Of a stretch of DNA of 64,000 nucleotides, positions 1-64,000 are shown in pieces (position 1 is the first letter of the stretch; each line of letters begins with the position of its first letter). Made by a program: the position numbers and the translations under genes. This DNA is from Nostoc sp. FACHB-973 (GTDB lineage: Bacteria > Cyanobacteriota > Cyanobacteriia > Cyanobacteriales > Nostocaceae). The notes below the pieces were generated by a model that saw nothing but the letters and a program-made list of their open reading frames with translations, ran no database searches and was not told the DNA's origin. The stretch spans positions 1-64,000 of the forward strand of contig NZ_JACJSJ010000012.1 in NCBI RefSeq assembly GCF_014698115.1, written 5' to 3'.

Positions 1-52
1 TGGGAGATGAGGGAGATGAGGGAGTGGGGGAGGCAGGGGAGGCAGGGGGAGA
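1..52. repeat. G-rich STRR cluster at window edge
   Basis: Purine-rich short tandem units of the GGGAGATGAGG and GGGGAGGCA types run into the end of the heme oxygenase gene. Similar units recur at about 39.7, 40.1, 41.2, 44.05 and 45.7 kb. I see no coding potential here. Confidence 0.8.
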
Positions 53-90
53 AATAACCAATGCCCAATGCCCAATGTCTAATAACAAAA

Positions 91-807
91 TTAATTAGCC
101 GCAGTTATTTCGGTGCTACCTGAATTCTGGGAACGAGTCAGGTTATTAAACAGGGCTTGGCCGAGGGCTTTAATTAAACTTCCTTCTAGTTCCTGAGCCA
201 TCTGTAAATTCAACGCGAAGGCATTATTAGCTTCTGCAACAATCCGTTGTGCTGTAGCATCATCAATGGGTAGTTCATTTAATACCTGACGATACTTATC
301 TTTAAATGCCTTTTTATCAGGAATTTGCTCAAAATTGTAGAAGGAAGTGCCTTCATAGCCAGAAAGCTTGAGGGCTGATTGAGCAACTTTTTGTAGCATT
401 TGACCCCCTGAGAGGTCGCCCATGTAGCGAGTGTAGACATGACCTAGCAATAAGGCTGGTTCATTAGCAGAAATTTCCCGAATGCGGTCAATGTAGGTCT
501 GGGCCGCAGATGAGGGGGTGACTTGCTCTCTCCAATTATTCCCATAATAGAACATCATGTCTTTTTCGAGGGAAACTTGGCGATTAAGTTCGGGAAAATA
601 AACCGCACGAATCACAGGATGCTCTACATGGCTTTCTATGGCTGCTTCTAGTTCGCTGTAGATGTAATACAAGTTGCTTAAGAATTTGGCGAAGCAGTCT
701 CTGTCTACAACTCCTTTGAGAAAACATTTCATAAATCCCACGTTTTCTGCTGATGTGTGGGCTTGTTGAGTTCCAGAGCGCAGTTTGATGGCGAGATTGC
801 TACTCAT
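91..807 (-). CDS. Heme oxygenase (biliverdin-producing)
   Basis: Soluble heme oxygenase of about 238 residues, the usual size for cyanobacterial HO-1. The family opens heme to biliverdin IXalpha, CO and iron using ferredoxin, the first step to phycobilins. Visible hallmarks are the proximal-histidine region QQAHTSAEN near the N-terminus and the distal-helix motif YMGDLSGGQMLQ. I place the start at the ATG at 805-807 (protein MSSNLAIKL), because it has an AAGGA ribosome-binding site about 8 bases upstream; a longer in-frame version from 834 lacks this. The gene stands alone, with a repeat cluster just downstream. I cannot tell which paralogue (HO-1 or the low-oxygen HO-2) it is from sequence alone. 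Confidence 0.95.
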   Translation of the reverse strand: MSSNLAIKLRSGTQQAHTSAENVGFMKCFLKGVVDRDCFAKFLSNLYYIYSELEAAIESHVEHPVIRAVYFPELNRQVSLEKDMMFYYGNNWREQVTPSSAAQTYIDRIREISANEPALLLGHVYTRYMGDLSGGQMLQKVAQSALKLSGYEGTSFYNFEQIPDKKAFKDKYRQVLNELPIDDATAQRIVAEANNAFALNLQMAQELEGSLIKALGQALFNNLTRSQNSGSTEITAAN

Positions 808-1253
808 TGTTGCTTCCTTGATGTTCAACTGCAAGGTTTTCAGGCAGTCATCACTCAGGATGCCTGCCAGTACCAGAGTTAAAAGATTGTTATTTTAGGT
901 TTAGGGAGGATCTGCATCAATCTATCCAGCAAGTACCATTGCCGATGCAGACCTCAGCTGTTTTTATTTCTCCTAAGATTATTTAACTATTAATACTTGC
1001 ATAACTATTAAGTTATTAAAATTTATTTATATTTGAGGAGCCAAAAGCATGAATACACAGTCTTGTGATTAAGGCTGACGCAAAGACACGGAGACGCTCT
1101 TACGCGGAGAATTTTGAATTATAAGTAATTAAACCAACTTGATATTAGGACTTTTGGAAGATATCTAGTGATTATCCGAACTTGAGATGAGGGGACAACT
1201 TGCAACAAATCTTTCCCCGTGTCCTTGTGTCCCCACGTCCTATTTTCCACTCC
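808..1253. other. Intergenic region, heme oxygenase/kinase
   Basis: About 450 bases without a convincing gene. It holds the heme oxygenase promoter side and, at about 1078-1110 and 1225-1265, repeat-derived text (AAGACACGGAGACG and CCCCACTCCC-type units) that also forms the 3' end of the kinase gene. No clear promoter or RNA gene was recognised. Confidence 0.6.
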
Positions 1254-3326
1254 CTACTCCCCACTGCCTTTTTTTTCTCTTCTCCCAGATTTGGGACGAG
1301 TAGTTTTTACTGCTGCTGACTTGTTTTGCAAATTTGCAATTTCTCTTTGGGCGTCTTGATAGCTATCTTTTTCGCCTTGCTGTTGGAATAGTTTTCCAGC
1401 TTTTTTGAAATCTGCGATCGCTCCTTGTTTATTTTTCTGTTTGGCGCGAATTACCCCCCGATTATAATAGGCTAAGGCATTCTTAGCATCAATGGCGATC
1501 GCTTGTGAATAATCCTGATTTGCAGCTTTCTTATTTCCCAATTCGAGATAGGCGTTACCACGGTTATTGTAAGCCGCTGCATCATTAGGATCTAGTTTTA
1601 GTGCTTCGGTATAATCTTGAATAGCGCCTTTATAATCTCCGAAAGAAAAGCGATGAATACCTCTGTGGATGTAAGCAGCAATAAATTTTGGATCGAGTTG
1701 TAAAATTTTGTTGTAATCTTCAGTAGCTTCTATTTTGTTTCCTAAATCGCTGTAAAGATCGCCACGATTCAGATAAGCTTCTATATATTTGGGGTTGATG
1801 TTAATTGCATCCGAATAATCTTGAATTGCTGCATTTTTTTGCTTATTAATAACTTGAGTTAAACCCCTTTGATAATAGGCTTTGGCATCACTGGGATTAA
1901 TCTTAATTATTGTATCAAAATCTTGGATTGCTGCTTGTCTGAGTCTGAGGCGACGGCGGAGAATACCTCGTTGTAAGTAGGCTTCGGTATATTGAGGTTT
2001 GATGGCGATCGCTTTGGTAAAATCTCCGAGTGCCCCTTTATGATCTTTCAGTTGAACGCGGGCTAATCCCCTGCCATAATAAGCGTATGCATCCTGAGAA
2101 TTTAACTTAATCGTTTCGGTATAGTCGGCGATCGCTTCTTTATACTTGCCTAATTCATACAAAGCAAATCCTCGGTCATAATAGGCATTAGCATCTTGAG
2201 GATTGAGCAAAATTGCTTGACTAGAGTCTGCTTGTGCTTGCTCATAGTCTCCTAATCGATAATAAGCATCGCCTCGCTTATTATAAGCCAAAGCATTTTG
2301 CGGTTCTAATTCAATCAGCTGATTAAAATCTGTAACTGCTCCTTCATAGTTTCCTGCATCATATTTATTGACTCCCTCTTGATATAATTTTTGTTGAGGA
2401 TTACTTTCAAATTTTGGTAATTGGAAAAACCACGCCACAACACCAAGTGTGACACAACCAGCTATCCCCGTCATCACTAAGAATAATTTTTTTTGATACT
2501 GGTTTTGCTGTTCATGTTCAAGACTTGTCAACTTTTTTAAATCGTCTAAAACTTCAGTTGCATACTGATACCGCTTGCGATAGTCAACGCGCACCATTTT
2601 ATTAATAATTTTTGCTAATTTCGGGTTAATTTTTAAATTTTTATTTTCCCAAATGATTTCACCCGTTAGCCGATTTTTCTGATTCCGCAGACGAGATATT
2701 TCGTTTGTTGGTGAACCAAGAAGTGCAGCGATCGCAACTAAACCTAAAGCATAGATATCACTATTGTATTTTAGGTTACCATTAACTTGTTCTATAGGCG
2801 TATATTCGAGATTATCAAAATTGCCGAACGCTTCATTAATAGTATTAAAGTCAACTAAAACTAGCTTTTTATCTGAATCTCGACGAATAATATTTGCTGG
2901 TTTAATATCCTGATGAATCACACCACGGGTATGCACAATTACCAAAATTTCTAATATTTCTGATAAAAGACTAATTACTTGGTCTTCCCTCAGAGGTTGT
3001 CCTGGTAAAATTTCGTCAGTTAAAGGATTACCCGGTATGAATTCTTGGACTATATAGAATTCTTCATTTTCTTCAAAATGAGCAACTAGCTTCTGGATTT
3101 GTTCGTGTTCTTGTCCGAGTTGTTCTAAAGTTGCTGCCTTACTAGCAAACAAGCGGTGCAGGATTGTTAAACTTTGGGGATTGCTACTTGGAAGATGTAG
3201 TTGCTTAACTACAAATTCATTGACAGTAAGATTAACATCTTCCGCTAGATAGGTTTTTGCCTTTTCCCCATCATTGAGAACTTTTAGTATTCGGTAGCGT
3301 CCATCCAGAAAATGACTATTCATCAA
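1254..3326 (-). CDS. Membrane Ser/Thr protein kinase with TPR repeats
   Basis: Residues 1-270 form a Hanks-type kinase domain, about 281-302 one membrane helix, and 310-650 a long run of roughly ten TPR units of the type AYYNRGxAxxxLGxxxxAIxDY. The probable ATP lysine is K41 (VVKQL), and the catalytic loop is HQDIKPANII (D140, N145). Two departures from the consensus are visible: the glycine-rich loop is degenerate (LNDGEKAKTYLAED) and the DFG metal motif reads DFN (159-161). This organisation is common among cyanobacterial Spk proteins, where TPRs presumably bind partners on the far side of the membrane. The DFN change leaves its activity uncertain. The basic C-terminal tail is encoded partly by repeat-like DNA. 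Confidence 0.9.
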   Translation of the reverse strand: MMNSHFLDGRYRILKVLNDGEKAKTYLAEDVNLTVNEFVVKQLHLPSSNPQSLTILHRLFASKAATLEQLGQEHEQIQKLVAHFEENEEFYIVQEFIPGNPLTDEILPGQPLREDQVISLLSEILEILVIVHTRGVIHQDIKPANIIRRDSDKKLVLVDFNTINEAFGNFDNLEYTPIEQVNGNLKYNSDIYALGLVAIAALLGSPTNEISRLRNQKNRLTGEIIWENKNLKINPKLAKIINKMVRVDYRKRYQYATEVLDDLKKLTSLEHEQQNQYQKKLFLVMTGIAGCVTLGVVAWFFQLPKFESNPQQKLYQEGVNKYDAGNYEGAVTDFNQLIELEPQNALAYNKRGDAYYRLGDYEQAQADSSQAILLNPQDANAYYDRGFALYELGKYKEAIADYTETIKLNSQDAYAYYGRGLARVQLKDHKGALGDFTKAIAIKPQYTEAYLQRGILRRRLRLRQAAIQDFDTIIKINPSDAKAYYQRGLTQVINKQKNAAIQDYSDAININPKYIEAYLNRGDLYSDLGNKIEATEDYNKILQLDPKFIAAYIHRGIHRFSFGDYKGAIQDYTEALKLDPNDAAAYNNRGNAYLELGNKKAANQDYSQAIAIDAKNALAYYNRGVIRAKQKNKQGAIADFKKAGKLFQQQGEKDSYQDAQREIANLQNKSAAVKTTRPKSGRREKKGSGE

Positions 3327-3687
3327 TATAGTCTGATATTTTATTTGATTATGGTGTACGTGTTATTACTGGTGATTTTAAAAATAGAAACCCTTTTTAA
3401 AATAAAAATAATGATAGCAAAATCCCATGTAAAAGTCTGAATTAATTGCCTAATACTACATATTGCTACTAATATTTTTCTTTTTCAGCAATATTTTACT
3501 GACTTTATACGGCTATATACTACCAGACTTAAGTGGGGTTTGTGCATTAAACGAGACTTGGGACAAAAAGTGGATACGTTAAGGCGTTATTTTGATCCGT
3601 ATTCTTCAGCAATCCCACTCATGACACGCGATCCCGAAATGGGATAAAAGATAGCAAATTGAATGATCCATAACCTCATCTAGAAGA
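3327..3687. other. Intergenic region between divergent genes
   Basis: AT-rich spacer between the divergent kinase and the 3688 gene, so it should hold both promoters. A short inverted repeat, ATCCCGAAATGGGAT, lies at about 3631-3645. I recognise no RNA gene and no convincing ORF. Confidence 0.5.
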
Positions 3688-4566
3688 TTGAAAATCAACA
3701 GATTTGGTCAAAACAAAGATCGAGTAGCTACTGCAAAGCATCAATTGCTCAAGGCGCTGAATCGCCGCGATGTAGCTGCTGTTACTAGCTTGATTGTAGA
3801 CTGCCAAAAAGTTTTGGGAACAGAAAAGTTAACTAATTTGATTGTTAACGAGGTAATGGTGGAATGCGACTCTAATAGCCACCGTTGGTTTTGTCGAATT
3901 TTTCTTGGGCAAGAGCAATATGAAAAGATGCAGGACAAAGCACAAACTAATGTCTTTCAAATCCTTTTAAGGGAAGGTTTAGAACCGGGCAAAGACTTTA
4001 GCTTTGGGTGTGATGGAAGACTTATTATAGGCGATCGCGCCAAGCAAATTTTACTGTGCCAAGTGCCACAGAAACGTCAGGCTTTATTTGAAGCACGGTT
4101 AGAACCCTTGTTAGTCGAAGATCGAGTTATTGCTATTGAACAGCAGTTGGGGTGTGCATTTTTTAGCAATTTGACTGAGATTGCCATCCAACAGATGCAG
4201 GTATTAAGTAACTCTCAAGCAGCAGCTTATCTGGGAGTGCTAGTGGCGGGGTTAGTGTCGCGTCATCCTCAACTTCAGGATGCAGACTTTCCCACACGAT
4301 TTCTTGTCAGTACTCTCCAAGGATTACCTGAAGAACGAGCAATGTTAATCCTCAACGATCCAGAGGAAAATCCTCAGTTTGATGAACTGATCATTTTTCA
4401 AGATTTATTAGCAGCAATGGGAGATAGAGAATATCATCGAATTACTGACGAAGACGGTGGTATTAACCTTGAACAACTTAAAAAGCTTGATTTAGTTTGG
4501 CGTGGCGAACGCAAAATTTCGGAACTAATAGCCATGATAGAAAAATGGCATCTCAAAAATAAATAG
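3688..4566 (+). CDS. Conserved hypothetical protein, 292 aa
   Basis: I do not recognise a characterised domain. The product is a soluble, mostly helical-looking protein of 292 residues without signal peptide or membrane segment, with a central stretch PQKRQALFEARLEPLLVEDR and an acidic region near 230-265. Codon use and a HIP1 octamer (GGCGATCGCGCC near 4030) are typical of the host. The start is the TTG at 3688; the upstream frame is closed by a TGA at 3664 and no better start exists between them. It is alone on this strand, with lysC convergent downstream. Function unknown. Confidence 0.75.
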   Translation: MKINRFGQNKDRVATAKHQLLKALNRRDVAAVTSLIVDCQKVLGTEKLTNLIVNEVMVECDSNSHRWFCRIFLGQEQYEKMQDKAQTNVFQILLREGLEPGKDFSFGCDGRLIIGDRAKQILLCQVPQKRQALFEARLEPLLVEDRVIAIEQQLGCAFFSNLTEIAIQQMQVLSNSQAAAYLGVLVAGLVSRHPQLQDADFPTRFLVSTLQGLPEERAMLILNDPEENPQFDELIIFQDLLAAMGDREYHRITDEDGGINLEQLKKLDLVWRGERKISELIAMIEKWHLKNK

Positions 4567-4654
4567 GCGTTGTAAAAAAAGCGGATTGATTGGTAATTGA
4601 GTAAGTTTTATATAACGTCGATTAAGGAACTTCCAATGAAAAAAATATCCCATC

Positions 4655-4682
4655 GTAGGGGCGCACAGCTGTGCGCCCCTAC
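4655..4682. repeat. 28-bp perfect palindrome
   Basis: Perfect inverted repeat with arms GTAGGGGCGCACAG, located between two convergent genes. Diverged relatives occur at 10964-10991, 24882-24907, 25831-25857, 26219-26242 and 54111-54137. This is a dispersed cyanobacterial palindrome family; it may act as a bidirectional terminator here, though no T-run follows. Confidence 0.85.
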
Positions 4683-4744
4683 AAATGTACAAATAATTTG
4701 GGATAATTTATTTTTTGGAAGCCCCTAAGCGAACTTGATATTAC

Positions 4745-4784
4745 TTCTGAATTCTGAATTCTGAATTCTGAATTCTGAATTCTG
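4745..4784. repeat. Heptamer STRR (TTCTGAA)n
   Basis: Five or more tandem copies of the 7-bp unit TTCTGAA just downstream of lysC. The same heptamer (reverse form TTCAGAA) recurs near 22262, 23722, 49525 and 49665. Confidence 0.9.
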
Positions 4785-4814
4785 CTGTATTTTCAGTTGA
4801 AGACTTGGGATTGA

Positions 4815-6701
4815 TTACGCTGGCACAACAAATTTCTCACTACCAGCCAGATCAAAGGCGTTATGAATAGCTTGTAAAGCTTTAACACCTTGATCTTGTG
4901 CCACGACACAGCTAATTTTGATTTCTGAAGTGGCAATCATTTGAATATTGATTTGTTGTTGGGCTAACGCTTCAAACATTTTAGCGGCAACGCCTGGTTG
5001 TCCTACCATACCTGTACCGACAATACTCACTTTAGCGATCGCACTATCTAAAACAACTTCACCCCATCCTAATTCTGCTGCTACTTGAGTGAGCAGTTCT
5101 TTTGCATTTTCTCCATCTATCTGGGAAACTGTAAAGGCAATATCCCGTCGGGCAACACCATCAATTACCCGACAACGCTGAGATTGAATAATCATATCAA
5201 CGCTGATGTTGTGTTGCGCTAATAATCCAAACAACTTTGCCGCCATTCCTGGGCGATCTGGTAATTGGCGAATAGCAAGACGCGCTTGGTTTAAGTCCAG
5301 GGCGACGCCGCGAACGGGAGGGTGATGGGGGGATGAGGGGGATGAGGGGGATGAGGGGGATAAGAGAATTAATTTGTCTCTTACTACTTCCTCATCTCCC
5401 CTTGCTTCCTCATCTCCCTCATCTCTTTTTCCTTCCCCTGCTTCGATTTCAAAGGCGCTACGAAGTGCAGTAACGGCGCGATCGCATTCGGCGGCATCGA
5501 CTACACAACTTACTTTGACTTCGCTGGTGGAAATCATTTGAATATTCACGTTAGCTTCGGCTAGGGTGGCGAACATCTTCGCAGCTACGCCGGGACGTCC
5601 AATCATACCTGCGCCTGCGATGCTGACTTTGGCAATGTTGCGTTCTACCATTACCTCGGCTTCCTCAGATTTGGGGTTGGATGGATTCCTGAGGGCTGGG
5701 GCGATCGCTGCTGCTACTGCTTCGGCTCGTTTTAAAATCGGTGTGGTCACAGTAAAGGCAATGTCATTACTATTACCTTCGTGAATTGACTGAATAATCA
5801 AATCTACATCTACTTTTTGGCGGGCAATTTCGCTAAATAACCTTCCTGCGACACCTGGTTTATCGGGTACGCGCAACAAAGCGACCTTTGCTTGGTCAGC
5901 ATCAAATTCTACAGCATCCACTGGACGGGCAATTTCTAGATTGATGAGCGATCGCCCTTGGGGTTTAGCTGATGTTACCCAAGTACCTGGGTCATCTGTC
6001 CAGCTAGATCTGACTACAAGGGGAACACCGTAGTTACGAGCAATTTCCACAGCTCGCGGATGCAAAACTTTTGCCCCCAAGCTAGCTAGTTCTAGCATTT
6101 CATTGCAGCTGATGGCATCCATTAACTGAGCTTCGGGAACTAAGCGGGGGTCTGTAGTTAAAATCCCTGGAACATCTGTATAAATTTCACAAAAATTGGC
6201 TCCTAATGCTGCTGCCAGTGCCACTGCCGAAGTGTCAGAACCACCACGCCCCAAAGTTGTAATTTCTAATTCTTCAGCGCTGGATATGCCTTGAAAACCT
6301 GCTACTACGACTACTTTCCCTACTTTCAATTGGCGAGTTAAGCGAGTAGTTTCGATATGCAAAATCCGAGCGCGGCTGTGTTCGGCTTCAGTAACAATTC
6401 CTACCTGAGCGCCAGTCATGGAAATTGCTGGTTGTCCGAGTTCCTGCAACGCCATACTGAGTAAGGCAATGGTGACTTGTTCGCCAGTGGAAAGCAGCAT
6501 ATCCATTTCCCGGCGGTTAGGATTTGGCGAAATCTCATTAGCTAGTTTGACGAGTCCATCAGTGGTTTTGCCCATTGCCGAAACCACTACAACCACAGAG
6601 TTTCCAGCTTTGACAGTTTTGCAGACGCGCACTGCAACAGCTTGAATGCGTTCGACTGAACCGACAGATGTACCACCGAATTTCTGAACTATGAGCGCCA
6701 T
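4815..6701 (-). CDS. lysC: Aspartate kinase with four ACT domains
   Basis: Phosphorylates aspartate, the first step towards lysine, threonine and methionine. The start [15 protein letters not shown] carries the KFGGTS motif, and [18 protein letters not shown] lies in the substrate site of the kinase domain (about 1-250). Two ACT-domain pairs follow (about 263-405 and 467-620), both with the signature [19 protein letters not shown]; this duplicated regulatory region is the usual cyanobacterial form and binds feedback effectors. Odd feature: residues about 422-461 between the ACT pairs are a low-complexity segment (acidic DEGDEE run, then [11 protein letters not shown]) encoded by an in-frame inverted STRR. 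The linker position suggests the enzyme tolerates it. Confidence 0.97.
5320..5432. repeat. Inverted STRR hairpin inserted in frame in lysC
   Basis: GGGGGATGA units on the left arm (5323-5363) face CCTCATCTCCC-type units on the right (5388-5432) around an AAGAGA/TCTCTT core. The DNA resembles the intergenic STRRs elsewhere in the window and is read in frame as residues about 422-461 of aspartate kinase. Confidence 0.85.
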
Positions 6702-6811
6702 AACTTTTAGTCAATCAATTGTGTCTGTTTTGCTCAATGCCCCCGCCGGGTTAGGAAGCGTTGAAGGTATTAATAGATATTTAGTTTACAAGTATTTAGA
6801 GCAGAAGTTGA

Positions 6812-7390
6812 TTATTCAAAAACGACATCTTCGTAAAGTGCTGCCATTGTTTCCTGAAAATCCACGCTGTTGAGTCGAAATGATTTATCTTCTGCTGTGT
6901 AGGATTGCAAAACCCACAGTCCCTCATCGTTGCGGCGAAAACACTCGACTCGCTGACGTTTTGTATTAATTAAAACATACTCTTGCAGACTTTCGAGTGT
7001 TTGATAATCGGCAAACTTGTCGCCCCGGTCAAAGGCTTCGGTAGAATTAGATAAAACTTCCACAATTAAACAAGGAAATCTTTTATAAGCTGGTGTTTCT
7101 TGGTCTCGTAGATCGCAAGTAACCATGACATCAGGATAATAAAAGCGATTCAGAGATTCAATTCGGGCTTTCATGTCGGCGATGTAAACACGACAACCAG
7201 AACCGCGCACATGATTACGGAGGAGAGATGCAAGGTTAAGAGCAATGGTAACATGTGGGTCAAGCGCCCCAACCATTGCATAGATGTAACCGTCGATGTA
7301 TTCATGTTTGACAGAGTTTTCTTCCTCTAGTTCCAGGTACTCTTCAGGGGTAAGGTAGTTTTGTTGGGGGGAAGCTATCATATTTGACAC
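6812..7390 (-). CDS. Uma2-family (DUF820) putative endonuclease
   Basis: 192 residues with the typical Uma2 layout: LTPEEYLELEEEN at the N-terminus, then HEYIDGYIYAMVGA, YYPDVMVTCD and PCLIVEVLSNSTEAFDRGDKFADYQ. The acidic residues of PDV and E-V, with a downstream K, match the PD-(D/E)XK fold proposed for this family. Such genes are heavily amplified in filamentous cyanobacteria; their cellular role is unsettled. Start ATG at 7390; an alternative ATG is three codons later. It is a single gene on the same strand as the hicBA pair. Confidence 0.9.
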   Translation of the reverse strand: MSNMIASPQQNYLTPEEYLELEEENSVKHEYIDGYIYAMVGALDPHVTIALNLASLLRNHVRGSGCRVYIADMKARIESLNRFYYPDVMVTCDLRDQETPAYKRFPCLIVEVLSNSTEAFDRGDKFADYQTLESLQEYVLINTKRQRVECFRRNDEGLWVLQSYTAEDKSFRLNSVDFQETMAALYEDVVFE

Positions 7391-7516
7391 TTCAAGGTTT
7401 GAGCAATATTTATTGATGGCAAGTATATTTTATTTCAATACGTTTCGGTTAAGGAAAGAGACGGCGATTTATCGCGTCTTGAATAGCGATCGCCAGTTGA
7501 TTTACACTTCTTTTCT

Positions 7517-7548
7517 AGAGCGATGTCTACCACAAGCTCGCCTACGCC
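7517..7548. repeat. Left inverted repeat flanking hicBA
   Basis: 32-bp sequence beginning AGAGCGATGTCTACC. Its reverse complement matches 8023-8054 at 30 of 32 positions, so the hicBA pair lies inside an inverted-repeat cassette of about 540 bp. Confidence 0.9.
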
Positions 7549-7560
7549 AGAACAAAGCAA

Positions 7561-7755
7561 CTAAAAATTAGGTAATAAACCTGCTTGTTTGCAAATCTCG
7601 TTAGCAGTAATACGATCAATAGTACGATGCCTTTTTACAGGAAGAGTTTTTATATCATTAGTATAAATAGAATGATTTCCTCCTTCTCTTAATAAATAAA
7701 AGCCATTTGCTTCTAAATATTTAATTAACTCTTTTCGTTTGACTGACACACTCAA
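7561..7755 (-). CDS. hicA: HicA-type mRNA interferase toxin
   Basis: 64 residues, the normal size for HicA. The family folds like a double-stranded RNA-binding domain and cleaves mRNA; the catalytic histidine is expected in REGGNHSIYTN, and the N-terminal KRKELIKYLEANGF and C-terminal ITANEICKQAGL are typical. It starts with TTG at 7753-7755, overlapping the TGA of the upstream antitoxin gene in the four bases TTGA, so the two are translationally coupled. A GTG two codons downstream is a possible alternative start. The gene appears intact. Confidence 0.88.
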   Translation of the reverse strand: MSVSVKRKELIKYLEANGFYLLREGGNHSIYTNDIKTLPVKRHRTIDRITANEICKQAGLLPNF

Positions 7756-7970
7756 ACATCTATAGGAATTTGTTCTAGCAAAGAACCACCTGTAGGAATT
7801 TCCTTATTTTGTTGACGATAGGCAAGAATCATTTCTTTGGTTGCATCTTGTAACATAGCCCTGCATTCTTCTATAGTTTCTCCCTCAGTGATAACTTCTT
7901 GCCACTCAATGAGTTGTCCCATATATCCGCTATCAGTTTTTGTATATTTTGCAGTGTATGTAATTAACAT
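7752..7970 (-). CDS. hicB: HicB-type antitoxin
   Basis: Predicted partner antitoxin, 72 residues from the ATG at 7968-7970 (MLITYTAKYTK). It has the short HicB partial-RNase H-like fold pattern, a beta-rich N-terminus followed by ITEGETIEECRAMLQDATKEM. It lacks an obvious C-terminal DNA-binding extension. The frame is open for 26 more codons upstream, but those lie largely in the flanking inverted repeat and are unlikely to be translated. The order is antitoxin then toxin, with a 4-base overlap. Confidence 0.85.
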   Translation of the reverse strand: MLITYTAKYTKTDSGYMGQLIEWQEVITEGETIEECRAMLQDATKEMILAYRQQNKEIPTGGSLLEQIPIDV

Positions 7971-8022
7971 TTCTGTGATTGCGAAGATAATTATATAATT
8001 TATCGTAGCTAACTTTCTGCTG

Positions 8023-8054
8023 GGCGTAGGCGAGCTTTTTGTAGACATCGCTCT
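8023..8054. repeat. Right inverted repeat flanking hicBA
   Basis: 32-bp partner of 7517-7548 (GGCGTAGGCGAGC...GACATCGCTCT), two mismatches. Diverged copies of the same family are seen near 16280, 54064, 57424-57450, 57468-57485 and 60840-60866. Confidence 0.9.
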
Positions 8055-8059
8055 CTATC

Positions 8060-8308
8060 ATTCACAACGACATAAGAGCGATCGCCCAGGCAATTTATGA
8101 CAAGTTAGAAGATGGTACATTTACAGGTAGAATTCCTGTTTGCAAAGGAGTGATAGCTTTTGCATCGACTTTGCGCGGGTGTGAAGATGAATTACGCTCA
8201 ACGCTGGAAGACTGGATTTTACTTGGGTTAAAGCTGAGACATTCTCTACCAGTAATTGAGCATTCACCTGAAATTGCAAGCTTTCGGCTCAATGGTATAC
8301 CAAAATGA
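8060..8308 (+). pseudogene. Remnant of a second HicB-family antitoxin gene
   Basis: The plus strand reads, without a usable start codon, a peptide containing YDKLEDGTFTGRIPVCKGV, CEDELRSTLEDWILLGLKL and RHSLPVI, which I recognise as the larger cyanobacterial HicB-family antitoxin pattern. The N-terminal part and start are missing, cut off where the right inverted repeat of the hicBA cassette ends, and the C-terminus runs into unusual sequence before a TGA at 8306. No toxin partner is next to it. I read it as an eroded gene, possibly broken by arrival of the hicBA cassette. Confidence 0.65.
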
Positions 8309-8329
8309 ATGCGTGAATTACTCAAATTA

Positions 8330-8523
8330 GAAAGCAAACTGGGGTTTGAGAAAGTAAAAGCTGCTTTTGCTTGCGGAAAACACTAAAATGAGAAAGCAAA
8401 CTGGGGTTTGAGAAAGTAAAAGCTGCTTTTGCTTGCGGAAAACACCAAAATGAGAAAGCAAACTGGGGTTTGAGAAAGTAAAAGCTCATTTTGAGAAAGT
8501 AAAATGTCATTTTGAGAAAGCAA
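8330..8523. repeat. 62-bp direct repeats, three copies
   Basis: Units start at 8330, 8392 and 8454 (period 62, third copy partial), each beginning GAAAGCAAACTGGGGTTTGA and containing TTGAGAAAGTAAAAGC and GGAAAACACYAAAA. Short TTTTGAGAAAGTAAA units follow. The reverse complement of the same elements forms the array at 25990-26191. Confidence 0.92.
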
Positions 8524-8554
8524 TCAGCTATTTTGAGTTAACCGAATATGAATT

Positions 8555-10183
8555 TTAGTTTAGGCGATCGCGCTTTTCAGTTTGATTAGAGTACCATCGA
8601 CGAACAAGGTCTAATTTTGTCTGTAGTAGTTTTCTGTTCAAATGTAATCTATCCTCGATTTGAAGAGAGCTGAACCACAAGATTTGCTCCATTCCTTTGT
8701 AAAAACTTCGCTTGAATTCCTCCGGCTGTTTTAAACCTGTAAGCTTATATTGGAAAAACTCTCTCAACAGTGCATGTAATTGATAGATTCCCTGGCTTTT
8801 GCGCTGGAGTAAATGCAGATTCAGCAGGCTATCGTCTCTAATTTTCTCTAAATCTTTCGCATCTTTTTTTTGTAAACACACTTCTACCAATTTCCAGGGT
8901 ATGGGTGCGGTACCAAAGAAACTTAGGAAACAGGCCAGTTGCTTATCGTCATCTTCTAATTCCTTCCAACTCAACTCAAAGGCTGCTAGCACACCCCATT
9001 GTGCTGTCATGTCGGCTTCCGACTTAGATTTAGAAAGAGAACGCTCATCTAATCGCTCGTTCTTCAACCGCCGCAACATTTCTGCTAAGGATAAATCCTG
9101 TTTCCTCGCCAAATATCGCCCCACTAATTCCACACCCAAAGGTAAATATCCTAGCCACTCACACAACTGATTTGCTACAGCTAATTCTTTTTCAATTCGC
9201 CCCGGCGTTTCTTTGAGTAAAGACTTTAATAACTCCAGCGCCGCCTCTGGTTGCAGCACATCCAAAGATAACTGTGCGATACGTCCCAACTTCTGGCGCG
9301 TAGTCATCAACACTTTAAACCGAGAAGGTAGCGACTGTAAGTAAGGCTTAACTTCCTCGTAGTCGCTGACATCATCCAACACTAGCAACACATCACCACC
9401 ACGCCAACGCCGCCAGCAATATTGCACTTGGGCGAGTAATTTTTGGTTAAAATCTTCTGTTAAATCCTCTGGCGGGTTTAAGTCAAGCTGCGTTCTGGCA
9501 AACTGCACAACTTGAATGCCTATATCGCCAGTTTTTGGTAGCAACCAGCAAAGCCCACCATTGTATGTTTCGCGGCGTTGGATGGCATATTGCAGGGCGA
9601 GTTCTGTTTTACCGATTCCACCCATGCCAGCAACAGCGGCTATTGCTACTTGTTTATTATCCTGCAAAAGTTGGTGGAGATTTTGCAATTCTTCTTCACG
9701 CCCGACAAATTCCACCACCCCACTCAGGGGCAAATTTTGCGGTATTTCAGTAAAAGGATTTGACTTTACCCGTTCCCCTTCAGGCGGCTGTAGTCAAAAG
9801 TTAAAATTTTGGGTTCGGTTGTCATTAGAAACATTCCCGACATTCCCGCCATAATTTTTATCAACTGTGTTCGTAAAATTCTGGATAATAGCGGGTTGAG
9901 ATTTCACAGCATCCGCCACCGTCTCGACAGCTTGAGCAATTTCCGGGTCTTTGTTTGCCGCTTGTTCTACTTGTTCGATTAGATGCGCTTGACCATAATC
10001 TAGAGGTTGTGTTTGAGCTAGTTCAATGGCACTTGCTGTATTGGGTTGTTTGCGCTTCAGGAGTAAGAATAACTTTTCGCCTTCGTCCCAAGCCTTTTCG
10101 CCGATGATTTCACCAGTTTTTTCAAAAGCCTTGGTGATGACTAAGGTTGCGATCGCAGCTGCTGTCAGTGATACTGGCTCCAT
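8555..10183 (-). pseudogene. NB-ARC (STAND) NTPase gene split by an in-frame TGA
   Basis: Two open stretches lie in one frame, separated only by a TGA at 9794-9796. The upstream part (129 residues, MEPVSLTAAAIATLVITKAF...) is the N-terminal region often found on cyanobacterial NB-ARC proteins. The downstream part (from the TTG at 9733, 392 residues) has Walker A GMGGIGKTELALQ, Walker B DVLLVLDDV and the NB-ARC pattern LGYLPLGVELVGRYLA. Between them the frame continues after TGA as LQPPEGERVKSNPF..., a natural linker. The C-terminal sensor repeats (TPR or WD) usual for the class are absent; the frame ends soon after the winged-helix region. Such STAND proteins act as signal or defence switches. 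Likely a degraded gene; readthrough is an untested alternative. Confidence 0.75.
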
Positions 10184-10285
10184 AAGTTTGCCAAAATCTA
10201 CGAAATTTTACTTATGGTTCTCAGTCTAACAGCCTCTAAACAAGTAATAAAGAACAAATAACAGAAGAAATTATAAACAATTTAA

Positions 10286-10314
10286 GGGACGACTTCCACA
10301 GGTGAAATCGTCCC
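10286..10314 (-). terminator. Hairpin downstream of the Tudor-like gene
   Basis: GGGACGA...TCGTCCC stem (7 bp, extended by partial pairing) immediately 3' of the gene ending at 10343. On the minus strand it is followed by TTAAATTGTTT, so a weak intrinsic terminator is plausible. Confidence 0.5.
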
Positions 10315-10342
10315 TCCCAACTTAATAAAAGTAAAATATTCC

Positions 10343-10732
10343 CTATCTGCTTACCCTGGAAGGTTCAACCCACTCATCCCAAGAGCTATCATAACCATCG
10401 TAAGTAATTTTATAAAGATTCTCACTAACATCTAAAATTCGCCCTTGATACCATTTCCCTTTCCAGAGAATTCTCACTGCATCACCAACTTCAAACGATG
10501 CCCGAAAACGTGAAGTTCCAACCCACTCATCCCAAGAACTATCATAACCTTCGTAGGTAATATAACACTTGCTATCATCAACATCTAATACTGTTGCTGG
10601 ATACCATGTACCTTTCCAAAGAACCTCTGCTTTTTGTCCCACAGAACAGGGTGAAGCAGCAAAAGCACTGGGAATTAATGCTCCTACCCAAGTTGCCATA
10701 AAGATGACACCAAACAATAGTTTGTTTTTCAT
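10343..10732 (-). CDS. Exported protein with two Tudor-knot/Agenet-like modules
   Basis: 129 residues with a signal peptide (cleavage probably after SAFA) and nothing else but two tandem modules of about 45 residues. Each reads roughly ...V-LWKGxWYxxxxLDV...YxITYxGYDSSWDEWV, the motif of chromo-barrel, Tudor-knot and Agenet domains. Nearly identical SSWDEWV motifs in both copies show a recent internal duplication. In eukaryotes these folds bind modified histones or RNA; in an exported bacterial protein the ligand is unknown, perhaps a wall or matrix component. It has its own downstream hairpin at 10286 and appears monocistronic. Confidence 0.8.
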   Translation of the reverse strand: MKNKLLFGVIFMATWVGALIPSAFAASPCSVGQKAEVLWKGTWYPATVLDVDDSKCYITYEGYDSSWDEWVGTSRFRASFEVGDAVRILWKGKWYQGRILDVSENLYKITYDGYDSSWDEWVEPSRVSR

Positions 10733-11086
10733 TTTTCTCTCTTCAATAATTAAAATTTAATTTTGATGATGATTTATATAAATCTCAATCAAAATTTGTA
10801 ACTAACTGCCACTATTTTGATGAAATTCAATTGGCCATCACCTCAGCAAAACTTATGATTGTACACCGCAGTTTGTGAAGATATTGCTGAACGATACCGT
10901 ATATCAAATTAACAACAGTTCTCGATTTTACTTACAGCAATTTTCAGGTAAATAGACCACGTTGTAGGGTAGCACCGCTGTGCTACCCTACCGGGGATTG
11001 TGGTTCAAATAGATGAAAAACGCTGTAATTGACAGAAATGTAGTCTTAAATTCACGTCCTAGATAAGTCGGAAATCTTATCTCACA
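10733..11086. other. Intergenic region with palindrome
   Basis: AT-rich spacer upstream of the Tudor-like gene and downstream of the flippase-type gene. It contains a 28-bp near-perfect palindrome at 10964-10991 (GTAGGGTAGCACCG arms, one mismatch) of the same family as 4655-4682. No ORF or RNA gene recognised. Confidence 0.7.
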
Positions 11087-12058
11087 TTAATTTTTAGAGT
11101 TTTTCAGATTCCCCGCTCTAAATTTAATTTCATATATTCCCAGCAAACCTGCTGCAATCAACAAAGGTAAAAAGTAGTATATCCCGCGATAAGCTAACAG
11201 TGAACCCAAAACTGCTGCTGCTGAAATTTTTGATGAGAGAAACAGCAACACCACAGTTTCAAAGACACCCAAACCACCAGGAACATTACTAACTACACCT
11301 GCAAACATCGCTAGTAAATAAATTCCTAAAAAGTCGAGATAAGACAAAGGTGTATTATTAGGAAGTATCGCAAAAAGAACCGCAGCAGCCAGAATCCAAT
11401 CAAGGCTAGAAATGGCAATTTGAGCTAAGGATATTGGTAAGGAAGGAAAGCGAAATTCTTGCTGACCAATAATTAATGGTTGTTTAATTAAAATACTTCC
11501 CAACAAATATATAGCAATCAACAACAGAAAAATTACACCGATGGGACGTACTGTTGCAAAAGGCAAATGTAGTTGTGAGGGAATTGTCAAAGGGTTGGTA
11601 ATAAATATTAATCCTGCAATGGCAAACATTCCGAGCCAAAAGGTGAAATTAGCAAAAGCAATAACTTGAGCGATCGCCACTGCTGACACTCCCCAATTAG
11701 CATAAAATCGATAACGGATAGCACTGCCAGTCAGCAAAGCAAAACCTATCGTATTGCTAAATGTAGAGCTAATAAAGTTAGTAAAAGCTATCTTGTTCCA
11801 GTTTAGGGAACGATTAATGTAGTTAAAACCCAAAATATCATAGCCAATCATCACTAAATATCCCAAAGCTGTCAGCCAAATTGCCCAGCTTAAGCGACTT
11901 TTGGGAATTGCTGCTAGAGAGTTGAGGATATCACGATAATTATACTCATGCAATTCGTGAGCGATCGCCCACAAAGAAAGCGCCAGCAGCAACAAGCCAA
12001 AAAAAGAACTCAAATTAAGTCGCAGCTTTTTTACCATTGCGAAGAAACTTATCCTCAT
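11087..12058 (-). CDS. UPF0104 membrane protein, MprF flippase-like half
   Basis: 323 residues with about eight hydrophobic helices, matching the LPG_synthase_TM/UPF0104 family, the N-terminal flippase half of MprF. Recognisable pieces are IGFALLTGSAIRYRFY and the late motif NVPGGLGVFETVVLLFL. In MprF this half moves aminoacylated phosphatidylglycerol to the outer leaflet. The synthase half is a separate gene at 14580, with two exported esterase genes between; this gene is divergent from them. An internal ATG at 12037, preceded by AGGATAAG, could be the true start. Substrate is inferred from context. Confidence 0.85.
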   Translation of the reverse strand: MRISFFAMVKKLRLNLSSFFGLLLLALSLWAIAHELHEYNYRDILNSLAAIPKSRLSWAIWLTALGYLVMIGYDILGFNYINRSLNWNKIAFTNFISSTFSNTIGFALLTGSAIRYRFYANWGVSAVAIAQVIAFANFTFWLGMFAIAGLIFITNPLTIPSQLHLPFATVRPIGVIFLLLIAIYLLGSILIKQPLIIGQQEFRFPSLPISLAQIAISSLDWILAAAVLFAILPNNTPLSYLDFLGIYLLAMFAGVVSNVPGGLGVFETVVLLFLSSKISAAAVLGSLLAYRGIYYFLPLLIAAGLLGIYEIKFRAGNLKNSKN

Positions 12059-12287
12059 TCTCGACTTTTAACTCAATACGGTTCGGTTAAGGGTTATTTG
12101 TGTAGATAATTGGTCTAGAGAAGACGCGATTTATCGCGTCTCTACATGAAGGTTTTGGGTTTATCTGAACTGTATTAATTTTTAATTTACAACCAGTCGT
12201 AAAGTTTCCATCGTCTTGACACAGCATTGACAAATTACTTGCGTAAACTTTTGATTGCTAGGATCAACTGACCAATGCCCTTTAAAG

Positions 12288-13250
12288 ATGAACTACAAAA
12301 AATCGAAAATTTTCTTGCTAATTTCAGTATTCACCCTAGTTGGCTGTCATTTCTCCCAAAGTGTCGTCGCAAAACCACCGCAACAGCAGGACTTACAAAT
12401 AACACCTTCCCCTCTTCCATCCCAGTCTAATGCTAGCGACTTGGCTACTACCCTCAGCTATAAGATTGAAACTTACAATAGTCAAGTTATGGGTGCAAGT
12501 CGTACCTACGGCGTTTCTTTACCCCCTGGTTATGAGCAAAACCTAAAAGGAAGCTATCCTGTAATCTTTCTTCTTCACGGTGGTCATGGCGATCCCACTG
12601 CTTGGTTTAGTCAAGATAAGGGACAAGCTCTCAAAACTCTCAAACAACTTTATATTACAGGTAAGTTGCCGCCCAGCATCATTATTACACCAGATGGGAA
12701 TGATAAACGCGGCTCTAGTCCTTACCGTGACCCTGAATATATCGATGGTCCTAACGGTAATGTCTCCACAGCCGTGGGGGATGAATTAGTAAAAGTTGTA
12801 CAAAGCCGTTATCGTACACTAAAAAATCCAGATTTTTGGGCAATAGGTGGTTTATCTTCTGGCGGCTGGGGTGCGGTTAATGTGGGATTACACAATTTGG
12901 ATCGTTTTTCAATTTTATTTAGTCATAGTGGTTATTTTCAAGATAAAAGCGGGCCAACAAATAGCCCAATAATTTATATTAAAACTATTCCCCTACAAGC
13001 CCAAAAACGGTTGAGAATCTACCTCGATTCTGGTAGATCGGATACTGAAGAAATCCATGAAGCCGAACATTTTACTAAAGTTCTGAATAAACTAAAAATT
13101 TATTATCTATTTCGTCAGTTTCCCGGCAGTCATACTTGGCAATATTGGCGGGAACATTTAGCCGATTCTTTGACATTTGTGGGTGAACAATTCAAAATAG
13201 CGGAGATAGCACATAAGACCGATCGTCAAAGTTTTAATCTCAAAAAATAA
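12288..13250 (+). CDS. Lipoprotein esterase (alpha/beta hydrolase, esterase D type)
   Basis: Predicted lipoprotein: residues 1-20 from the ATG at 12288 form a signal sequence ending in the lipobox LVGC. The frame is open further upstream, but only this start gives a signal peptide. The mature part is a PF00756-type esterase: PVIFLLHGGHGD near the oxyanion hole, nucleophile elbow GGLSSGGWGA, acidic residue in YLDSGRSD and a histidine in FPGSHTWQYW. It is strongly similar to the product of 13459, so the two arose by duplication. Sitting between the two halves of an MprF-like system, it may cleave ester-linked amino acids from membrane lipids; this is inference. Confidence 0.88.
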   Translation: MNYKKSKIFLLISVFTLVGCHFSQSVVAKPPQQQDLQITPSPLPSQSNASDLATTLSYKIETYNSQVMGASRTYGVSLPPGYEQNLKGSYPVIFLLHGGHGDPTAWFSQDKGQALKTLKQLYITGKLPPSIIITPDGNDKRGSSPYRDPEYIDGPNGNVSTAVGDELVKVVQSRYRTLKNPDFWAIGGLSSGGWGAVNVGLHNLDRFSILFSHSGYFQDKSGPTNSPIIYIKTIPLQAQKRLRIYLDSGRSDTEEIHEAEHFTKVLNKLKIYYLFRQFPGSHTWQYWREHLADSLTFVGEQFKIAEIAHKTDRQSFNLKK

Positions 13251-13458
13251 CATCCAGCAGAAGTCAGAATTCTGAATAAAAATAGTCTTTAAGCAAGGGT
13301 TGGAGACTTAGATTGTGTATTTCACCAACTTGAAATCTGCTGTAATTTTGCAAAAAGCTTGATCGTCAAACTTGAATGGAGAAAACTCTGCTGGAAAATT
13401 GCAGCAGATTAAGTATATGAAATTCTAATGGAGGTGAATTTTTTACCCCTAAAAATAT

Positions 13459-14367
13459 ATGAAGATTTCTAAATTTTTCATGAGCTTAGTAGGAGCGATC
13501 GCACTCCTCACCACCGCTGGTTATTATTATGTATTTATCTTAGGTGCGCCACAACTAGACCCACCCCAAAAACAAGTAAATACTGGGCTAAAGTTTCAAT
13601 TAGCAAGCTTCAACTCCCAAGCGATGGGTGCAATCCGCAACTATGGCGTGATTTTACCTCCTGACTATAACAAAAACCAGCAAAAGCGCTACCCCGTGAT
13701 ATTCTTACTACATGGAGGACATGATAATGCTCGCGCTTTTGCTGATAAATATGCAGTTTTAGATGTGTTGCATGAACTTTATCAAAATAAAAAATTACCA
13801 CCATCCATTGTAATTACACCTGATGGTAATGATAATCGCGGTTCTAGTCCTTTGTACGATCCTGATTATTTTGATGGGCCGAATGGCAAAGTCGCGACTT
13901 TAATTGGTTCGGAATTAGTGCAAGTTGTCAAGTCACGCTACCGCACTTTACAACAACCAGAATTTTGGGCGTTGGGAGGTCTATCTTCTGGGGGATGGGG
14001 AGCTTTTAATATCGGGTTACGCTATCTCAACAACTTCCATATTCTGTTTAGCCATAGCGGTTACTTTACTGATAGCAGCGGTTCACAAAATAGTCCTCAA
14101 CAAATTGTGCAACAGCTATCACCTGAAGATAGAAAACAATTGCGTGTTTACCTAGATGCAGGTCTGAACGATATTAATTTACTAGCTTCCACCAAAGCCT
14201 TCAACGAAACCTTAAATAAGTTAGGCATTGTTCATGTATTTTATGCTTTTCCTGGCGGTCATGGTTTATCTGGTGCCAATATCGGCTGGAACTACTTCCA
14301 CAAACATCTCAAAGATTCCCTCTCCTATGTAGGAGAACAGTTTCAAAAGTTTGGAGTTAAGAGTTAG
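13459..14367 (+). CDS. Membrane-anchored esterase, paralogue of 12288 gene
   Basis: 302 residues. Residues about 8-28 form an uncleaved-looking hydrophobic anchor, then the same catalytic layout as its neighbour: YPVIFLLHGGHDN, ITPDGNDNRGSSP, GGLSSGGWGAFNIG (nucleophile serine), YLDAGLNDIN (acid) and FPGGHGLSG (histidine). The catalytic triad is complete in both copies, arguing against a decayed duplicate. The anchor differs (membrane helix versus lipid), so the copies may act at different membranes. It lies 208 bases after the first esterase and 212 before the DUF2156 gene, all on the plus strand. Substrate unknown. Confidence 0.87.
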   Translation: MKISKFFMSLVGAIALLTTAGYYYVFILGAPQLDPPQKQVNTGLKFQLASFNSQAMGAIRNYGVILPPDYNKNQQKRYPVIFLLHGGHDNARAFADKYAVLDVLHELYQNKKLPPSIVITPDGNDNRGSSPLYDPDYFDGPNGKVATLIGSELVQVVKSRYRTLQQPEFWALGGLSSGGWGAFNIGLRYLNNFHILFSHSGYFTDSSGSQNSPQQIVQQLSPEDRKQLRVYLDAGLNDINLLASTKAFNETLNKLGIVHVFYAFPGGHGLSGANIGWNYFHKHLKDSLSYVGEQFQKFGVKS

Positions 14368-14419
14368 GAGTTTTAAGAGGTTCTTTGAAAAGAGATTGGC
14401 TATGATTTTAATTGCGTTG

Positions 14420-14516
14420 TTACGCCCCTTAATCCCCCCTTGTAAAGGGGGGAAACAAGAAAAATCCAGTTCCCTCCCCAATACATACGGGGAGGGTTAG
14501 GGTGGGGTAAAAAATA
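14420..14516. repeat. Two C/G-rich hairpin repeats
   Basis: CCCCCCTTGTAAAGGGGGG followed by CCCTCCCCAATACATACGGGG, common cyanobacterial intergenic hairpins. They lie between the second esterase and the DUF2156 gene and could attenuate read-through. Direct ACCAATG repeats at 14568-14583 then overlap the start of the next gene. Confidence 0.6.
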
Positions 14517-14579
14517 TTTGATACATCAATCATGACTTTTCAAACATCCTCTAACACCAAAATTAATGACCAATGACCA

Positions 14580-16271
14580 ATGACCAATGATAAATCAAAA
14601 ATGACAAATAATTTAAAAACTAAAATTGGACTTTGGAGTGCGGCGTTCCTTACTGCTTTAGTCGGAGTAGTAAATTTGTTATCAGCGGTGACACCTAACT
14701 TATACGGGCGAAATCACTGGTTAAAAGAATTTTTACCATTTGAAATTCGTGCTAGCGGTCATATTTTTGCAGCGCTAACTGGGTTTGTTTTACTCACGCT
14801 TGCTACTAATTTATTACGCCGAAAAAAAATAGCTTGGTTACTTACTATTGGTTTCTTAGTAATTTCCATTTTTAGCCACTTGCTGAAGGGATTCGACTAT
14901 GAAGAAAGTCTCTTATCTGGAGTTTTGCTAATGCAATTAATTCTGATGCGCCATATTTTTACAGCGCAATCAGACCGTCCTTCCATTGCACAGGGAGTGC
15001 GAGTACTTATCGGAGCTTTATTATTTACCTTGGCATACGGAACTATTGGATTTTACTTGTTAGACGGTAAATTTTCTGAAAACTTTAATTGGCGTGAAGC
15101 TGTACTTCAGACTTTAGCAATGTTCTTCACTGAGGATAATTGGGGACTGCAACCAAAGAGTCGATTTGGAGATTTTTTTGCTAATTCTATCTATATTATT
15201 GCAGCAGTTACTATTACATATGCTGTGTTCATGCTGTTGCAACCTGTGTTGTGGCGTAATTTAGTAACTTCAAATGAGCGACAAAAAGCTAAAGAAATTG
15301 TCGAGCAATATGGATGTTCTTCTTTAGCAGCTTTGACACTTTTAAATGATAAAAGTTATTATTTCAGTCCCGCTGGTAAGAGTGTAATTGCTTATGTTCC
15401 CAAAGGACGAGGTGCGATCGCCTTAGGAGATCCCATAGGACCGATTGAAGACCGCAAGGAGACAATTGTTGCTTTCTGGCAGTTTTGTCAACGCAATGAT
15501 TGGTATCCTGCCTTTTACCAAACTTTACCGGATGATGTTGAACTTTACAAATCGTTAGGGTTTCAGGTACTCAAGATTGGAGAAGAAGCGATCGTTGATT
15601 TGAAAAATTTTACATTACAAGGTAAAGCTGGTAAAAACTTTAGACCATCAATCAATCGTTTAACAAAATTAGGATACCGAATTAACTTTTATCAACCACC
15701 AATTGACAATGATTTATTGCACTTACTCAAACCTGTGAGTGATGAATGGCTAAAGATGGTAGAAGGTTCAGAAAAACACTTTTCTTTAGGTTGGTATGAT
15801 GAAGCATATCTGCGAGAGTGCGAGCTTGTTGTGGTGCATAGTCCCGAAGGTCAGATCAGCGCCTTTGCTAATATTATCACAGAGTATCAACTCAATGAAG
15901 CAACTATTGATATGATGCGACACCGAGCATCTATTGAAAATGGCATAATGGACTTTTTATTTATTTCCATGCTCCAGCATTTTAAAGAATATGGTTACGA
16001 TAGCTTTAATTTCGGTCTTTCTGCTTTGGCTGGAGTTGGAGATAATCCAGAATCACGGCGTTTAGAAAAAGTATTGCACTATCTTTACGAGCATTTAAAT
16101 CGCTTCTATAACTTCCAGGGATTACACGCCTACAAAGAGAAGTTCCACCCCCGTTGGGAAGCGCGCTACTTAGTTTACCCCAGTTTAGCTGCGTTACCAG
16201 ATGTAGTTGTAGCATTGATTCGCGCTGATTCAGGCGATCGCCTCTTCGATTATTTCAAACCCGGAGCCTAA
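14580..16271 (+). CDS. DUF2156 aminoacyl-phosphatidylglycerol synthase-like protein
   Basis: 563 residues: six or so N-terminal membrane helices (to about 225), then a cytosolic DUF2156 domain, the catalytic C-terminal half of MprF, which transfers an amino acid from aminoacyl-tRNA to phosphatidylglycerol. Motifs include VIAYVPKGRGAIALGDPIG, SDEWL, FSLGWYDEAYL and the tail HAYKEKFHPRWEARYLVYP with the KF-P-W-E-RYL pattern typical of the family. The complete flippase half is missing here and is encoded separately at 11087. The start at 14580 lies within ACCAATG repeats; an internal ATG at 14601 is possible. Which amino acid is used cannot be read from the sequence. Confidence 0.88.
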   Translation: MTNDKSKMTNNLKTKIGLWSAAFLTALVGVVNLLSAVTPNLYGRNHWLKEFLPFEIRASGHIFAALTGFVLLTLATNLLRRKKIAWLLTIGFLVISIFSHLLKGFDYEESLLSGVLLMQLILMRHIFTAQSDRPSIAQGVRVLIGALLFTLAYGTIGFYLLDGKFSENFNWREAVLQTLAMFFTEDNWGLQPKSRFGDFFANSIYIIAAVTITYAVFMLLQPVLWRNLVTSNERQKAKEIVEQYGCSSLAALTLLNDKSYYFSPAGKSVIAYVPKGRGAIALGDPIGPIEDRKETIVAFWQFCQRNDWYPAFYQTLPDDVELYKSLGFQVLKIGEEAIVDLKNFTLQGKAGKNFRPSINRLTKLGYRINFYQPPIDNDLLHLLKPVSDEWLKMVEGSEKHFSLGWYDEAYLRECELVVVHSPEGQISAFANIITEYQLNEATIDMMRHRASIENGIMDFLFISMLQHFKEYGYDSFNFGLSALAGVGDNPESRRLEKVLHYLYEHLNRFYNFQGLHAYKEKFHPRWEARYLVYPSLAALPDVVVALIRADSGDRLFDYFKPGA

Positions 16272-16513
16272 GCAGGGCAATGTCTACGATGGCCTAGACC
16301 TACCCAACTTGACATTTATATAATACAAGTGTACTATATAAATATGAATACCCGCCATTGCTAAATTCCAGCATAAATATTTTCAAACTCTTTTACAAAA
16401 GAGAGAAAACTCAATCTTTCTCTCTGCGACTCTGCGTCTCTGCGTGAAATTTTCATACTTTTCAATTTTCCACGGTTCAGCAGCTTCTTGACCTTTATAT
16501 AGAAGGTGGAAAT
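16272..16513. other. Intergenic region with repeat fragments
   Basis: Contains a member of the GTCTACGATGGCC family (16280-16296) and a TCTGCGACTCTGCGTCTCTGCG repeat (about 16421-16443) known from many Nostoc intergenic regions. An apparent minus-strand frame here is repeat-derived. No gene supported. Confidence 0.6.
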
Positions 16514-17905
16514 ATGACAACTAATAAAACAACTCTTGTAGAACTCATCGAAATTTTTGCACAATATCGCAATCATATAATTGTTAACATCAAGCACCTG
16601 CAAGAACATTATCAAAGAACAAGTATCAAGCGTGTAAAAGGTGTGAGAGATGAAAACGGAGAACTGCTCCAGCCTTGGTTGCAAACAGAAAATATAGACA
16701 ATGCTGAGTATGTTGGTATGGGCGAATTTCACTTTAATCGCAATACCGCTACCATCAACATGCTGATTAAACGCAAAGTCAAACTTGCTAAATTAGCAGA
16801 TCAAACCCCCACTCTTGAAGTAGCAGGTTTGCTAGTTAATGACCTCAATAGCTTTAACAATTACACCATTGTCAGTGACGGCAAAATCAACGTCAAATCC
16901 TTACAAGTCAAAATTAGTAGTAAAAAAGCTTTTGACTTGCTTAAAGAAAAAGGCGTGTTGGATGCCAAAGATTTTGACTTTCGTGCTGAATATACCATCC
17001 AGCTAGATAACTTGCCGCTTGTAGCTGCTGATAGTCATTACAGCAGCATTGATGGACTATTCAATCAACTCGCAGAAATTAAAGTACTTATTAGTATTAT
17101 TTCTGCTCATTTGAAAAAGGAGTCAGATGTATTTGTACCAGAACAAGTAGATGAATTTAAAAAGCACTATTTATCCAAGAATATTTACATCAACTTTCCA
17201 ACAACTAATGAATATGCAGACATCCATGAAGCTCTAGTTAATGGTACTCTGGAATCAAGATTGAGCTATAAAATTGATATTGGCAGTCAAGATATTCTCA
17301 ACTTTAGCAAGTTACCTTCTGCTAACAAATTTCTCAACAGAATGTATCGTCTTTATGATAAAGATACTGGAGAAATTATCACCAAGGCGAGTTTTGAAAT
17401 GGCATTTCATCAGAATCTTGCTGTTAGGGAGAGGCTACTGTCATCACGCACGAAGATTACAAAAGTTGACGAGTTGATGAAACCAATTTTTGATGATTTT
17501 CTTGGGCTTGAGCAAAATGGCGTAGTTCTGGATATTCTCACGAAAGTTGGTGTTGATAGTTTGGCACAGTTATTGCAGGATAAACAAGCTGGCAAGCAAA
17601 TCAATAAAGAAGAAATGGTTACAGCATTAACCGTTGCAAATGCCAAGTTAGAGCAATATGCAGAAAAAATTTACCAAGACAAGATTTCTCCCTTGGTATT
17701 TTATATTGGTTGTACTGGAGTATTGCCAGAAGAAATGCAAGCAAAAGCCATGACTGCCCAAGAAGCTGCTACCAAATATCCAAATTTGCAATTTTCTAAA
17801 AATGAGCAGCAAGGTACTTTTTTTGCAGTTTGTGATAGTATTATCAGCATCTATGCAAAAACTGAATATTACAGCAAAAACTTGGCTATCCTAAATCATT
17901 CGTAA
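16514..17905 (+). CDS. Hypothetical protein, 463 aa
   Basis: I do not recognise this protein. It is soluble, 463 residues, with no signal peptide or membrane helix. Features are an N-terminal MTTNKTTLVELIEIFAQY, charged helical stretches in 180-220 and 310-380, and only two cysteines in the C-terminal third. A ribosome-binding site AGAAGGTGG precedes the ATG at good distance. The codon use is slightly more AT-rich than neighbouring core genes and it has almost no HIP1 octamers, hinting at acquisition. It is monocistronic and ends at a strong hairpin shared with the convergent protease gene. Confidence 0.75.
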   Translation: MTTNKTTLVELIEIFAQYRNHIIVNIKHLQEHYQRTSIKRVKGVRDENGELLQPWLQTENIDNAEYVGMGEFHFNRNTATINMLIKRKVKLAKLADQTPTLEVAGLLVNDLNSFNNYTIVSDGKINVKSLQVKISSKKAFDLLKEKGVLDAKDFDFRAEYTIQLDNLPLVAADSHYSSIDGLFNQLAEIKVLISIISAHLKKESDVFVPEQVDEFKKHYLSKNIYINFPTTNEYADIHEALVNGTLESRLSYKIDIGSQDILNFSKLPSANKFLNRMYRLYDKDTGEIITKASFEMAFHQNLAVRERLLSSRTKITKVDELMKPIFDDFLGLEQNGVVLDILTKVGVDSLAQLLQDKQAGKQINKEEMVTALTVANAKLEQYAEKIYQDKISPLVFYIGCTGVLPEEMQAKAMTAQEAATKYPNLQFSKNEQQGTFFAVCDSIISIYAKTEYYSKNLAILNHS

Positions 17906-17911
17906 ATAACA

Positions 17912-17944
17912 AGAACCCCGACTTCTCAAAGAAATCGGGGTTCT
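17912..17944. terminator. Bidirectional hairpin between convergent genes
   Basis: Perfect 10-bp stem AGAACCCCGA/TCGGGGTTCT with a 13-base loop, in the 58-base gap between the ends of the 16514 and 17964 genes. No long T-run, so it may act as a weak terminator or mRNA 3'-end stabiliser. Confidence 0.65.
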
Positions 17945-17963
17945 GTGGCTTTCAAGTATTGGG

Positions 17964-18587
17964 CTAAAAACTTAATGACTCTACCCCAAGTGCTGAGCGG
18001 ATAACTAAATCAGCAATGGTACTAAGTCCCGTCCCAAATTCGGGAATTATAAATAGAAGCATCATTGCAAAGAGTCCGAATTGGGTATTTTCTAATGCCT
18101 TTAATTTAGGGAAAATTTCACTGAAGACATGAAAGCCATCAAGTGGTGGAATTGGCAAGAGATTAAACAGAAATAAAATCAAATTGATTCGAGCCGCTAG
18201 GTAAAGAAATTCGACACTGAATAGTCCTGGAAGACTCAAGTTAGCAAGAAGTTTAAGCACTGCAATAAATAGAATGCCTAAAGTCAGATTTGATAATGGC
18301 CCAGCTGCGGATACCAAAATATTGCCTAGCTTGGGAGAGCGGAATTTAGAAGGGTTGACGGGCATTTGTCCCCAGGCTATACCCATGAGACAGAGAAAGA
18401 TGATTGATTCTTTGCCCATGTGAACTACAGGATTAAGGGTGAGATGACCAGTTTTTTGTGGAGTGTTATCTCCCTGACTCATAGCAGCCCAGCCGTGAGC
18501 AAGTTCGTGCAAAGTGATGGAAAATATGACAATTATAATGATTCTGAAAAAATAAATCGGCTCTGTGAATAGTGTTTCAATAAACAT
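17964..18587 (-). CDS. Site-2 protease family (M50) membrane protein
   Basis: 207 residues, almost entirely hydrophobic. Zinc motif HELAHGW near residue 27 and second motif FNLLPIPPLDGF (third metal ligand Asp) near 140 define a minimal M50 intramembrane protease of the Rip/YwhC subgroup. The family cuts membrane-bound substrates such as anti-sigma factors. There is no CBS or PDZ domain, unlike the other M50 protein at 44335. Substrate unknown; neighbours give no hint. Confidence 0.9.
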   Translation of the reverse strand: MFIETLFTEPIYFFRIIIIVIFSITLHELAHGWAAMSQGDNTPQKTGHLTLNPVVHMGKESIIFLCLMGIAWGQMPVNPSKFRSPKLGNILVSAAGPLSNLTLGILFIAVLKLLANLSLPGLFSVEFLYLAARINLILFLFNLLPIPPLDGFHVFSEIFPKLKALENTQFGLFAMMLLFIIPEFGTGLSTIADLVIRSALGVESLSF

Positions 18588-19391
18588 ATATTCTGCTTAG
18601 TGGTACGGTAGAAGCTGAAATTCGGGCTTTTTGAGGGCTAAGTTAAAGGGTGCATCTCACTTTTGTAGATATAAACTGATCTACAAGCTGAGATTGATGC
18701 TTTTCGCATTCTTTCCCAAATATTTTTGCGAAACTTAAGGTACTTTCGATTAGTTGATCTAGCCAGAGGCCTTGCGAAAGTCAGCTTTTTCTCACTAAAA
18801 TAATAAAGTTTTCATCTATGCCAACTGCAACGCAAATGAAAACTGAGTCAGACAGTTTCAGTATCATAATTTACTATGTTTTTTAGTGCCCCATCTGTAT
18901 ATTAGCAAGGTGATGATATAAATATTACTGTTTGTTTACGTAATTAACTCCGGTATTTTTTGGTATTTCTTATAAAGAAAACTTCAATAAAGCAAATGAT
19001 TTTAATTGATTGTATAGCTGATAAAAATTTTTGATCGCACTTTAAAGGTAAAAAACCTACCAATAAATACGGATTAAGTTTAATTTTTTTGTATATCAAA
19101 ACTTGATATTTTTAGCCGTTATTTGGCTATTTCAATAGAATAAGCTACTGCTGAGTCAGGAACTGGGTAACAAATCATCGATATTTCAGCTTTATTTATA
19201 TCTAATAGCAACTGTAGTTTTACGCATATTAAAACAGTGTCACTATTGTCTTTCTATTTTGTATATTACTTAATAAAGTTAATTTTATTACTTGAGATAG
19301 CAATAGATTTACTAATAATCTTTAAGAAAATTACGCAGAAATCAACTTCAATGAGACAATCTGACCTAATCTTCTCAACCTAAAGGAAGAC
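18588..19391. other. Long AT-rich intergenic region upstream of acetate permease genes
   Basis: About 800 bases with no convincing ORF on either strand, strongly AT-rich and free of the STRRs common elsewhere. It lies between divergent genes (M50 protease and the DUF485/actP operon), so it probably holds a long 5' leader or distant regulatory sites for actP. I looked for a GTA-N8-TAC NtcA box; the closest, GTAAAAAACCTAC near 19047, has spacing 7 and does not fit. Confidence 0.5.
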
Positions 19392-19667
19392 ATGAACGAT
19401 CGCACAAAGGCTCTCCAGGCTCTCGCGGCTGAACGTTGGCGGGTATCCCTGATTCTGAGTGGGGCCATGATGTTTATTTACTTTGGTTTTATCCTGTTAA
19501 TCGCGTTCAATAAGCCCCTGTTGGGTTCATTAGTAGCTCCAGGTCTGAGTCTGGGAATTTTACTAGGGGCGCTGGTAATTGTCTCAGCATGGGTATTAAT
19601 TTTTATCTACGTGCGTTGGGCAAATAGCAGTTACGATGACCAAATCGCAAAACTGACACGCAAGTGA
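19392..19667 (+). CDS. DUF485 small membrane protein (YjcH type)
   Basis: 91 residues with two membrane helices (about 20-42 and 54-78) and the typical loop FNKPLLGS. The start follows CTAAAGGAAGAC, a good ribosome-binding site. DUF485 genes nearly always precede acetate/solute:sodium symporter genes, as in E. coli yjcH-actP; here actP begins 54 bases downstream, so the two form an operon. Its precise role in transport is not established. Confidence 0.92.
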   Translation: MNDRTKALQALAAERWRVSLILSGAMMFIYFGFILLIAFNKPLLGSLVAPGLSLGILLGALVIVSAWVLIFIYVRWANSSYDDQIAKLTRK

Positions 19668-19721
19668 ATTAGTTATTAGCAATTTCTAGTCCAAAATCCA
19701 AAATATCAAACCCAAATAAGC

Positions 19722-21299
19722 ATGAATAATATTGTGTTTTGGGGCGGTGTGCCACTGGCGATAGCGGATATTTCCAGACTTGGCCACTTTAACCCGTTGG
19801 CGATCGCTTTCTTTTTTCTGTTTGTTATAAGTTCTTTAGGCATTACCTATTGGGCGGCAAAGCTCACCAAAAGTACCGCACACTTTTACACAGCTGGCGG
19901 TAAAATCAGCGGTTTCCAAAATGGGCTAGCCCTAGCAGGAGACTTCATGAGTGCAGCTAGCTTTTTAGGTATCGCTGGGCTGGTGGCACTCAACGGCTTT
20001 GATGGCTTAATTTATTCTATTGGCTTCCTGGTGGGCTGGCCGATTGTTATGTTTTTGATTGCAGAACCACTACGTAACTTAGGCAAATATACTTTTGCTG
20101 ATGTGGTAGCTTATCGCTTACAACAAAAACCTGTACGCATAGCATCTGCCATTGGAACGTTGGCAGTGATTAGCTTCTACTTAATTGCCCAGATGGTAGG
20201 TGCTGGGGAGCTAATCAAACTGCTGTTTGGCTTTGATTATGAATTAGCTGTGGTCATCGTCGGTTGTGTGATGATGGCTTATGTGATTTTTGGCGGCATG
20301 ATTGCCACCACTTGGGTACAAATTATCAAAGCAGTTCTGTTGCTTGGCGGAACTATCTTGCTAGCTATCTTGGTACTGGCACGATTTGGCTTTAACCCAA
20401 TGGCTCTTTTTGCCGCTGCGGCAGATAAGTACACAGGTGTATTAGCTCCCGGAAAACAAGTTTCTGACCCCTTCGATGCTATTTCCTTGGGGATGTCGTT
20501 GATGTTCGGCACTGCTGGACTACCGCACATCTTGATGCGTTTTTATACAGTACCTGACGCCAAAGCAGCACGCCTCTCTGTTACTTATGCCACAGCTATT
20601 ATTGGCGCTTTTTATCTCCTAACCTTCATTCTGGGCTTTGGGGCGATGGTGCTAGTAGGTCAAGATGCCATCAAGCAAATTGGTACTGGTGGTAATATGG
20701 CTGCACCGATGTTAGCAGAATTTCTCGGTGGTGATGCTTTCTTAGGCTTTATTGCCGCTGTTTCCTTTGCGACAATTTTGGCGGTTGTTGCTGGGTTGAC
20801 ACTTTCAGGTGCAGCTGCATTGTCCCACGATTTGTGGGTGAACGTGGTGCGCTCAGGTCATGCTGACGAGTCAGAACAGCTGAAGGTGGCTCGTGGTGCG
20901 ACAATGCTTTTGGGGTTAGTGGCTATATTCCTGGGCATCTTGTTTAAAGGACAAAATGTGGCTTATATGGTAGGTTTAGCATTTGCGATCGCTGCTAGTG
21001 CCAACTTCCCAGCATTGCTCCTATCAATGCTTTGGCGACGCTTCACCACTAACGGGGCGGTTGCGAGTATGTTAGTAGGTACTTTCTCATCGTTAGTGCT
21101 GATTTATTTGTCACCTACTATTCAGGTAACAATTCTCAAGCACGCTTCGGCGCCCTTCCCGCTGAAAAATCCGGGATTAGTTACTATTCCCCTAGCATTT
21201 ATTGTGGCGATCGTTGTTTCACTATTGAGTACTGAGCAGCAAGCACAGGAAAAATTTGCGGAAGTTGAGGATCGCATTCACATTGGTTCTGGAATGTGA
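19722..21299 (+). CDS. actP: Cation/acetate symporter
   Basis: 525 residues, about 13 membrane helices, solute:sodium symporter family. Typical ActP text includes [27 protein letters not shown] split across helix 2, [28 protein letters not shown], and [23 protein letters not shown]. The family takes up acetate and related short monocarboxylates with sodium. The strong match and the DUF485 neighbour make the assignment secure; exact substrate in a cyanobacterium (acetate, pyruvate or other) is not proven by sequence. It is followed by a short GGGCATAGGGCAT repeat cluster and the convergent TPR gene. Confidence 0.93.
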
Positions 21300-21309
21300 T
21301 TTTGTCAAC

Positions 21310-21393
21310 TAGAGGATAGGGCATGGGGCATAGGGCATAGGGCATTGATTATTCCCACTATCTCCCCAGTCCCCAATCCCCAATCCCCAATCC
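21310..21393. repeat. STRR cluster (GGGCATA and CCCCAAT units)
   Basis: GGGCATAGGGCATAGGGCAT at about 21320-21345 facing CCCCAATCCCCAATCCCC at about 21372-21393, an inverted-style STRR pair between the 3' ends of convergent actP and TPR genes. Confidence 0.8.
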
Positions 21394-22236
21394 CTACTGC
21401 CCAAGTTCTTTGATATTTTTCGTCACTTGTTGGTATAAATCATTGTTACCTTGAGTTTGAAAGATGTTTGCTGCTTGTTCCAAGTCCTTAAGTGCGCCCT
21501 CCTTGTCTCCATTTTTGGCGCGGGCATTTCCGCGGTTATTGTACGCAGGGGCAAAGTTAGGATTGAGGCGAATCGCTTCATTGTAATCTGCGATCGCTCC
21601 CTGGGGATCTCCATTGGCAGTACGGGCATTTCCCCGGTTATTGTAGGCGATGGCATATTTGGGGTTAAGGGTGATGGCTTGGTCAAAATCATCTAGCCCC
21701 CTGTTTTGTTCTCCTAATGACGCGCGGGCATTACCCCGGTTATTGTAAGCTTCGGCATAGTTGGGATTGAGGCGAATCGCTTCAGTGTAATCTTTAATTG
21801 CTTCTCGGTTATTTCCCAGTGAGGCGCGGGCATTTCCTCGGTTATTGTAGGCTTCGGCATTGTTAGGATTGATACGCAGCGCTTGATTATAATCTGCGAT
21901 CGCTTTTTCCTTGTCTCCCAAATCAAAGTAAGCTAACCCCCGGCCGTTGTAAGCAGCGACATATTGGGAATTTTCATTAATTGCTTTTCCATAGGAAGCG
22001 ATCGCTGCTTGCAAATCGCCGTTGACATGCTGATTTTTTCCCTGAACATAGAATGCCTCAGCTTTATTTCTGATAGCTGAACGACGGGTAGGGGGACTAA
22101 CTCCGACTTCTGTCACCAATACATTGTCATTTCTACTGCAAGAAACAATACTAATTGCTGTCAATGTAGTAAAAATAGCTATGGTAAATACTTTATTTAC
22201 CTTTGTTAGTTTTTGCCTAAATAAACGCCGTATCAT
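21394..22236 (-). CDS. TPR-repeat lipoprotein
   Basis: 280 residues. The N-terminus has a basic segment, a hydrophobic stretch and a lipobox-like ending SIVSC, so it is probably a lipid-anchored exported protein. From about residue 57 six consecutive 34-residue TPR units follow, each with AYNNRGNARAxxGxxxxAIxDYxxAIRLNPN, unusually uniform and hence recently amplified or homogenised. TPRs mediate protein-protein contacts; no catalytic domain is present. The repeats resemble the TPR part of the kinase at 1254. Confidence 0.88.
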   Translation of the reverse strand: MIRRLFRQKLTKVNKVFTIAIFTTLTAISIVSCSRNDNVLVTEVGVSPPTRRSAIRNKAEAFYVQGKNQHVNGDLQAAIASYGKAINENSQYVAAYNGRGLAYFDLGDKEKAIADYNQALRINPNNAEAYNNRGNARASLGNNREAIKDYTEAIRLNPNYAEAYNNRGNARASLGEQNRGLDDFDQAITLNPKYAIAYNNRGNARTANGDPQGAIADYNEAIRLNPNFAPAYNNRGNARAKNGDKEGALKDLEQAANIFQTQGNNDLYQQVTKNIKELGQ

Positions 22237-22674
22237 AAGTTAAGATAAACTGCCTTAAAGAATTCAGAATTCAGAATTCAGAAGTCAGAAGTCACAACAA
22301 AAAAATCTGGTGCCTGACGCCTTCATTCTTTCTTGAGAACATCTGAAATAAATTAGTCCCAAAATCTAGATTTTAATTCTTTAGCAGAATAATTATTCTA
22401 ACTTTTGATACAGCTTTCAAAAAATTTTGTTAATTGACCGTGCCAATTTTAGATTTTACATTTTAGATTAAAAATTATTTCGCTACTCTTGCAAAGAAGC
22501 AAGCTACATGCGCCGTTTCTATTGGGCGAAACAAATCCTTTCAGCCAAAATTTAAAATCATCAAGTCCTGTGCCCTTGTCAATTTAATCACTCTGCTAAC
22601 GCTGCGATCGTGCATAAAATAGCAGCAAAGGCAATGTAAACTCAAAATCTCATCAAAAATAAACTCAATTCTTA
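22237..22674. other. Intergenic region with heptamer repeat
   Basis: AGAATTC-type heptamer STRR at about 22260-22290 and AT-rich sequence with no supported gene. Lies between the divergent TPR lipoprotein and DUF4365 genes. Confidence 0.6.
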
Positions 22675-23172
22675 GTGGACATCAACCAACAGAAAGAACA
22701 ATTTAGCAACGCATATCTCCAAGCCATCACCAGTGTTGCAGGTTATTCTCTCTACAAGCCAGCCGTAGACGACGATAGCGTAGACTGGGGAATTGCAGCT
22801 ACAGGTATTATGGGACGCATCCGTGCGCCTCGCTTGGAATTACAGCTAAAATCAACATCAAGGGATGTCCTCAACGATAACGCTATCCGCTACCCTCTCA
22901 AACTGAAAAACTACAATGATTTACGAATGGTTGACTTTGCCGTTCCTAGAATCTTAATTGTAGTTTTACTTCCCGATAACTTAGGCGAGTGGGTGCAACA
23001 ATCAGAACAAGAACTTTGTATGAGGTATTGTAGCTATTGGTTATCGCTGCGATTCATGCCAGAAACACAAAATATATCGACTGTAACTGTCACCATACCA
23101 AGAAATAATCAATTTACAGTCGCTTCTCTTGAGTCAATTATGCAAGGTATCGGTCAAGGAGTACAACCATGA
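22675..23172 (+). CDS. DUF4365-domain protein, putative nuclease-like
   Basis: 165 residues matching the DUF4365 pattern: N-terminal EQFSNAYLQAITSVAGY, then SVDWGIAA, and RLELQLKST, whose D...Q-x-K arrangement looks like a PD-(D/E)XK-type core. The start is GTG at 22675. The gene overlaps the next one by four bases (ATGA), so they are cotranslated. DUF4365 proteins are often seen in accessory and defence-rich regions; a biochemical function is not established. A role in DNA or RNA cleavage is inference from motif spacing. Confidence 0.75.
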   Translation: MDINQQKEQFSNAYLQAITSVAGYSLYKPAVDDDSVDWGIAATGIMGRIRAPRLELQLKSTSRDVLNDNAIRYPLKLKNYNDLRMVDFAVPRILIVVLLPDNLGEWVQQSEQELCMRYCSYWLSLRFMPETQNISTVTVTIPRNNQFTVASLESIMQGIGQGVQP

Positions 23173-23705
23173 AAGTTACAGTGCAAGATGCGGAAATTAT
23201 CAAAAATATAGAACCACAACAACTCAGAGAGTATTTGCAATCTCACGGTTGGCAGGAAAAACGACCATTTCTTGATAATGCGACAATCTGGCACAAGAAA
23301 GCAGAAGAAGGAAAATTTGAAATCTTACTACCAAGCAGAAAAGATTTGGGTGATTATCTTCCGAGAATTCGTGAACTTATTGAAACAATAGCAGACTCAG
23401 AAGATTTTTCTTACCTCGAAATATTAAGTGAATTTATTAGAAATTATCCTCATCTCAAAATTCAAGGCTTTGTCACGCAACTTGCAACTCCTAACACAAA
23501 TCAATTAAGTGGTGAAGTTACCATTGTTTGTACACTATTTGATAAATTACGCAAAATCAAAACTAAACTTATCGGTTATGATTATATTTTGGCAATAAAG
23601 TCTTATCAAGAACGCTTACCTGTAAGATGTACGGGTGATTTAGTTAAAAGAAATAAAATTTTTATTTTGAAAAATCCACGAGACTTTCAAATTGAGAATA
23701 TTTGA
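23169..23705 (+). CDS. Hypothetical partner of the DUF4365 protein
   Basis: 178 residues, soluble. The N-terminal half contains REYLQSHGWQEKR, ATIWHKK and EILLPSRKDLGDYLPRIREL, a pattern I have seen in small conserved proteins of other bacteria but cannot name. The C-terminal half is beta-rich (LSGEVTIVCTLFDKL, KNKIFILKNP). The ATG overlaps the stop of the DUF4365 gene in ATGA, strongly implying the two products work together. Function unknown; toxin-antitoxin or small nuclease/regulator pair are possibilities. Confidence 0.7.
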   Translation: MKVTVQDAEIIKNIEPQQLREYLQSHGWQEKRPFLDNATIWHKKAEEGKFEILLPSRKDLGDYLPRIRELIETIADSEDFSYLEILSEFIRNYPHLKIQGFVTQLATPNTNQLSGEVTIVCTLFDKLRKIKTKLIGYDYILAIKSYQERLPVRCTGDLVKRNKIFILKNPRDFQIENI

Positions 23706-23773
23706 ATATCATTGAATAAGAATTCAGAATTCAGAATTCAGCAATCTTTTTAGTGGGGTATTCAGATGTAGAC

Positions 23774-23845
23774 GTAGGTTGGGTTGAGCAACGCGAAACC
23801 CAACATTGATAGGAGTGTTGGGTTTCGTTCCTCAACCCAACCTAC
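23774..23845. repeat. 72-bp nested palindrome
   Basis: GTAGGTTGGGTTGAG at the left pairs with CTCAACCCAACCTAC at the right; inside, CGAAACCCAACA pairs with TGTTGGGTTTCG. This is a well-known type of dispersed cyanobacterial palindrome. A second palindrome (GAGACGGCGATTTATCGCGTCTC) follows at about 23868-23890, immediately before the end of the RNase D-like gene. Confidence 0.92.
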
Positions 23846-23915
23846 AAATTTTGTTGCAACTTTGTAGAGACGGCGATTTATCGCGTCTCTCTTAATCATT
23901 GATTTATCGCGTCTC

Positions 23916-24836
23916 TTAATCATTCTCCGTTTCAGTATCTTGAGTTTTAGCACTTAACCGCCAAGCGGTGCTTTTATCAATATCTACAGACAATTGTTCT
24001 AGATTTTGCCCCAAATCCTTTTGAAGTTTCTGAGTTAGTGTAATGGGAAAATCTAAATTAATACCTTGGGTTTGTGCTAAATTTGCGAGTTCTGTAAACA
24101 TAGTTTTGATTGTGGTACGCTCATAACTACTCAGCTTGTAATCAGCAGTTTCAGATATATTTTGGGCTTGCATAGCTTTTTTAATCCGTTCTTGTAAATG
24201 CTCAAATTCGGAATTTAATAACTTACATTGCTGCTCAAGTTGCGAGTATCTAGCACTGAGTATTCTTAAATCTTCCGTTGTGGGGTCTGGGTTAGTTTGA
24301 GTTTGTAATTCTAATAAATTCGAGTGGATTTGAGCCAGATAAATACAATCTAGGTAAGCATACTCTATTTGTTCTTCAGTGAGGGGACGTTTTCCCCAAT
24401 CGCTTTGTTGTTCTTGTTTGTCGATATTGTTAAAACTACAAAGTGCAGTAGCTAAAGTTTTGAGTTGATAATTTGGTAATGGCAAGAGATAATAGGGAAT
24501 TTTCTTGGCAATTTCTAAAGTGCAAGTAATATTTTTGGCTTTCTTACTACCGAGAAGTTTTAGATCGTAACTGGCATTATGAAAAACTTTTTCAATAGTA
24601 GAATTTAACATGATTTCTTCAATAAATTCAGCTATAATATCAGGCTGATCTAACACATCTAAAAGATAAACGCGATCGCCACTCATATCATGAGGATTAT
24701 CCAACACCTGAATCAGCGACAGCCTGGGATTACGGCTTTTATAGTCAGCCACTTCTGTATCTATCCACAGCGTTTTAGCATGAGTATATTCAGCGACAAT
24801 GGGGCGAATTTCGCGGGCGGAAGTAAGGTAGGGCAT
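23916..24836 (-). CDS. RNase D-like 3'-5' exonuclease
   Basis: 306 residues. Residues 1-185 are a DEDD exonuclease domain: motif I LWIDTEVAD, motif II FHNASYDLKLL, motif III YAYLDCIYLAQIH, making it the DEDDy subclass (Tyr before the last Asp). The domain resembles the ribonuclease D/WRN nuclease group but the HRDC domain of RNase D is absent; instead residues about 190-250 look like a coiled coil (LEQQCKLLNSEFEHLQERIKK). Substrate could be tRNA precursor 3' ends or DNA; not decidable here. Confidence 0.87.
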   Translation of the reverse strand: MPYLTSAREIRPIVAEYTHAKTLWIDTEVADYKSRNPRLSLIQVLDNPHDMSGDRVYLLDVLDQPDIIAEFIEEIMLNSTIEKVFHNASYDLKLLGSKKAKNITCTLEIAKKIPYYLLPLPNYQLKTLATALCSFNNIDKQEQQSDWGKRPLTEEQIEYAYLDCIYLAQIHSNLLELQTQTNPDPTTEDLRILSARYSQLEQQCKLLNSEFEHLQERIKKAMQAQNISETADYKLSSYERTTIKTMFTELANLAQTQGINLDFPITLTQKLQKDLGQNLEQLSVDIDKSTAWRLSAKTQDTETEND

Positions 24837-25333
24837 TGGCTAATATTTCCTGGTATTTTGGGCGTGGATTACAGACAATTCGTAGGGTAGCACTGCTATG
24901 CGCCCCTACCATGTATCTCATTCAAATCAAAATCGCCATAGTTTTTTAAAGTAGCATTTTGTTGGTAATTTTGCTGGCAAAGAATTGCAAAAATGCTGAG
25001 ATTTGGAGTTACAGAAGCAAGGTTGTTGTAAACATCGCCAAATTTGCTCAAATCTGATAACATCGAATCACCACTGTGGGGTGGCATAGTCTACCATTGA
25101 AAGAGCTAATCAGCATCTACGTTAAATTGACAGAGAGCTACACGCTGTATGAAAGTTATCCTGATTAGCAGCGCCGGAAAATTGAATTGGTTTTTGTCAA
25201 AACTGGCTGCAAAATATTAAGTCATTAGTCATTGGCAAAGGAAAAATGACAGGTGACAAATTTTTAACATTTGCTCCTCATCACGACACACAGCTTAATT
25301 AATCGCTTCAAGTACTGAATTCGGAGATAAATA
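24837..25333. other. Intergenic region, RNase D-like / BON lipoprotein
   Basis: About 500 bases between divergent genes. Contains a decayed palindrome of the GTAGGGTAGCAC family at 24882-24907. A 63-codon minus-strand frame (24896-25087) ends in that repeat and is not convincing as a gene. Confidence 0.5.
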
Positions 25334-25804
25334 ATGAAAAAACTAATTCCATTTCTAGTTAGTGGCATTCTGGTATTTGGTGCTGTTGGTTGCCAAGACG
25401 CTACTAAAACTGGTTCCGAAACTCCTAGCACTACCAATGAAGCGTCTCAAGCACCAGCAACACCGGCTTCCGAAACAAATCCAAGTGTTGATAAAATTCT
25501 TAAAGTTCCAGCACAACCAACCATTGTTCCACCACTGACTACAGACACTAAAGTTAAAACCGATTCCCTAAAAACCGCAGGAACAAAAGCTGAAATTGAT
25601 TTAAAAACTGAAGTTAGTAAAAAGTTGAATCAAGGCTTACCAGGGAATAAGTTACAAGTTGAAAACAAAGAGGCTGAAATTATTCTCAAAGGCACAGCGG
25701 CTTCTGTAGAAGAACTCAAAAAAGCTGAAACCTTGGCTAAGGAAGTTCAAGGTGTGAAAACGGTGAAGCTAGAAGCAAAAATTGAAGCTGTGAAAAAGCC
25801 ATAG
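25334..25804 (+). CDS. BON-domain lipoprotein
   Basis: 156 residues with a lipoprotein signal (MKKLIPFL...GAVGC), a Thr/Pro/Ser-rich spacer to about residue 55, and a C-terminal BON domain (about 85-150) with the pattern LKTEVSKKLNQ...KLQVENKEAEIILKG. BON domains bind lipids or periplasmic surfaces and keep envelopes stable (OsmY, YraP). Ribosome-binding site GGAGATAA precedes the ATG. Monocistronic. Confidence 0.9.
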   Translation: MKKLIPFLVSGILVFGAVGCQDATKTGSETPSTTNEASQAPATPASETNPSVDKILKVPAQPTIVPPLTTDTKVKTDSLKTAGTKAEIDLKTEVSKKLNQGLPGNKLQVENKEAEIILKGTAASVEELKKAETLAKEVQGVKTVKLEAKIEAVKKP

Positions 25805-26277
25805 GGCATTAACCGTTAGGGTGCGGAATGTGGGCTGTAAGGGCACGGCACTGCCGTGCCCCTACACCTTGCGATATGATGTTGTACTGCATCTGAATGG
25901 GAACCGCTATAGTAAGCATTTATTAGCAATATTTTTAAGAACTTTATTTAAACTTCATGTTTGGACTAGATTTAATAAGCAAAATCTGCAATTACTTACT
26001 CAAAATGCCATTTGACTTACTCAAAATGCCATTTGACTTTCTGATTTTGGTGTTTTCCGCAAGTAAAATCAGCTTTGACTTTCTCAAAACAAGCTTTGAC
26101 TTTCTCAAACCCCAGTTTGCTTTCTGATTTTGGTGTTTTCCGCAAGTAAAATCAGCTTTGACTTTCTCAAAACAAGCTTTGACTTTCTCAGATTGTAAAG
26201 GAGTGAGTACAGATCATTGTAGGGAACATGGCTGTGCCCCTACCTGTGTACTTAATTTACCTGAAAAAGGTTGTATA
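25805..26277. repeat. Palindrome plus composite 83-bp/22-bp repeats
   Basis: 25831-25857 is a GTAAGGGCACGGCA palindrome. From about 25990 two 22-bp units (ACTTACTCAAAATGCCATTTG) are followed by two copies of an 83-bp unit (starts 26041 and 26124) containing CTGATTTTGGTGTTTTCCGC and GACTTTCTCAAA. These are the reverse complement of the repeat at 8330-8523. A further GTAGGGAACATGGC palindrome is at 26219-26242. No gene. Confidence 0.88.
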
Positions 26278-26640
26278 CTAAAATAGTGGTAAATTAACAA
26301 TTTTATTTTGATATTCGCCATCAAAAGAGGCTTGGGAAATTATACTTAATTGATTAATAATCTGGCCGATAGTTAAGTTATCATTCAAAATAAAAATACC
26401 TGGTATATTACGCCCTTGGGCAATATGCTCAACTAAATGTACAGGCATAGTTCAGGGATTATTTGCTACCAAAATAAAATCGTGTTCCTCATACCAGCAT
26501 AATATTTCTAAATCTAATGTGCCTCTAGGAGGAACGCCAGGATCGCCAATCACGCACATTATTAAGGTAGGGTTGTACTGGACAAATTGTCGCTTGTAGA
26601 CTTTATCAACATTTTCATCCAGTAGGTATTTAAGAGTCAT
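26278..26640 (-). pseudogene. DUF5615 (PIN-like) toxin gene with in-frame TGA
   Basis: The frame opens with MTLKYLLDENVDK and has LEILCWYEEHDFILVANN, the DUF5615 PIN-like pattern, then meets a TGA at 26452-26454. After it the same frame continues without gap as TMPVHLVEHIAQGRNIPGIF and ILNDNLTIGQIINQLSIIS to a TAG at 26278. The joined 120 residues make a full-length DUF5615 protein. CGA to TGA would explain the break, since Arg is common at this place. It overlaps the DUF433 antitoxin gene by 11 bases. Probably an inactivated toxin. Confidence 0.8.
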
Positions 26641-26974
26641 TATCCTGTGCTTTTTGCAGAGCTTGTTTTTCAGCTAACAATTTCTTCAATTTGATGACAA
26701 CTGGTGAAGGATTGCGGCGCTGTTCTTCCCGCATTCTATGACTCCACTCTAGCCAATCAGCTATATAGGCGCTGACAGCTTCTTTATTGTGCAAATAATA
26801 AAGAATAGTCGCATAAACTTGTTCTAGTGTTAGTGATGGATAACTTTCGACAATTTCCTCTGGAGTTCGAGCGCGGTGGATGAAATCATAAAGTATGGTT
26901 TCAATTCCTACTCTCGTACCTTTGAGTCGAATATCATCGGGACGTTGAAAGTCAAAGTAATCTTCTAGTTGCAT
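26630..26974 (-). CDS. DUF433 antitoxin-like protein
   Basis: 114 residues with the DUF433 winged-helix pattern: GTRVGIETILYDFIHRARTPEEIVESYPSL then LEQVYATILYYLHNKE. DUF433 genes normally sit just before DUF5615 PIN-like genes and together form VapBC-like toxin-antitoxin pairs, as here. The C-terminal tail (WSHRMREEQRRNPS onward) is long and basic. The partner toxin appears broken by a TGA, so this may be an orphaned antitoxin. Confidence 0.85.
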   Translation of the reverse strand: MQLEDYFDFQRPDDIRLKGTRVGIETILYDFIHRARTPEEIVESYPSLTLEQVYATILYYLHNKEAVSAYIADWLEWSHRMREEQRRNPSPVVIKLKKLLAEKQALQKAQDNDS

Positions 26975-27169
26975 AACTTACCAGATGGTTTATCTACTCC
27001 ACACTAAAATCTTACCAATTTGGAATTTTAGATTTTCTTCTCCCTCCTCTGCGTTCTTTGCGTCTCTGCGGTTTAATAATCCTAAATTCTCTCCTCTACC
27101 CTCTTGCGGATCTTGAATTAGTTGATACACTTGTTCTTCAATAGCCATTAGCCTAGTTAACCAGCGCCT

Positions 27170-30100
27170 ATGGTGCATATCAAGCGCGTGGAACTTACCA
27201 ACTTCAAATCCTTCGGCGGTACTACCTCAGTCCCTTTGCTGCCGGGGTGTACTGTCATATCTGGGCCAAATGGTTCGGGTAAATCAAATATTCTCGATGC
27301 GCTGCTGTTTTGTTTAGGACTCGCTAGTTCTAAGGGAATGCGAGCCGATCGCTTGCCGGATTTGGTGAATAATACTCAAACGGCTAAGGGACGGGCTGCG
27401 ATTGAGGCTAGTGTGACGGTGACGTTTGATTTGTCGGATGAAGTCTCACGCAAAGCCGCAAAGGCGCAGAGGGAGGAAGGGACAGAAGAAGTAGATGAAG
27501 ATGAGGAGAATTCCCACTCCCCACTCCCCACTCCCCACTCCCCAACTGAGTGGAGTGTCACTAGGAAGTTGCGGGTGACTCATCAGGGGAGTTATACGTC
27601 GAATTACTTTATCAATGGTGTAAGTTGTACGCTGACGGAGTTGCATGAGCAATTAAGTAATCTGCGGGTTTATCCTGAAGGCTACAACGTGGTGTTGCAG
27701 GGGGATGTCACCAGTATTATTTCCATGAATGCGCGGGAGAGGCGGGAAATTATTGATGAGTTGGCTGGGGTGGCGGCGTTCGATCGCAAGATTAATCAAG
27801 CGAAGTCTACTTTGGATGAGGTGAAGGAGAAGGAAGATAGTTGTCGGATTATTGAGACGGAATTAACTGCACAACGCGATCGCCTTTCTCAAGATCGTGC
27901 TAAGGCTGAGAAGTATCAAAAACTCCGCACGGAATTTCTCGCCAAGCAATCTTGGGAAGCTGTTTTATCATGGCGTTCCCTGCAAGCACACCAAGAAAAG
28001 TTGGTTGGTGAAATTCAAAATGGCGATCGCAATTCTACTGAACTCAATACCGAACTCACAACTTTAAATTCCGCAATCGTCCAAAAAACTGCTGAACTTG
28101 AAGAACTCAACGCCCATGTGAAAGCATTGGGAGAAGAGGAACTTTTGGCGGTACAATCTACCCTCGCTACCCAAGAGGCGGAACGCAAACAATTATTGCG
28201 TCAACAAACAGAATTACAAACAACTTCCCAAGAAACTGCCAAGCGCCTAGCCCAAACTCAGCAAGAAATTCAACAACACCACCATACCCTCCAACAAATT
28301 GCCGAAACCCAACTTGTAGAGACGCGATTCATCGCGTCTTCCCAACACCAAAGAAATGAAGCCCAACAAGCTTTAGAAACCTCCCGCCAAGCCGCCGCCG
28401 AAATCGCCTCAGCTTCAGAAGCGTGGGTGCAGCAACAAACGGCGTATAACCGTCAAATTGAAACTTTGCTGCAAACTCTCGAACCCCAACGCACCGAACA
28501 AGCGCAACTGAGGGAACGCAATAACCAGTTACAGCAACTCATCCAAGAACAAACTCAACTAATTGAACGCGATGAACCCGAATTAACCATAAAACAAGCT
28601 GAATGTAATCAACTTGAAACGGAATTTAATGCTTCTGGCGAACCCATCCAAAATTTAGCCCAAAATCTTTCAGCCACGGAACAAGAATTGCAAATTCAGC
28701 AGGAAACCCAAAAACGGTTACTTGGCGAACAACGAGAAAAACAACGCCAGTTAGATAAATTAGAAGCCCAGGCGCAGGCGCAGCAAGAAGTCCAAGGCAC
28801 CCAAGCCAGTAAGGTTATTTTACAATCAGGAATGCCTGGTGTTTGCGGCTTAGTTGTCCAATTAGGACGAGTGGAACCCCGCTATCAGCTAGCTTTAGAA
28901 ATCTCCGCTGGTGGACGTTTGGGACATATTGTGGTGGAAGATGACAGCATTGCCGCAGCGGGTATTGAATTGCTCAAACAAAAACGTGCCGGGAGGGCGA
29001 CTTTTTTACCGCTGAATAAAATTTCTGCACCGAAATTTACTCAAGATGCAACCCTGCGTTTTGCTAGCGGCTTCGTAAACTATGCTGTAAATTTAGTTGA
29101 TTGCGATCGCCGTTACAAAGATGTATTCAGCTACGTCTTCGGTAACACGGTGGTGTTTGCGACTCTCGAACAGGCGCGGAAAAATTTAGGACTCTACCGC
29201 ATCGTTACCTTAGACGGGGAATTATTGGAAACCAGCGGTGCAATGACTGGTGGAAGTAACACTCAACGTTCGGCGTTGCGGTTTGGTACCGGTGAAGCAG
29301 CGGAATCTGATGAAGCCATTGCTTTAAGAAGTCGTTTGGTGGACATTGAACGAGTTTTAGAGCGTTGTACAGAAGCGATCGCCACTTTGTCAACCAGAAC
29401 CAAACAATTGACGCAAGAATTAACAGAAACCCGACAAGCGCGGCGGGAACAGCAATTGCAATTGGAACAGTTGCACAAAGATATTAAAAATTTAACAACG
29501 CAATTAGAGGGGACGCGATCGCAATTAGTCCAAAACAGCGAAAAATTAGCCACTGCTCAATCTCGGTTATCAATTTTGGAGCGGGAATTACCGGGACAAG
29601 AAACTCAACTGCAACAATTGCGACATGCCTTAGCAGAGTTAGAAGCCTCCCAAACCCCCAGTGAATGGCAACAAATCCAAGCAACCATTAAAATTCAAGA
29701 GCAACAATTACAACAACGGGAGACAGCCTTAAGAGAAGCCGAACAAAAATTAAAAAATTTAGAAAATCAACAACAACGCCTCCAAGAAAAAATCCAAGAA
29801 GCCGAAACCCGAATCACTGAATACGAAACCCAACAAACCTCTTGTAGAGACGCGATTCATCGCGTCTTCACCCAAATCACAACGTTAGACGAGCAAATCA
29901 CCCAAACGCGCCTCTCCTTGAATCAAATGGAGCAAAAACTGGGTGAGCAAAAACAAAAACGCGACACCACAGAACAGCAAGTGCGATCGCAACTTTTGCG
30001 CCAACAACAATTAGAATGGGAAATCCAAAAACTCCAGGAAACCCAAGAAAAGCGACGAGAAGAACTAGTTGCACTGCAAAGTCAGCTGCGCGATGTGGGA

Positions 30101-30805
30101 GCAGAATTACCGAATCCCCTGCCAGAAGTCCCAGATAAGGTAGACTTAGAAGAATTGCAGAAAGAATTGCGATCGCTCTCCAAACGCTTGCAGGCGATGG
30201 AACCTGTGAATATGCTGGCGTTGGAAGAATACGAACGCACCCAAAACCGCCTCCAAGAACTAACCCAAAAATTAGAGACATTAGAAGGGGAACGCACCGA
30301 ATTACTTTTGCGGATTGAAAACTTTACCACATTGCGGCAACTCGCCTTTAAAGAAGCTTTCGATGCCGTCAATGAAAACTTTCAATCAATTTTTGCAGTC
30401 CTTTCCGATGGTGACGGTTACCTACAACTAGAAAATCCCGAAGATCCATTTAGCAGCGGACTGAATTTAGTTGCCCATCCCAAAGGTAAACCAGTACAGC
30501 GCCTAGCTTCCATGTCTGGCGGAGAAAAATCACTTACAGCCTTGAGCTTTATCTTTGCCCTGCAACGCTACCGCCCATCGCCATTTTACGCCTTTGACGA
30601 AGTAGATATGTTCTTGGATGGAGCAAACGTAGAGCGATTAGCTAGAATGATTAAACAACAGTCACAACAAGCGCAATTTATAGTTGTTAGTTTGCGTCGT
30701 CCGATGATAGAATCAGCCGAACGCACAATTGGCGTTACTCAAGCACGAGGAGCTTACACTCAAGTTTTGGGGATTAAATTACAATCATCCAATACATCTG
30801 CTTGA
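27170..30805 (+). CDS. smc: Chromosome segregation SMC protein
   Basis: 1211 residues, ATPase of the chromosome-condensing SMC complex. Walker A is GPNGSGKSNILDALLF near residue 35; coiled coil about 170-515; hinge about 540-690 with SGGRLGHIVVEDD; second coiled coil to about 1010; ABC signature SMSGGEKSLTALSF and Walker B FYAFDEVDMFLDG near the C-terminus. Odd features: residues about 93-129 in the head are a repeat-encoded insert (acidic then SPLPTPHSP), and two copies of a 24-bp palindrome (28317, 29845) lie in the coiled-coil coding region in different frames. No scpA or scpB is adjacent. Confidence 0.98.
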   Translation: MVHIKRVELTNFKSFGGTTSVPLLPGCTVISGPNGSGKSNILDALLFCLGLASSKGMRADRLPDLVNNTQTAKGRAAIEASVTVTFDLSDEVSRKAAKAQREEGTEEVDEDEENSHSPLPTPHSPTEWSVTRKLRVTHQGSYTSNYFINGVSCTLTELHEQLSNLRVYPEGYNVVLQGDVTSIISMNARERREIIDELAGVAAFDRKINQAKSTLDEVKEKEDSCRIIETELTAQRDRLSQDRAKAEKYQKLRTEFLAKQSWEAVLSWRSLQAHQEKLVGEIQNGDRNSTELNTELTTLNSAIVQKTAELEELNAHVKALGEEELLAVQSTLATQEAERKQLLRQQTELQTTSQETAKRLAQTQQEIQQHHHTLQQIAETQLVETRFIASSQHQRNEAQQALETSRQAAAEIASASEAWVQQQTAYNRQIETLLQTLEPQRTEQAQLRERNNQLQQLIQEQTQLIERDEPELTIKQAECNQLETEFNASGEPIQNLAQNLSATEQELQIQQETQKRLLGEQREKQRQLDKLEAQAQAQQEVQGTQASKVILQSGMPGVCGLVVQLGRVEPRYQLALEISAGGRLGHIVVEDDSIAAAGIELLKQKRAGRATFLPLNKISAPKFTQDATLRFASGFVNYAVNLVDCDRRYKDVFSYVFGNTVVFATLEQARKNLGLYRIVTLDGELLETSGAMTGGSNTQRSALRFGTGEAAESDEAIALRSRLVDIERVLERCTEAIATLSTRTKQLTQELTETRQARREQQLQLEQLHKDIKNLTTQLEGTRSQLVQNSEKLATAQSRLSILERELPGQETQLQQLRHALAELEASQTPSEWQQIQATIKIQEQQLQQRETALREAEQKLKNLENQQQRLQEKIQEAETRITEYETQQTSCRDAIHRVFTQITTLDEQITQTRLSLNQMEQKLGEQKQKRDTTEQQVRSQLLRQQQLEWEIQKLQETQEKRREELVALQSQLRDVGAELPNPLPEVPDKVDLEELQKELRSLSKRLQAMEPVNMLALEEYERTQNRLQELTQKLETLEGERTELLLRIENFTTLRQLAFKEAFDAVNENFQSIFAVLSDGDGYLQLENPEDPFSSGLNLVAHPKGKPVQRLASMSGGEKSLTALSFIFALQRYRPSPFYAFDEVDMFLDGANVERLARMIKQQSQQAQFIVVSLRRPMIESAERTIGVTQARGAYTQVLGIKLQSSNTSA
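27450..27558. repeat. STRR insert in the smc head-domain coding region
   Basis: Contains CGCAAAGCCGCAAAGGCGCAGAGG, a known type of Nostoc intergenic repeat, then CCCCACTCCCCACTCCCC units. Both are read in frame, giving an acidic segment followed by a Pro/Ser/His segment that interrupts a conserved strand of the SMC head. Confidence 0.8.
28317..28340. repeat. 24-bp palindrome inside smc, copy 1
   Basis: TAGAGACGCGATTCATCGCGTCTT, read as V-E-T-R-F-I-A-S-S at residue 382 or so. Intergenic relatives are at about 7453, 12120 and 23868. Confidence 0.92.
29845..29868. repeat. 24-bp palindrome inside smc, copy 2
   Basis: Identical 24-bp sequence to 28317-28340 but in another reading frame, giving C-R-D-A-I-H-R-V-F at residue 892 or so. 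Identity at DNA but not protein level shows that it is an inserted repeat. Confidence 0.92.
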
Positions 30806-30863
30806 GTTTTTGTTAATAATAGTGTATATACAAACCGGATTCGAGATCAGGACTCGGTATAGA

Positions 30864-31853
30864 ATGACCTCTGAACAAATAATTAGGCGTTCCGACATAT
30901 TAAATACCCAGGTAATTACCCGCGACAACGGCAAGCGGCTAGGAATCGTCAGTCAAGTCTGGGTAGATATCGATCAGCGAGAGGTTGTGGCTCTTGGTTT
31001 GCGAGACAGCCTGATCTCTATTTCGGGCATACCGCGCTATATGTACCTCAACACCATCAACCAAATTGGTGATGTCATCCTAGTTGATAACGAAGATGTA
31101 ATTGAAGATATTGAAGTTGAATCTCTCAGCAACCTAATCAACTGGGAAGTAATCACAGAAACAGGTGAAGTATTAGGCAAAGTTCGGGGCTTCAAATTCA
31201 ACGGCGAAACAGGTAAACTTGACTCTATAGTTATTGCCTCATTAGGATTGCCCCAAATTCCCGATCAATTCGTGAGTACTTACGAGTTCTCAGTCGATGA
31301 AATTGTCAGCACAGGCCCCAATCGGTTGATTGTGTTTGAGGGAGCCGAAGAACGGGTGAACCAGTTGACAGTCGGTTTCCTAGAGCGTTTGGGTATCGGC
31401 AAAGCACCGTGGGAGCGAGATGAAGAAGCAGAATACGGCTACACTCCACCACGCCAAGTTGCACCAAGCAATCAGCTGCCAAGTGGAGTGCCATTGCAGC
31501 CACCCAAGGCGAGAGTCCGCGCCCCCGAACCTGTAGCCAGGGAAGAAGAATGGACAGAAGACTATGTGGAAGAAGTCAGGCCACAACGTCAAGTGATGAA
31601 GGCGCGGCAGTATGAGTCTATTCAATACGAAGAAGACGACGAAGAAGATAACTGGAGTGAAGCAAGCGGTAGCGACAGATATAAACAACCGCTAAAGCCT
31701 GAACCCCAGCCTTATACCAAGCCATACGCTGAAGATTACGATGATTATGACGACTTAGAAAGCGATGCTTGGGAAGATGCGCCAAAGCCAGTGAATATCC
31801 CCAAGAAAGTCAAAGAAAGACAGCCAGAATACGAAGAAGAAGGCGGATATTAA
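30864..31853 (+). CDS. PRC-barrel domain protein with acidic tail
   Basis: 329 residues from the ATG at 30864 (MTSEQIIRRSDIL); a longer frame reaching back into smc is unlikely. Two PRC-barrel domains are visible (about 5-75, VITRDNGKRLGIVSQVWVD; about 85-165, VITETGEVLGKVRGFKF). The second half is a disordered Pro/Glu/Asp/Tyr-rich tail. PRC barrels occur in photosynthetic reaction centre H subunits and in RNA maturation (RimM); the role of this cyanobacterial form is not established. It follows smc by 58 bases and ends at a strong terminator. Confidence 0.85.
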   Translation: MTSEQIIRRSDILNTQVITRDNGKRLGIVSQVWVDIDQREVVALGLRDSLISISGIPRYMYLNTINQIGDVILVDNEDVIEDIEVESLSNLINWEVITETGEVLGKVRGFKFNGETGKLDSIVIASLGLPQIPDQFVSTYEFSVDEIVSTGPNRLIVFEGAEERVNQLTVGFLERLGIGKAPWERDEEAEYGYTPPRQVAPSNQLPSGVPLQPPKARVRAPEPVAREEEWTEDYVEEVRPQRQVMKARQYESIQYEEDDEEDNWSEASGSDRYKQPLKPEPQPYTKPYAEDYDDYDDLESDAWEDAPKPVNIPKKVKERQPEYEEEGGY

Positions 31854-31882
31854 GTAATTCGTAATTCGTAATTCGTAATTCA
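31854..31882. repeat. GTAATTC heptamer repeat
   Basis: Four tandem copies of GTAATTC between the PRC-barrel stop codon and its terminator. Confidence 0.9.
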
Positions 31883-31914
31883 CGTGGAAATTACGAAATA
31901 TTTTAAAATTAATC

Positions 31915-31953
31915 TAGCCCTCTCCTTGTGAAGTAAGGAGAGGGCTAATTTTT
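31915..31953 (+). terminator. Strong hairpin terminator after the PRC-barrel gene
   Basis: Perfect 13-bp stem TAGCCCTCTCCTT/AAGGAGAGGGCTA with a 7-base loop, followed by ATTTTTG. Good Rho-independent terminator for the smc-PRC unit. Confidence 0.85.
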
Positions 31954-32051
31954 GAGAAAACAGTGGGGTGCGTTAGCGACCCCGTTAATCAATTCTAAAT
32001 TACTTTCTGTGTGGCAAATTCATATTTTCAGTAGACAACAGCGCCTGATAT

Positions 32052-32615
32052 TTAGGGATTAATTGCAGAATTAGCCATTTTCACTAAAGAAGTGCGATCG
32101 CCAGCTTTCAATCCAACAGTATATTGCACACCCTGTTGTCGCCAAGTCAAGGTAGCATCTGAACAATTAGCACCACAACTAAAATCTACAAAATAGCCAG
32201 TGATACCCTTAGCTAAAGACACAGGTTTACCAGTCAGACGTGGTGTTTTCCTGGTTACCGCTTCAGCAGAAAGGCCACCCAAACGACAAGCAGTTCCACC
32301 ACTACAGTCTGGACTAAAACCAAGTAAAATATCGTACCTTTTTTGGCTAACAGCTTCGATAATTGCGTAAATTGGGTTTTCCCCATCCGACTCAGGAATA
32401 AACTTCGGTAATAAAATTTTAATTTGAGTTTTTTGCTTTAACTTGGGCAAAATAGACTTAAAAACTGGATGCGACTGGATTCTAGTCTGTCCTTGTGCTA
32501 TCAATTGGGACTGATTGTTGATAGTAGCTACCGCTGACTTGTGAAAGCTGCTAACGCTGACTAATAAAAATACAGCACATACAGCACCAATTTTTCTAAA
32601 GTCTAAAATCATCAT
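32052..32615 (-). CDS. Exported hypothetical protein, 187 aa
   Basis: No known domain recognised. The start is taken at the ATG at 32615 (MMILDFRKIGAVCAVFLL), which gives a signal peptide ending near KSAVA and has TAGGTTT upstream; a longer frame from 32678 would bury it. The mature protein has four cysteines in pairs (PDCSGGTACRLGG and FSCGANCSD), suggesting disulphides, and a C-terminal WRQQGVQYTVGLKAGDR strand. Probably periplasmic. A plus-strand gene lies divergent at 32979. Confidence 0.75.
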   Translation of the reverse strand: MMILDFRKIGAVCAVFLLVSVSSFHKSAVATINNQSQLIAQGQTRIQSHPVFKSILPKLKQKTQIKILLPKFIPESDGENPIYAIIEAVSQKRYDILLGFSPDCSGGTACRLGGLSAEAVTRKTPRLTGKPVSLAKGITGYFVDFSCGANCSDATLTWRQQGVQYTVGLKAGDRTSLVKMANSAINP

Positions 32616-32978
32616 GACAAACCTATTTAATCTAAAACACTTATTTGTAATACCCATTTTCAGTATAAAATTACGCATTTTCTAGATAAAAAACTGCGAA
32701 AACTGGGAATCCTAAAATCCAAAATTAACTAGATAAACATAGCCATTAAATGTAAAATACTAACTAATCAAATCATCAGCTTTTACCTTCCCACTTAAAA
32801 GTACTAACCGCTGAGCAAAAATACTATTCCCCACTCCCCACTCCCCACTCCCCATTAGTTGAGACTTAAAAATCTGATAAATTTTTGATTATCTAGATAA
32901 AAATAGATAAAAGGTCACTTGACCTCTAACTATTAATCGGATAGCCTTAGCGTTCAGAAACATTTTATTGGGAAACCC

Positions 32979-33356
32979 ATGAACAGAAAACTAATACTTA
33001 ATTTGCTGTCCACTTCCACAATTTTCACTTCGCTGATGTCCACCCTGGGAGTGTTGAATCCTGCCCATGCTAGTATTACTCAGCGATTAATGCACACACA
33101 AGACGGTCGTACCTGTATAACTAACCCACATGGTGGAAAAGATTTTGTCTGCATTCGAGATTCAGACAGAAAGCAACCGTATACCTCTCAACAACGTTCT
33201 GCAACAGTTGTCACATCAATCTCAGATGAGAATATTGCCATGTTGAACTTTACTGAAGAGGAAAGTGATGCAGCAATTAAATTATTTGCCTGCGACTGTC
33301 CATATTGCATAAATTCCTTGCGTCAGTTACGTGGTACTGGAAACTTGGTGTACTAA
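32979..33356 (+). CDS. Small exported Cys-rich hypothetical protein
   Basis: 125 residues: signal peptide to about residue 31 (LNPAHA), then a short domain with Cys pairs CITNPHGGKDFVC and CDCPYC. The CDCPYC motif resembles, but is not, a standard metal site, and might bind metal or form disulphides. I do not recognise the family. The upstream region has ATAGATAAAAGG-type AT-rich sequence. Confidence 0.72.
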   Translation: MNRKLILNLLSTSTIFTSLMSTLGVLNPAHASITQRLMHTQDGRTCITNPHGGKDFVCIRDSDRKQPYTSQQRSATVVTSISDENIAMLNFTEEESDAAIKLFACDCPYCINSLRQLRGTGNLVY

Positions 33357-33559
33357 GTTTCAAAAGCATTGATGGCGATCGCAATAACTTCTAGTAAACT
33401 GTTAAAAACATCTTGATAACTTGCACAGATGTATCAATTTGGGATTTTAGATTTGGGATTTTGGATGAAAAGTCTTAGTTACAAAGCTCTTCGGTGGAAT
33501 TCCAAACAATATTACTTATCCTAACTTGGTATAAAGTATACAAACCAAAAAAAGCATTT

Positions 33560-33680
33560 TTAATTACAGCCAGAGGGAAGAAAACGCAAAGATGGGGAGA
33601 CGCAAAGACGCAAAGATGGAGAGATGAGGTTTTCGGTGTTACTATGTCTTTGCGTCTTCTTATCCTTTTATCCCCGCGTC
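33560..33680. repeat. CGCAAAGATG repeat cluster
   Basis: Units such as AAACGCAAAGATGGGGAGACG and ACGCAAAGACGCAAAG in the 336-base gap before the helicase stop codon, with CGCGTCCCCGCGTCCCC-like units after. Repeat DNA only. Confidence 0.7.
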
Positions 33681-33692
33681 CCCGCATCCTCT

Positions 33693-36365
33693 TCACTCAA
33701 CCACTTCATTCACAGGGAATCTATCAATCAGTTGCATTGCCCGATAAGCATTACGCTGGAAAGAGTCTGGCAAATGGGGAACATGGGGTATCTGGGATAA
33801 TAAATCCAATGTCCGCCGTAAAATTCTCACCACATCGCCTTCATCCAAAGTGGTGTTGTTGCATAGTTCTATCCACTCCATACCTAGCGCCCATTGTTCC
33901 ACTAGGGCAATTAACTCAAATTCCAACCATATAGGTAATGCTACGTTATATCGCCGTTGTAGTTGGAACATTTGACGACGAATTCCCCGCAATTTTGCCA
34001 AGGCTTCTGCGACTTCATTACTGAGGTCAAAGTTAACCTTACTATCTGGACGGGGAGTTTCTGTCACCAAAGCGGCGGCGGCGGCGGCTAAATGGTGCGG
34101 ATCTAAGTTGTCCAATTCACCACTAGCGAATACTAAACCCAGCCACAATTCATTTTCACCCCGGATGGCAGCAGCCATTTGCCCTAGTTGTGTGGGGACT
34201 AAGTTATCTAATGCGCCAAAGTGTTGCAGAATTGCGATTAAATTGACAAACTCTTCCCAATGACGTTGTGACTGTTGCTCTACTGTACCTTGCAACTCTT
34301 CGAGTTCAGCTTCTAGTTCCACATAGCGGGCCCGGCGTTTGAAAATCGTTGCCACACTGCCTGATAGATGTACCGGATGAGTTTCTACTTGCTCTTGGAT
34401 GGCGGTAACACGGCTGAGTTGTTCGGCTACTTCTGGCGCCATATACAAAGACTCTACCGGATTGGGAATGCGAGTGGCGATCGCAAATGTTTCTTGACTA
34501 CCAAGGAGTGACTGTCCGGGTTTCAAGGACATTTCTGTTGGTGGTAGCACTTCAGGTGGTACTTCAACTCGTGGCAATTCGGCATACAAATCCACGACAT
34601 CCCCTGTACTTGCCACATACCAACGGTTATCGTGTCCCAAGCATACCAAATAAGGATCTTCACCAGAACCAGGCGTTTTTCCTACTAACACTGCGGTTAT
34701 AGGTGTAGACACTGGAATATTTTTGCCTTTGAGACTCAACAGAGTTCCTGACACTGCAAAACCCAACATCATCGCCAATTGTTCTTGTCTATCCAACTGG
34801 GCTTGTTCTTGCAGGGTTTTTAATATTTGGCGTTCTACTTTCAAGCGTTGCCGCAATTTCTCATAAACAGCCAGTTCATTTTCATCAACGGCGGCGATTT
34901 GCTCCTGTAATTGCGCTAACTCTGCTTGCAGTTCGGCAATTTCATCGTATTCTGGCCTTAAATGTAAGGTCGCCATGTACTGCCCAAAACTGCGTTCTAT
35001 GAGTTCTCTGGCTTGCTCTAAGGTATGGGTTTGCAGCAAGTTGAGTACCATGCCGTAACTAGGTGTAAACTGGCTGACTAGAGGATCTGGCTTGGATGTG
35101 GCCAAATATGCCGCTTCTTTAGATCCTTCAAAGGGAGTTTGCACCGTCACCACATGACCTTGTTTATCCATTCCCCGGCGGCCTGCACGTCCTGCCATTT
35201 GTAGGAATTCGGAAGCGTTCAGGAGGCGGTGTCCAGTGTCAGTACGCTTGGAAAGAGTAGAAATTACTGTTGTCCGGGCAGGCATATTAATTCCCGCCGC
35301 CAGTGTCTCGGTGGCGAATACGACTTTAATTAGCCCTTGCTGAAATAGTTCTTCTACCAATGCTTTCCATGCAGGTAAAATCCCGGCGTGGTGGGCAGCA
35401 ATTCCCCGGTAGAGGGGGGCAATTTGTCCAGAACGTCCGGCTTCGGGATTACGGTTTAAAAAATCATCAATTTGTTCCCGTAAAATTTGGGACTCTTCAT
35501 TATTTACCAGCCATAAATCACCCACTTCTGCCACTGCTTTATCACATCCCCGGCGGCTGAAGATAAAGTAAATGGCTGGTAGCATATCCCGTTGCTGTAA
35601 GTGGCTCAAGGTATAAATTAAGCCAGGAGCCTCTGGTCTACCAGCTTTCCCGCGATCGCCTTGTTTTCTTTTGCCCCGATTAGCCAGACGGGGGTTAATT
35701 TTGGTTTTGCTGTCATTCAACAGCGGAAATAATCCTTTGGGATTGCAAAAGTGAAATTCCAAAGGTACTGGGCGAAAATCGGAGTAAATCAGGTCTGTTG
35801 GCCCGTGGACACGATTTAGCCAATCGGTGAGTTGATCGCTATTGGCAACCGTTGCGGAAAGGGCTGCCAGTTGAACTTCACGGGGACAGTAGATGATTGA
35901 TTCTTCCCAAACTGTACCGCGTTGGCGATCGTTCATGTAGTGGCACTCATCCAGCACCACTGCGTCAACGTCTACTAATGAAATGCCGACTTGCCCAATG
36001 GGTGTACCATAGAGCATATTTCGGAAAATTTCTGTGGTCATCACCAAAATTGGTGCATCCCTGTTAATGGAAGCATCTCCAGTTAACAGTCCCACCAAAT
36101 CAAACCCGAATTTTTCTCGAAAGTCACGTAATTTTTGATTCGACAGCGCCTTCAGGGGAGTAGTGTAAAACACACGTTTCCCACGCGACAGGGCGCGATA
36201 AATGGCGTATTCGCCTACTAACGTTTTGCCTGAACCTGTAGGCGCACAGACAACTACGGAACGTCCAGCGTTGAGGGATGCGATCGCATCCTTCTGGAAC
36301 TGATCCAGTTCAAAGGGAAATATCGACCTCAGGTCAAGTTCAGGAGACGGCGCGGGATAATTCAC
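33693..36365 (-). CDS. Ski2/Mtr4-like DExH RNA helicase
   Basis: 890 residues. Motif I APTGSGKTLV, motif II LDECHYM (DECH, not DEAD), motif III LSATVAN, and motif VI QMAGRAGRRGMDKQG place it with the Ski2/Mtr4/Dob1 superfamily 2 helicases. The C-terminus carries the DSHCT-like domain (...EGDVVRILRRTLDLLSQIP). The family remodels RNA during degradation or processing; cyanobacterial members are generally larger, cytosolic and of unknown client. Residues about 215-235 near RKQGDRGKAGRPEAP are a lower-complexity insert. Single gene, with a repeat cluster on each side. Confidence 0.95.
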   Translation of the reverse strand: MNYPAPSPELDLRSIFPFELDQFQKDAIASLNAGRSVVVCAPTGSGKTLVGEYAIYRALSRGKRVFYTTPLKALSNQKLRDFREKFGFDLVGLLTGDASINRDAPILVMTTEIFRNMLYGTPIGQVGISLVDVDAVVLDECHYMNDRQRGTVWEESIIYCPREVQLAALSATVANSDQLTDWLNRVHGPTDLIYSDFRPVPLEFHFCNPKGLFPLLNDSKTKINPRLANRGKRKQGDRGKAGRPEAPGLIYTLSHLQQRDMLPAIYFIFSRRGCDKAVAEVGDLWLVNNEESQILREQIDDFLNRNPEAGRSGQIAPLYRGIAAHHAGILPAWKALVEELFQQGLIKVVFATETLAAGINMPARTTVISTLSKRTDTGHRLLNASEFLQMAGRAGRRGMDKQGHVVTVQTPFEGSKEAAYLATSKPDPLVSQFTPSYGMVLNLLQTHTLEQARELIERSFGQYMATLHLRPEYDEIAELQAELAQLQEQIAAVDENELAVYEKLRQRLKVERQILKTLQEQAQLDRQEQLAMMLGFAVSGTLLSLKGKNIPVSTPITAVLVGKTPGSGEDPYLVCLGHDNRWYVASTGDVVDLYAELPRVEVPPEVLPPTEMSLKPGQSLLGSQETFAIATRIPNPVESLYMAPEVAEQLSRVTAIQEQVETHPVHLSGSVATIFKRRARYVELEAELEELQGTVEQQSQRHWEEFVNLIAILQHFGALDNLVPTQLGQMAAAIRGENELWLGLVFASGELDNLDPHHLAAAAAALVTETPRPDSKVNFDLSNEVAEALAKLRGIRRQMFQLQRRYNVALPIWLEFELIALVEQWALGMEWIELCNNTTLDEGDVVRILRRTLDLLSQIPHVPHLPDSFQRNAYRAMQLIDRFPVNEVVE

Positions 36366-36425
36366 TCAATCACATTTGCAACCAGATTGTTTACTATACT
36401 AACGAGTCTTTTGTCAACTTCGTTA

Positions 36426-36534
36426 GGGGGAATGGGGATTGGGGAATAGGGAGTAGGGAGTAGGGGACTAGGAACAGGATCAATTTGATTGAATTTTCCC
36501 CATTCCCCACTCCCTACTCCCCATTCCCCATTTC
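36426..36534. repeat. Inverted STRR pair
   Basis: GGGAATAGGGAGTAGGGAG units face CCCCACTCCCTACTCCCC units across a short AT-rich loop, forming a potential long hairpin between the helicase start and proC. Confidence 0.85.
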
Positions 36535-37353
36535 TCATTTTCCCAGCTCTTGCGATCGCTCTGTGGCAGCTTTTACTGCTTCAATTAAAGCTGAGCGAAA
36601 TCCTGCCTGTTCTAGCTTGGCAATCCCGGCGATTGTTGTACCACCAGGACTGGTAACGCGATCTTTGAGTTCTGCGGGGTGGATTTTGGTTTCTTGCAAC
36701 AGTTTCGCTGTTCCCAGTACTGTTTGCAAGGCTAGTTGATTGGCAATGACTCTGGGTAAACCTGCGGCTACTCCGCCATCAGCAAGTGCTTCTACCAACA
36801 GCGCCACGTAAGCCGGGCCGCTACCAGATAGCCCTGTAACTGCGTCCATCAGGACTTCTGAAACTTCTACGACTTCCCCCACAGCAGAAAAAACTTGATG
36901 TGCTATTTGGTAATGCTTCTGGTTGGTGTATGCACCCAAACAAATGGCGGTAACTCCTGCTCCCACCGTTGCTGGGGTGTTGGGCATGGCTCTGATTACT
37001 GGCAATTGGATAAACGCAGCTTCCAACTGACTTAAAGATACACCCGCCAAGATTGAAATAATCAACGGTGGGTGTTCTATATTCAGAATATCAATATGTG
37101 CTAATTCTTGAGCGATAGTACTAAACACCTGCGGTTTCACTGCCAAAAACACAACTTCTTTTGCTTGGCTGAAAACTTCGCTACTGTCTATCGTTACAGC
37201 AACTTTATACTGCTGTTTTAAAAATTCCTGGCGTGAGGGTAGGGGTTCACTAACTATGACTTCTGAGGATTGATAAATTCCCAGTGCGATAAGGCGGGAT
37301 AATAGCGATTCTCCCATTACCCCACCACCAATTAAGCCAAATTTAATAGTCAT
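36535..37353 (-). CDS. proC: Pyrroline-5-carboxylate reductase
   Basis: 272 residues. Last step of proline synthesis, reducing pyrroline-5-carboxylate with NAD(P)H. Rossmann start KFGLIGGGVMGESLL, MPNTPATVGAGVTA, and the C-terminal PROSITE-type signature region DRVTSPGGTTIAGI are all present. It is the last gene of the pipX-pipY-sepF-proC string on the minus strand, a gene order well conserved in cyanobacteria. A GTCATTG-type repeat lies in the 112 bases upstream. Start ATG 37353. Confidence 0.97.
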   Translation of the reverse strand: MTIKFGLIGGGVMGESLLSRLIALGIYQSSEVIVSEPLPSRQEFLKQQYKVAVTIDSSEVFSQAKEVVFLAVKPQVFSTIAQELAHIDILNIEHPPLIISILAGVSLSQLEAAFIQLPVIRAMPNTPATVGAGVTAICLGAYTNQKHYQIAHQVFSAVGEVVEVSEVLMDAVTGLSGSGPAYVALLVEALADGGVAAGLPRVIANQLALQTVLGTAKLLQETKIHPAELKDRVTSPGGTTIAGIAKLEQAGFRSALIEAVKAATERSQELGK

Positions 37354-37422
37354 TGATCGTTAGTCGTTGGTCATTAGTCATTTGTCATTGGTCATTAGTC
37401 ATTGGTCATTGTTTATTGTTAA
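37354..37422. repeat. GTCATTGGTCATTA repeats
   Basis: Tandem GTCATTA/GTCATTG heptamers between proC and sepF. Confidence 0.85.
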
Positions 37423-37465
37423 CTAACAAAGGACAAAAGACGAAGGACAAAAGACTAATTTAACT

Positions 37466-38071
37466 TTATTGTGCCATCCGATTCGGTTCGTTGCCCCAAT
37501 TTTGATTTGTAGATGTAGAACCTGTGGGACGAGAAGGACGGGCTGGCGGTTGCGGTACTTCATGAAGAACCCCACCTTGGGTGCTAACTTGTACACAGCT
37601 TGGCGTAAACAAAAAGATGCTCTCACCGATGCGCTCTTGATGTCCATCGAGGGCGTAAGTACCACCTGCGACAAAATCTACTGCTCGCTGAGCTTGATCT
37701 GGGTCCATAATTGTCAGATTTAATACCACTGACTTGCGTTCTCGCAGCGCTTGAATTGCCTGGGGCATTTCTTCAAAGGTGCGTGGTTCGAGTACTAAAA
37801 CTTCCGAAATTCCGTTAATTGCTCCTGGCATACCAATCACATTCCCCATTGGCTTTGACCCTGCTGCTATCTCTTCTCCCATTGTAGGCACTGGTTCCCG
37901 CCAACGTCGATTTTGAGTTGCTGGGGTTTCTTGTGGTGCTGGTTGGGGATTTTCTTGCTGATACAGATTTTGGTAATTATTCTCTGTATCTGGTTCTTCT
38001 TCGTAATACTCGTATTCCACTTGCTCATTTAGACCTACAAAGTCCCTGAGTTTGGAAAAGATGTTGTTCAT
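37466..38071 (-). CDS. sepF: Cell division protein SepF
   Basis: 201 residues from the ATG at 38069-38071 ([14 protein letters not shown]), with the strong ribosome-binding site AGGAG upstream; the frame extends earlier but without support. The N-terminal amphipathic helix anchors the membrane; a Glu/Gln/Pro-rich linker follows, and the SepF domain (about 85-185) has [23 protein letters not shown] split over strand and helix, then [20 protein letters not shown]. SepF tethers and aligns FtsZ; in cyanobacteria it is also called Cdv2. The last 20 residues are a disordered tail. Confidence 0.95.
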
Positions 38072-38432
38072 TGTGTACTCTCCTGGTGCGAATAGCCGGT
38101 ATTGACTTGGCTTAGGATTAATTGAGCCATATGCGATCGCTACATGGGTGGATACTTCAGCAAGTATATTGCTATTTGTAGCCTGTACTACGGGCTTTGG
38201 CGATGAACAGAAACTTTTAGCAAGGTCTGTGCATCGCCTAAACATAATAATGAGTCAAGATTATATCCTAAGGTTTGTCCGAAGGAAAGTTCTTTTTACC
38301 CGAATTTTACTTGGCGATTGCTCTTGTCAATACTATATCCTTTGTTTCCAATTGCACCAGTCTGTTACAAAATTGTTGTCATCAAATCCTGATCTCTAAT
38401 TAATACTTGACCACAAGCTTGATACTAGTATG
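38072..38432. other. Intergenic region upstream of sepF
   Basis: About 360 bases between pipY and sepF; the sepF promoter must lie here. I recognise no clear gene or repeat beyond a HIP1-like GCGATCGC near 38132 and 38440. Confidence 0.5.
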
Positions 38433-39101
38433 CTAAAGGCGATCGCCAAACAAGATGGTTCCTAATCGTACCATCGTTGCACCTGCTTGCACTGCCAGTT
38501 CGTAGTCGCCTGACATACCCATAGATAGGTGCTGCATTTTAATGTGCGACCAGTTTTGCTCTTGGATTTCTTTTGCCAGTTCACGACATCGATTAAACAC
38601 ACTCAGAATTTCCGGATCATCCAATCCTGAAGGCGGAATTGTCATCAAACCTTGAATTTGTAAAGTTTTGCATTGATTGAGGGCGGGTAAATCAGCCAAA
38701 AGTTCTGCCACACTCCAACCCGACTTGTTAGGATCGGGCAGAATTTTCACTTGCAAACAAACCTGGGGACTCACTCCTAGCTCTTGCGCCAATTGATCTA
38801 GGCGCACTGCCAGTTTTAAATTATCCACGGAGTGAATCCACTGGAATTGTTCAATGGCTTTTTTGGCTTTATTGCTTTGCAAATGCCCAATAAAGTGCCA
38901 AGTAATATCCGATAAGTCTTGCAACTGGGCTTGTTTAACGGCGGCTTCTTGGATACGACTCTCCCCAAAATCACGAATTCCTGCGGCATAGGCAGAGCGA
39001 ATTGCCTCAGCAGAAACTTGCTTGCTTACGGCAATCAATCTGACTGAAGTTGGCAGTGAGGAGCGAATGGTAACAATACGTTCGTAAATCGAACTGTTCA
39101 T
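38433..39101 (-). CDS. pipY: PipY, PLP-binding YggS/YBL036C-family protein
   Basis: 222 residues. Alanine-racemase-like barrel that binds pyridoxal phosphate and helps vitamin B6 and amino-acid homeostasis. Seen: LIAVSKQVSAEAIRSAY with the PLP lysine in SKQ, DFGESRIQEA, WHFIGHLQSNKAKKA, and the tail LSMGMSGDYELAVQAGATMVRLGTILFG. It overlaps pipX by four bases (ATGA), the linkage known from unicellular and filamentous cyanobacteria, so it is named PipY. Confidence 0.96.
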   Translation of the reverse strand: MNSSIYERIVTIRSSLPTSVRLIAVSKQVSAEAIRSAYAAGIRDFGESRIQEAAVKQAQLQDLSDITWHFIGHLQSNKAKKAIEQFQWIHSVDNLKLAVRLDQLAQELGVSPQVCLQVKILPDPNKSGWSVAELLADLPALNQCKTLQIQGLMTIPPSGLDDPEILSVFNRCRELAKEIQEQNWSHIKMQHLSMGMSGDYELAVQAGATMVRLGTILFGDRL

Positions 39102-39376
39102 TGGAAGGTGCGTTGGAAAACACTCTGAAGTTGATCGTACTCCTGAGATTGGCCACTGCGACGCAGAGTACGCAAGCGATTTTCCAACATCATTCTAGCT
39201 TCGGTGCGTCCTATAGGCTGGAACTTAACACCTTTAATGTCATTTGCCACCAAAAAAAACAAACGCTGGGCATAAAGTGTTGTGAATAGATCCTGGTTCT
39301 CATCAACCATACAGATCTTGTAAAGTAAACCCCAAGTTGGATGATTTATGTAAGTTTCTGCGTTTTCAGGATTCAT
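39098..39376 (-). CDS. pipX: PipX, coactivator of NtcA and partner of PII
   Basis: 92 residues. The N-terminal Tudor-like domain has NHPTWGLLYKIC, YAQRLFFLVAND and F-P-IGRTEAR, diagnostic of PipX; two helices follow (ENRLRTLRRSGQSQEYDQLQSVF). PipX switches between binding PII (GlnB) and the nitrogen regulator NtcA according to 2-oxoglutarate levels. The gene is followed by pipY with a 4-base overlap. The long upstream gap holds a large STRR inverted pair. Confidence 0.96.
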   Translation of the reverse strand: MNPENAETYINHPTWGLLYKICMVDENQDLFTTLYAQRLFFLVANDIKGVKFQPIGRTEARMMLENRLRTLRRSGQSQEYDQLQSVFQRTFQ

Positions 39377-39679
39377 TTAATAGTCAAGGTGGGGGATATG
39401 TATATGCTTTCGCAATTCATTCCAAACATTCAGACGATAATACCAACATTCGCCAGAATATTTTCTTAAAATGCGAAACTGTGGTTGTGAAGACCTTGAT
39501 CTAGTTTTTAAGAGAGCAGATTCAGCTAGTGGTAGTGAAGTGGTAGTGAAGCGGAACTTGTTGAAAGCTTGGCGCGGCAAGGGAAAACACCCGATAAACT
39601 TCCCAACGGCAACGGCCAACTTTCTAACTTCTTTCCATACTGCCACAACTGTCGCCAAATGGAGCAAAATAAGTCCTGT

Positions 39680-39957
39680 GAATGGGGAGTGGGGAGTGGG
39701 GAGTGGGGAGATGGGGGAGATGAGGGGGATGAGGGAGTGTTAAGCTAATAATCATTCAAATTGCATCAGAGCGTCTTCACCTTCTTTGCGTAAGAGCGTC
39801 TTTCTGAGGCTAAGGATTATGCAACTTAAAGGCGGATTAGCTTAAAACTAGAAGTTTAAAGCTCAGATATTCAAACGACTGATCTTAATACTGCCTCATC
39901 CCCCTCATCCCCCTCATTTCCTCACTCCCTACTCCCCACTCCCCACTCCCCACTCCC
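39680..39957. repeat. Large inverted STRR element with single 21-bp-type unit
   Basis: Left arm GGGGAGTGGGGAGTGGGGAG then GGGGGATGAGGGAGTGTTAA; right arm TTAATACTGCCTCATCCCCC then CCCCACTCCCCACTCCCC. Inside are an AAGAGCGTCTTTCTGAGG repeat and, at about 39838-39905, AAACTAGAAGTTTAAAGCTCAGATATTC followed by TCTTAATACTGCCTCATC in two parts, which is a one-unit version of the array at 45760-46032. Confidence 0.85.
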
Positions 39958-39958
39958 T

Positions 39959-41563
39959 TCATTGATTATTCAAGATTTTCAGCGCTGCTAGCTGTGCCTG
40001 AGCTTTGTGCAGAGATTCATACCATTCTCTCTCAGGATCGCTGTCTGCGACAATTCCCGCGCCGACTTGTCCCCAGACGATGTTAAGTGGGGCGTGGGGG
40101 GATGAGGGAGATGAGGAGGATGAGGAGGATGAGAAAGTAATTTCTCTCCCCCCTCCCCCTGCTCCCTCATCTCCCCCTGCTCCCTCATCTCCCCCACCTT
40201 CATTCTCAGGGGCCAATAGCAGGGTGCGGATTAAGATATTTAAGTCTAAATTACCGCGCCAATCTAAATAGCCGCAGGAACCGTAAAATAAGCTGCGTCG
40301 CACAGGTTCTAGTTCTTCGATAATTTCCATGCAACGGATTTTGGGACAACCTGTAATTGTGCCACCTGGGAAGGTGGCGCGAATCAAATCAATAGTGGTA
40401 GATTCGCCTTTTAAAGTACCTTTGATGTTGCTGACAAGATGCATCACATGGCTATATCGCTCAATTGTCAGCAATTCGTCTACAACAACACTTCCCCATT
40501 CACAAACTCGGCCTAAATCATTGCGTTCCAAATCCACGAGCATGATGTGTTCTGCACGTTCTTTGATGTTGCTAAGTAAATCTTGTGCCAGTTGCATATC
40601 TTGTTCTGGGGTTGCACCGCGCGATCGCGTCCCGGCGATCGGCCTGGTTTCGGCTTGTCGATTTTGCAACAATACCAAGCGTTCCGGCGAACAACTCATC
40701 ACTTCTCCCCAAGGCGTTTGCCAATAGCTGGCAAACGGAGAAGGATTGATTTTTTGCAAGGTTTGGTAAATTTCCCAACCAGAAGCTGCTGTAGACGCTT
40801 GAAATCGCAATGAAAGATTTGTCTGAAAGATGTCTCCAGCTTGAATATATTTTTTCGCCTGGTTGACAGCTGTTTCATAATCTGATTGCGATGTCAAAAA
40901 AAGAGGAGAAGAAGACGCGGGGACACGGGGACACGGGGACGCGGAGAATTCATTCAGAACCTCTCCCTGTATGTCCCTATTTGCATCTTCGTTTACTAAT
41001 TTTTTCTCTAATTCATTGAGTCCACTAGAATCGCTGGCCGCTAACCAAAGAATTTGTTCGGCGTGATCTAAAACGGCAAAACAATCTGGTTCGTACCAAA
41101 AAGCTACGGGAAATGGCAGGGGATCAATTTTACTAGAGGGTAGCTGTTCAATTTCCCATGCGACATCATAGCCCAGCCAACCCAGCCAACCACCGCTGAA
41201 GGGGAGGTGAGGTGGGGGAGATGAGGGAGCAGGGGGGGCAGGGAGAGAAATTACTTCCTCATCTCCCTCATCTCCCTTATCTTCCTCATCTCCCTCATCC
41301 CTTTGCTGCAACAATTTTTCTAGGAAGGAAAAAACCTGTCCTACTCCTGGTGTCCACATTTGTGCGATGCCATCGACTAGTCGGGGAGCGCCTGCACAGA
41401 TAGAATATCGACTGAGTTGGGGATGTTCGATTGGCGTTGGGTAGGGACTTTCCAGTAAGGTAGCAATTCCCTTTGTGGTGGTGGGGTGAAACAAGGCAGC
41501 AAAAATTTCGGAACCTGTGCGCTTTTCTAAGGGTAGAGATCGCCAATACCAAGCCTTGGTCAT
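39959..41563 (-). CDS. Chorismate-utilising synthase component I (TrpE/PabB family)
   Basis: 534 residues. Converts chorismate with glutamine-derived ammonia to anthranilate or aminodeoxychorismate. Seen: GDIFQTNLSLRF, RPIAGTRSRG (Ala in the PIxGT site favours an anthranilate-type enzyme over a PabB Lys), HIMLVDLERNDLGRV, FPGGTITGCPKIR and VGAGIVADSDPEREWYE. Odd features: three non-conserved inserts, at about 84-119 (DEGDEED then PAPPAPSS), about 200-220 (SASPCPRVPASSSP) and about 453-492 (DEGAGG then poly-Ser/Pro), all encoded by repeat DNA. The following ecfT-like gene is upstream by 36 bases. Confidence 0.9.
   Translation of the reverse strand: MTKAWYWRSLPLEKRTGSEIFAALFHPTTTKGIATLLESPYPTPIEHPQLSRYSICAGAPRLVDGIAQMWTPGVGQVFSFLEKLLQQRDEGDEEDKGDEGDEEVISLPAPPAPSSPPPHLPFSGGWLGWLGYDVAWEIEQLPSSKIDPLPFPVAFWYEPDCFAVLDHAEQILWLAASDSSGLNELEKKLVNEDANRDIQGEVLNEFSASPCPRVPASSSPLFLTSQSDYETAVNQAKKYIQAGDIFQTNLSLRFQASTAASGWEIYQTLQKINPSPFASYWQTPWGEVMSCSPERLVLLQNRQAETRPIAGTRSRGATPEQDMQLAQDLLSNIKERAEHIMLVDLERNDLGRVCEWGSVVVDELLTIERYSHVMHLVSNIKGTLKGESTTIDLIRATFPGGTITGCPKIRCMEIIEELEPVRRSLFYGSCGYLDWRGNLDLNILIRTLLLAPENEGGGDEGAGGDEGAGGGGREITFSSSSSSSSPSSPHAPLNIVWGQVGAGIVADSDPEREWYESLHKAQAQLAALKILNNQ
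40087..40205. repeat. Inverted STRR in TrpE/PabB, insert near the C-terminus
   Basis: GGGGGGATGAGGGAGATGAGG...GAGAAAGTAATTTCTC core...CCCCTGCTCCCTCATCTCCC: a hairpin-forming element of over 100 bp, read in frame as residues about 453-492. Confidence 0.9.
40905..40960. repeat. GGGGACAC repeat in TrpE/PabB
   Basis: Three tandem units of the GGGGACACG type in an in-frame segment encoding about residues 200-220. Confidence 0.75.
41205..41312. repeat. Inverted STRR in TrpE/PabB, insert near the N-terminus
   Basis: GGTGGGGGAGATGAGGGAGC...core GAGAGAAATTACTTCC...CATCTCCCTCATCTCCC. The core AGAAATTACTT is the reverse complement of the core of the 40087 copy, so the two are the same element in opposite orientation. 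Confidence 0.9.
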
Positions 41564-41599
41564 ACTATTTAGAAACTTTCAATTTTCAAGGGTGGCAAT

Positions 41600-42520
41600 T
41601 TAGACTTTAGTTCCTACAGCTAGCCGTATTCCCCAGAATAAGACTAAAGTTGCAATAGCAAACCAGTCAAGGGCTTTTAATCGTAAGTCGTGCCACTGCA
41701 CCCGATGTTCGTTGGGACTGGTAAAACCCCTTACCATCATTGCATTCGCCATTTGTTCAGCTCTCAAGAGCAGATTGTCTAACAATCTCTCTGCCACTGT
41801 CATCCAAACCTTAAATGCTCCTTTTAATCCCAGCTTTTTCCAATTAATTGCCCTTGTCATTACAGAGCGAAATAAGTTTTGTACTTCTTCTAAAACTAAG
41901 GGAATAAAGCGCAAAGATAAAGTTAAAGTTAAAGTAATTTCTGTAACAGGCAATTTCAGACGCCGCAAGGGTTGCATTAAGCTTTCTATGCCAGATGTAA
42001 TTTCTTCTGGTGCGGTTGTCAGTAAATACAGATTGGTGCTGTAAATCACAGTAAATATAATCGTACTCAGACTGATTCCCAAATCCAAGGAGCGGCGAGT
42101 TACTCTGACTAGGCCTTTCTCAAATAGCACGTAGCTGTATTTTTGGCGGCCGCTTGCTTGTTGTTCAACAACATTATTCGAGTTTGCTGGCTGGGTTAAT
42201 ATTTGTTCGTTTGCTGGTAGGCGTGGTTGATAGTCTACACCCATTGCATCGGGACTAATGGCTGCGATCGCCAGAACAAAAAACGATAGCATTAATAGCC
42301 AACCCATTTGCTGGCGCCATACTCGTAGGGGAATCCTGGCAAATAAGGTAGCAAAAATCAATATTACCACCAGCAGCACCCGCCAAAAGTTGTTAGCTAA
42401 TATATAGCTGGTTAAAAAACTCATCAACCAGGCAAACTTGACTCGCGGATCGATTTTATGCAACCAAGTTTGTGGTTGTTCTAAATAAAGTCCAAGTGGT
42501 AGCGATCGCAGTAAATCCAT
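41600..42520 (-). CDS. ECF transporter transmembrane protein (CbiQ/EcfT type)
   Basis: 306 residues, six or so membrane helices. N-terminus LYLEQPQTWLHKIDPRVKFAW (WLHxLDPRxK pattern) and coupling-helix region LRAEQMANAMMVRGF with the RG motif identify an EcfT/CbiQ-type energy-coupling component that links a substrate-binding S protein to ABC ATPases. A hydrophilic loop at about 95-135 (LPANEQILTQPANSNN) is longer than usual. No S component or ATPase is adjacent, so the vitamin or metal imported is unknown. It is 36 bases upstream of the TrpE/PabB gene. Confidence 0.88.
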   Translation of the reverse strand: MDLLRSLPLGLYLEQPQTWLHKIDPRVKFAWLMSFLTSYILANNFWRVLLVVILIFATLFARIPLRVWRQQMGWLLMLSFFVLAIAAISPDAMGVDYQPRLPANEQILTQPANSNNVVEQQASGRQKYSYVLFEKGLVRVTRRSLDLGISLSTIIFTVIYSTNLYLLTTAPEEITSGIESLMQPLRRLKLPVTEITLTLTLSLRFIPLVLEEVQNLFRSVMTRAINWKKLGLKGAFKVWMTVAERLLDNLLLRAEQMANAMMVRGFTSPNEHRVQWHDLRLKALDWFAIATLVLFWGIRLAVGTKV

Positions 42521-42526
42521 TTTAGA

Positions 42527-42632
42527 GTTAGGAGTTAGGAATTAGGAGTTAGGAGTTTTGAATTTAACTCAGGGTTCTATAGTTAGCAATTTTGGCTTTA
42601 ACTCATAACTCCTAACTCATAACTCCTAACTT
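42527..42632. repeat. Inverted STRR pair (GAGTTAG units)
   Basis: GAGTTAGGAGTTAGGAATTAG faces AACTCATAACTCCTAACTC around a 45-base AT-rich loop, between der and the EcfT-like gene. Confidence 0.9.
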
Positions 42633-42634
42633 GA

Positions 42635-43996
42635 TTAAACGCGTGTTGCTCGATTAAGATTACCACTTTCAACATCACGAACTTTTTTACTCCGCCAAAG
42701 TAAACGAATGGGAGTACCTTTAAATCCTAGCTGTTGCCGGAATTGTCGCTCAATGTAGCGGCGGTAGTTGTCGTTGAAGCGTTTGGCATCGTTGACAAAT
42801 AAGGCGATGGTTGGTGGTTGGCTACTTACTTGTGTACCATAATAAATCTTGCCTTGACGCCCACTACGAGATGCTGGCGGTGAATGCCAGCTCACAGCAT
42901 CTGTTAATACTTCGTTAATCACTGATGTGCTAACACGACGTTTGTGTGATTCCGCCGCCGTTTTCACTAAATCGAGAATCTTTTCTACTCTTTGTCCGGA
43001 TACGGCACTCACAAAGATTGTTTCTGCCCATTCGGTAAAATGTAACCGCGCTTGCAGACTTTTTTCGTAGTCGTAGATTGTGTAAGAATCTTTCTCCACA
43101 GCATCCCACTTATTAACCACGATGATGCAAGCTCGACCTTCATCGACAATCCGCCCGGCTAATTTTTGGTCTTGCTCTGTGACTCCATCTAAGGCATCAA
43201 GTATTAATAAAACCACGTCAGCGCGACGAATCGCTTTGAAAGCCCGGTTAATACTAAAGAATTCTGTGCCGTATTCTATCTGTTTCTTTTTGCGAATGCC
43301 AGCGGTATCAATCAAGCGATAAGTTTGTCCGTCACGTTCAACAACGGTATCAATTGCATCGCGGGTTGTACCAGAAATCGGGCTGACAATTGCCCTTTCT
43401 TCGCCGACGAAAGAATTGAGCAAACTGGATTTGCCCACATTTGGGCGTCCCACAATTGCAACTTTGATTTCGTTAGTTTCTGGGATTTCTGCCGCAACGG
43501 GGATGTGATTAATTAATTCGTCGAGTAAATCTCCTGTGCCACTTCCATGAATTGCGGAGACGGGATAAGGTTCGCCCAATCCCAATTCCCAAAATTCAGC
43601 AGCTTGGATTAGGCCTTGATCTGGGGATTCACATTTATTGACAGCTAGTAGCACGGGTACAGGTTGTTGACGCAACCAACTAGCAATTTCTTGGTCTGCC
43701 GTTGTCGGACCTGTTTGACCATCCACTACAAAAATTGCAGCATTCGCTTCTCTTAGGGCTGTCATTGCCTGTTGGCGAATCAGTGGTAGAAATTCAGTAT
43801 CGTCGTTAAAAACTAAGCCACCAGTGTCTACCACTAAAAATTCGCGATCGCTCCAGTAAGCATCCATGTAAGTGCGATCGCGTGTCACTCCTGGTTCATC
43901 ATGGACAATCGCCGTTTGTTCCCCGGCGAGACGATTAACCAGGGTAGATTTGCCCACATTTGGGCGTCCGATAATAGCAACAATTGGCAGTCCCAT
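42635..43996 (-). CDS. der: Ribosome-assembly GTPase Der (EngA)
   Basis: 453 residues with two GTPase domains in tandem and a KH-like C-terminal domain, the hallmark of Der, needed for 50S subunit assembly. First domain: [22 protein letters not shown]; second: [22 protein letters not shown]. The C-terminal KH-like part (about 355-440) ends [12 protein letters not shown]. Start ATG 43996. A G-rich STRR lies just upstream. Confidence 0.98.
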
Positions 43997-44040
43997 AAAA
44001 CCAGGGTAAGTGAGAGACGTAGTATATCACATACTTACCA

Positions 44041-44133
44041 TTATATGAGGGAGTGGGGAGTGGGGAGGATGGGGGAGGCAGGGGAGGCAGGGGAGGTAGG
44101 GGAGGCAGGGGAGGCAGGGGAGGCAGGGGGAGA
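44041..44133. repeat. G-rich STRR (GGGGAGGCA)n
   Basis: About six tandem GGGGAGGCA or GGGGAGGTA units between der and the M50-CBS gene, ending GGGGGAGAATAAC; resembles one arm of the hairpin elements. Confidence 0.9.
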
Positions 44134-44211
44134 ATAACTTATAACTCTTAACGGGCTAAACGCCCCGCTACCGCTAACAGCACTCGTAATGCTCCATTCC
44201 CTTTTTCAAGA

Positions 44212-44238
44212 CAATAAAAAAGGTAGGAAACCCTACCT
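44212..44238 (-). terminator. Rho-independent terminator of the M50-CBS gene
   Basis: On the minus strand, the 7-bp stem AGGTAGG/CCTACCT with a GTTT loop is followed by TTTTTTATTG. It lies about 100 bases downstream of the gene ending at 44335 and is the clearest intrinsic terminator in the window. Confidence 0.85.
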
Positions 44239-44334
44239 CGAACCCAAAAAAAGCATTTTGTAACCAAATACCAAATTCAATATCACACAGGCTTTTGACG
44301 AATCTATTGCAAAACTATGACGAAGGTGTGACAC

Positions 44335-45531
44335 TTAATTTTCAGTGGATTTTGCGATTGACCCAAGCTGCAATCCTGGCGGATAGCTACCTTCTTCTTT
44401 GATACGCTTGATTTCGGCATCGGTTATCCGCAAGTTTAATTTTTGCGCCAACGCCCGCACAATATCTCCCCGGTCGATTACACCAGCTACGGCACCAGCA
44501 GGAGAAAGTACGGTAATCCAAGATAACTGCTGATTTTCTAGTTTGTTAATTACCCCAGCTATAGGCGTGGATTCAGCAACATTAGGTATTTCTGTCAAGG
44601 GACGCGCGATGTTGTGTACGGTTTGGCTTTCCCATTGACTCCTTTCAATTAAACGCAAATCGTCAATGGAAACTAAACCCCGGTAACGTCCATCAGAAGC
44701 AGCAAAATAAACTTGTGAGGGGGCGGTTTCCAAGAGGTATAAATCGGCAAAGCAACGCAATGTCTGGTCAGCATCAACTACCCGATAGTCCCGCGTCATG
44801 GCATCGGCCGCTACCACCTTTAACAAGCTTTCTTGCAATGTGGTCACGTTGTCATAGCTGTTGGCGTTGCGGACGGCAAACCAACCCAACAGTGCAACCC
44901 ACAAACCAAGTACTAACTCCCTAGTTAAGAAATCTATGACAAATCCCAAAGCGATCGCACTATAACCCAAAACTTGCCCTGCTCTTGCAGCCCAGTGTAC
45001 GGCTTGGAAACGATTACCTGTTATCTGCCATAGTGCTGCTTTTAACACTTGTCCTCCATCGAGAGGTAAACCAGGAATCATGTTAAATAGCGCCACTACC
45101 AAGTTAATTCTTGCCAAATCCCCGACCATCATACTGACTGGATTAGTATCAGGTAAAACACTGGCTACCAAACGCAACAGGAAAAACAGTATGATGCTGA
45201 CCAAGGGACCGGCGATCGCTACTTGAAATGCTTGCACCGGAGTTTTAGACTCTTCTTCTATGGCAGCGATGCCGCCAAACAAAAACAGGGTAATAGAGTT
45301 AACTTTAATCCCTTGCGATCGGGCTACTAAGCTATGACCCAACTCATGTAACAACACCGAACCAAATAGCAGCAGTGCCATAACTATTCCTGCACTCCAA
45401 GCTATAACATTCCCCCATTCTTGGTAAGCTACCCCAAAATTTAGAGTTGCCAACCCTAAAATCACAAACCACAGGGGGTCTAAAAATAGAGGAATTCCAA
45501 ATAAGGACCCAATTTTCCAATTTGTTTGCAT
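44335..45531 (-). CDS. Site-2 protease (M50) with tandem CBS domains
   Basis: 398 residues. Zinc motif LLHELGHSLVAR near residue 63 and NMIPGLPLDGGQ near 155 place it in M50; the N-terminal half has six helices. Two CBS domains follow (about 240-370), with DAMTRDYRVVDADQTL and GVIDRGDIVRALAQ, which in this subgroup bind adenine nucleotides and gate the protease. Homologues are usual in cyanobacteria and plastids. Substrate unknown. Terminated at 44221. Confidence 0.93.
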   Translation of the reverse strand: MQTNWKIGSLFGIPLFLDPLWFVILGLATLNFGVAYQEWGNVIAWSAGIVMALLLFGSVLLHELGHSLVARSQGIKVNSITLFLFGGIAAIEEESKTPVQAFQVAIAGPLVSIILFFLLRLVASVLPDTNPVSMMVGDLARINLVVALFNMIPGLPLDGGQVLKAALWQITGNRFQAVHWAARAGQVLGYSAIALGFVIDFLTRELVLGLWVALLGWFAVRNANSYDNVTTLQESLLKVVAADAMTRDYRVVDADQTLRCFADLYLLETAPSQVYFAASDGRYRGLVSIDDLRLIERSQWESQTVHNIARPLTEIPNVAESTPIAGVINKLENQQLSWITVLSPAGAVAGVIDRGDIVRALAQKLNLRITDAEIKRIKEEGSYPPGLQLGSIAKSTEN

Positions 45532-45759
45532 TACATTGTCCTAAAACTAGATATTTCTAATAGCTCCTACACCGTAATTTTTCCTAAAATTTGGTAAGTA
45601 TATATTCTAAACATCACTGAATTGATGCTCAGTTCTCAAATCCTCTAATTTCTAGAATAGACAATTAATGCCTGTGAGCAAAACTGTGGAGTGGGGGGGT
45701 GAGGAAGTGGAGGGATGGGGAGATGGGGGGATGAGGGAGTTTTAAAACTGCAAGTTTCA

Positions 45760-46032
45760 AGCTCAGAGGTTCAAGGACGAAGCTCAGAGGTTCAACGGCG
45801 AAGCTCAGAGGTTCAACCACCAAGCTCAGAGGTTGAGCGACGAAGCTCAGAGGTTCAACAGCGAAGCTCAGAGGTTCAACGGCGAAGCTCAGAGGTTGAG
45901 CGACCAAGCTCAGAGGTTGAGCGACCAAGCTCAGAGGTTCAACCACCAAGCTCAGAGGTTCAACGGCGAAGCTCAGAGGTTGAGCGACCAAGCTCAGAGG
46001 TTCAACGACGAAGCTCATAGGTTCAAACTAGT
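45760..46032. repeat. 21-bp tandem array, 13 units
   Basis: The 12-bp sequence AGCTCAGAGGTT (last two units vary slightly) starts at 45760, 45781, 45802, 45823, 45844, 45865, 45886, 45907, 45928, 45949, 45970, 45991 and 46012, exactly every 21 bases. The remaining 9 bases fall into three classes: CAACGGCGA, CAACCACCA, GAGCGACSA. Both strands are open across the array (7-residue repeats such as SSEVQRR or EPLSFVV), but there is no start with a ribosome-binding site and the outer flanks are STRRs (GGGGATGAGGGAG left, CTCCCTCATCCCC right). Confidence 0.95.
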
Positions 46033-46194
46033 AATCTTAAATACTCCCTCATCCCCTTCATCTAGCCACTCCGCTCATCTTCACTGGTTAGATGGAAAAA
46101 ATAAAATTTAAATAATGGCGATATTAGTCAATTTACATTCTGTGGGAGTTTTGGGTACGGTAACTTAGACTATCAGTAGAATTAATGAGATCGT

Positions 46195-46394
46195 GGTTCT
46201 TTCTCCTGCATGAGTTAACTCAATGAGTCCGAAAGAGAGGATTAATCCCGTCCCTCAAGCCACGTCAATCCTCCGGTGATGAAGTAGTTGAATCCTCTCT
46301 CAAAGGAAAGGTTAAGCTTCCTTGCTCAGTTAGAGCAACGACACGGAGGCTAACTAGCTGATGCTCACTCGTTTTTCTTGCTGGAGAAAGAACC
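46195..46394. ncRNA. Candidate structured RNA, 200 bp, downstream of psaK
   Basis: Exactly 200 bp bounded by a perfect 12-bp inverted repeat, GGTTCTTTCTCC (46195) and GGAGAAAGAACC (46383). Within it: a 10-bp stem AGAGAGGATT/AATCCTCTCT (46234/46291), a small hairpin AAGGAA...TTCCTT (46303-46323), GCTCAGTTAGAGC (46324-46336), and the palindrome TGAGTTAACTCA (46211-46222). Size and long closing stem recall 6S RNA, but I could not match conserved 6S positions, so strand and identity are open. A MITE-like DNA element is the alternative. Confidence 0.45.
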
Positions 46395-46441
46395 AGAATT
46401 GCTAATGCAACGTTACAAGCAAGGCTTGCCTAATTCCAAAC

Positions 46442-46696
46442 CTACAGACGACCAATGTTAGTCAGTCCTAAAACAATGCCAATGCCAATAACATGACCAA
46501 AAGCCATCGCACCAACGAATGTTGGAATGCTCACAGGTAATATAGGGAACTTGGGGCCAACTAAGGGTTTTTCAATCCTAGTACTTAGCAAAAGAACTAC
46601 TAGGCTACTAACACTGATGATTATTCCTACTGTGGGAGTCCACACGGGTGTTGGAGGAACAGATGCCGCTGCTGCGAGTAAAGTAGATGAAATCAA
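46442..46696 (-). CDS. psaK: Photosystem I subunit PsaK
   Basis: 84 residues with two membrane helices joined by a short cytosolic loop; sits at the edge of photosystem I. Typical text: TPVWTPTVGIIISVSSLVVLLLSTRIEKP split over helix 1, then FPILPVSIPTFVGAMAFGHVIGIGIVLGL in helix 2. The start is TTG at 46694-46696 with TAGGAG eight bases upstream. The short N-terminal AAAASVPPTP is a probable processing region. Light-dependent regulation is expected but not visible. Confidence 0.95.
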   Translation of the reverse strand: MISSTLLAAAASVPPTPVWTPTVGIIISVSSLVVLLLSTRIEKPLVGPKFPILPVSIPTFVGAMAFGHVIGIGIVLGLTNIGRL

Positions 46697-46817
46697 GCTT
46701 TTGTCTCCTAAATGGAAAAGTTAATGTAGACCTACAAGATTATAAAGTTAGCAGGCGCAAAAGTTTTTGAGATAGTTTAGACTTTTCTGGTGATTATTTT
46801 AAATTTGTGAAATTTTC

Positions 46818-47450
46818 ATGCGCGTTAAGATTTGCGGTATCACTCAACCAGAGCAGTCTATGGCGATCGCCTCTCTTGGCGCAACGGCACTAGGATTTAT
46901 TTGTGTGCCGACCTCACCTCGCTATGTTACGACTTTGCAAATTCAAGCAGCAGTCGCCCAATTACCAGAAAACATTGACAAAATTGGCGTTTTTGCTAAC
47001 GCTAGCATTGCCGAAATCAAGCAGATAGTTGTTGATTCTGGCCTAACTGGCGTTCAGTTACACGGAGACGAATCACCAGATTTTTGCTACCAATTACGTC
47101 AATCTTTACCCAAGATTGAAATCCTTAAAGCATTTAGAATTCCTAGTCTTGAGCATCTTGAGATTACATATGGTTATGTAAAACACGTGGATACTTTACT
47201 ACTGGATGCTTACCATCCCCAACAACTGGGTGGTACAGGTAAAACCTTAGATTGGACGATGCTACAGCAATTTAATCCCAATTGCCCTTGGTTTTTAGCT
47301 GGGGGACTAACACCAGATAATATTGTCCAAGCTTTGAGTCAGGTAAACCCTAGCGGCATTGATTTATCTAGTGGTGTGGAAAGCGCACCTGGAGATAAGG
47401 ATTTAGAGAAGGTAGCACTCTTGTTTGAGCGACTGGGGAGTAGGGAGTAG
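46818..47450 (+). CDS. trpF: Phosphoribosylanthranilate isomerase
   Basis: 210 residues. Third enzyme of tryptophan synthesis, a beta/alpha barrel. Motifs [10 protein letters not shown] (catalytic Cys), [31 protein letters not shown] (catalytic Asp earlier in LLLDA) and [10 protein letters not shown] are all present. The reading frame ends within GGGAGTAGGGAGTAG repeat DNA, so the final residues GSRE and the stop codon are supplied by the STRR. Confidence 0.97.
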
Positions 47451-47600
47451 GGAGTGGGGAGTGTGGAGTGTGGGGAGTGTGGGGAGATGGAGGAGTGTGG
47501 GGGGATGGGGAAGTGTGGGGAGTGTGGGGAGATTAGAAAAAAGCTTCCTAACCTCCTACACCTCCCACACCACCCACACCTCCCAATGCCCAATGCCCCA
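47432..47600. repeat. Inverted STRR element after trpF
   Basis: GGGAGTAGGGAGTGGGGAGTGTGG units face CCTCCCACACCACCC and CCTCCTACACC units around a GATTAGAAAAAAGC centre. Lies between the convergent ends of trpF and folE and overlaps the trpF stop codon. Confidence 0.88.
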
Positions 47601-47604
47601 TTCC

Positions 47605-48312
47605 CTACATAAACGTTGCTTGATGGCGAATCAAGTTAAAGAGTTCTTCGCGGGTTTTGTGTTCTTCTTGAAACACACCGACCATTGCGCTAGTAACAGT
47701 CCAAGAACCTGGTTTCTGGACTCCCCGCATCACCATGCACATATGGCTAGCTTCCATGACAACGGCGACGCCTTGAGGTTCAAGAATGGTCTGAATTGCT
47801 TCGGCAATTTGGCGGGTTAGTCTCTCCTGTACTTGCAAGCGGCGGGAATACATCTCGACAATCCGGGCTAGCTTACTCAGTCCCACAACTTTTTGATTGG
47901 GAATATAAGCAACGTGCGCTCTACCCATAAATGGCAACATGTGATGTTCGCACAAGCTAAAGAAAGTAATGTCTCGGACTAGTACCATCTCGTTATGCCC
48001 TTCGTCAAAGATGGCATCATTAACAAGTTCTTCGAGGGATTGGTTATAGCCACTTGTCAAAAACCGCATTGCCTCGGCTACTCGTTTGGGTGTTTTGAGG
48101 AGTCCTTCGCGTTCCGGGTCTTCCCCAACGCCCAATATTATTGTCCGCACGGCGTCCTTCATTTCCTCCATTTGTTCCTCTGTTGGCGGGAACACATTCG
48201 GTTGTCGCCCATTGTGGGTATTGCGATCGGGTCTTGGAGTTATGGCTTCTGCTAAATCGGAAATTAAAGGCGATTGAGAGTAATTGGAACCGTTGGAACT
48301 AGCGATAGTCAT
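47605..48312 (-). CDS. folE: GTP cyclohydrolase I
   Basis: 235 residues. Makes dihydroneopterin triphosphate from GTP, first step to folate and other pterins. Zinc ligands are in [10 protein letters not shown] (Cys, His) and [12 protein letters not shown] (Cys); GRAHVAYIP and [25 protein letters not shown] split over helices are diagnostic. The first 45 residues are a low-homology extension common in cyanobacterial FolE. Start ATG 48312. It lies downstream of the SDR gene in the alkane cluster order. Confidence 0.97.
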
Positions 48313-48337
48313 GATTCAGTCTTGGTTAGGTTTGAAT

Positions 48338-48570
48338 TTAGTTATGAGTTAAGAGTTAGGGGTTAAGAATTAAGAGTTAGGAGTTAGAAGTTTAAAAATT
48401 TGGCATTAGCCAATTGCAGTATGAATCTGAGTGTTAAGACCCTATATATCACGTCCTAACAAGGGTTTTGATATCGAACAAAATCGTTTTCATACTTTGA
48501 TTGGGCAACGGCAAAGTTTTTAACTTCTAACTCCTAACTCTTAACTCATAACTATCAACTCCTAACTTTG
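48338..48570. repeat. Inverted STRR pair (GAGTTAAGAGTTAG units)
   Basis: GTTATGAGTTAAGAGTTAGG at the left faces AACTCCTAACTCTTAACTCA at the right with about 130 bases between, in the gap between SDR and folE. Confidence 0.85.
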
Positions 48571-48573
48571 CAA

Positions 48574-49299
48574 TTAGAGTGCGCCTGCACTGGGCATTAT
48601 GGTCAATTCATCAATAACTGCCTGTTGTGGTAATAGAACTGTGTGGAGAATTGACTGGGCTACAGTTTCCGGGGTTAACATTTTGGAACGGTCTAAATTG
48701 GCATTGACTGTTTCTGTGTCCCAAATTTCGGTATTGACTGCGCCAGGACAAATGGTTGTGACACGAATGCCGTGGGCGCGTTCTTCTTGTGCCAGGGTTT
48801 GAGAGAGGGCTAACAAACCAGCTTTGCTGACGCTGTATGCTCCCCAGTAGGGAAATGCTTGCTTGGCGGCAATGGAGGCGACGTTGATAATTGTGCCTCT
48901 GCCCCGATCGCGCATTAATGGCAATATTCCCGTAATACACTGAAATACGCTGGTAAGATTCAGGTCTATTACTTGCTGCCAACCTGAGAGAGGAGTTTCA
49001 CTCAAGCTAGCTGTATATCCTATACCAGCATTGTTTACCAAAATATCTATATCACCAAAGTCAAGGGCGATCGCTTGGATCTTTTCTTTTACTTGGGAGA
49101 TTTGCCCTAAATCTAAAGGGTAAGCTTTCGCTTCCACCCCAGTATGCTCTAGGGCTTCTTTTACCGCCTCCAACTTGTCCAAAGAACGGCTGACTAAGGC
49201 AACATCTATTCCCGCCTTTGCAAAGGCTAAAGCTGTTGCTTTCCCAATTCCACTACTTGCCCCTGTAATCAGGGCGCGTCGTTTTTGCTGTGCACTCAT
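48574..49299 (-). CDS. Short-chain dehydrogenase/reductase of the alkane cluster
   Basis: 241 residues from the ATG at 49299 (MSAQQKRRAL), which has GGGAGACACC just upstream; a longer frame from 49329 lacks this. NADP-binding TGASSGIGKATALAF, NNAG (LVNNAGIG), catalytic Ser in NVASIAA, and YSVSK (Tyr and Lys) are present. In many cyanobacteria such an SDR follows accA, aar and ado; it may handle fatty aldehydes or alcohols, but its substrate is not proven. A 514-base gap with repeats separates it from accA. Confidence 0.9.
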   Translation of the reverse strand: MSAQQKRRALITGASSGIGKATALAFAKAGIDVALVSRSLDKLEAVKEALEHTGVEAKAYPLDLGQISQVKEKIQAIALDFGDIDILVNNAGIGYTASLSETPLSGWQQVIDLNLTSVFQCITGILPLMRDRGRGTIINVASIAAKQAFPYWGAYSVSKAGLLALSQTLAQEERAHGIRVTTICPGAVNTEIWDTETVNANLDRSKMLTPETVAQSILHTVLLPQQAVIDELTIMPSAGAL

Positions 49300-49843
49300 G
49301 GTGTCTCCCAATTTTTTGGCAGTTCCCAAACCCTATTACCACCCAATTATTCTCATCTTTGAGTTTCGATAGATTAAAGGAATCTAAAAATCTGATGATT
49401 TTCATTGAGCAACTGCTATTATGCAGTGCAATAGTTGGTATATTGTGGGTTTTCCCAGTAAAGACTACGAATCATCGCCTGAGAAATCACCCAGTACACT
49501 CAAAGTAAATTACTTAACGAAACAGAATTCAGGAGTCAGAATTCAGAATTCAGAATGAATTTTATACAACTGGCTAATTAATATACTCTTTCTAGTGCCA
49601 CACAAAATTTTGAATTTGGTGTGGCACTAAAAATTCGTGGTTCTAGATCCCCCACTCATTGATTCTGACTCCTGAATTCTGACTTCTGAATTCTTCTCTA
49701 ATAATACAAAACCCACTCAATCAAATTTAAGTAGATTTGCCAAACATACGAATGCCTATGGCTAATCAGATTGTTAAAAATCTTTAAGCACCATAGGCAA
49801 TTATAGCATTGCTACTCAGTTAATTAATCATTTTGCGCTGCCT
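49300..49843. repeat. Nested palindrome region between accA and the SDR gene
   Basis: Outer heptamer arms CAGGAGTCAGAATTCAGAAT (49531) and GATTCTGACTCCTGAATTCTG (49661) are inverted; inside is an 11-bp perfect stem TAGTGCCACAC/GTGTGGCACTA (49593/49621) with a loop AAAATTTTGAATTTG. About 340 more bases hold no gene. The arrangement is MITE-like and could stop transcription between accA and the SDR gene. Confidence 0.8.
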
Positions 49844-50824
49844 TTAATGGGCAACTTCTGTAAAAACACCAATTTTGCGGAATTTTTCATAGCGAAGTTG
49901 GCGGCGTTCTGGGGCGGTTAAGCGGTTGAGTTCTTCCAAATTTTCCAACAGCACTTGCTTGAGAGTGGTAGCAGCTTTCAAAGGGTCGGAATGAGCCCCA
50001 CCGATGGGTTCAGGCAATATCTGGTCGATAATTCCTAAATTTTTCAGGTCGTGGGAAATAATTTTGAGGGCGACGGCGGCTTGGGGAGCTTTGCCAGCAT
50101 CTTTCCACAAAATGGCGGCACAAGCTTCGGGGGTAGCGACGGTATAAACTGAGTGTTCAAACATCAGTAAACGATCGCCAACACCAATACCAAGGGCGCC
50201 ACCGGAACCACCTTCACCGATAACTGTGCAGATAATAGGCACATCTAGGCAGAACATTTCCCGCAGGTTGTAGGCGATCGCTTCTCCTTGACCTTGGTGT
50301 TCAGCTTCCACCCCAGACCAAGCTCCCGGCGTGTCGATAAAAGTTAAAATCGGCATCCCGAACTTGTTGGCGTGTTCCATTAACCGCAATGCTTTACGGT
50401 AGCCGCCAGGATAAGGCATACCAAAGTTGCGGGCAATATTGTCTTTAGTATCGCGGCCTTTTTGATGACCCAACATGACCACGGGTTGTCCACTCAGACG
50501 CCCAACACCACCAACTAAAGCAGGATCGTCACCACCACAGCGATCGCCATGTAACTCCATCCATTCATCACTAATTGCTTGAATGTAATCGAGAGTACTA
50601 GGGCGGCGCGGATGACGAGCGACTTGCAATCGCTGGGATGGGGATAAACTACTAAAAATTTCCTCACGCAGCTGCATGGCGCGTGTTTCTAGTTGACGAA
50701 TTTGACCAGAAACATCAACGCCATTTTCTTCAGCAAGTTGCCGAATTTGATCGATTCGGGTTGCAAGTTCTGCTAGAGGCTTTTCAAAATCCAACAGTAG
50801 CGGTTTACGTTCAGTAGTTGCCAT
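49844..50824 (-). CDS. accA: Acetyl-CoA carboxylase carboxyltransferase alpha subunit
   Basis: 326 residues. Together with AccD transfers CO2 from biotin to acetyl-CoA, giving malonyl-CoA for fatty acids. Landmarks: [13 protein letters not shown] near residue 70, [35 protein letters not shown] and [16 protein letters not shown]. It lies next to aar, consistent with the conserved ado-aar-accA order of cyanobacteria that make alkanes from fatty acyl-ACP. An STRR pair lies between aar and accA. Confidence 0.97.
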
Positions 50825-50833
50825 AGTTAGAGG

Positions 50834-50960
50834 ATAACGAATAGGGAGTAGGGAGTAGGGAATAGGGAATAGGGATTTAGGTATTGGAGAGTAAGAATTG
50901 AAAATGATTGCTTAGTACCCATTCCCCACTCCCCATTCTCCACTCCCCACTCCCCATTCC
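50834..50960. repeat. Inverted STRR pair between aar and accA
   Basis: GAATAGGGAGTAGGGAGTAGG faces CCCCACTCCCCATTCTCCAC with a short AT-rich loop. Confidence 0.85.
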
Positions 50961-51980
50961 CTAAACCAACAACGGTCTAAATCCATGTTTCACTGACACC
51001 CGACCAATCTGCTCCATTTTGTCTACAGTAATCTGATTGCGTCCCCATGAAAAGTTTGTGTACAACTTCTCAAATTCCAGCAACATGGATTCGGCAAAAC
51101 AAGCAAACAACTGGCGTGCTGGTACGTCCATATTGACGATTTTCATAATTTTCCAGTCAATATCCAGGGAATGCTCTACAATTCCACCATTTAACACGTA
51201 TACACCGGGATGTTGAATTTTTGTTGCTAAATTTTTAGGATAACCACCATCAATCAACAAACATGGTTGTTTCAAAACAGTAGGTTCAATTTCTACACCT
51301 TTGGGCATACTGGCAACCCAAACTACAATATCCGCTTGGGGTAGTGCTTCGGTCAAACTCATGACTTTTCCTCGCCCCAGTTCGCCTTGTAACTCTTTGA
51401 GACGTTCTTGATCGCGGGCTATTAGCAGAAGTTCTTGGACATCTGTTTTCGCATCTAACCAGCGTGTAACTGCACTGCCAATATCCCCTGTTGCGCCACA
51501 TATAGCAACTGTTGCTTTTGAGAGTTCAATTCCCAGTTGTTTTGATGCTTCTTCTACCTGCCGACTAATAATATAGGCAGTGTGGGTATTTCCTGTAGTG
51601 AAGCGTTCAAACTCTAGTTTGATGTTGCGGACTTGGCTAAACTGTTCCAACTTAAAATTTTCAAAAATAATCGAGGAAAATCCGCCTAAAGCCGTAATAT
51701 TAATGCCATGTTTTTGTGCATGTGCCATAGCATTAAGCACTTTGCGCGTTGCGGCTTTGATGCGGCGGGTAGCTAGCATCTCTGGTAAAAAACAAGATTC
51801 TACATAACGTCCTTCAATTTTCTGTCCAGTGACACTGGTAACAGTAATATTATCGACAATTTGTGGCGGGGCGCTGCACCAAAAATCTAGCCCTTGATCG
51901 GCATATTCTGGATATCCCAATTCTTTAGCTACTGCTTGAGCGTGTTCTAAACTAGTCAGATGTCCAATTAGACCAAACAT
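50961..51980 (-). CDS. aar: Long-chain fatty acyl-ACP reductase
   Basis: 339 residues from the ATG at 51980 ([15 protein letters not shown]); the open frame upstream is repeat DNA. Reduces acyl-ACP to fatty aldehyde with NADPH. Features: [24 protein letters not shown] site [11 protein letters not shown], and the nucleophilic Cys in [15 protein letters not shown]. It is followed by accA and preceded by ado, the two-gene alkane pathway of cyanobacteria (heptadecane and relatives). CTGAGTG-type repeats lie between ado and aar. Confidence 0.96.
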
Positions 51981-52009
51981 GTAATGATTATTAGCCTTGT
52001 GCTGTCTTG

Positions 52010-52095
52010 AGCGCGTGGAATAGTGAGTGCTGAGTGCTGTTAGCGGTAGCGGGGCGTTGAGCCATTGCTGAGTGCTGAGTGCTGAGTGTTGAAGC
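52010..52095. repeat. GAGTGCT STRR
   Basis: GAGTGCTGAGTGCTG units on both sides of a GTTAGCGGTAGCGGGGCG palindrome-like insert, between ado and aar. Confidence 0.85.
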
Positions 52096-52172
52096 AGTAT
52101 GTAAGTAAAAAACAAGCAATAAGTTCAGATAATTTCTTCACTCTTGACTCTTCACTCATAACTCAGCACTTT

Positions 52173-52871
52173 TTAAGCGGCTGTGAGTCCGTGGGCTGAC
52201 AAGCGCATAATTTCAAAAGTTTTGAAACCAATGTTACTTAATGCTTCACCGTACTGAATCATAAAGTCTTCTATTAAAGCCTCTTTTTCCATTGCTAGAG
52301 TTTTTGCATCATCCGCTACTTCGTTGAGCATTTTCCAAACAAGTGGGAGGTTTTGGCGATTGGCTTGTTCTAATTCAGCTTTAGATTCTGCAAAGTGTTC
52401 TTTGAGCCAAACTTCTCCAAAGTTGAGATGACTGTATTCATCTTTTACTACTCCCTCAGTGATTTTGCGGGCAAAATCGTCAGCAACGGGAATGTAGATG
52501 TTGTATGCTGCGATCGCAAAACATTCGATAATCAAAGACTGAATCAACAAACAAGTGACGACTTTGCCTTGGGCGGCGGCTGTTTGGAAGTTTTGGTGGA
52601 GTCCAGAGAAAAATTCTTTGGCAAATTGCAAGTCTGGGGTAACTTGCAAATTGCGTCCACAAGCTTCAAATCCTTTCTTATGGCGACTTTCCATCTTGGA
52701 TAGACGAATCAATTCTGTTTGGGATTCTGGCAGCAGTTCGGCTAGTTGGATGTAATTTTCATGGGCTTCTTGTTCCCCTTCAATCACGATCGCATTAATC
52801 CGGCTATAAGCGTCTTTGTATTTTTCACTTTTGAAATCAATTTCAAGAAATTGGTCTGTAAGCTGCTGCAT
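52173..52871 (-). CDS. ado: Aldehyde-deformylating oxygenase
   Basis: 232 residues, the usual length. Ferritin-like di-iron protein that turns fatty aldehyde into an alkane and formate. Iron ligands are visible in [34 protein letters not shown] and [15 protein letters not shown] (E, E-x-x-H, E, E-x-x-H). GGAGAAAACATACC lies before the ATG at 52871. It starts the ado-aar-accA-SDR string and is divergent from the ABC permease gene; promoters of both must lie in the 179-base gap. Confidence 0.97.
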
Positions 52872-53050
52872 GGTATGTTTTCTCCTCTAAAGAAAGAATT
52901 ATTTGACACCAGGATTCAATTTACCCTATGAACAGAGGGTAATAATCATTGTGGTTTAATTTAACTTAACAAGTAACTATGTTTATAGATTAGCTGTTGC
53001 TGGGGTCGATGCTCTAGTACCAGAGAAACAAATGTTTTGCCGCGCAACTG

Positions 53051-53878
53051 ATGTCTCAACCAAACTGGAATCTCAAATCTAGGGATTTTGTCAGCCTAGT
53101 AGTGTTACTGCTAGGAGCATTTATCGTTCTGCTACCCCTGTTTGTGGTCTTTCTCACCTCCTTTGCACCGACAATCGCAAGCCCAGAAGATTTGTCCCAA
53201 AATAACTGGTCTTTAGCTAATTACCAGGCTGCATGGCAGCAAGGGAAATTTTTGCTGGCGTTTGCTAATTCTACCTTGGTAGCGATCGCTGTGACGGCGT
53301 TTCAAATTCTCACTTCCGCTTTAGCTGGTTACGCCCTCGCACGGCTAAAGTTTCGGGGACGCCAAGCACTGCTGTTAATCGTCTTGGCAACTTTGGTGAT
53401 TCCCTTTCAATTGTTGGTAATTCCGATTTTTTTGGTGTTGAAATGGGGACACCTGATAAATACCTACGGAGCGCTAATTTTACCCACTGCGGTCAACGGC
53501 TTCGGTATTTTCTTATTACGTCAATATTTCCAGACAATTCCTCTGGAGTTAGAAGAAGCCGCAGCCATAGACGGCGCGAACCGACTACAAATTTTGTGGC
53601 GAGTGATGTTACCTTTAGCCCGTCCGGCGCTAGTAACACTGTTTTTGTTCACCTTCATCGGCGAATGGAATGATTTATTTAAGCCTTTGGTCTTTACCAC
53701 ACGACCGGAATTAAGAACCGTACAGTTGGCATTAGCTGAATTTCAGGAGCAATTTACGAATAATTGGCCTTTAATGATGGCAGCAGTAACAATAGCCACA
53801 GTCCCAGTCATGGTGTTGTTTTTGATTGGTCAGCGTCAGTTTATTCGGGGTATTGCCACGACAGGGATTAAGAATTGA
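53051..53878 (+). CDS. Carbohydrate ABC transporter permease (MalG type)
   Basis: 275 residues, six membrane helices, with the EAA loop EEAAAIDGANRLQILWRVMLP that contacts the ATPase. N-terminal LGAFIVLLPLFVVFLTSF is helix 1, and the large periplasmic loop contains the family's SLANYQAAW pattern. This is the second of the two permeases normally found in sugar importers; the first permease, binding protein and ATPase are not adjacent, so it works with components encoded elsewhere. Substrate unknown. Confidence 0.92.
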   Translation: MSQPNWNLKSRDFVSLVVLLLGAFIVLLPLFVVFLTSFAPTIASPEDLSQNNWSLANYQAAWQQGKFLLAFANSTLVAIAVTAFQILTSALAGYALARLKFRGRQALLLIVLATLVIPFQLLVIPIFLVLKWGHLINTYGALILPTAVNGFGIFLLRQYFQTIPLELEEAAAIDGANRLQILWRVMLPLARPALVTLFLFTFIGEWNDLFKPLVFTTRPELRTVQLALAEFQEQFTNNWPLMMAAVTIATVPVMVLFLIGQRQFIRGIATTGIKN

Positions 53879-54427
53879 ACAGCAAAGGCTGAGCGTGAGT
53901 AAAAGCCCGCCTTAGATTGAAATTTAACCGGTCGCGGAAGTCCCCATCTTCTGGTTCGACAAACCTCTCCCTGCCTTGAACTTTAGTAAGACTTACGCAC
54001 TGTACAAATGCATCGTAATGTGAATGAACGATGCTCCCGGTTGTTTCAGGCTTTTCTTAATTATCCTGCGATGCCTACGGCGGTAAACTACGTAAATAGA
54101 CCATGCTGTAGGGGCACAGCAATGCTGTGCCCTTACGAAAGATGTGGTTTTTAAACTCATTCATATTTGGCATTTCTTGTCAATGCGTAAGTCCTATTTA
54201 GTTCAAGTCTGTCCCTCTCCGACTCGGAGAGGGATGGTTTTGCGTAGTAAAACCACGGAGAGGTCTTTTAATTGAGCTAATTAGCCGGACAGTGTACAAG
54301 CCATCGAACTCAATCACGTTAATAAAAATCCGGAAGAAAAATGTCAACTTTTATTACACACTCCGTAATTCTTACAGGTCAACTTGAACTAATAATTATC
54401 CACATTCCGTAAGGAACCCAAACAATC
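53879..54427. other. Intergenic region upstream of the first cassette
   Basis: Contains a GCGATGCCTACGGCGG repeat (54066), a GTAGGGGCACAGCAATGCTG palindrome (54110-54137), and a stem CCCTCTCCGA/CTCGGAGAGGG (54214-54236) followed by ATGGTTTTG, a possible terminator. At 54351-54399 begins a stretch that is repeated upstream of the second cassette (57620-57670). No other gene. Confidence 0.7.
54351..54399 (+). promoter_or_regulatory. Conserved leader of cassette 1
   Basis: TTATTACACACTCCGTAATT followed by CTTACAGGTCAACTTGAACTAATAATTAT. About three quarters of positions are shared with 57620-57670. Its position 30-80 bases before a small-protein gene suggests a promoter or 5' leader. Confidence 0.5.
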
Positions 54428-54745
54428 ATGAGTTCTCAACCAGTCCTAGACCCTCAAACATTAGAGCAGTTACAAAACGAGATTCAGGAAAAATTTAACG
54501 AAACCCTAGAAAACGCTGACTTCAATTCACTACTTGAAAAGTACGGCATATTACAAGATAGAGTTTTGAGAGTTTATTGGCAGTTTAATCTTGACCCAAA
54601 TCAACTCAAATCTGATGATGCAGTTGATGAACAGCAACCCAATGCATTGTTGCCAACAACTCCAATACCGGAAATTGTGTTAGTTAAAAAAGCGTGGTGT
54701 ATTCCTTGTCCTACAAATAACAATCCTTTAGGTTGTAACTGCTAA
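54428..54745 (+). CDS. Small protein with Cys-rich tail, cassette 1
   Basis: 105 residues; I cannot name its family. The N-terminal half (about 11-40) has LEQLQNEIQEKF and NADFNSLLEKYG, shared at 16 of 30 positions with the product of 57832. A Ser/Asp/Gln linker follows, then a tail VLVKKAWCIPCP...GCNC with four cysteines in the last 17 residues. A conserved helical leader and a short variable Cys-rich end is the layout of a ribosomal peptide precursor, but there is no GG motif, nif11 or NHLP leader, and no modifying enzyme next to it. AAGGAACCC lies before the ATG. 71 bases downstream starts a TPS exoprotein gene. Confidence 0.7.
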   Translation: MSSQPVLDPQTLEQLQNEIQEKFNETLENADFNSLLEKYGILQDRVLRVYWQFNLDPNQLKSDDAVDEQQPNALLPTTPIPEIVLVKKAWCIPCPTNNNPLGCNC

Positions 54746-54816
54746 ATAATTTAGTCTTTGTACTGTAAAAAGTTTATCCTAGTTAGTAACTCTGATTTTT
54801 TGAGCGCAAGTTTGTA

Positions 54817-57276
54817 ATGTCTCAAAATCGAAGCAGTTGGTACTGGGATTTAGGGACAGTGAGTACTCTCGCAATTGTTGGAGTACTCACTTACTGTGAG
54901 GGTTTTGCTTTAGCCCAAATTCAAAAGGATGACACTCTTGGAGTTGAAAGTTCAATCATTACACCAAAGTTAATTGATGGTCACCCTATAGACCAGATTG
55001 ATGGAGGGGCAATTCGTGGTAAAAACTTGTTCCACAGCTTTGACAAGTTTTCTGTGTCTGTGGGAAGGACAGCTTATTTTAACAATTCAATAGATATTCA
55101 AAATATTATCAGTCGAGTCACGGGCAATTCTATTTCTAATATAGATGGCATTCTCAAAGCTAATGGTGCTGCCAATCTATTTTTGATTAATCCCAACGGC
55201 ATTGTTTTTGGAGCAAATGCTTCTTTAAACATCGGTGGTTCATTTGTGGCAAGTACGGCAAGTAGTTTAAATTTTGCCGATGGTATAAAGTTTAGCACTA
55301 CGGCTCCTGAATCTGCACCTCTGCTAACAGTAAGTGTTCCCATTGGCTTACAATTTGGAGCAACTGCGGCTCCCATCCGCAATCAATCCCAAGCAAGTCC
55401 AGAAGGCGCAACCAATACTTTAAGACAAGGTGTTGGTCTACAGGTGCCCTCAGGTAAAACCTTGGCATTAATAGGCGGTGACATAACACTAGGCAGCGGA
55501 AATTTAACTGCAAAGGCAGGAAAAATTGAGTTAGGAAGCGTCGCTCCTAATAGTTTGGTCAGTCTGAGTTCAACGAATCAAGCTTGGACATTTGGATATG
55601 AAGGTGTTGAAAATTTTCAGAATATCGCACTGGTCAAGTTAAATGAAATTCCATCTACTATAGATACCAGTGGCGAAAGTGGCGGCGATATCCACTTGCA
55701 AGGCAAGCATGTGCTGGTAACTGACTGTTCATACCTGTTTGCTATTACTTGGGGAACGCAATCAGGAGGAAATTTGGCAGTGGACGCTTCCGAGTCTGTA
55801 GAACTTGGACAAAATGCGTTCTTGTTTAGTGGAACTTTCAACACTGGTAACTCTGGAAGTATAAATATCACTACCAAAAAGTTCATTGCCAGGAATGGAG
55901 CGCAAGTATCAATGTACAGTGTTGGCTCTGGACTGCCGGGGGAACTGACTTTAAACGCCTCAGATTCAGTAGAACTCATCAGTGGCACCCCCATTACTCC
56001 ATTCCCAGATGGTACTGATTTAATAGTGAGTGGATTATTTAGTGAAACTTATGGTAGTCAAAATGCTGGCAACATAACAGTTAACACTGCAAAGTTGCGT
56101 ATCGAGGGAGGGGCAAGAATATCAACAAGTTCTGAAGGCATCTATCAGTCTGGTCTAAACAAATTTACACCAGTTACAGGAAAAGGAGGAAAGTTGACGG
56201 TGAACGCCTCTGAATTTATAGAACTAATTGGAACCTCACCAAATGGTTCTAAGCTCAGCGGCTTATTTTCTGGAACTCAAGGGCCTGGAGATGGGGGAAA
56301 CTTGACGGTAACAACAGGGCAATTGATTATCAAAGATGGGGCTGCAATAACTGTCAACAGCCAAGCTCGAAAGGATGTAATTTATGTGGGAGATCCCAAA
56401 AATTTAGGCAAAGCAGGCGATTTAAATATAACTGCTAACTCCATACTGCTGGACAATAAAGGAAAACTCACATCTAATAGTGAATCAGGCAAAGGTGGAA
56501 ATATTAGGTTACAGCCGCGAGACTTGTTATTGATGCGGGGTAACAGTCAAATATCGACTAACGCCGGAGGTGATAAAACTGGCGGTAACATCACCATAAA
56601 TTCGCCTAATGGCTTTGTTGTCACCCCTCTTTTTGGAAATAGCGATATCACTGCCAATGCCTTCTCTGGCTCTGGTGGTAAAATCACAATCACCACTAAA
56701 AACATCTTTGGATTTGTGTCCCGCACTCGTGCAGAGGTAGAGAAGTTAGATGCACAACAAATAAACCCGAATAATCTGCCAACAAGTGATATCACAGCAT
56801 TTTCCCAGCAAAATCCTTCATTAAGTGGCACAGTACAAATTAATTCACCAGATGCAGATCCCAGTAAAGGATTAGTGCAATTGCCGGTAAATTTAGTTGA
56901 TGCTTCTCAGCAAATTGTTGCTGGTTGTGGTTCTGGTGCAAAAATAGCCAGGAGTTCATTTACTAACACTGGACGTGGAGGAACAGCACCCGATCCCACA
57001 CAGCTTTTGATGGCTGATGCAGTGCTAGCAGATTGGATAACGCTGAATCCAGAAAGTGAGAATCGTGCTGAGGAAACCGATAACAAAGTAGTTGTTCAGA
57101 CGCAGCGAAACACAGAAAAATCACAGAAAGTGAATTCTGTCAATGAACCTAGTGAAATTGTGGAAGCCCAAGGATGGATAATGGATGCCGATGGGAACGT
57201 GGTTTTGGTTGCTGAAGTACCCGCTGGGATGCCTCATAGTTCTTTGCTAGCGGCTGCATCTTGTCCTGCTAATTAG
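54817..57276 (+). CDS. Two-partner secretion exoprotein, cassette 1
   Basis: 819 residues. Signal peptide to about residue 31 (GFALA|Q), then a filamentous-haemagglutinin N-terminal (TPS) domain with the diagnostic NxxLFLINPNGIVFGANASLNIGGSFVAS, split by me as LFLINPNGIVFGAN and ASLNIGGSF. The rest is a beta-helix of short Gly-rich repeats (GDITLGSGNLTAKAG, GGNITINSPNG). The end carries a conserved cyanobacterial tail (GLVQLPVNLVDASQQIVAGC, EAQGWIMDADGNVVLVAEVP). Such proteins cross the outer membrane through a TpsB pore, not present here. The paralogue is at 58435. Confidence 0.9.
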   Translation: MSQNRSSWYWDLGTVSTLAIVGVLTYCEGFALAQIQKDDTLGVESSIITPKLIDGHPIDQIDGGAIRGKNLFHSFDKFSVSVGRTAYFNNSIDIQNIISRVTGNSISNIDGILKANGAANLFLINPNGIVFGANASLNIGGSFVASTASSLNFADGIKFSTTAPESAPLLTVSVPIGLQFGATAAPIRNQSQASPEGATNTLRQGVGLQVPSGKTLALIGGDITLGSGNLTAKAGKIELGSVAPNSLVSLSSTNQAWTFGYEGVENFQNIALVKLNEIPSTIDTSGESGGDIHLQGKHVLVTDCSYLFAITWGTQSGGNLAVDASESVELGQNAFLFSGTFNTGNSGSINITTKKFIARNGAQVSMYSVGSGLPGELTLNASDSVELISGTPITPFPDGTDLIVSGLFSETYGSQNAGNITVNTAKLRIEGGARISTSSEGIYQSGLNKFTPVTGKGGKLTVNASEFIELIGTSPNGSKLSGLFSGTQGPGDGGNLTVTTGQLIIKDGAAITVNSQARKDVIYVGDPKNLGKAGDLNITANSILLDNKGKLTSNSESGKGGNIRLQPRDLLLMRGNSQISTNAGGDKTGGNITINSPNGFVVTPLFGNSDITANAFSGSGGKITITTKNIFGFVSRTRAEVEKLDAQQINPNNLPTSDITAFSQQNPSLSGTVQINSPDADPSKGLVQLPVNLVDASQQIVAGCGSGAKIARSSFTNTGRGGTAPDPTQLLMADAVLADWITLNPESENRAEETDNKVVVQTQRNTEKSQKVNSVNEPSEIVEAQGWIMDADGNVVLVAEVPAGMPHSSLLAAASCPAN

Positions 57277-57831
57277 AAATCGATGTTGTTGACTAATGGT
57301 TATTTAAAAAGGTGCTATTCAAATATTTGCCTTAGAACTTATCTGTGGGTGCGATCGCTGATTCACTATGATCTTCATACAAGCGATCGCACCTTGTAAA
57401 CTCAACTGCCAGTGCGTTGGCGTAGCCCGTCGTAGACATCGCGCCCTTTGTACTAAAACTCAGCTGTAGGTGCGTTGGCGTAGCCTACCGTACTTTTCCG
57501 GAGAAGCAAGCTAAGCGTAGCGTCTCGCAGAGAAAGTATCAATTACTCTTCTTCCATCAACAACAGTTAGCAACCAGATTCATCAATGCTTTAAGGAAAT
57601 CGAACAAAAATATATGAAGTTATGTTACACAATGCGTAATTATTACTAGTCAAGCTGAAGTCATAATTATGGGAGTTCGCAAGAGCTTTAGAAAGCTAAA
57701 GCTTTCGCCTCTCTTTAGACTATGTATCGTTCATTTTTATGTTGTCAGAGTGTACTAATCTAACTCTGGTTAATTTAGTAGATCACAAGATAAGTTCACA
57801 CATTTACCAGTCTGCAAGGAAACTAAAATTC
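57277..57831. other. Intergenic region between cassettes
   Basis: Holds GGTGCGTTGGCGTAGCC repeats in two copies (57418-57450 and 57466-57485), an AAGCTAAGCGTAGCGTCTCG repeat, and the second copy of the cassette leader (57620-57670). A 31-codon extension of the next gene's frame is open, but lacks a ribosome-binding site. Confidence 0.7.
57620..57670 (+). promoter_or_regulatory. Conserved leader of cassette 2
   Basis: TTATGTTACACAATGCGTAA followed by TTATTACTAGTCAAGCTGAAGTCATAATTAT, the partner of 54351-54399. It is about 160 bases from the ATG instead of 30, because extra sequence was inserted after it. Confidence 0.5.
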
Positions 57832-58143
57832 ATGACATCTCAAACTTCACAGCAAGCAGTCATTGATTCTGAATCACTACACAATTTACAAGAGGAAATT
57901 CAGCAAGAATTTATTAAAAGCTTGAAGAACGCTAATTTCACGGAAATATTAGAAAAGTATGGCGCCCCAGAAAAAATACTAAAATTTCAGTGTATTATTG
58001 ATCTAAATAAAATTCCAGATAACAGTGATAGTAGTGATAACCAAGAAATTATTGACTCTACAACAAAAAATATTTTCCAGAAGCCTAGTAAGCTAGTTAA
58101 ATTAGATTGGTGTCCACCTGAAGGTTTCTGTAGTTCACCTTAA
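57832..58143 (+). CDS. Small protein with Cys-containing tail, cassette 2
   Basis: 103 residues from the ATG at 57832 (MTSQTSQQAV), preceded by AAGGAAAC. Paralogue of 54428: LHNLQEEIQQEF and NANFTEILEKYG are shared, a Ser/Asp/Asn linker differs, and the tail is KLVKLDWCPPEGFCSSP. Both tails share the pattern LVK-x2-W-C-x-P while the residues after it differ in length and sequence. Downstream, 58435, a TPS exoprotein paralogue follows. The conserved front and changing tail suggest a precursor or chaperone-like adaptor; function unknown. Confidence 0.7.
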   Translation: MTSQTSQQAVIDSESLHNLQEEIQQEFIKSLKNANFTEILEKYGAPEKILKFQCIIDLNKIPDNSDSSDNQEIIDSTTKNIFQKPSKLVKLDWCPPEGFCSSP

Positions 58144-58340
58144 TAGTGTTATAAACTTAACTGCTGTAATCTTTAATTTATGAAAAAAGAAAATAATAAA
58201 ATGACGCTGTAAATTATTTCCTTTGTAATATTGATTACAGAAAATTCTGATTTATTTTCCATAAGCTATCTCACCATTAGTGAAATTGATAACAATACTT
58301 TTAGTGAGTTATTGCTTTTTTAATCCTCTTGAATACCGCT

Positions 58341-58376
58341 GTTGATAGAGACACAAATTTTTGTGTCTCTATCAAC
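58341..58376 (+). terminator. 16-bp perfect hairpin between cassette 2 genes
   Basis: GTTGATAGAGACACAA/TTGTGTCTCTATCAAC with a four-base loop ATTT, between the small-protein gene and its exoprotein gene. No T-run follows, so it may be an attenuator or repeat rather than a full terminator. Confidence 0.55.
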
Positions 58377-58434
58377 ATATTGTTTGCAAATATGTTCAGC
58401 ATCTGGTAGTTTTTTAAAGGGATGAACATCTGAT

Positions 58435-60783
58435 ATGAGTAATCTTTGGGGCTGGTGTCAAGGGCTAGGAGTTACAATAGTTAGTGCAATAGCTGGTTCT
58501 GCAAACTCTGCTATTGCCCAAATCAGCCCGGATAGTACTCTACCTGAGAATTCTCGCGTTAGAGAACAAGGCAACATCAGAATTATTCAAGGTGGAACCC
58601 TATCCAAAGATGGACACAATCTGTTCCACAGTTTTAAGGAATTTTCTTTAACTAAGGATAATACGGCCGATTTTCAATATTTCGGTAACGTTCAGAACAT
58701 TATTAGTCGGGTAACGGGTAAATCTAGGTCTAATATTGATGGCATCCTTAAAGTTAACGGCACAGCTAACCTCTTTTTAATTAATCCCAACGGAATTATT
58801 TTTGGTCCCAATGCTTCTTTGCAAATTGGCGGCTCATTTGTGGCGAGTACGGCGAGTAGTCTAAATTTCGCCGATGGGACAAAGTTTAGTGCTACAGATC
58901 CCCAAAGTACACCTCTGCTAACAGTAAGTGTTCCCACTGGTTTACAATTCGGAGCAACTGCTGAATATATCCGCAATCAATCCCAAGCAAAAAATCCAGA
59001 TGGTAAAACAACTAATATCTTTGAGCGACCTGTTGGTCTACAAGTCCAGCCAGACAAAACCTTAGCATTGATAGGCGGTAATATCACACTGGAAGGCGGA
59101 AATTTAACTGCAAAGGGGGGACAAATTGAGCTAGGAAGCGTTAATAGCAATAGTCTAGTCAGTCTTAACCCAACGAGCAAAGGCTGGAGTTTCGGATATG
59201 AAGGTGTTCAGAATTTCCAGAACATACTACTTATCCCGCGAATAGAAGGTTCTGGTATTCCATCTCAGGTAGATGCTAGCGGCAATAGTGGAGGTAGTAT
59301 CCAACTAAAGGCAAAGTCTGTGGAACTCAGAGGTCACCGTGTGCGTTTGATAAGTCAGACTACAGGTGACGGACATGGTAAAGATGTAACTATTAATACA
59401 GAGAAATTAATTATTAGGGATGGCGCACAAATAGGGACTTCTACAAGTGGCAAGGGCGTTGGGGGAAATTTGATTGTGAATGCCTCCGAATCCATAGAAC
59501 TTATTGGTGGCTATTCCATACCAAATAATTTTGTGTCCAGTGGTCTGTTTAGTGAAACCTTTGCTACCGCAGATGCGGGTGACATAACAATCAACACTAG
59601 GAGGTTGAGTATTCAAGCTGGGGCGCAGGTATCAGCAGCATCTACTGGAGTACGTTTACCTCCCCTATATAACCAACTTCAACCAGCAACAGGAAATGCA
59701 GGGAATTTAACTGTTAAAGCCACTGAAATCGAGCTAATTGGAATGTCACCAACAAAGTTTCCCAGCAGTTTATGGGCTAGAACTCAAGGTTCGGGAAATG
59801 CGGGTAAAGTAACAATCGATACAGCGAAATTGATTATTCGAGATGGGGCTGCAATCAATCTGAGCAGTGAAATTCCGAAAAATGTAATTTATCTGGGGGA
59901 TGCAAGTAAGTTAGGTTCAGCAGGTGAACTCAATATAACCGCTCGCTCAATCCTGCTCGACGAAGGAAAACTCACATCTAATAGTGAATCAGGTCAAGGT
60001 GGAAATATTTCGCTACAGGTGCGGGACTTATTACTGATGCGCCGCAATAGCCAAATATCCACTAATGCAGGGGGTGATAAAACTGGGGGTAACATCACCA
60101 TCAAAGCACCAAATGGCTTCATCGTCGCCCCTCTTTTTGCAAATAGTGATATCACTGCCAATGCCATCTCTGGGTCTGGTGGCAAAATCACAATCACTAC
60201 TAAAAACATCTTTGGATTTGTGCGGCGCACAGGTGCAGAGGTAGAGAGGCTTGATCCAACAGGGAAAAAAGACCCGAATAATCTGCCAACAAATGATATC
60301 ACCGCGTTTTCTCAGCAAAACTCTTTATTAGAGGGGACAGTACAAATCAACTCACCAGATGTTGACCCCAGTAAGGGATTAGTGCAATTGCCTGCAAATC
60401 TAGTTGATGCTTCCCAGCAAATTGTTGCTGGTTGCGGTTCTGGTACAAAAATAGCCAGGAGTACATTTACTAACACTGGGCGTGGAGGAACAATACCCGA
60501 TCCCACACAGCCATTGACGACTGATGCAGTGCTGACAGATTGGATAACACTGAATCCAGAAGGTCAGAATCGTGCTGAGGGTATGAAGAATAGAGTGGTT
60601 GTTGAGAAGCAGGTGAACAGTGAAAAATCACAGAAAGTGAATTATGTCAATGAACATAGTGAAATTGTGGAAGCCCAAGGATGGATAACTGATGTCAATG
60701 GTAACGTGGTTCTAGTTGCTGAAGTACCCACTACAACGCCCCATAGTTCATCGCTGATGGCTGCGTTTTGCGCTGCTAAATAG
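58435..60783 (+). CDS. Two-partner secretion exoprotein, cassette 2
   Basis: 782 residues, paralogue of 54817. Signal peptide to about residue 28 (NSAIA|Q), TPS domain with ANLFLINPNGIIFGPN and LQIGGSFVAS, then Gly-rich beta-helix repeats (KVTIDTAKLIIRDGA, GGNISLQVRDLLLMR). Close similarity to 54817 at both ends, with more divergence in the middle third, suggests a duplication followed by change in the exposed stem. Tail GLVQLPANLVDASQQIVAGC and EAQGWITDVNGNVVLVAEVP is again conserved. Export requires a TpsB partner elsewhere. Confidence 0.9.
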   Translation: MSNLWGWCQGLGVTIVSAIAGSANSAIAQISPDSTLPENSRVREQGNIRIIQGGTLSKDGHNLFHSFKEFSLTKDNTADFQYFGNVQNIISRVTGKSRSNIDGILKVNGTANLFLINPNGIIFGPNASLQIGGSFVASTASSLNFADGTKFSATDPQSTPLLTVSVPTGLQFGATAEYIRNQSQAKNPDGKTTNIFERPVGLQVQPDKTLALIGGNITLEGGNLTAKGGQIELGSVNSNSLVSLNPTSKGWSFGYEGVQNFQNILLIPRIEGSGIPSQVDASGNSGGSIQLKAKSVELRGHRVRLISQTTGDGHGKDVTINTEKLIIRDGAQIGTSTSGKGVGGNLIVNASESIELIGGYSIPNNFVSSGLFSETFATADAGDITINTRRLSIQAGAQVSAASTGVRLPPLYNQLQPATGNAGNLTVKATEIELIGMSPTKFPSSLWARTQGSGNAGKVTIDTAKLIIRDGAAINLSSEIPKNVIYLGDASKLGSAGELNITARSILLDEGKLTSNSESGQGGNISLQVRDLLLMRRNSQISTNAGGDKTGGNITIKAPNGFIVAPLFANSDITANAISGSGGKITITTKNIFGFVRRTGAEVERLDPTGKKDPNNLPTNDITAFSQQNSLLEGTVQINSPDVDPSKGLVQLPANLVDASQQIVAGCGSGTKIARSTFTNTGRGGTIPDPTQPLTTDAVLTDWITLNPEGQNRAEGMKNRVVVEKQVNSEKSQKVNYVNEHSEIVEAQGWITDVNGNVVLVAEVPTTTPHSSSLMAAFCAAK

Positions 60784-60984
60784 AAATTTAAGTTAAAAAT
60801 TCTCTGGATCGAGGTTCAATTCTCGTAACTTTGCGGCCATGCGCGATGCCTACGGCTGACTACGCCTATGCAATTCCTCCTCCTTCCCCACAGCTTGTAA
60901 TTTCATGGAAGCAGCGAAGCAGAAGGGCATAAGACATCATAATCATTCCTAACTCGGCACTCCCAATGCCTCATGCCCCACTAC

Positions 60985-62016
60985 CTAATTCGTCTCCTGA
61001 ATCTGTAAACGTACTGTGTGTTCTGTCGTGCCACTCAGTTGCAACTCCATAATTTCACCACCGAGAGGTTCTAAGCAAGTGAGGAGCGATCGCAAGTTGG
61101 GTGTACTTGCACCAGTATCTACATATAATCTATCTGCCAAATTACCGATACGTTTCCAAGTCATATACAGTTTGGCGATGGTTTGTTCGATTTGAGATGC
61201 TTGATTCACCAAATCAGCAGCAACGCTCAAACAGCCGACTCTTTGCGCTTCTTCTAAGGCTGTTTCGATATCAATATTTTCCTGCGCCAAGGCCTGGACT
61301 TGAGCTGCCCCTTTGAGGTATTTTGCTAAGTTACGCGCTTCTGTAGTTACCTGCTTTAAGGTATCTACATCAGGATTGGCGGCTATTTCCTTTTGGATAA
61401 ACTTTTGGTGCGATTCTGGCAGTTTTTCCATTTCCTTTACCAGAGGGGCGATGTAGCGCGGCGGAAGGGTGTTATCTGCGGCTTTTGCTCTGACTGGTTC
61501 AGGTAGTAATTCTGAGGACATAGCTGTCCATTCATCGGTGAGTTGTCGCACTTCCCGCCTGGTGATGCGATCGCCTTTTTGGGCGGCTTCAGTCACCATG
61601 TGTTGTACTTCTGGGACGGCTTTGGAGGTTTCGACAAATGCCCGTTTGCTAAAGTTATTCACTGCGCTGGGGTCTAGTTTGCCTTCTTCTAAAAGGGTAT
61701 CAGCACTATTAGCTAGTTGAATCCAGGCATAAGCTTGACTTTTGCTGATTTCCCGCTCTTTTAGCCATCTGAGAAAACCTGTACCACGTCCGTCACCACC
61801 AATTTTCTCTCTGTCACGGATCGCCCGTAAAATTCGCCCCCGCCAGATTTCAGTTTGCAGATCAAAGCGATCGCATACCTGCCAAGCTATTTCGAGCTGC
61901 TGTTGAAAATCTGACTCTAGAATCTGTTCATCTTCTGGATCGGGCAGTTCAAAGGTGAGATCTGCTGGCTGTTGCAAAGCCGCAGCAAGGTCGTTGATGG
62001 GGTCGGTATCTTGCAC
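60985..62016 (-). CDS. Conserved hypothetical protein with possible HTH, 343 aa
   Basis: Not recognised. Residues about 80-125 (GTGFLRWLKEREISKSQAYAWIQLANSAD) resemble a helix-turn-helix seen in ParB/KorB-like and phage-type proteins, and residues 120-145 continue LDPSAVNNFSKRAFVETSKAV. The middle is strongly helical; the C-terminus looks beta-rich (GGEIMELQLSGTTEHTVRLQIQE). No signal or membrane segment. Single gene, start ATG 62016. It could be a DNA-binding protein, but this rests on one motif. Confidence 0.7.
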   Translation of the reverse strand: MQDTDPINDLAAALQQPADLTFELPDPEDEQILESDFQQQLEIAWQVCDRFDLQTEIWRGRILRAIRDREKIGGDGRGTGFLRWLKEREISKSQAYAWIQLANSADTLLEEGKLDPSAVNNFSKRAFVETSKAVPEVQHMVTEAAQKGDRITRREVRQLTDEWTAMSSELLPEPVRAKAADNTLPPRYIAPLVKEMEKLPESHQKFIQKEIAANPDVDTLKQVTTEARNLAKYLKGAAQVQALAQENIDIETALEEAQRVGCLSVAADLVNQASQIEQTIAKLYMTWKRIGNLADRLYVDTGASTPNLRSLLTCLEPLGGEIMELQLSGTTEHTVRLQIQETN

Positions 62017-62616
62017 AATTGATAGCTAACGAGTAGTATATGCGACCGGCTTATTATGCCACAATCTGTGAATTCTAACTTAAGGGATAAGACGGTATTT
62101 TCAATTACAACAAAATAGGAGAGGGGGGTAAACCACCTCAGTGGTGTTTTTAATTAATCAAAGACAATAAAATTGACACTCTCTGTTGCTACGCCACAGA
62201 GATTCTTGGTTCAACGAGTCCACTTAGGCTATACTCCTTGCGGTATCTAACCCAGAGGTGGTTCTCTCCTCAAGCGTTAACTTTCGGTATGCCCTACCGT
62301 AGTTGGATGACTCCAAAATTTTTTTTATGCGTGAAAGCTGGTCGTCTAGTCCCCATGAAAATTTTACCTATCCCTGGAAAGGAGCTAGAACTATGGAATA
62401 GAACCCCATATTTTCAATTGTCAAGGTTCAGCGTAGAGCCGCTAGGCAACATCGGGTTTTTATACAGGTTAATTACCCTACCTGTGACCATAATTATAGC
62501 ACTCCAAAAGGCTATCAAAGCACGCTAAAGTGTGCTATTAGCTTTCATCCCTTGGCTAAAGCCGTTCGCTTAGGGTGTCGTAGACAAGGGTTTTCAGCTT
62601 ACCTCTTTATAAAACG
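62017..62616. other. Gene-free region upstream of moaA with IS200/IS605-like end
   Basis: 600 bases. A small hairpin ACCAC/GTGGT followed by GTTTTTAATT is at 62132-62152. From about 62225 to 62530 the sequence contains several short stems (GGTTCAGCGTAGAGCC) and a weak, non-homologous 96-codon frame. At about 62535-62600 the text GCTTTCATCCCTTGGCTAAAGCC...AAGGGTTTTCAGC looks like the right end of a cyanobacterial IS200/IS605 element. I read it as a remnant of such an element with possible guide-RNA-type structure. Confidence 0.4.
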
Positions 62617-63603
62617 ATGAACCAGGTAGACTACCTCCGAATTAGTTTAATCGATCGCTGCAACTTCCGTTGTCAATACTGTATGCCAGAGGGAGTAGAA
62701 CTGGACTATATTCTCAAGCAACAACTGTTGAGTGATGAAGAACTACTCACCCTCTTACAAGAGATATTTATTCCTCTTGGTTTTAGCCGCTTTCGTTTGA
62801 CTGGCGGTGAACCGTTATTACGCCCCCATGTCGTAGATTTGGTAAGTGCGATCGCTTCTTTTCCCCAAACTCAAGACTTGTCAATGACCACCAACGGGTT
62901 TTTGCTGGCCTCGATGGCACAAAACCTCTATGATGCAGGTCTACGACGCATTAATATTAGTCTGGATTCTCTCGATGCCGACACTTTTGACCAAATTATC
63001 GGTAATCGCGGTCGTTCTCGTTGGCAACAAGTTTGGCAGGGAATTCAAGCTGCCTATGAAGTTGGATTTGATCCACTGAAGCTGAATGTGGTGGTCATTC
63101 CTGGGGTTAACGATGGCGAAGTTCTAGATTTAGCTGCCCTGACAATTGACAAACAATGGCATGTGAGATTCATTGAGTTCATGCCCATTGGTAATTTGCA
63201 TTTATTTGGCGATCGCGGTTGGGTATCTTCAGCCGATTTACGGCAACTCATCCGGGAACGTTGGGGATTGACAGAATCCCAAGTCCGTGGTGCTGGTCCT
63301 GCGGATGTGTTCCAAATTCCTGGAGCGAAGGGAACCGTGGGATTTATTAGTCAGATGTCGGAATGTTTTTGCGATCGTTGTAACCGGATGCGCCTGAGTG
63401 CTGATGGTTGGCTGCGTCCGTGTTTATTGAATGAAACTGGTCAACTCGACCTGAAAACTGCTCTGCGTTCCGGTACTAGTACTGCTCAATTACAAGAACA
63501 GGTGAGGCGTTTACTGGCAATCAAGCCAGAAATCAACTTTAAGGCACGCGACTCTGGTACTAACGGTACATACACCCGCACTATGTCGCAAATTGGTGGA
63601 TGA
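62617..63603 (+). CDS. moaA: GTP 3',8-cyclase
   Basis: 328 residues. Radical SAM enzyme of molybdenum cofactor synthesis. N-terminal cluster CNFRCQYC (CxxxCxxC), [18 protein letters not shown], and the C-terminal cluster [21 protein letters not shown] that holds a second 4Fe-4S and binds GTP. The last two residues are Gly-Gly as required for activity. The start [17 protein letters not shown] has no clear ribosome-binding site nearby. It is convergent with rpsD, with an STRR pair between them. Confidence 0.97.
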
Positions 63604-63604
63604 A

Positions 63605-63695
63605 AATAGTTAAGAGTGAGGAGTTAGGAGTGAAGAGTTAGGAGTTCTCGTCTTTTAACTCATAACTCATAACTTTTAACTCATAACTCCTAACT
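63605..63695. repeat. Inverted STRR pair (GAGTTAGGAG units)
   Basis: GAGTGAGGAGTTAGGAGTGAAG faces AACTCATAACTCATAAC and CATAACTCCTAACTG between the convergent ends of moaA and rpsD. Confidence 0.9.
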
Positions 63696-63697
63696 GC

Positions 63698-64000
63698 TTA
63701 CGCTTGTCGTGAGTAGTATTCCACCACAAGTAGTTCGTTAACTTGTAGTGCCACCCATTCCCGCTCAATAACACCGTTGACTTTACCAACCAACTTATTT
63801 TTGTCAAACTCCAAATGACTGGGGAGGTTGGCCAAACCGGGATATTGCAAGTTATTTTCTACCAACTTCCGTGATTGTTCCCGGTCTCTGACAGCAATCA
63901 CTTCACCAGGACGGCATTGATAGCTGGCAATATTAACTACACGACCGTTAACAGTTATATGACCGTGATTCACCAGTTGGCGAGCCGCTGGAATCGTCGG
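63698..64000 (-). CDS. rpsD: Ribosomal protein S4, partial (3' part of gene)
   Basis: The C-terminal 101 residues; the frame continues past the window edge. Seen: [19 protein letters not shown] at the edge, then [15 protein letters not shown] and [21 protein letters not shown]4 binds 16S rRNA first in 30S assembly. An apparent Met at 63973 is an internal Val codon, not a start. Confidence 0.97.

What the first reader, a model, noticed from the sequence alone, without database searches (positions are those of the whole stretch)
54351..60783. Duplicated cassette: leader-like small protein plus TPS exoprotein
Two tandem modules have the same order: a conserved upstream stretch, a 100-residue protein with a shared N-terminal half (16 of 30 aligned residues) and a variable Cys-containing tail (WCIPCP...GCNC; WCPPEGFC), then an 800-residue two-partner-secretion protein. 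The tails keep LVK-x2-W-C-x-P, after which length and residues differ. That is the pattern of a peptide precursor or a matched partner whose end co-varies with the exoprotein. I know of no described family linking such a small protein to TPS exoproteins. It may be a new contact-dependent or peptide system.
Basis: partly seen in the sequence, partly recalled or inferred. Interest (0 to 1): 0.85.

Follow-up and report, generated by a model that had tools for sequence, protein, structure and literature searches.

The report
Exoprotein with matched hypervariable cysteine-tail partner
Nostoc-type cyanobacteria carry, just before one family of secreted adhesin-like proteins, a small gene whose cysteine-rich end differs greatly between strains yet travels together with part of the neighbouring exoprotein, which looks like an undescribed matched-pair recognition or peptide system.

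Summary
Two tandem modules each encode a ~100-residue protein (SP; no Pfam or NCBIfam family over cut-off) followed by a ~800-residue TPS exoprotein. SP relatives occur in 108 of 217 genomes of the family. Of 165 SP ORFs in fetched regions, the next feature is a TPS gene for 132, another SP for 24, neither for 9. The 79 SP-linked exoproteins tested form one branch against 21 unlinked ones.

Module-1 tails are conserved in the genus. Next to the other flank of the same chromosomal site, tails are hypervariable, unrelated to flanking-gene similarity, and some types recur in other genera. There, the nearest module by TPS residues 281-400 shares the tail type in 30 of 41; by the flanking gene 6; by the TPS end 1. 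In 17 loci a copy carries a Sec- or Tat-like signal, so the tail probably acts outside the cytoplasm.

Best reading: a matched exported cysteine-rich peptide and exoprotein. Contact-dependent inhibition is not met. Binding and function are untested; block recombination could explain much of the covariation, and a second set of 51 modules supports it less sharply.

The parts
54344..54399 (+). Upstream element of module 1 (56 bp, presumed promoter region)
   Evidence: 43 of 56 identical to the module-2 copy; 99 of 164 SP upstream regions match better than the best of the simple shuffles
54428..54745 (+). SP-A, 105 aa: helical front (9-29, 32-38), strand 47-55, low-confidence linker 65-79, strand 82-90, Cys tail WCIPCPTNNNPLGCNC
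   Evidence: dN/dS; AlphaFold, mean pLDDT 65; no family over cut-off
54817..57276 (+). TPS1 exoprotein, 819 aa, partner of SP-A
   Evidence: PF05860 E 9.9e-62; in the SP-linked branch of the TPS tree
57615..57670 (+). Upstream element of module 2
   Evidence: a 26-base core occurs once in the host genome with up to 3 mismatches
57832..58143 (+). SP-B, 103 aa, variable tail ...LVKLDWCPPEGFCSSP
   Evidence: tail type shared with the same-species genome G569 (WCPPHGNCSSP) and with L065 of another species, not with L054, the closest other species among the fetched loci
58435..60783 (+). TPS2 exoprotein, 782 aa: beta-helix about 30-640, C-terminus 645-782 predicted disordered, Cys four residues from the end; residues 1 to ~500 co-inherited with the SP tail

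Best explanation
Each module is a matched pair. The SP carries a short cysteine-rich C-terminal peptide (the tail) that works outside the cytoplasm as the cognate partner of the exoprotein encoded next to it, contacting the exoprotein's central beta-helix. Shown: one gene family, near-constant gene order, one exoprotein branch, hypervariable tails in module 2, co-inheritance of the tail with the first ~500 residues of the exoprotein while its C-terminus follows the species, and fusion of the tail to several Sec- or Tat-like signals. Inferred: that the tail leaves the cell in the majority of loci where SP has no signal, that its cysteines form disulfides, that tail and beta-helix bind, and that the pair serves recognition between filaments (self/non-self) or delivery of a peptide. 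Module 1 would be a fixed pair common to the genus and module 2 the variable one.
For: Linkage: 132 of 165 SP ORFs lie directly upstream of a TPS gene on the same strand. In the host genome 2 of 19 TPS genes have SP upstream. SP-linked TPS form one branch, 79 against 21, support 100/98. Covariation: in 41 syntenic non-type-A modules, partial r is 0.48 (P 0.005, the least possible with 199 shuffles) between tail similarity and TPS 321-380 given the flanking gene, 0.47 with the SP front also controlled, and -0.07 to 0.06 in windows beyond residue 600. In 51 other modules it reappears at TPS 41-140 and 361-540; synonymous codons in the 41 show the same shape. The nearest module by TPS 281-400 shares the tail type in 30 of 41, by flank 6, by TPS 701-780 1. 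Export: 24 SP copies in 17 loci have N-terminal hydrophobic signal-like stretches, after I dropped 3 artefacts and 1 duplicate of 28 flagged; one has a Tat signal over the Pfam cut-off. In 11 of 15 loci with both kinds, the exported tail resembles a signal-less one. Two loci keep signal plus tail without the front. By Foldseek the exoprotein model resembles ligand-binding and adhesive TPS proteins HxuA, EtpA and HMW1. Within the species, 2 of the 3 SP-B differences between the window and G569 lie in the tail, and TPS2 (91% identical) differs more than TPS1 (98.5%).
Against: No direct evidence of binding, processing or secretion. Most SPs lack a recognisable signal (137 of 165 not flagged). The association covers a block (SP tail plus TPS 1 to ~500) that is exchanged together: nearest neighbours by TPS 1-280 also share tail type in 20-23 of 41 and by SP front in 21, so linkage explains part of it, and gene conversion inside the conserved secretion domain could weaken 100-280 without any selection. 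The peak at 321-380 was weak in the second set (0.11, P 0.09), where the zone lies at 361-540, and the nearest-neighbour contrast there is small (22-26 of 51 for segments up to 500, 17-19 beyond). In some windows the front is associated as well as or better than the tail (121-180; 481-580). Module-1 tails hardly vary. Six SPs look like orphans or remnants without TPS, and a seventh has its TPS in pieces (L204). Tail dN does not exceed dS in the L161 array.
Confidence: 0.4

Rival explanations
1. SP is an accessory factor for making, exporting or anchoring its exoprotein, as BcpO is for BcpA; the variable tail is the part that touches the variable beta-helix before or during export, and is not a released peptide.
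For: Gene order and one exoprotein branch; 137 of 165 SPs not flagged for a signal; the front is the more conserved part outside module 1 and has the higher model confidence. BcpO precedent: a small ORF, in some alleles allele-specific, needed for full TPS function (PMC3415462, passages only).
Against: Cys-rich tails with about 60 spacing patterns are unusual for a chaperone contact; two loci export the tail without the front; L161 has a run of exported-type copies with different tails before a single exoprotein.
Confidence: 0.26
2. No functional pairing of tail and exoprotein: SP and the front of TPS are exchanged together by homologous recombination in conserved arms, and the tail drifts fast because it is under little constraint.
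For: A clear exchange block with an end near TPS residue 500-560; synonymous sites show the same pattern; TPS 1-280 and the SP front also predict tail type in about half the modules; tail dN and dS are both raised in the L161 array.
Against: Cysteines are kept (mean 4.1 in the last 24 residues of 163 proteins) and the same tail types recur in different genera, so the tail is constrained. The SP front, closer to the tail than TPS 281-400 is, predicts it less well (21 against 30 of 41; partial r).
Confidence: 0.22
3. SP is a RiPP or bacteriocin precursor with the front as leader and the tail as core; the exoprotein is a receptor, immunity or delivery factor.
For: Architecture of helical front, flexible linker and Cys-rich end; exported-type copies with diversified tails in tandem (L161).
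Against: No RiPP leader family among the listed matches; no third gene of 90 aa or more recurs in more than 12 of 54 non-syntenic loci; copies without the front exist.
Confidence: 0.09
4. SP is a leader whose Cys codons sense cysteine supply and control the TPS gene by attenuation.
For: Cys codons cluster before the stop and the TPS gene follows.
Against: A ~60-residue front under purifying selection in type A, exported copies and gaps of 38-2022 bases to the TPS gene do not fit.
Confidence: 0.02

Closest known systems
Burkholderia BcpAIOB (TPS / CDI class with the small ORF bcpO)
   Same: TPS exoprotein with a linked small gene; some BcpO alleles vary in an allele-specific way with the exoprotein (PMC3415462, passages seen)
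   Different: Here the small gene lies upstream, has a Cys-rich variable tail, and co-varies with the first ~500 residues of the exoprotein rather than a toxic C-terminus; no toxin end is seen
HxuA / EtpA / HMW1 type TPS exoproteins
   Same: Secretion domain and beta-helix; best Foldseek matches of the TPS2 model (4rt6/4rm6 E 1e-8 and 1e-7, 8cpk, 2odl). TM-scores by query are only 0.24-0.36, the best by target 0.70 for the HMW1 secretion domain
   Different: I know of no small hypervariable partner gene for these (recalled, not tested)
Brassicaceae S locus (SCR/SP11 and SRK)
   Same: Tightly linked pair, small hypervariable Cys-rich ligand, matched variable receptor, types shared across species (search listing and abstract beginnings only; details recalled)
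   Different: Plants, receptor kinase, no homology claimed. Here binding and recognition are not shown
Polymorphic kin-recognition receptors (TraA of Myxococcus, TgrB1/TgrC1 of Dictyostelium)
   Same: Polymorphic surface protein in a social microbe (listing and abstract beginnings only)
   Different: No TPS exoprotein with a separate Cys-tail gene (recalled)

Membership tests
TPS exoprotein (TpsA) | N-terminal TPS secretion domain PF05860 and beta-helix | tested here: met
   E 9.9e-62 and 5.7e-69; model and PDB matches
TPS exoprotein (TpsA) | Outer membrane partner TpsB available | tested here: met
   PF03865: 7 matches in the host genome, one of them weak and partial, none on the window's contig; which one serves these proteins is unknown
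CDI (CdiA/CdiI, BcpAIOB) | Variable toxic C-terminus after a VENN or NxE/QLYN motif | tested here: not met
   0 of 128 exoproteins with either motif; the C-terminus follows the species
CDI (CdiA/CdiI, BcpAIOB) | Immunity gene downstream | tested here: inconclusive
   In the window TPS2 is followed by a gene on the other strand; no recurrent third gene of 90 aa or more; shorter or unlinked immunity genes not examined
RiPP precursor | Match to a known leader family | tested here: not met
   Window SPs: nothing over cut-off. 31-member alignment (both window SPs included): no RiPP leader among the 25 families shown of 62 (Pfam, best E 0.0002, UBM, 2 members) and of 32 (NCBIfam, best E 0.0042); a HvfB RiPP maturase model at E 0.063 in one member is not a leader
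RiPP precursor | Modifying enzyme or peptidase-transporter encoded nearby | tested here: inconclusive
   No gene family of 90 aa or more recurs in more than 12 of 54 non-syntenic loci; neighbours were not scanned for RiPP enzyme families and unlinked enzymes are not excluded
RiPP precursor | Cleaved, modified core | not testable with these tools
   needs mass spectrometry
Matched polymorphic ligand-receptor locus (SCR/SRK-like, as a way of working) | Linked pair whose variable parts co-vary beyond shared descent | tested here: met
   linkage by block exchange remains a partial alternative
Matched polymorphic ligand-receptor locus (SCR/SRK-like, as a way of working) | Allele types shared across species | tested here: met
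   e.g. CxCWS...CPC tails in L054, L056, L067 (the window's genus) and L168, L184, L206 (genus g82) at the same site
Matched polymorphic ligand-receptor locus (SCR/SRK-like, as a way of working) | Ligand secreted and binds receptor with allele specificity | not testable with these tools
   only indirect: signal-like N-termini on 24 copies in 17 loci

The most novel reading that the evidence does not exclude
A bacterial counterpart of the plant S locus: in multicellular cyanobacteria a hypervariable, exported, cysteine-rich peptide and its own TPS exoprotein receptor form co-inherited specificity types, exchanged as a block at one fixed chromosomal site and shared across genera, for self/non-self recognition between filaments.
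Probability: 0.17. Interest if true: 0.95.

Novelty: new variant of a known kind. Interest (0 to 1): 0.73.

Why it matters
To my knowledge most TPS exoproteins of cyanobacteria have no known job (recalled). A small partner gene without a family record, found in 23 of 56 genera of the family and kept beside one exoprotein branch in the loci examined, with a tail that varies in step with part of the exoprotein, gives a concrete, testable binding hypothesis (tail against beta-helix residues 281-500) and a natural panel of tail types at one locus. If it is recognition, it would supply a self/non-self system for filamentous cyanobacteria; if it is accessory to export, it would add a partner to the TPS pathway.

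Tried and rejected
C-terminal cysteine of the exoprotein as a docking point specific to SP-linked TPS: rejected. 125 of 130 SP-linked TPS over 600 aa have a Cys in the last 10 residues, but so do 16 of the 21 unlinked ones listed. Known family for SP: none over cut-off for the window SPs in Pfam or NCBIfam, none in PADLOC; no plasmid match for SP-B; no PDB fold match at E 0.001 for a low-confidence model. CDI: rejected on the exoprotein's end and missing motifs. Positive selection on tails: not shown (five copies of the L161 array, tail dN 0.45, dS 0.54). Genome-wide regulatory element: a 26-base core of the module-2 copy occurs only there in the host genome; the module-1 copy is too different to be found that way. 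PstS origin of the L087 fusion's N-terminus: my guess from memory; Pfam did not support it. Literature: searches listed no paper that, by title and abstract, deals with a small gene linked to cyanobacterial TPS exoproteins; the library is open-access only and I read none of the listed papers except passages of PMC3415462.

Weak points of my own tests. The 165 SP ORFs come from 118 fetched regions plus the window, not from every hit; two of the 118 (L215, L216) are extensions beside hits and held no SP. L203 repeats L087 in the counts. Of the 9 SPs with nothing downstream, L034 and L191 are cut by a region or contig end with TPS found by tblastn and L174 lies 647 bases from its contig end; conversely L204 counts as TPS-linked though its TPS is in pieces. 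For the host genome only up to 1.5 kb upstream was searched, and two TPS genes lie near contig ends. The tree used 79 of 130 SP-linked TPS; the 21 unlinked come from three genomes (16 of the 17 in the host, 3 from G007, 2 from G528). Type A was defined by a tail pattern, so its tail dN/dS is partly circular; one search repeats the point by position only. The pattern missed three type-A tails (L048, L055, L081), which entered the second set of 51; that set also uses eight signal-bearing copies as the SP. The tail was taken as the last 24 residues; permutation tests used 99 or 199 shuffles. The genome search scored at most 12 or 22 candidates a genome, so absence counts are upper limits. 'Nostocaceae' for family f1, and L054 = N. 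calcicola FACHB-3891, are inferred from names and an equal contig length.
Full report
What is there. The window holds two tandem modules between a gene that looks like an ABC transporter permease (53051-53878; name by eye) and a gene on the other strand (60985-62016). Each has a small ORF (SP) and then a TPS exoprotein gene, all on the + strand. SP-A and SP-B are homologous (E 6e-13); TPS1 and TPS2 are 61% identical. The window SPs have no family over cut-off in Pfam or NCBIfam and no PADLOC match; among 31 family members only scattered weak matches appear (best E 0.0002).

Distribution. With SP-A alone, 61 of 148 related genomes have a match. With a 31-row profile, 108 of 217 genomes of the family and 23 of 56 genera have one, and 7 of 388 genomes drawn from the class, all seven of the same family. 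Named relatives include Nostoc calcicola, N. paludosum, N. linckia and Desmonostoc geniculatum, from which I take the family to be Nostocaceae.

Linkage to TPS. I fetched 118 regions (60; 58, placeholders left out) and scanned them with the window. They hold 165 SP ORFs. The next SP or TPS feature downstream on the same strand is TPS for 132, another SP for 24, none for 9; the median gap to TPS is 286 bases, range 38-2022. Of the nine, two are cut by a region or contig end with TPS detectable and one lies near a contig end; L211, L170, L052, L040, L046 and L202 look like orphans or remnants. In the host genome 2 of 19 TPS genes have SP in the searched upstream stretch. In a tree of 79 SP-linked and 21 unlinked TPS, the SP-linked ones are one side of a single branch, support 100/98 and 100% of 200 bootstrap trees. 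The pairing is therefore old and specific to one exoprotein branch as far as sampled.

Tails. The last 24 residues of 163 SPs hold 4.1 Cys on average; there are 138 different last-16 strings and 60 Cys spacings in the last 26. In type-A SPs of the genus (35 sequences, chosen by tail pattern) dN/dS is 0.26 in the tail, 0.33 in the front and 0.70 in the linker. By position alone, the SP nearest the permease fits type A in 33 of 41 same-genus loci, plus 3 by eye.

One polymorphic site. Flanking genes show that the module next to the gene at 60985 sits at the same site in 48 loci, 11 of them from other genera. There, median identity is 0.94 for the flanking protein and 0.64 for the exoprotein; tail similarity is unrelated to flank similarity (r 0.07, P 0.115), whereas TPS similarity follows it (r 0.80). 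Same-species genome G569 has the same SP-B type, 97% identical, with 2 of 3 differences in the tail (WCPPHGNC for WCPPEGFC); TPS2 is 91% and TPS1 98.5% identical. The closest other species among fetched loci, L054 (N. calcicola FACHB-3891 by inference), has flanking proteins 98-99% identical and SP-A 99% identical but another SP-B tail; its TPS2 is 0.44-0.80 identical up to about residue 500 and 0.75-0.93 from 481 on. The more distant L065 shares the window's SP-B tail; its TPS2 is 0.73-0.93 identical over the first ~500 residues and 0.65-0.82 from 481 on. So a block of SP-B plus the first ~500 residues of TPS2 has been exchanged.

Covariation. Over 41 syntenic modules without type-A tails, tail similarity given the flank correlates with TPS windows 1-100 (0.27-0.29) and 281-420 (0.34-0.48, peak 321-380), less with 81-300 (0.11-0.24) and 401-540 (0.13-0.21), and not beyond 520 (-0.14 to 0.06). 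Adding the SP front as a control changes little. The front itself is near zero at 1-140 and 281-380 but equals or exceeds the tail at 121-180 and 481-620. In 51 other modules, with the TPS end as control, the tail correlates at 41-140 (0.25-0.34) and 361-540 (0.23-0.34), weakly at 281-380 (0.11-0.15), about zero at 1-60, 121-300 and beyond 520. Codon identity at unchanged residues in the 41 gives 0.26-0.29 at 1-100, 0.05-0.16 at 81-300, 0.23-0.34 at 281-500, and -0.03 to 0.09 beyond 520. The nearest module by TPS 281-400 has the same tail type for 30 of 41 (31 have any such partner), by 401-500 27, by 1-280 20-23, by SP front 21, by flank 6, by 501-700 6-7, by 701-780 1. In the other 51 modules the contrast is weaker: 22-26 for segments up to 500, 17-19 beyond, front 20. 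The zone 281-500 is confident beta-helix in the TPS2 model (block means of pLDDT 88-98); the end 645-782 is mostly below 50. These data favour pairing of tail and beta-helix but do not prove it: exchange by blocks plus gene conversion inside the conserved secretion domain could leave a similar trace.

Export. A hydrophobicity scan flags 28 of 165 SPs. I drop three where the stretch lies before the likely start (L175, L187, L198) and L203 as a repeat of L087, leaving 24 in 17 loci. They carry TPS-like Sec signals, another Sec-type N-terminus (L087), a different one (L194), or Tat-like signals (L197, 26.3 bits against a cut-off of 24; L205 by its twin-arginine sequence). L167 and L173 keep signal and tail but no front. 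Of 15 loci with both a signal-bearing and a signal-less SP, 11 have similar tails (score over 0.3); L057, L058, L197 and L209 do not, nor does L042, whose fusion was not among the 165. In L161 part of the similarity is among its own tandem copies. L161 has seven tandem copies of this kind with differing tails (six flagged, one cut at the region's edge). The simplest reading is that the tail acts outside the cytoplasm.

Regulation and neighbours. A 56-bp element precedes both modules (43 of 56 identical) and is detectable before 99 of 164 SPs. No third gene of 90 aa or more recurs widely (largest cluster 12 of 54 non-syntenic loci).

Mechanism. I commit to a matched pair of exported Cys-tail peptide and exoprotein (0.40). 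The main rivals are an accessory factor for export (0.26) and linkage without pairing (0.22). The exoprotein's best Foldseek matches are HxuA, EtpA and HMW1 (modest TM-scores), so a ligand-binding or adhesive beta-helix is plausible. It is not CDI by the tests made. The nearest TPS-linked small gene that I found is bcpO (PMC3415462, passages), which differs in place, sequence and in what it co-varies with.

Novelty. Six searches of an open-access library listed no paper on such a gene. The small protein family is new to the libraries searched; the way it may work (polymorphic matched pairs) has known parallels, hence 'new variant of a known kind'.

Noticed in passing
L161 9218-15932 (G528, another genus of the family): Seven tandem TPS-signal::SP-tail fusion genes with differing Cys tails before one signal-less SP and one TPS gene; in five copies compared the tail differs more (dN 0.45, dS 0.54) than the first 60 residues (0.13, 0.22).
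   Followed up: partly
L197 8290-8688 and L205 7286-8368: SP relatives with twin-arginine (Tat-like) signals; Tat would suit export of a tail folded or loaded in the cytoplasm.
   Followed up: partly
L087 6895-7368: SP C-terminal half and tail fused to an unrelated secreted-type N-terminus (PstS-like by eye; not confirmed by Pfam).
   Followed up: partly
L040 7928-8128 and L046 6413-6613: Type-A-like SP cut short by a stop and no TPS found behind it by tblastn, in two genomes of the genus: decay of module 1 as a pair.
   Followed up: partly
window 49844-52871: Next to the site lie genes that look like accA, acyl-ACP reductase and aldehyde-deformylating oxygenase (alkane synthesis; names recalled, not searched).
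   Followed up: no
TPS proteins of G000, G007, G528 (L237-L255): A Cys within the last 10 residues occurs in 16 of 21 unlinked TPS proteins listed, and in most of these another lies roughly 70-120 residues from the end; reminiscent of the HMW1 C-terminal loop (recalled).
   Followed up: partly
L258 10431-10739 (G569, same species): Within the species the SP-B tail already differs (WCPPHGNC for WCPPEGFC), 2 of only 3 differences in the protein.
   Followed up: partly
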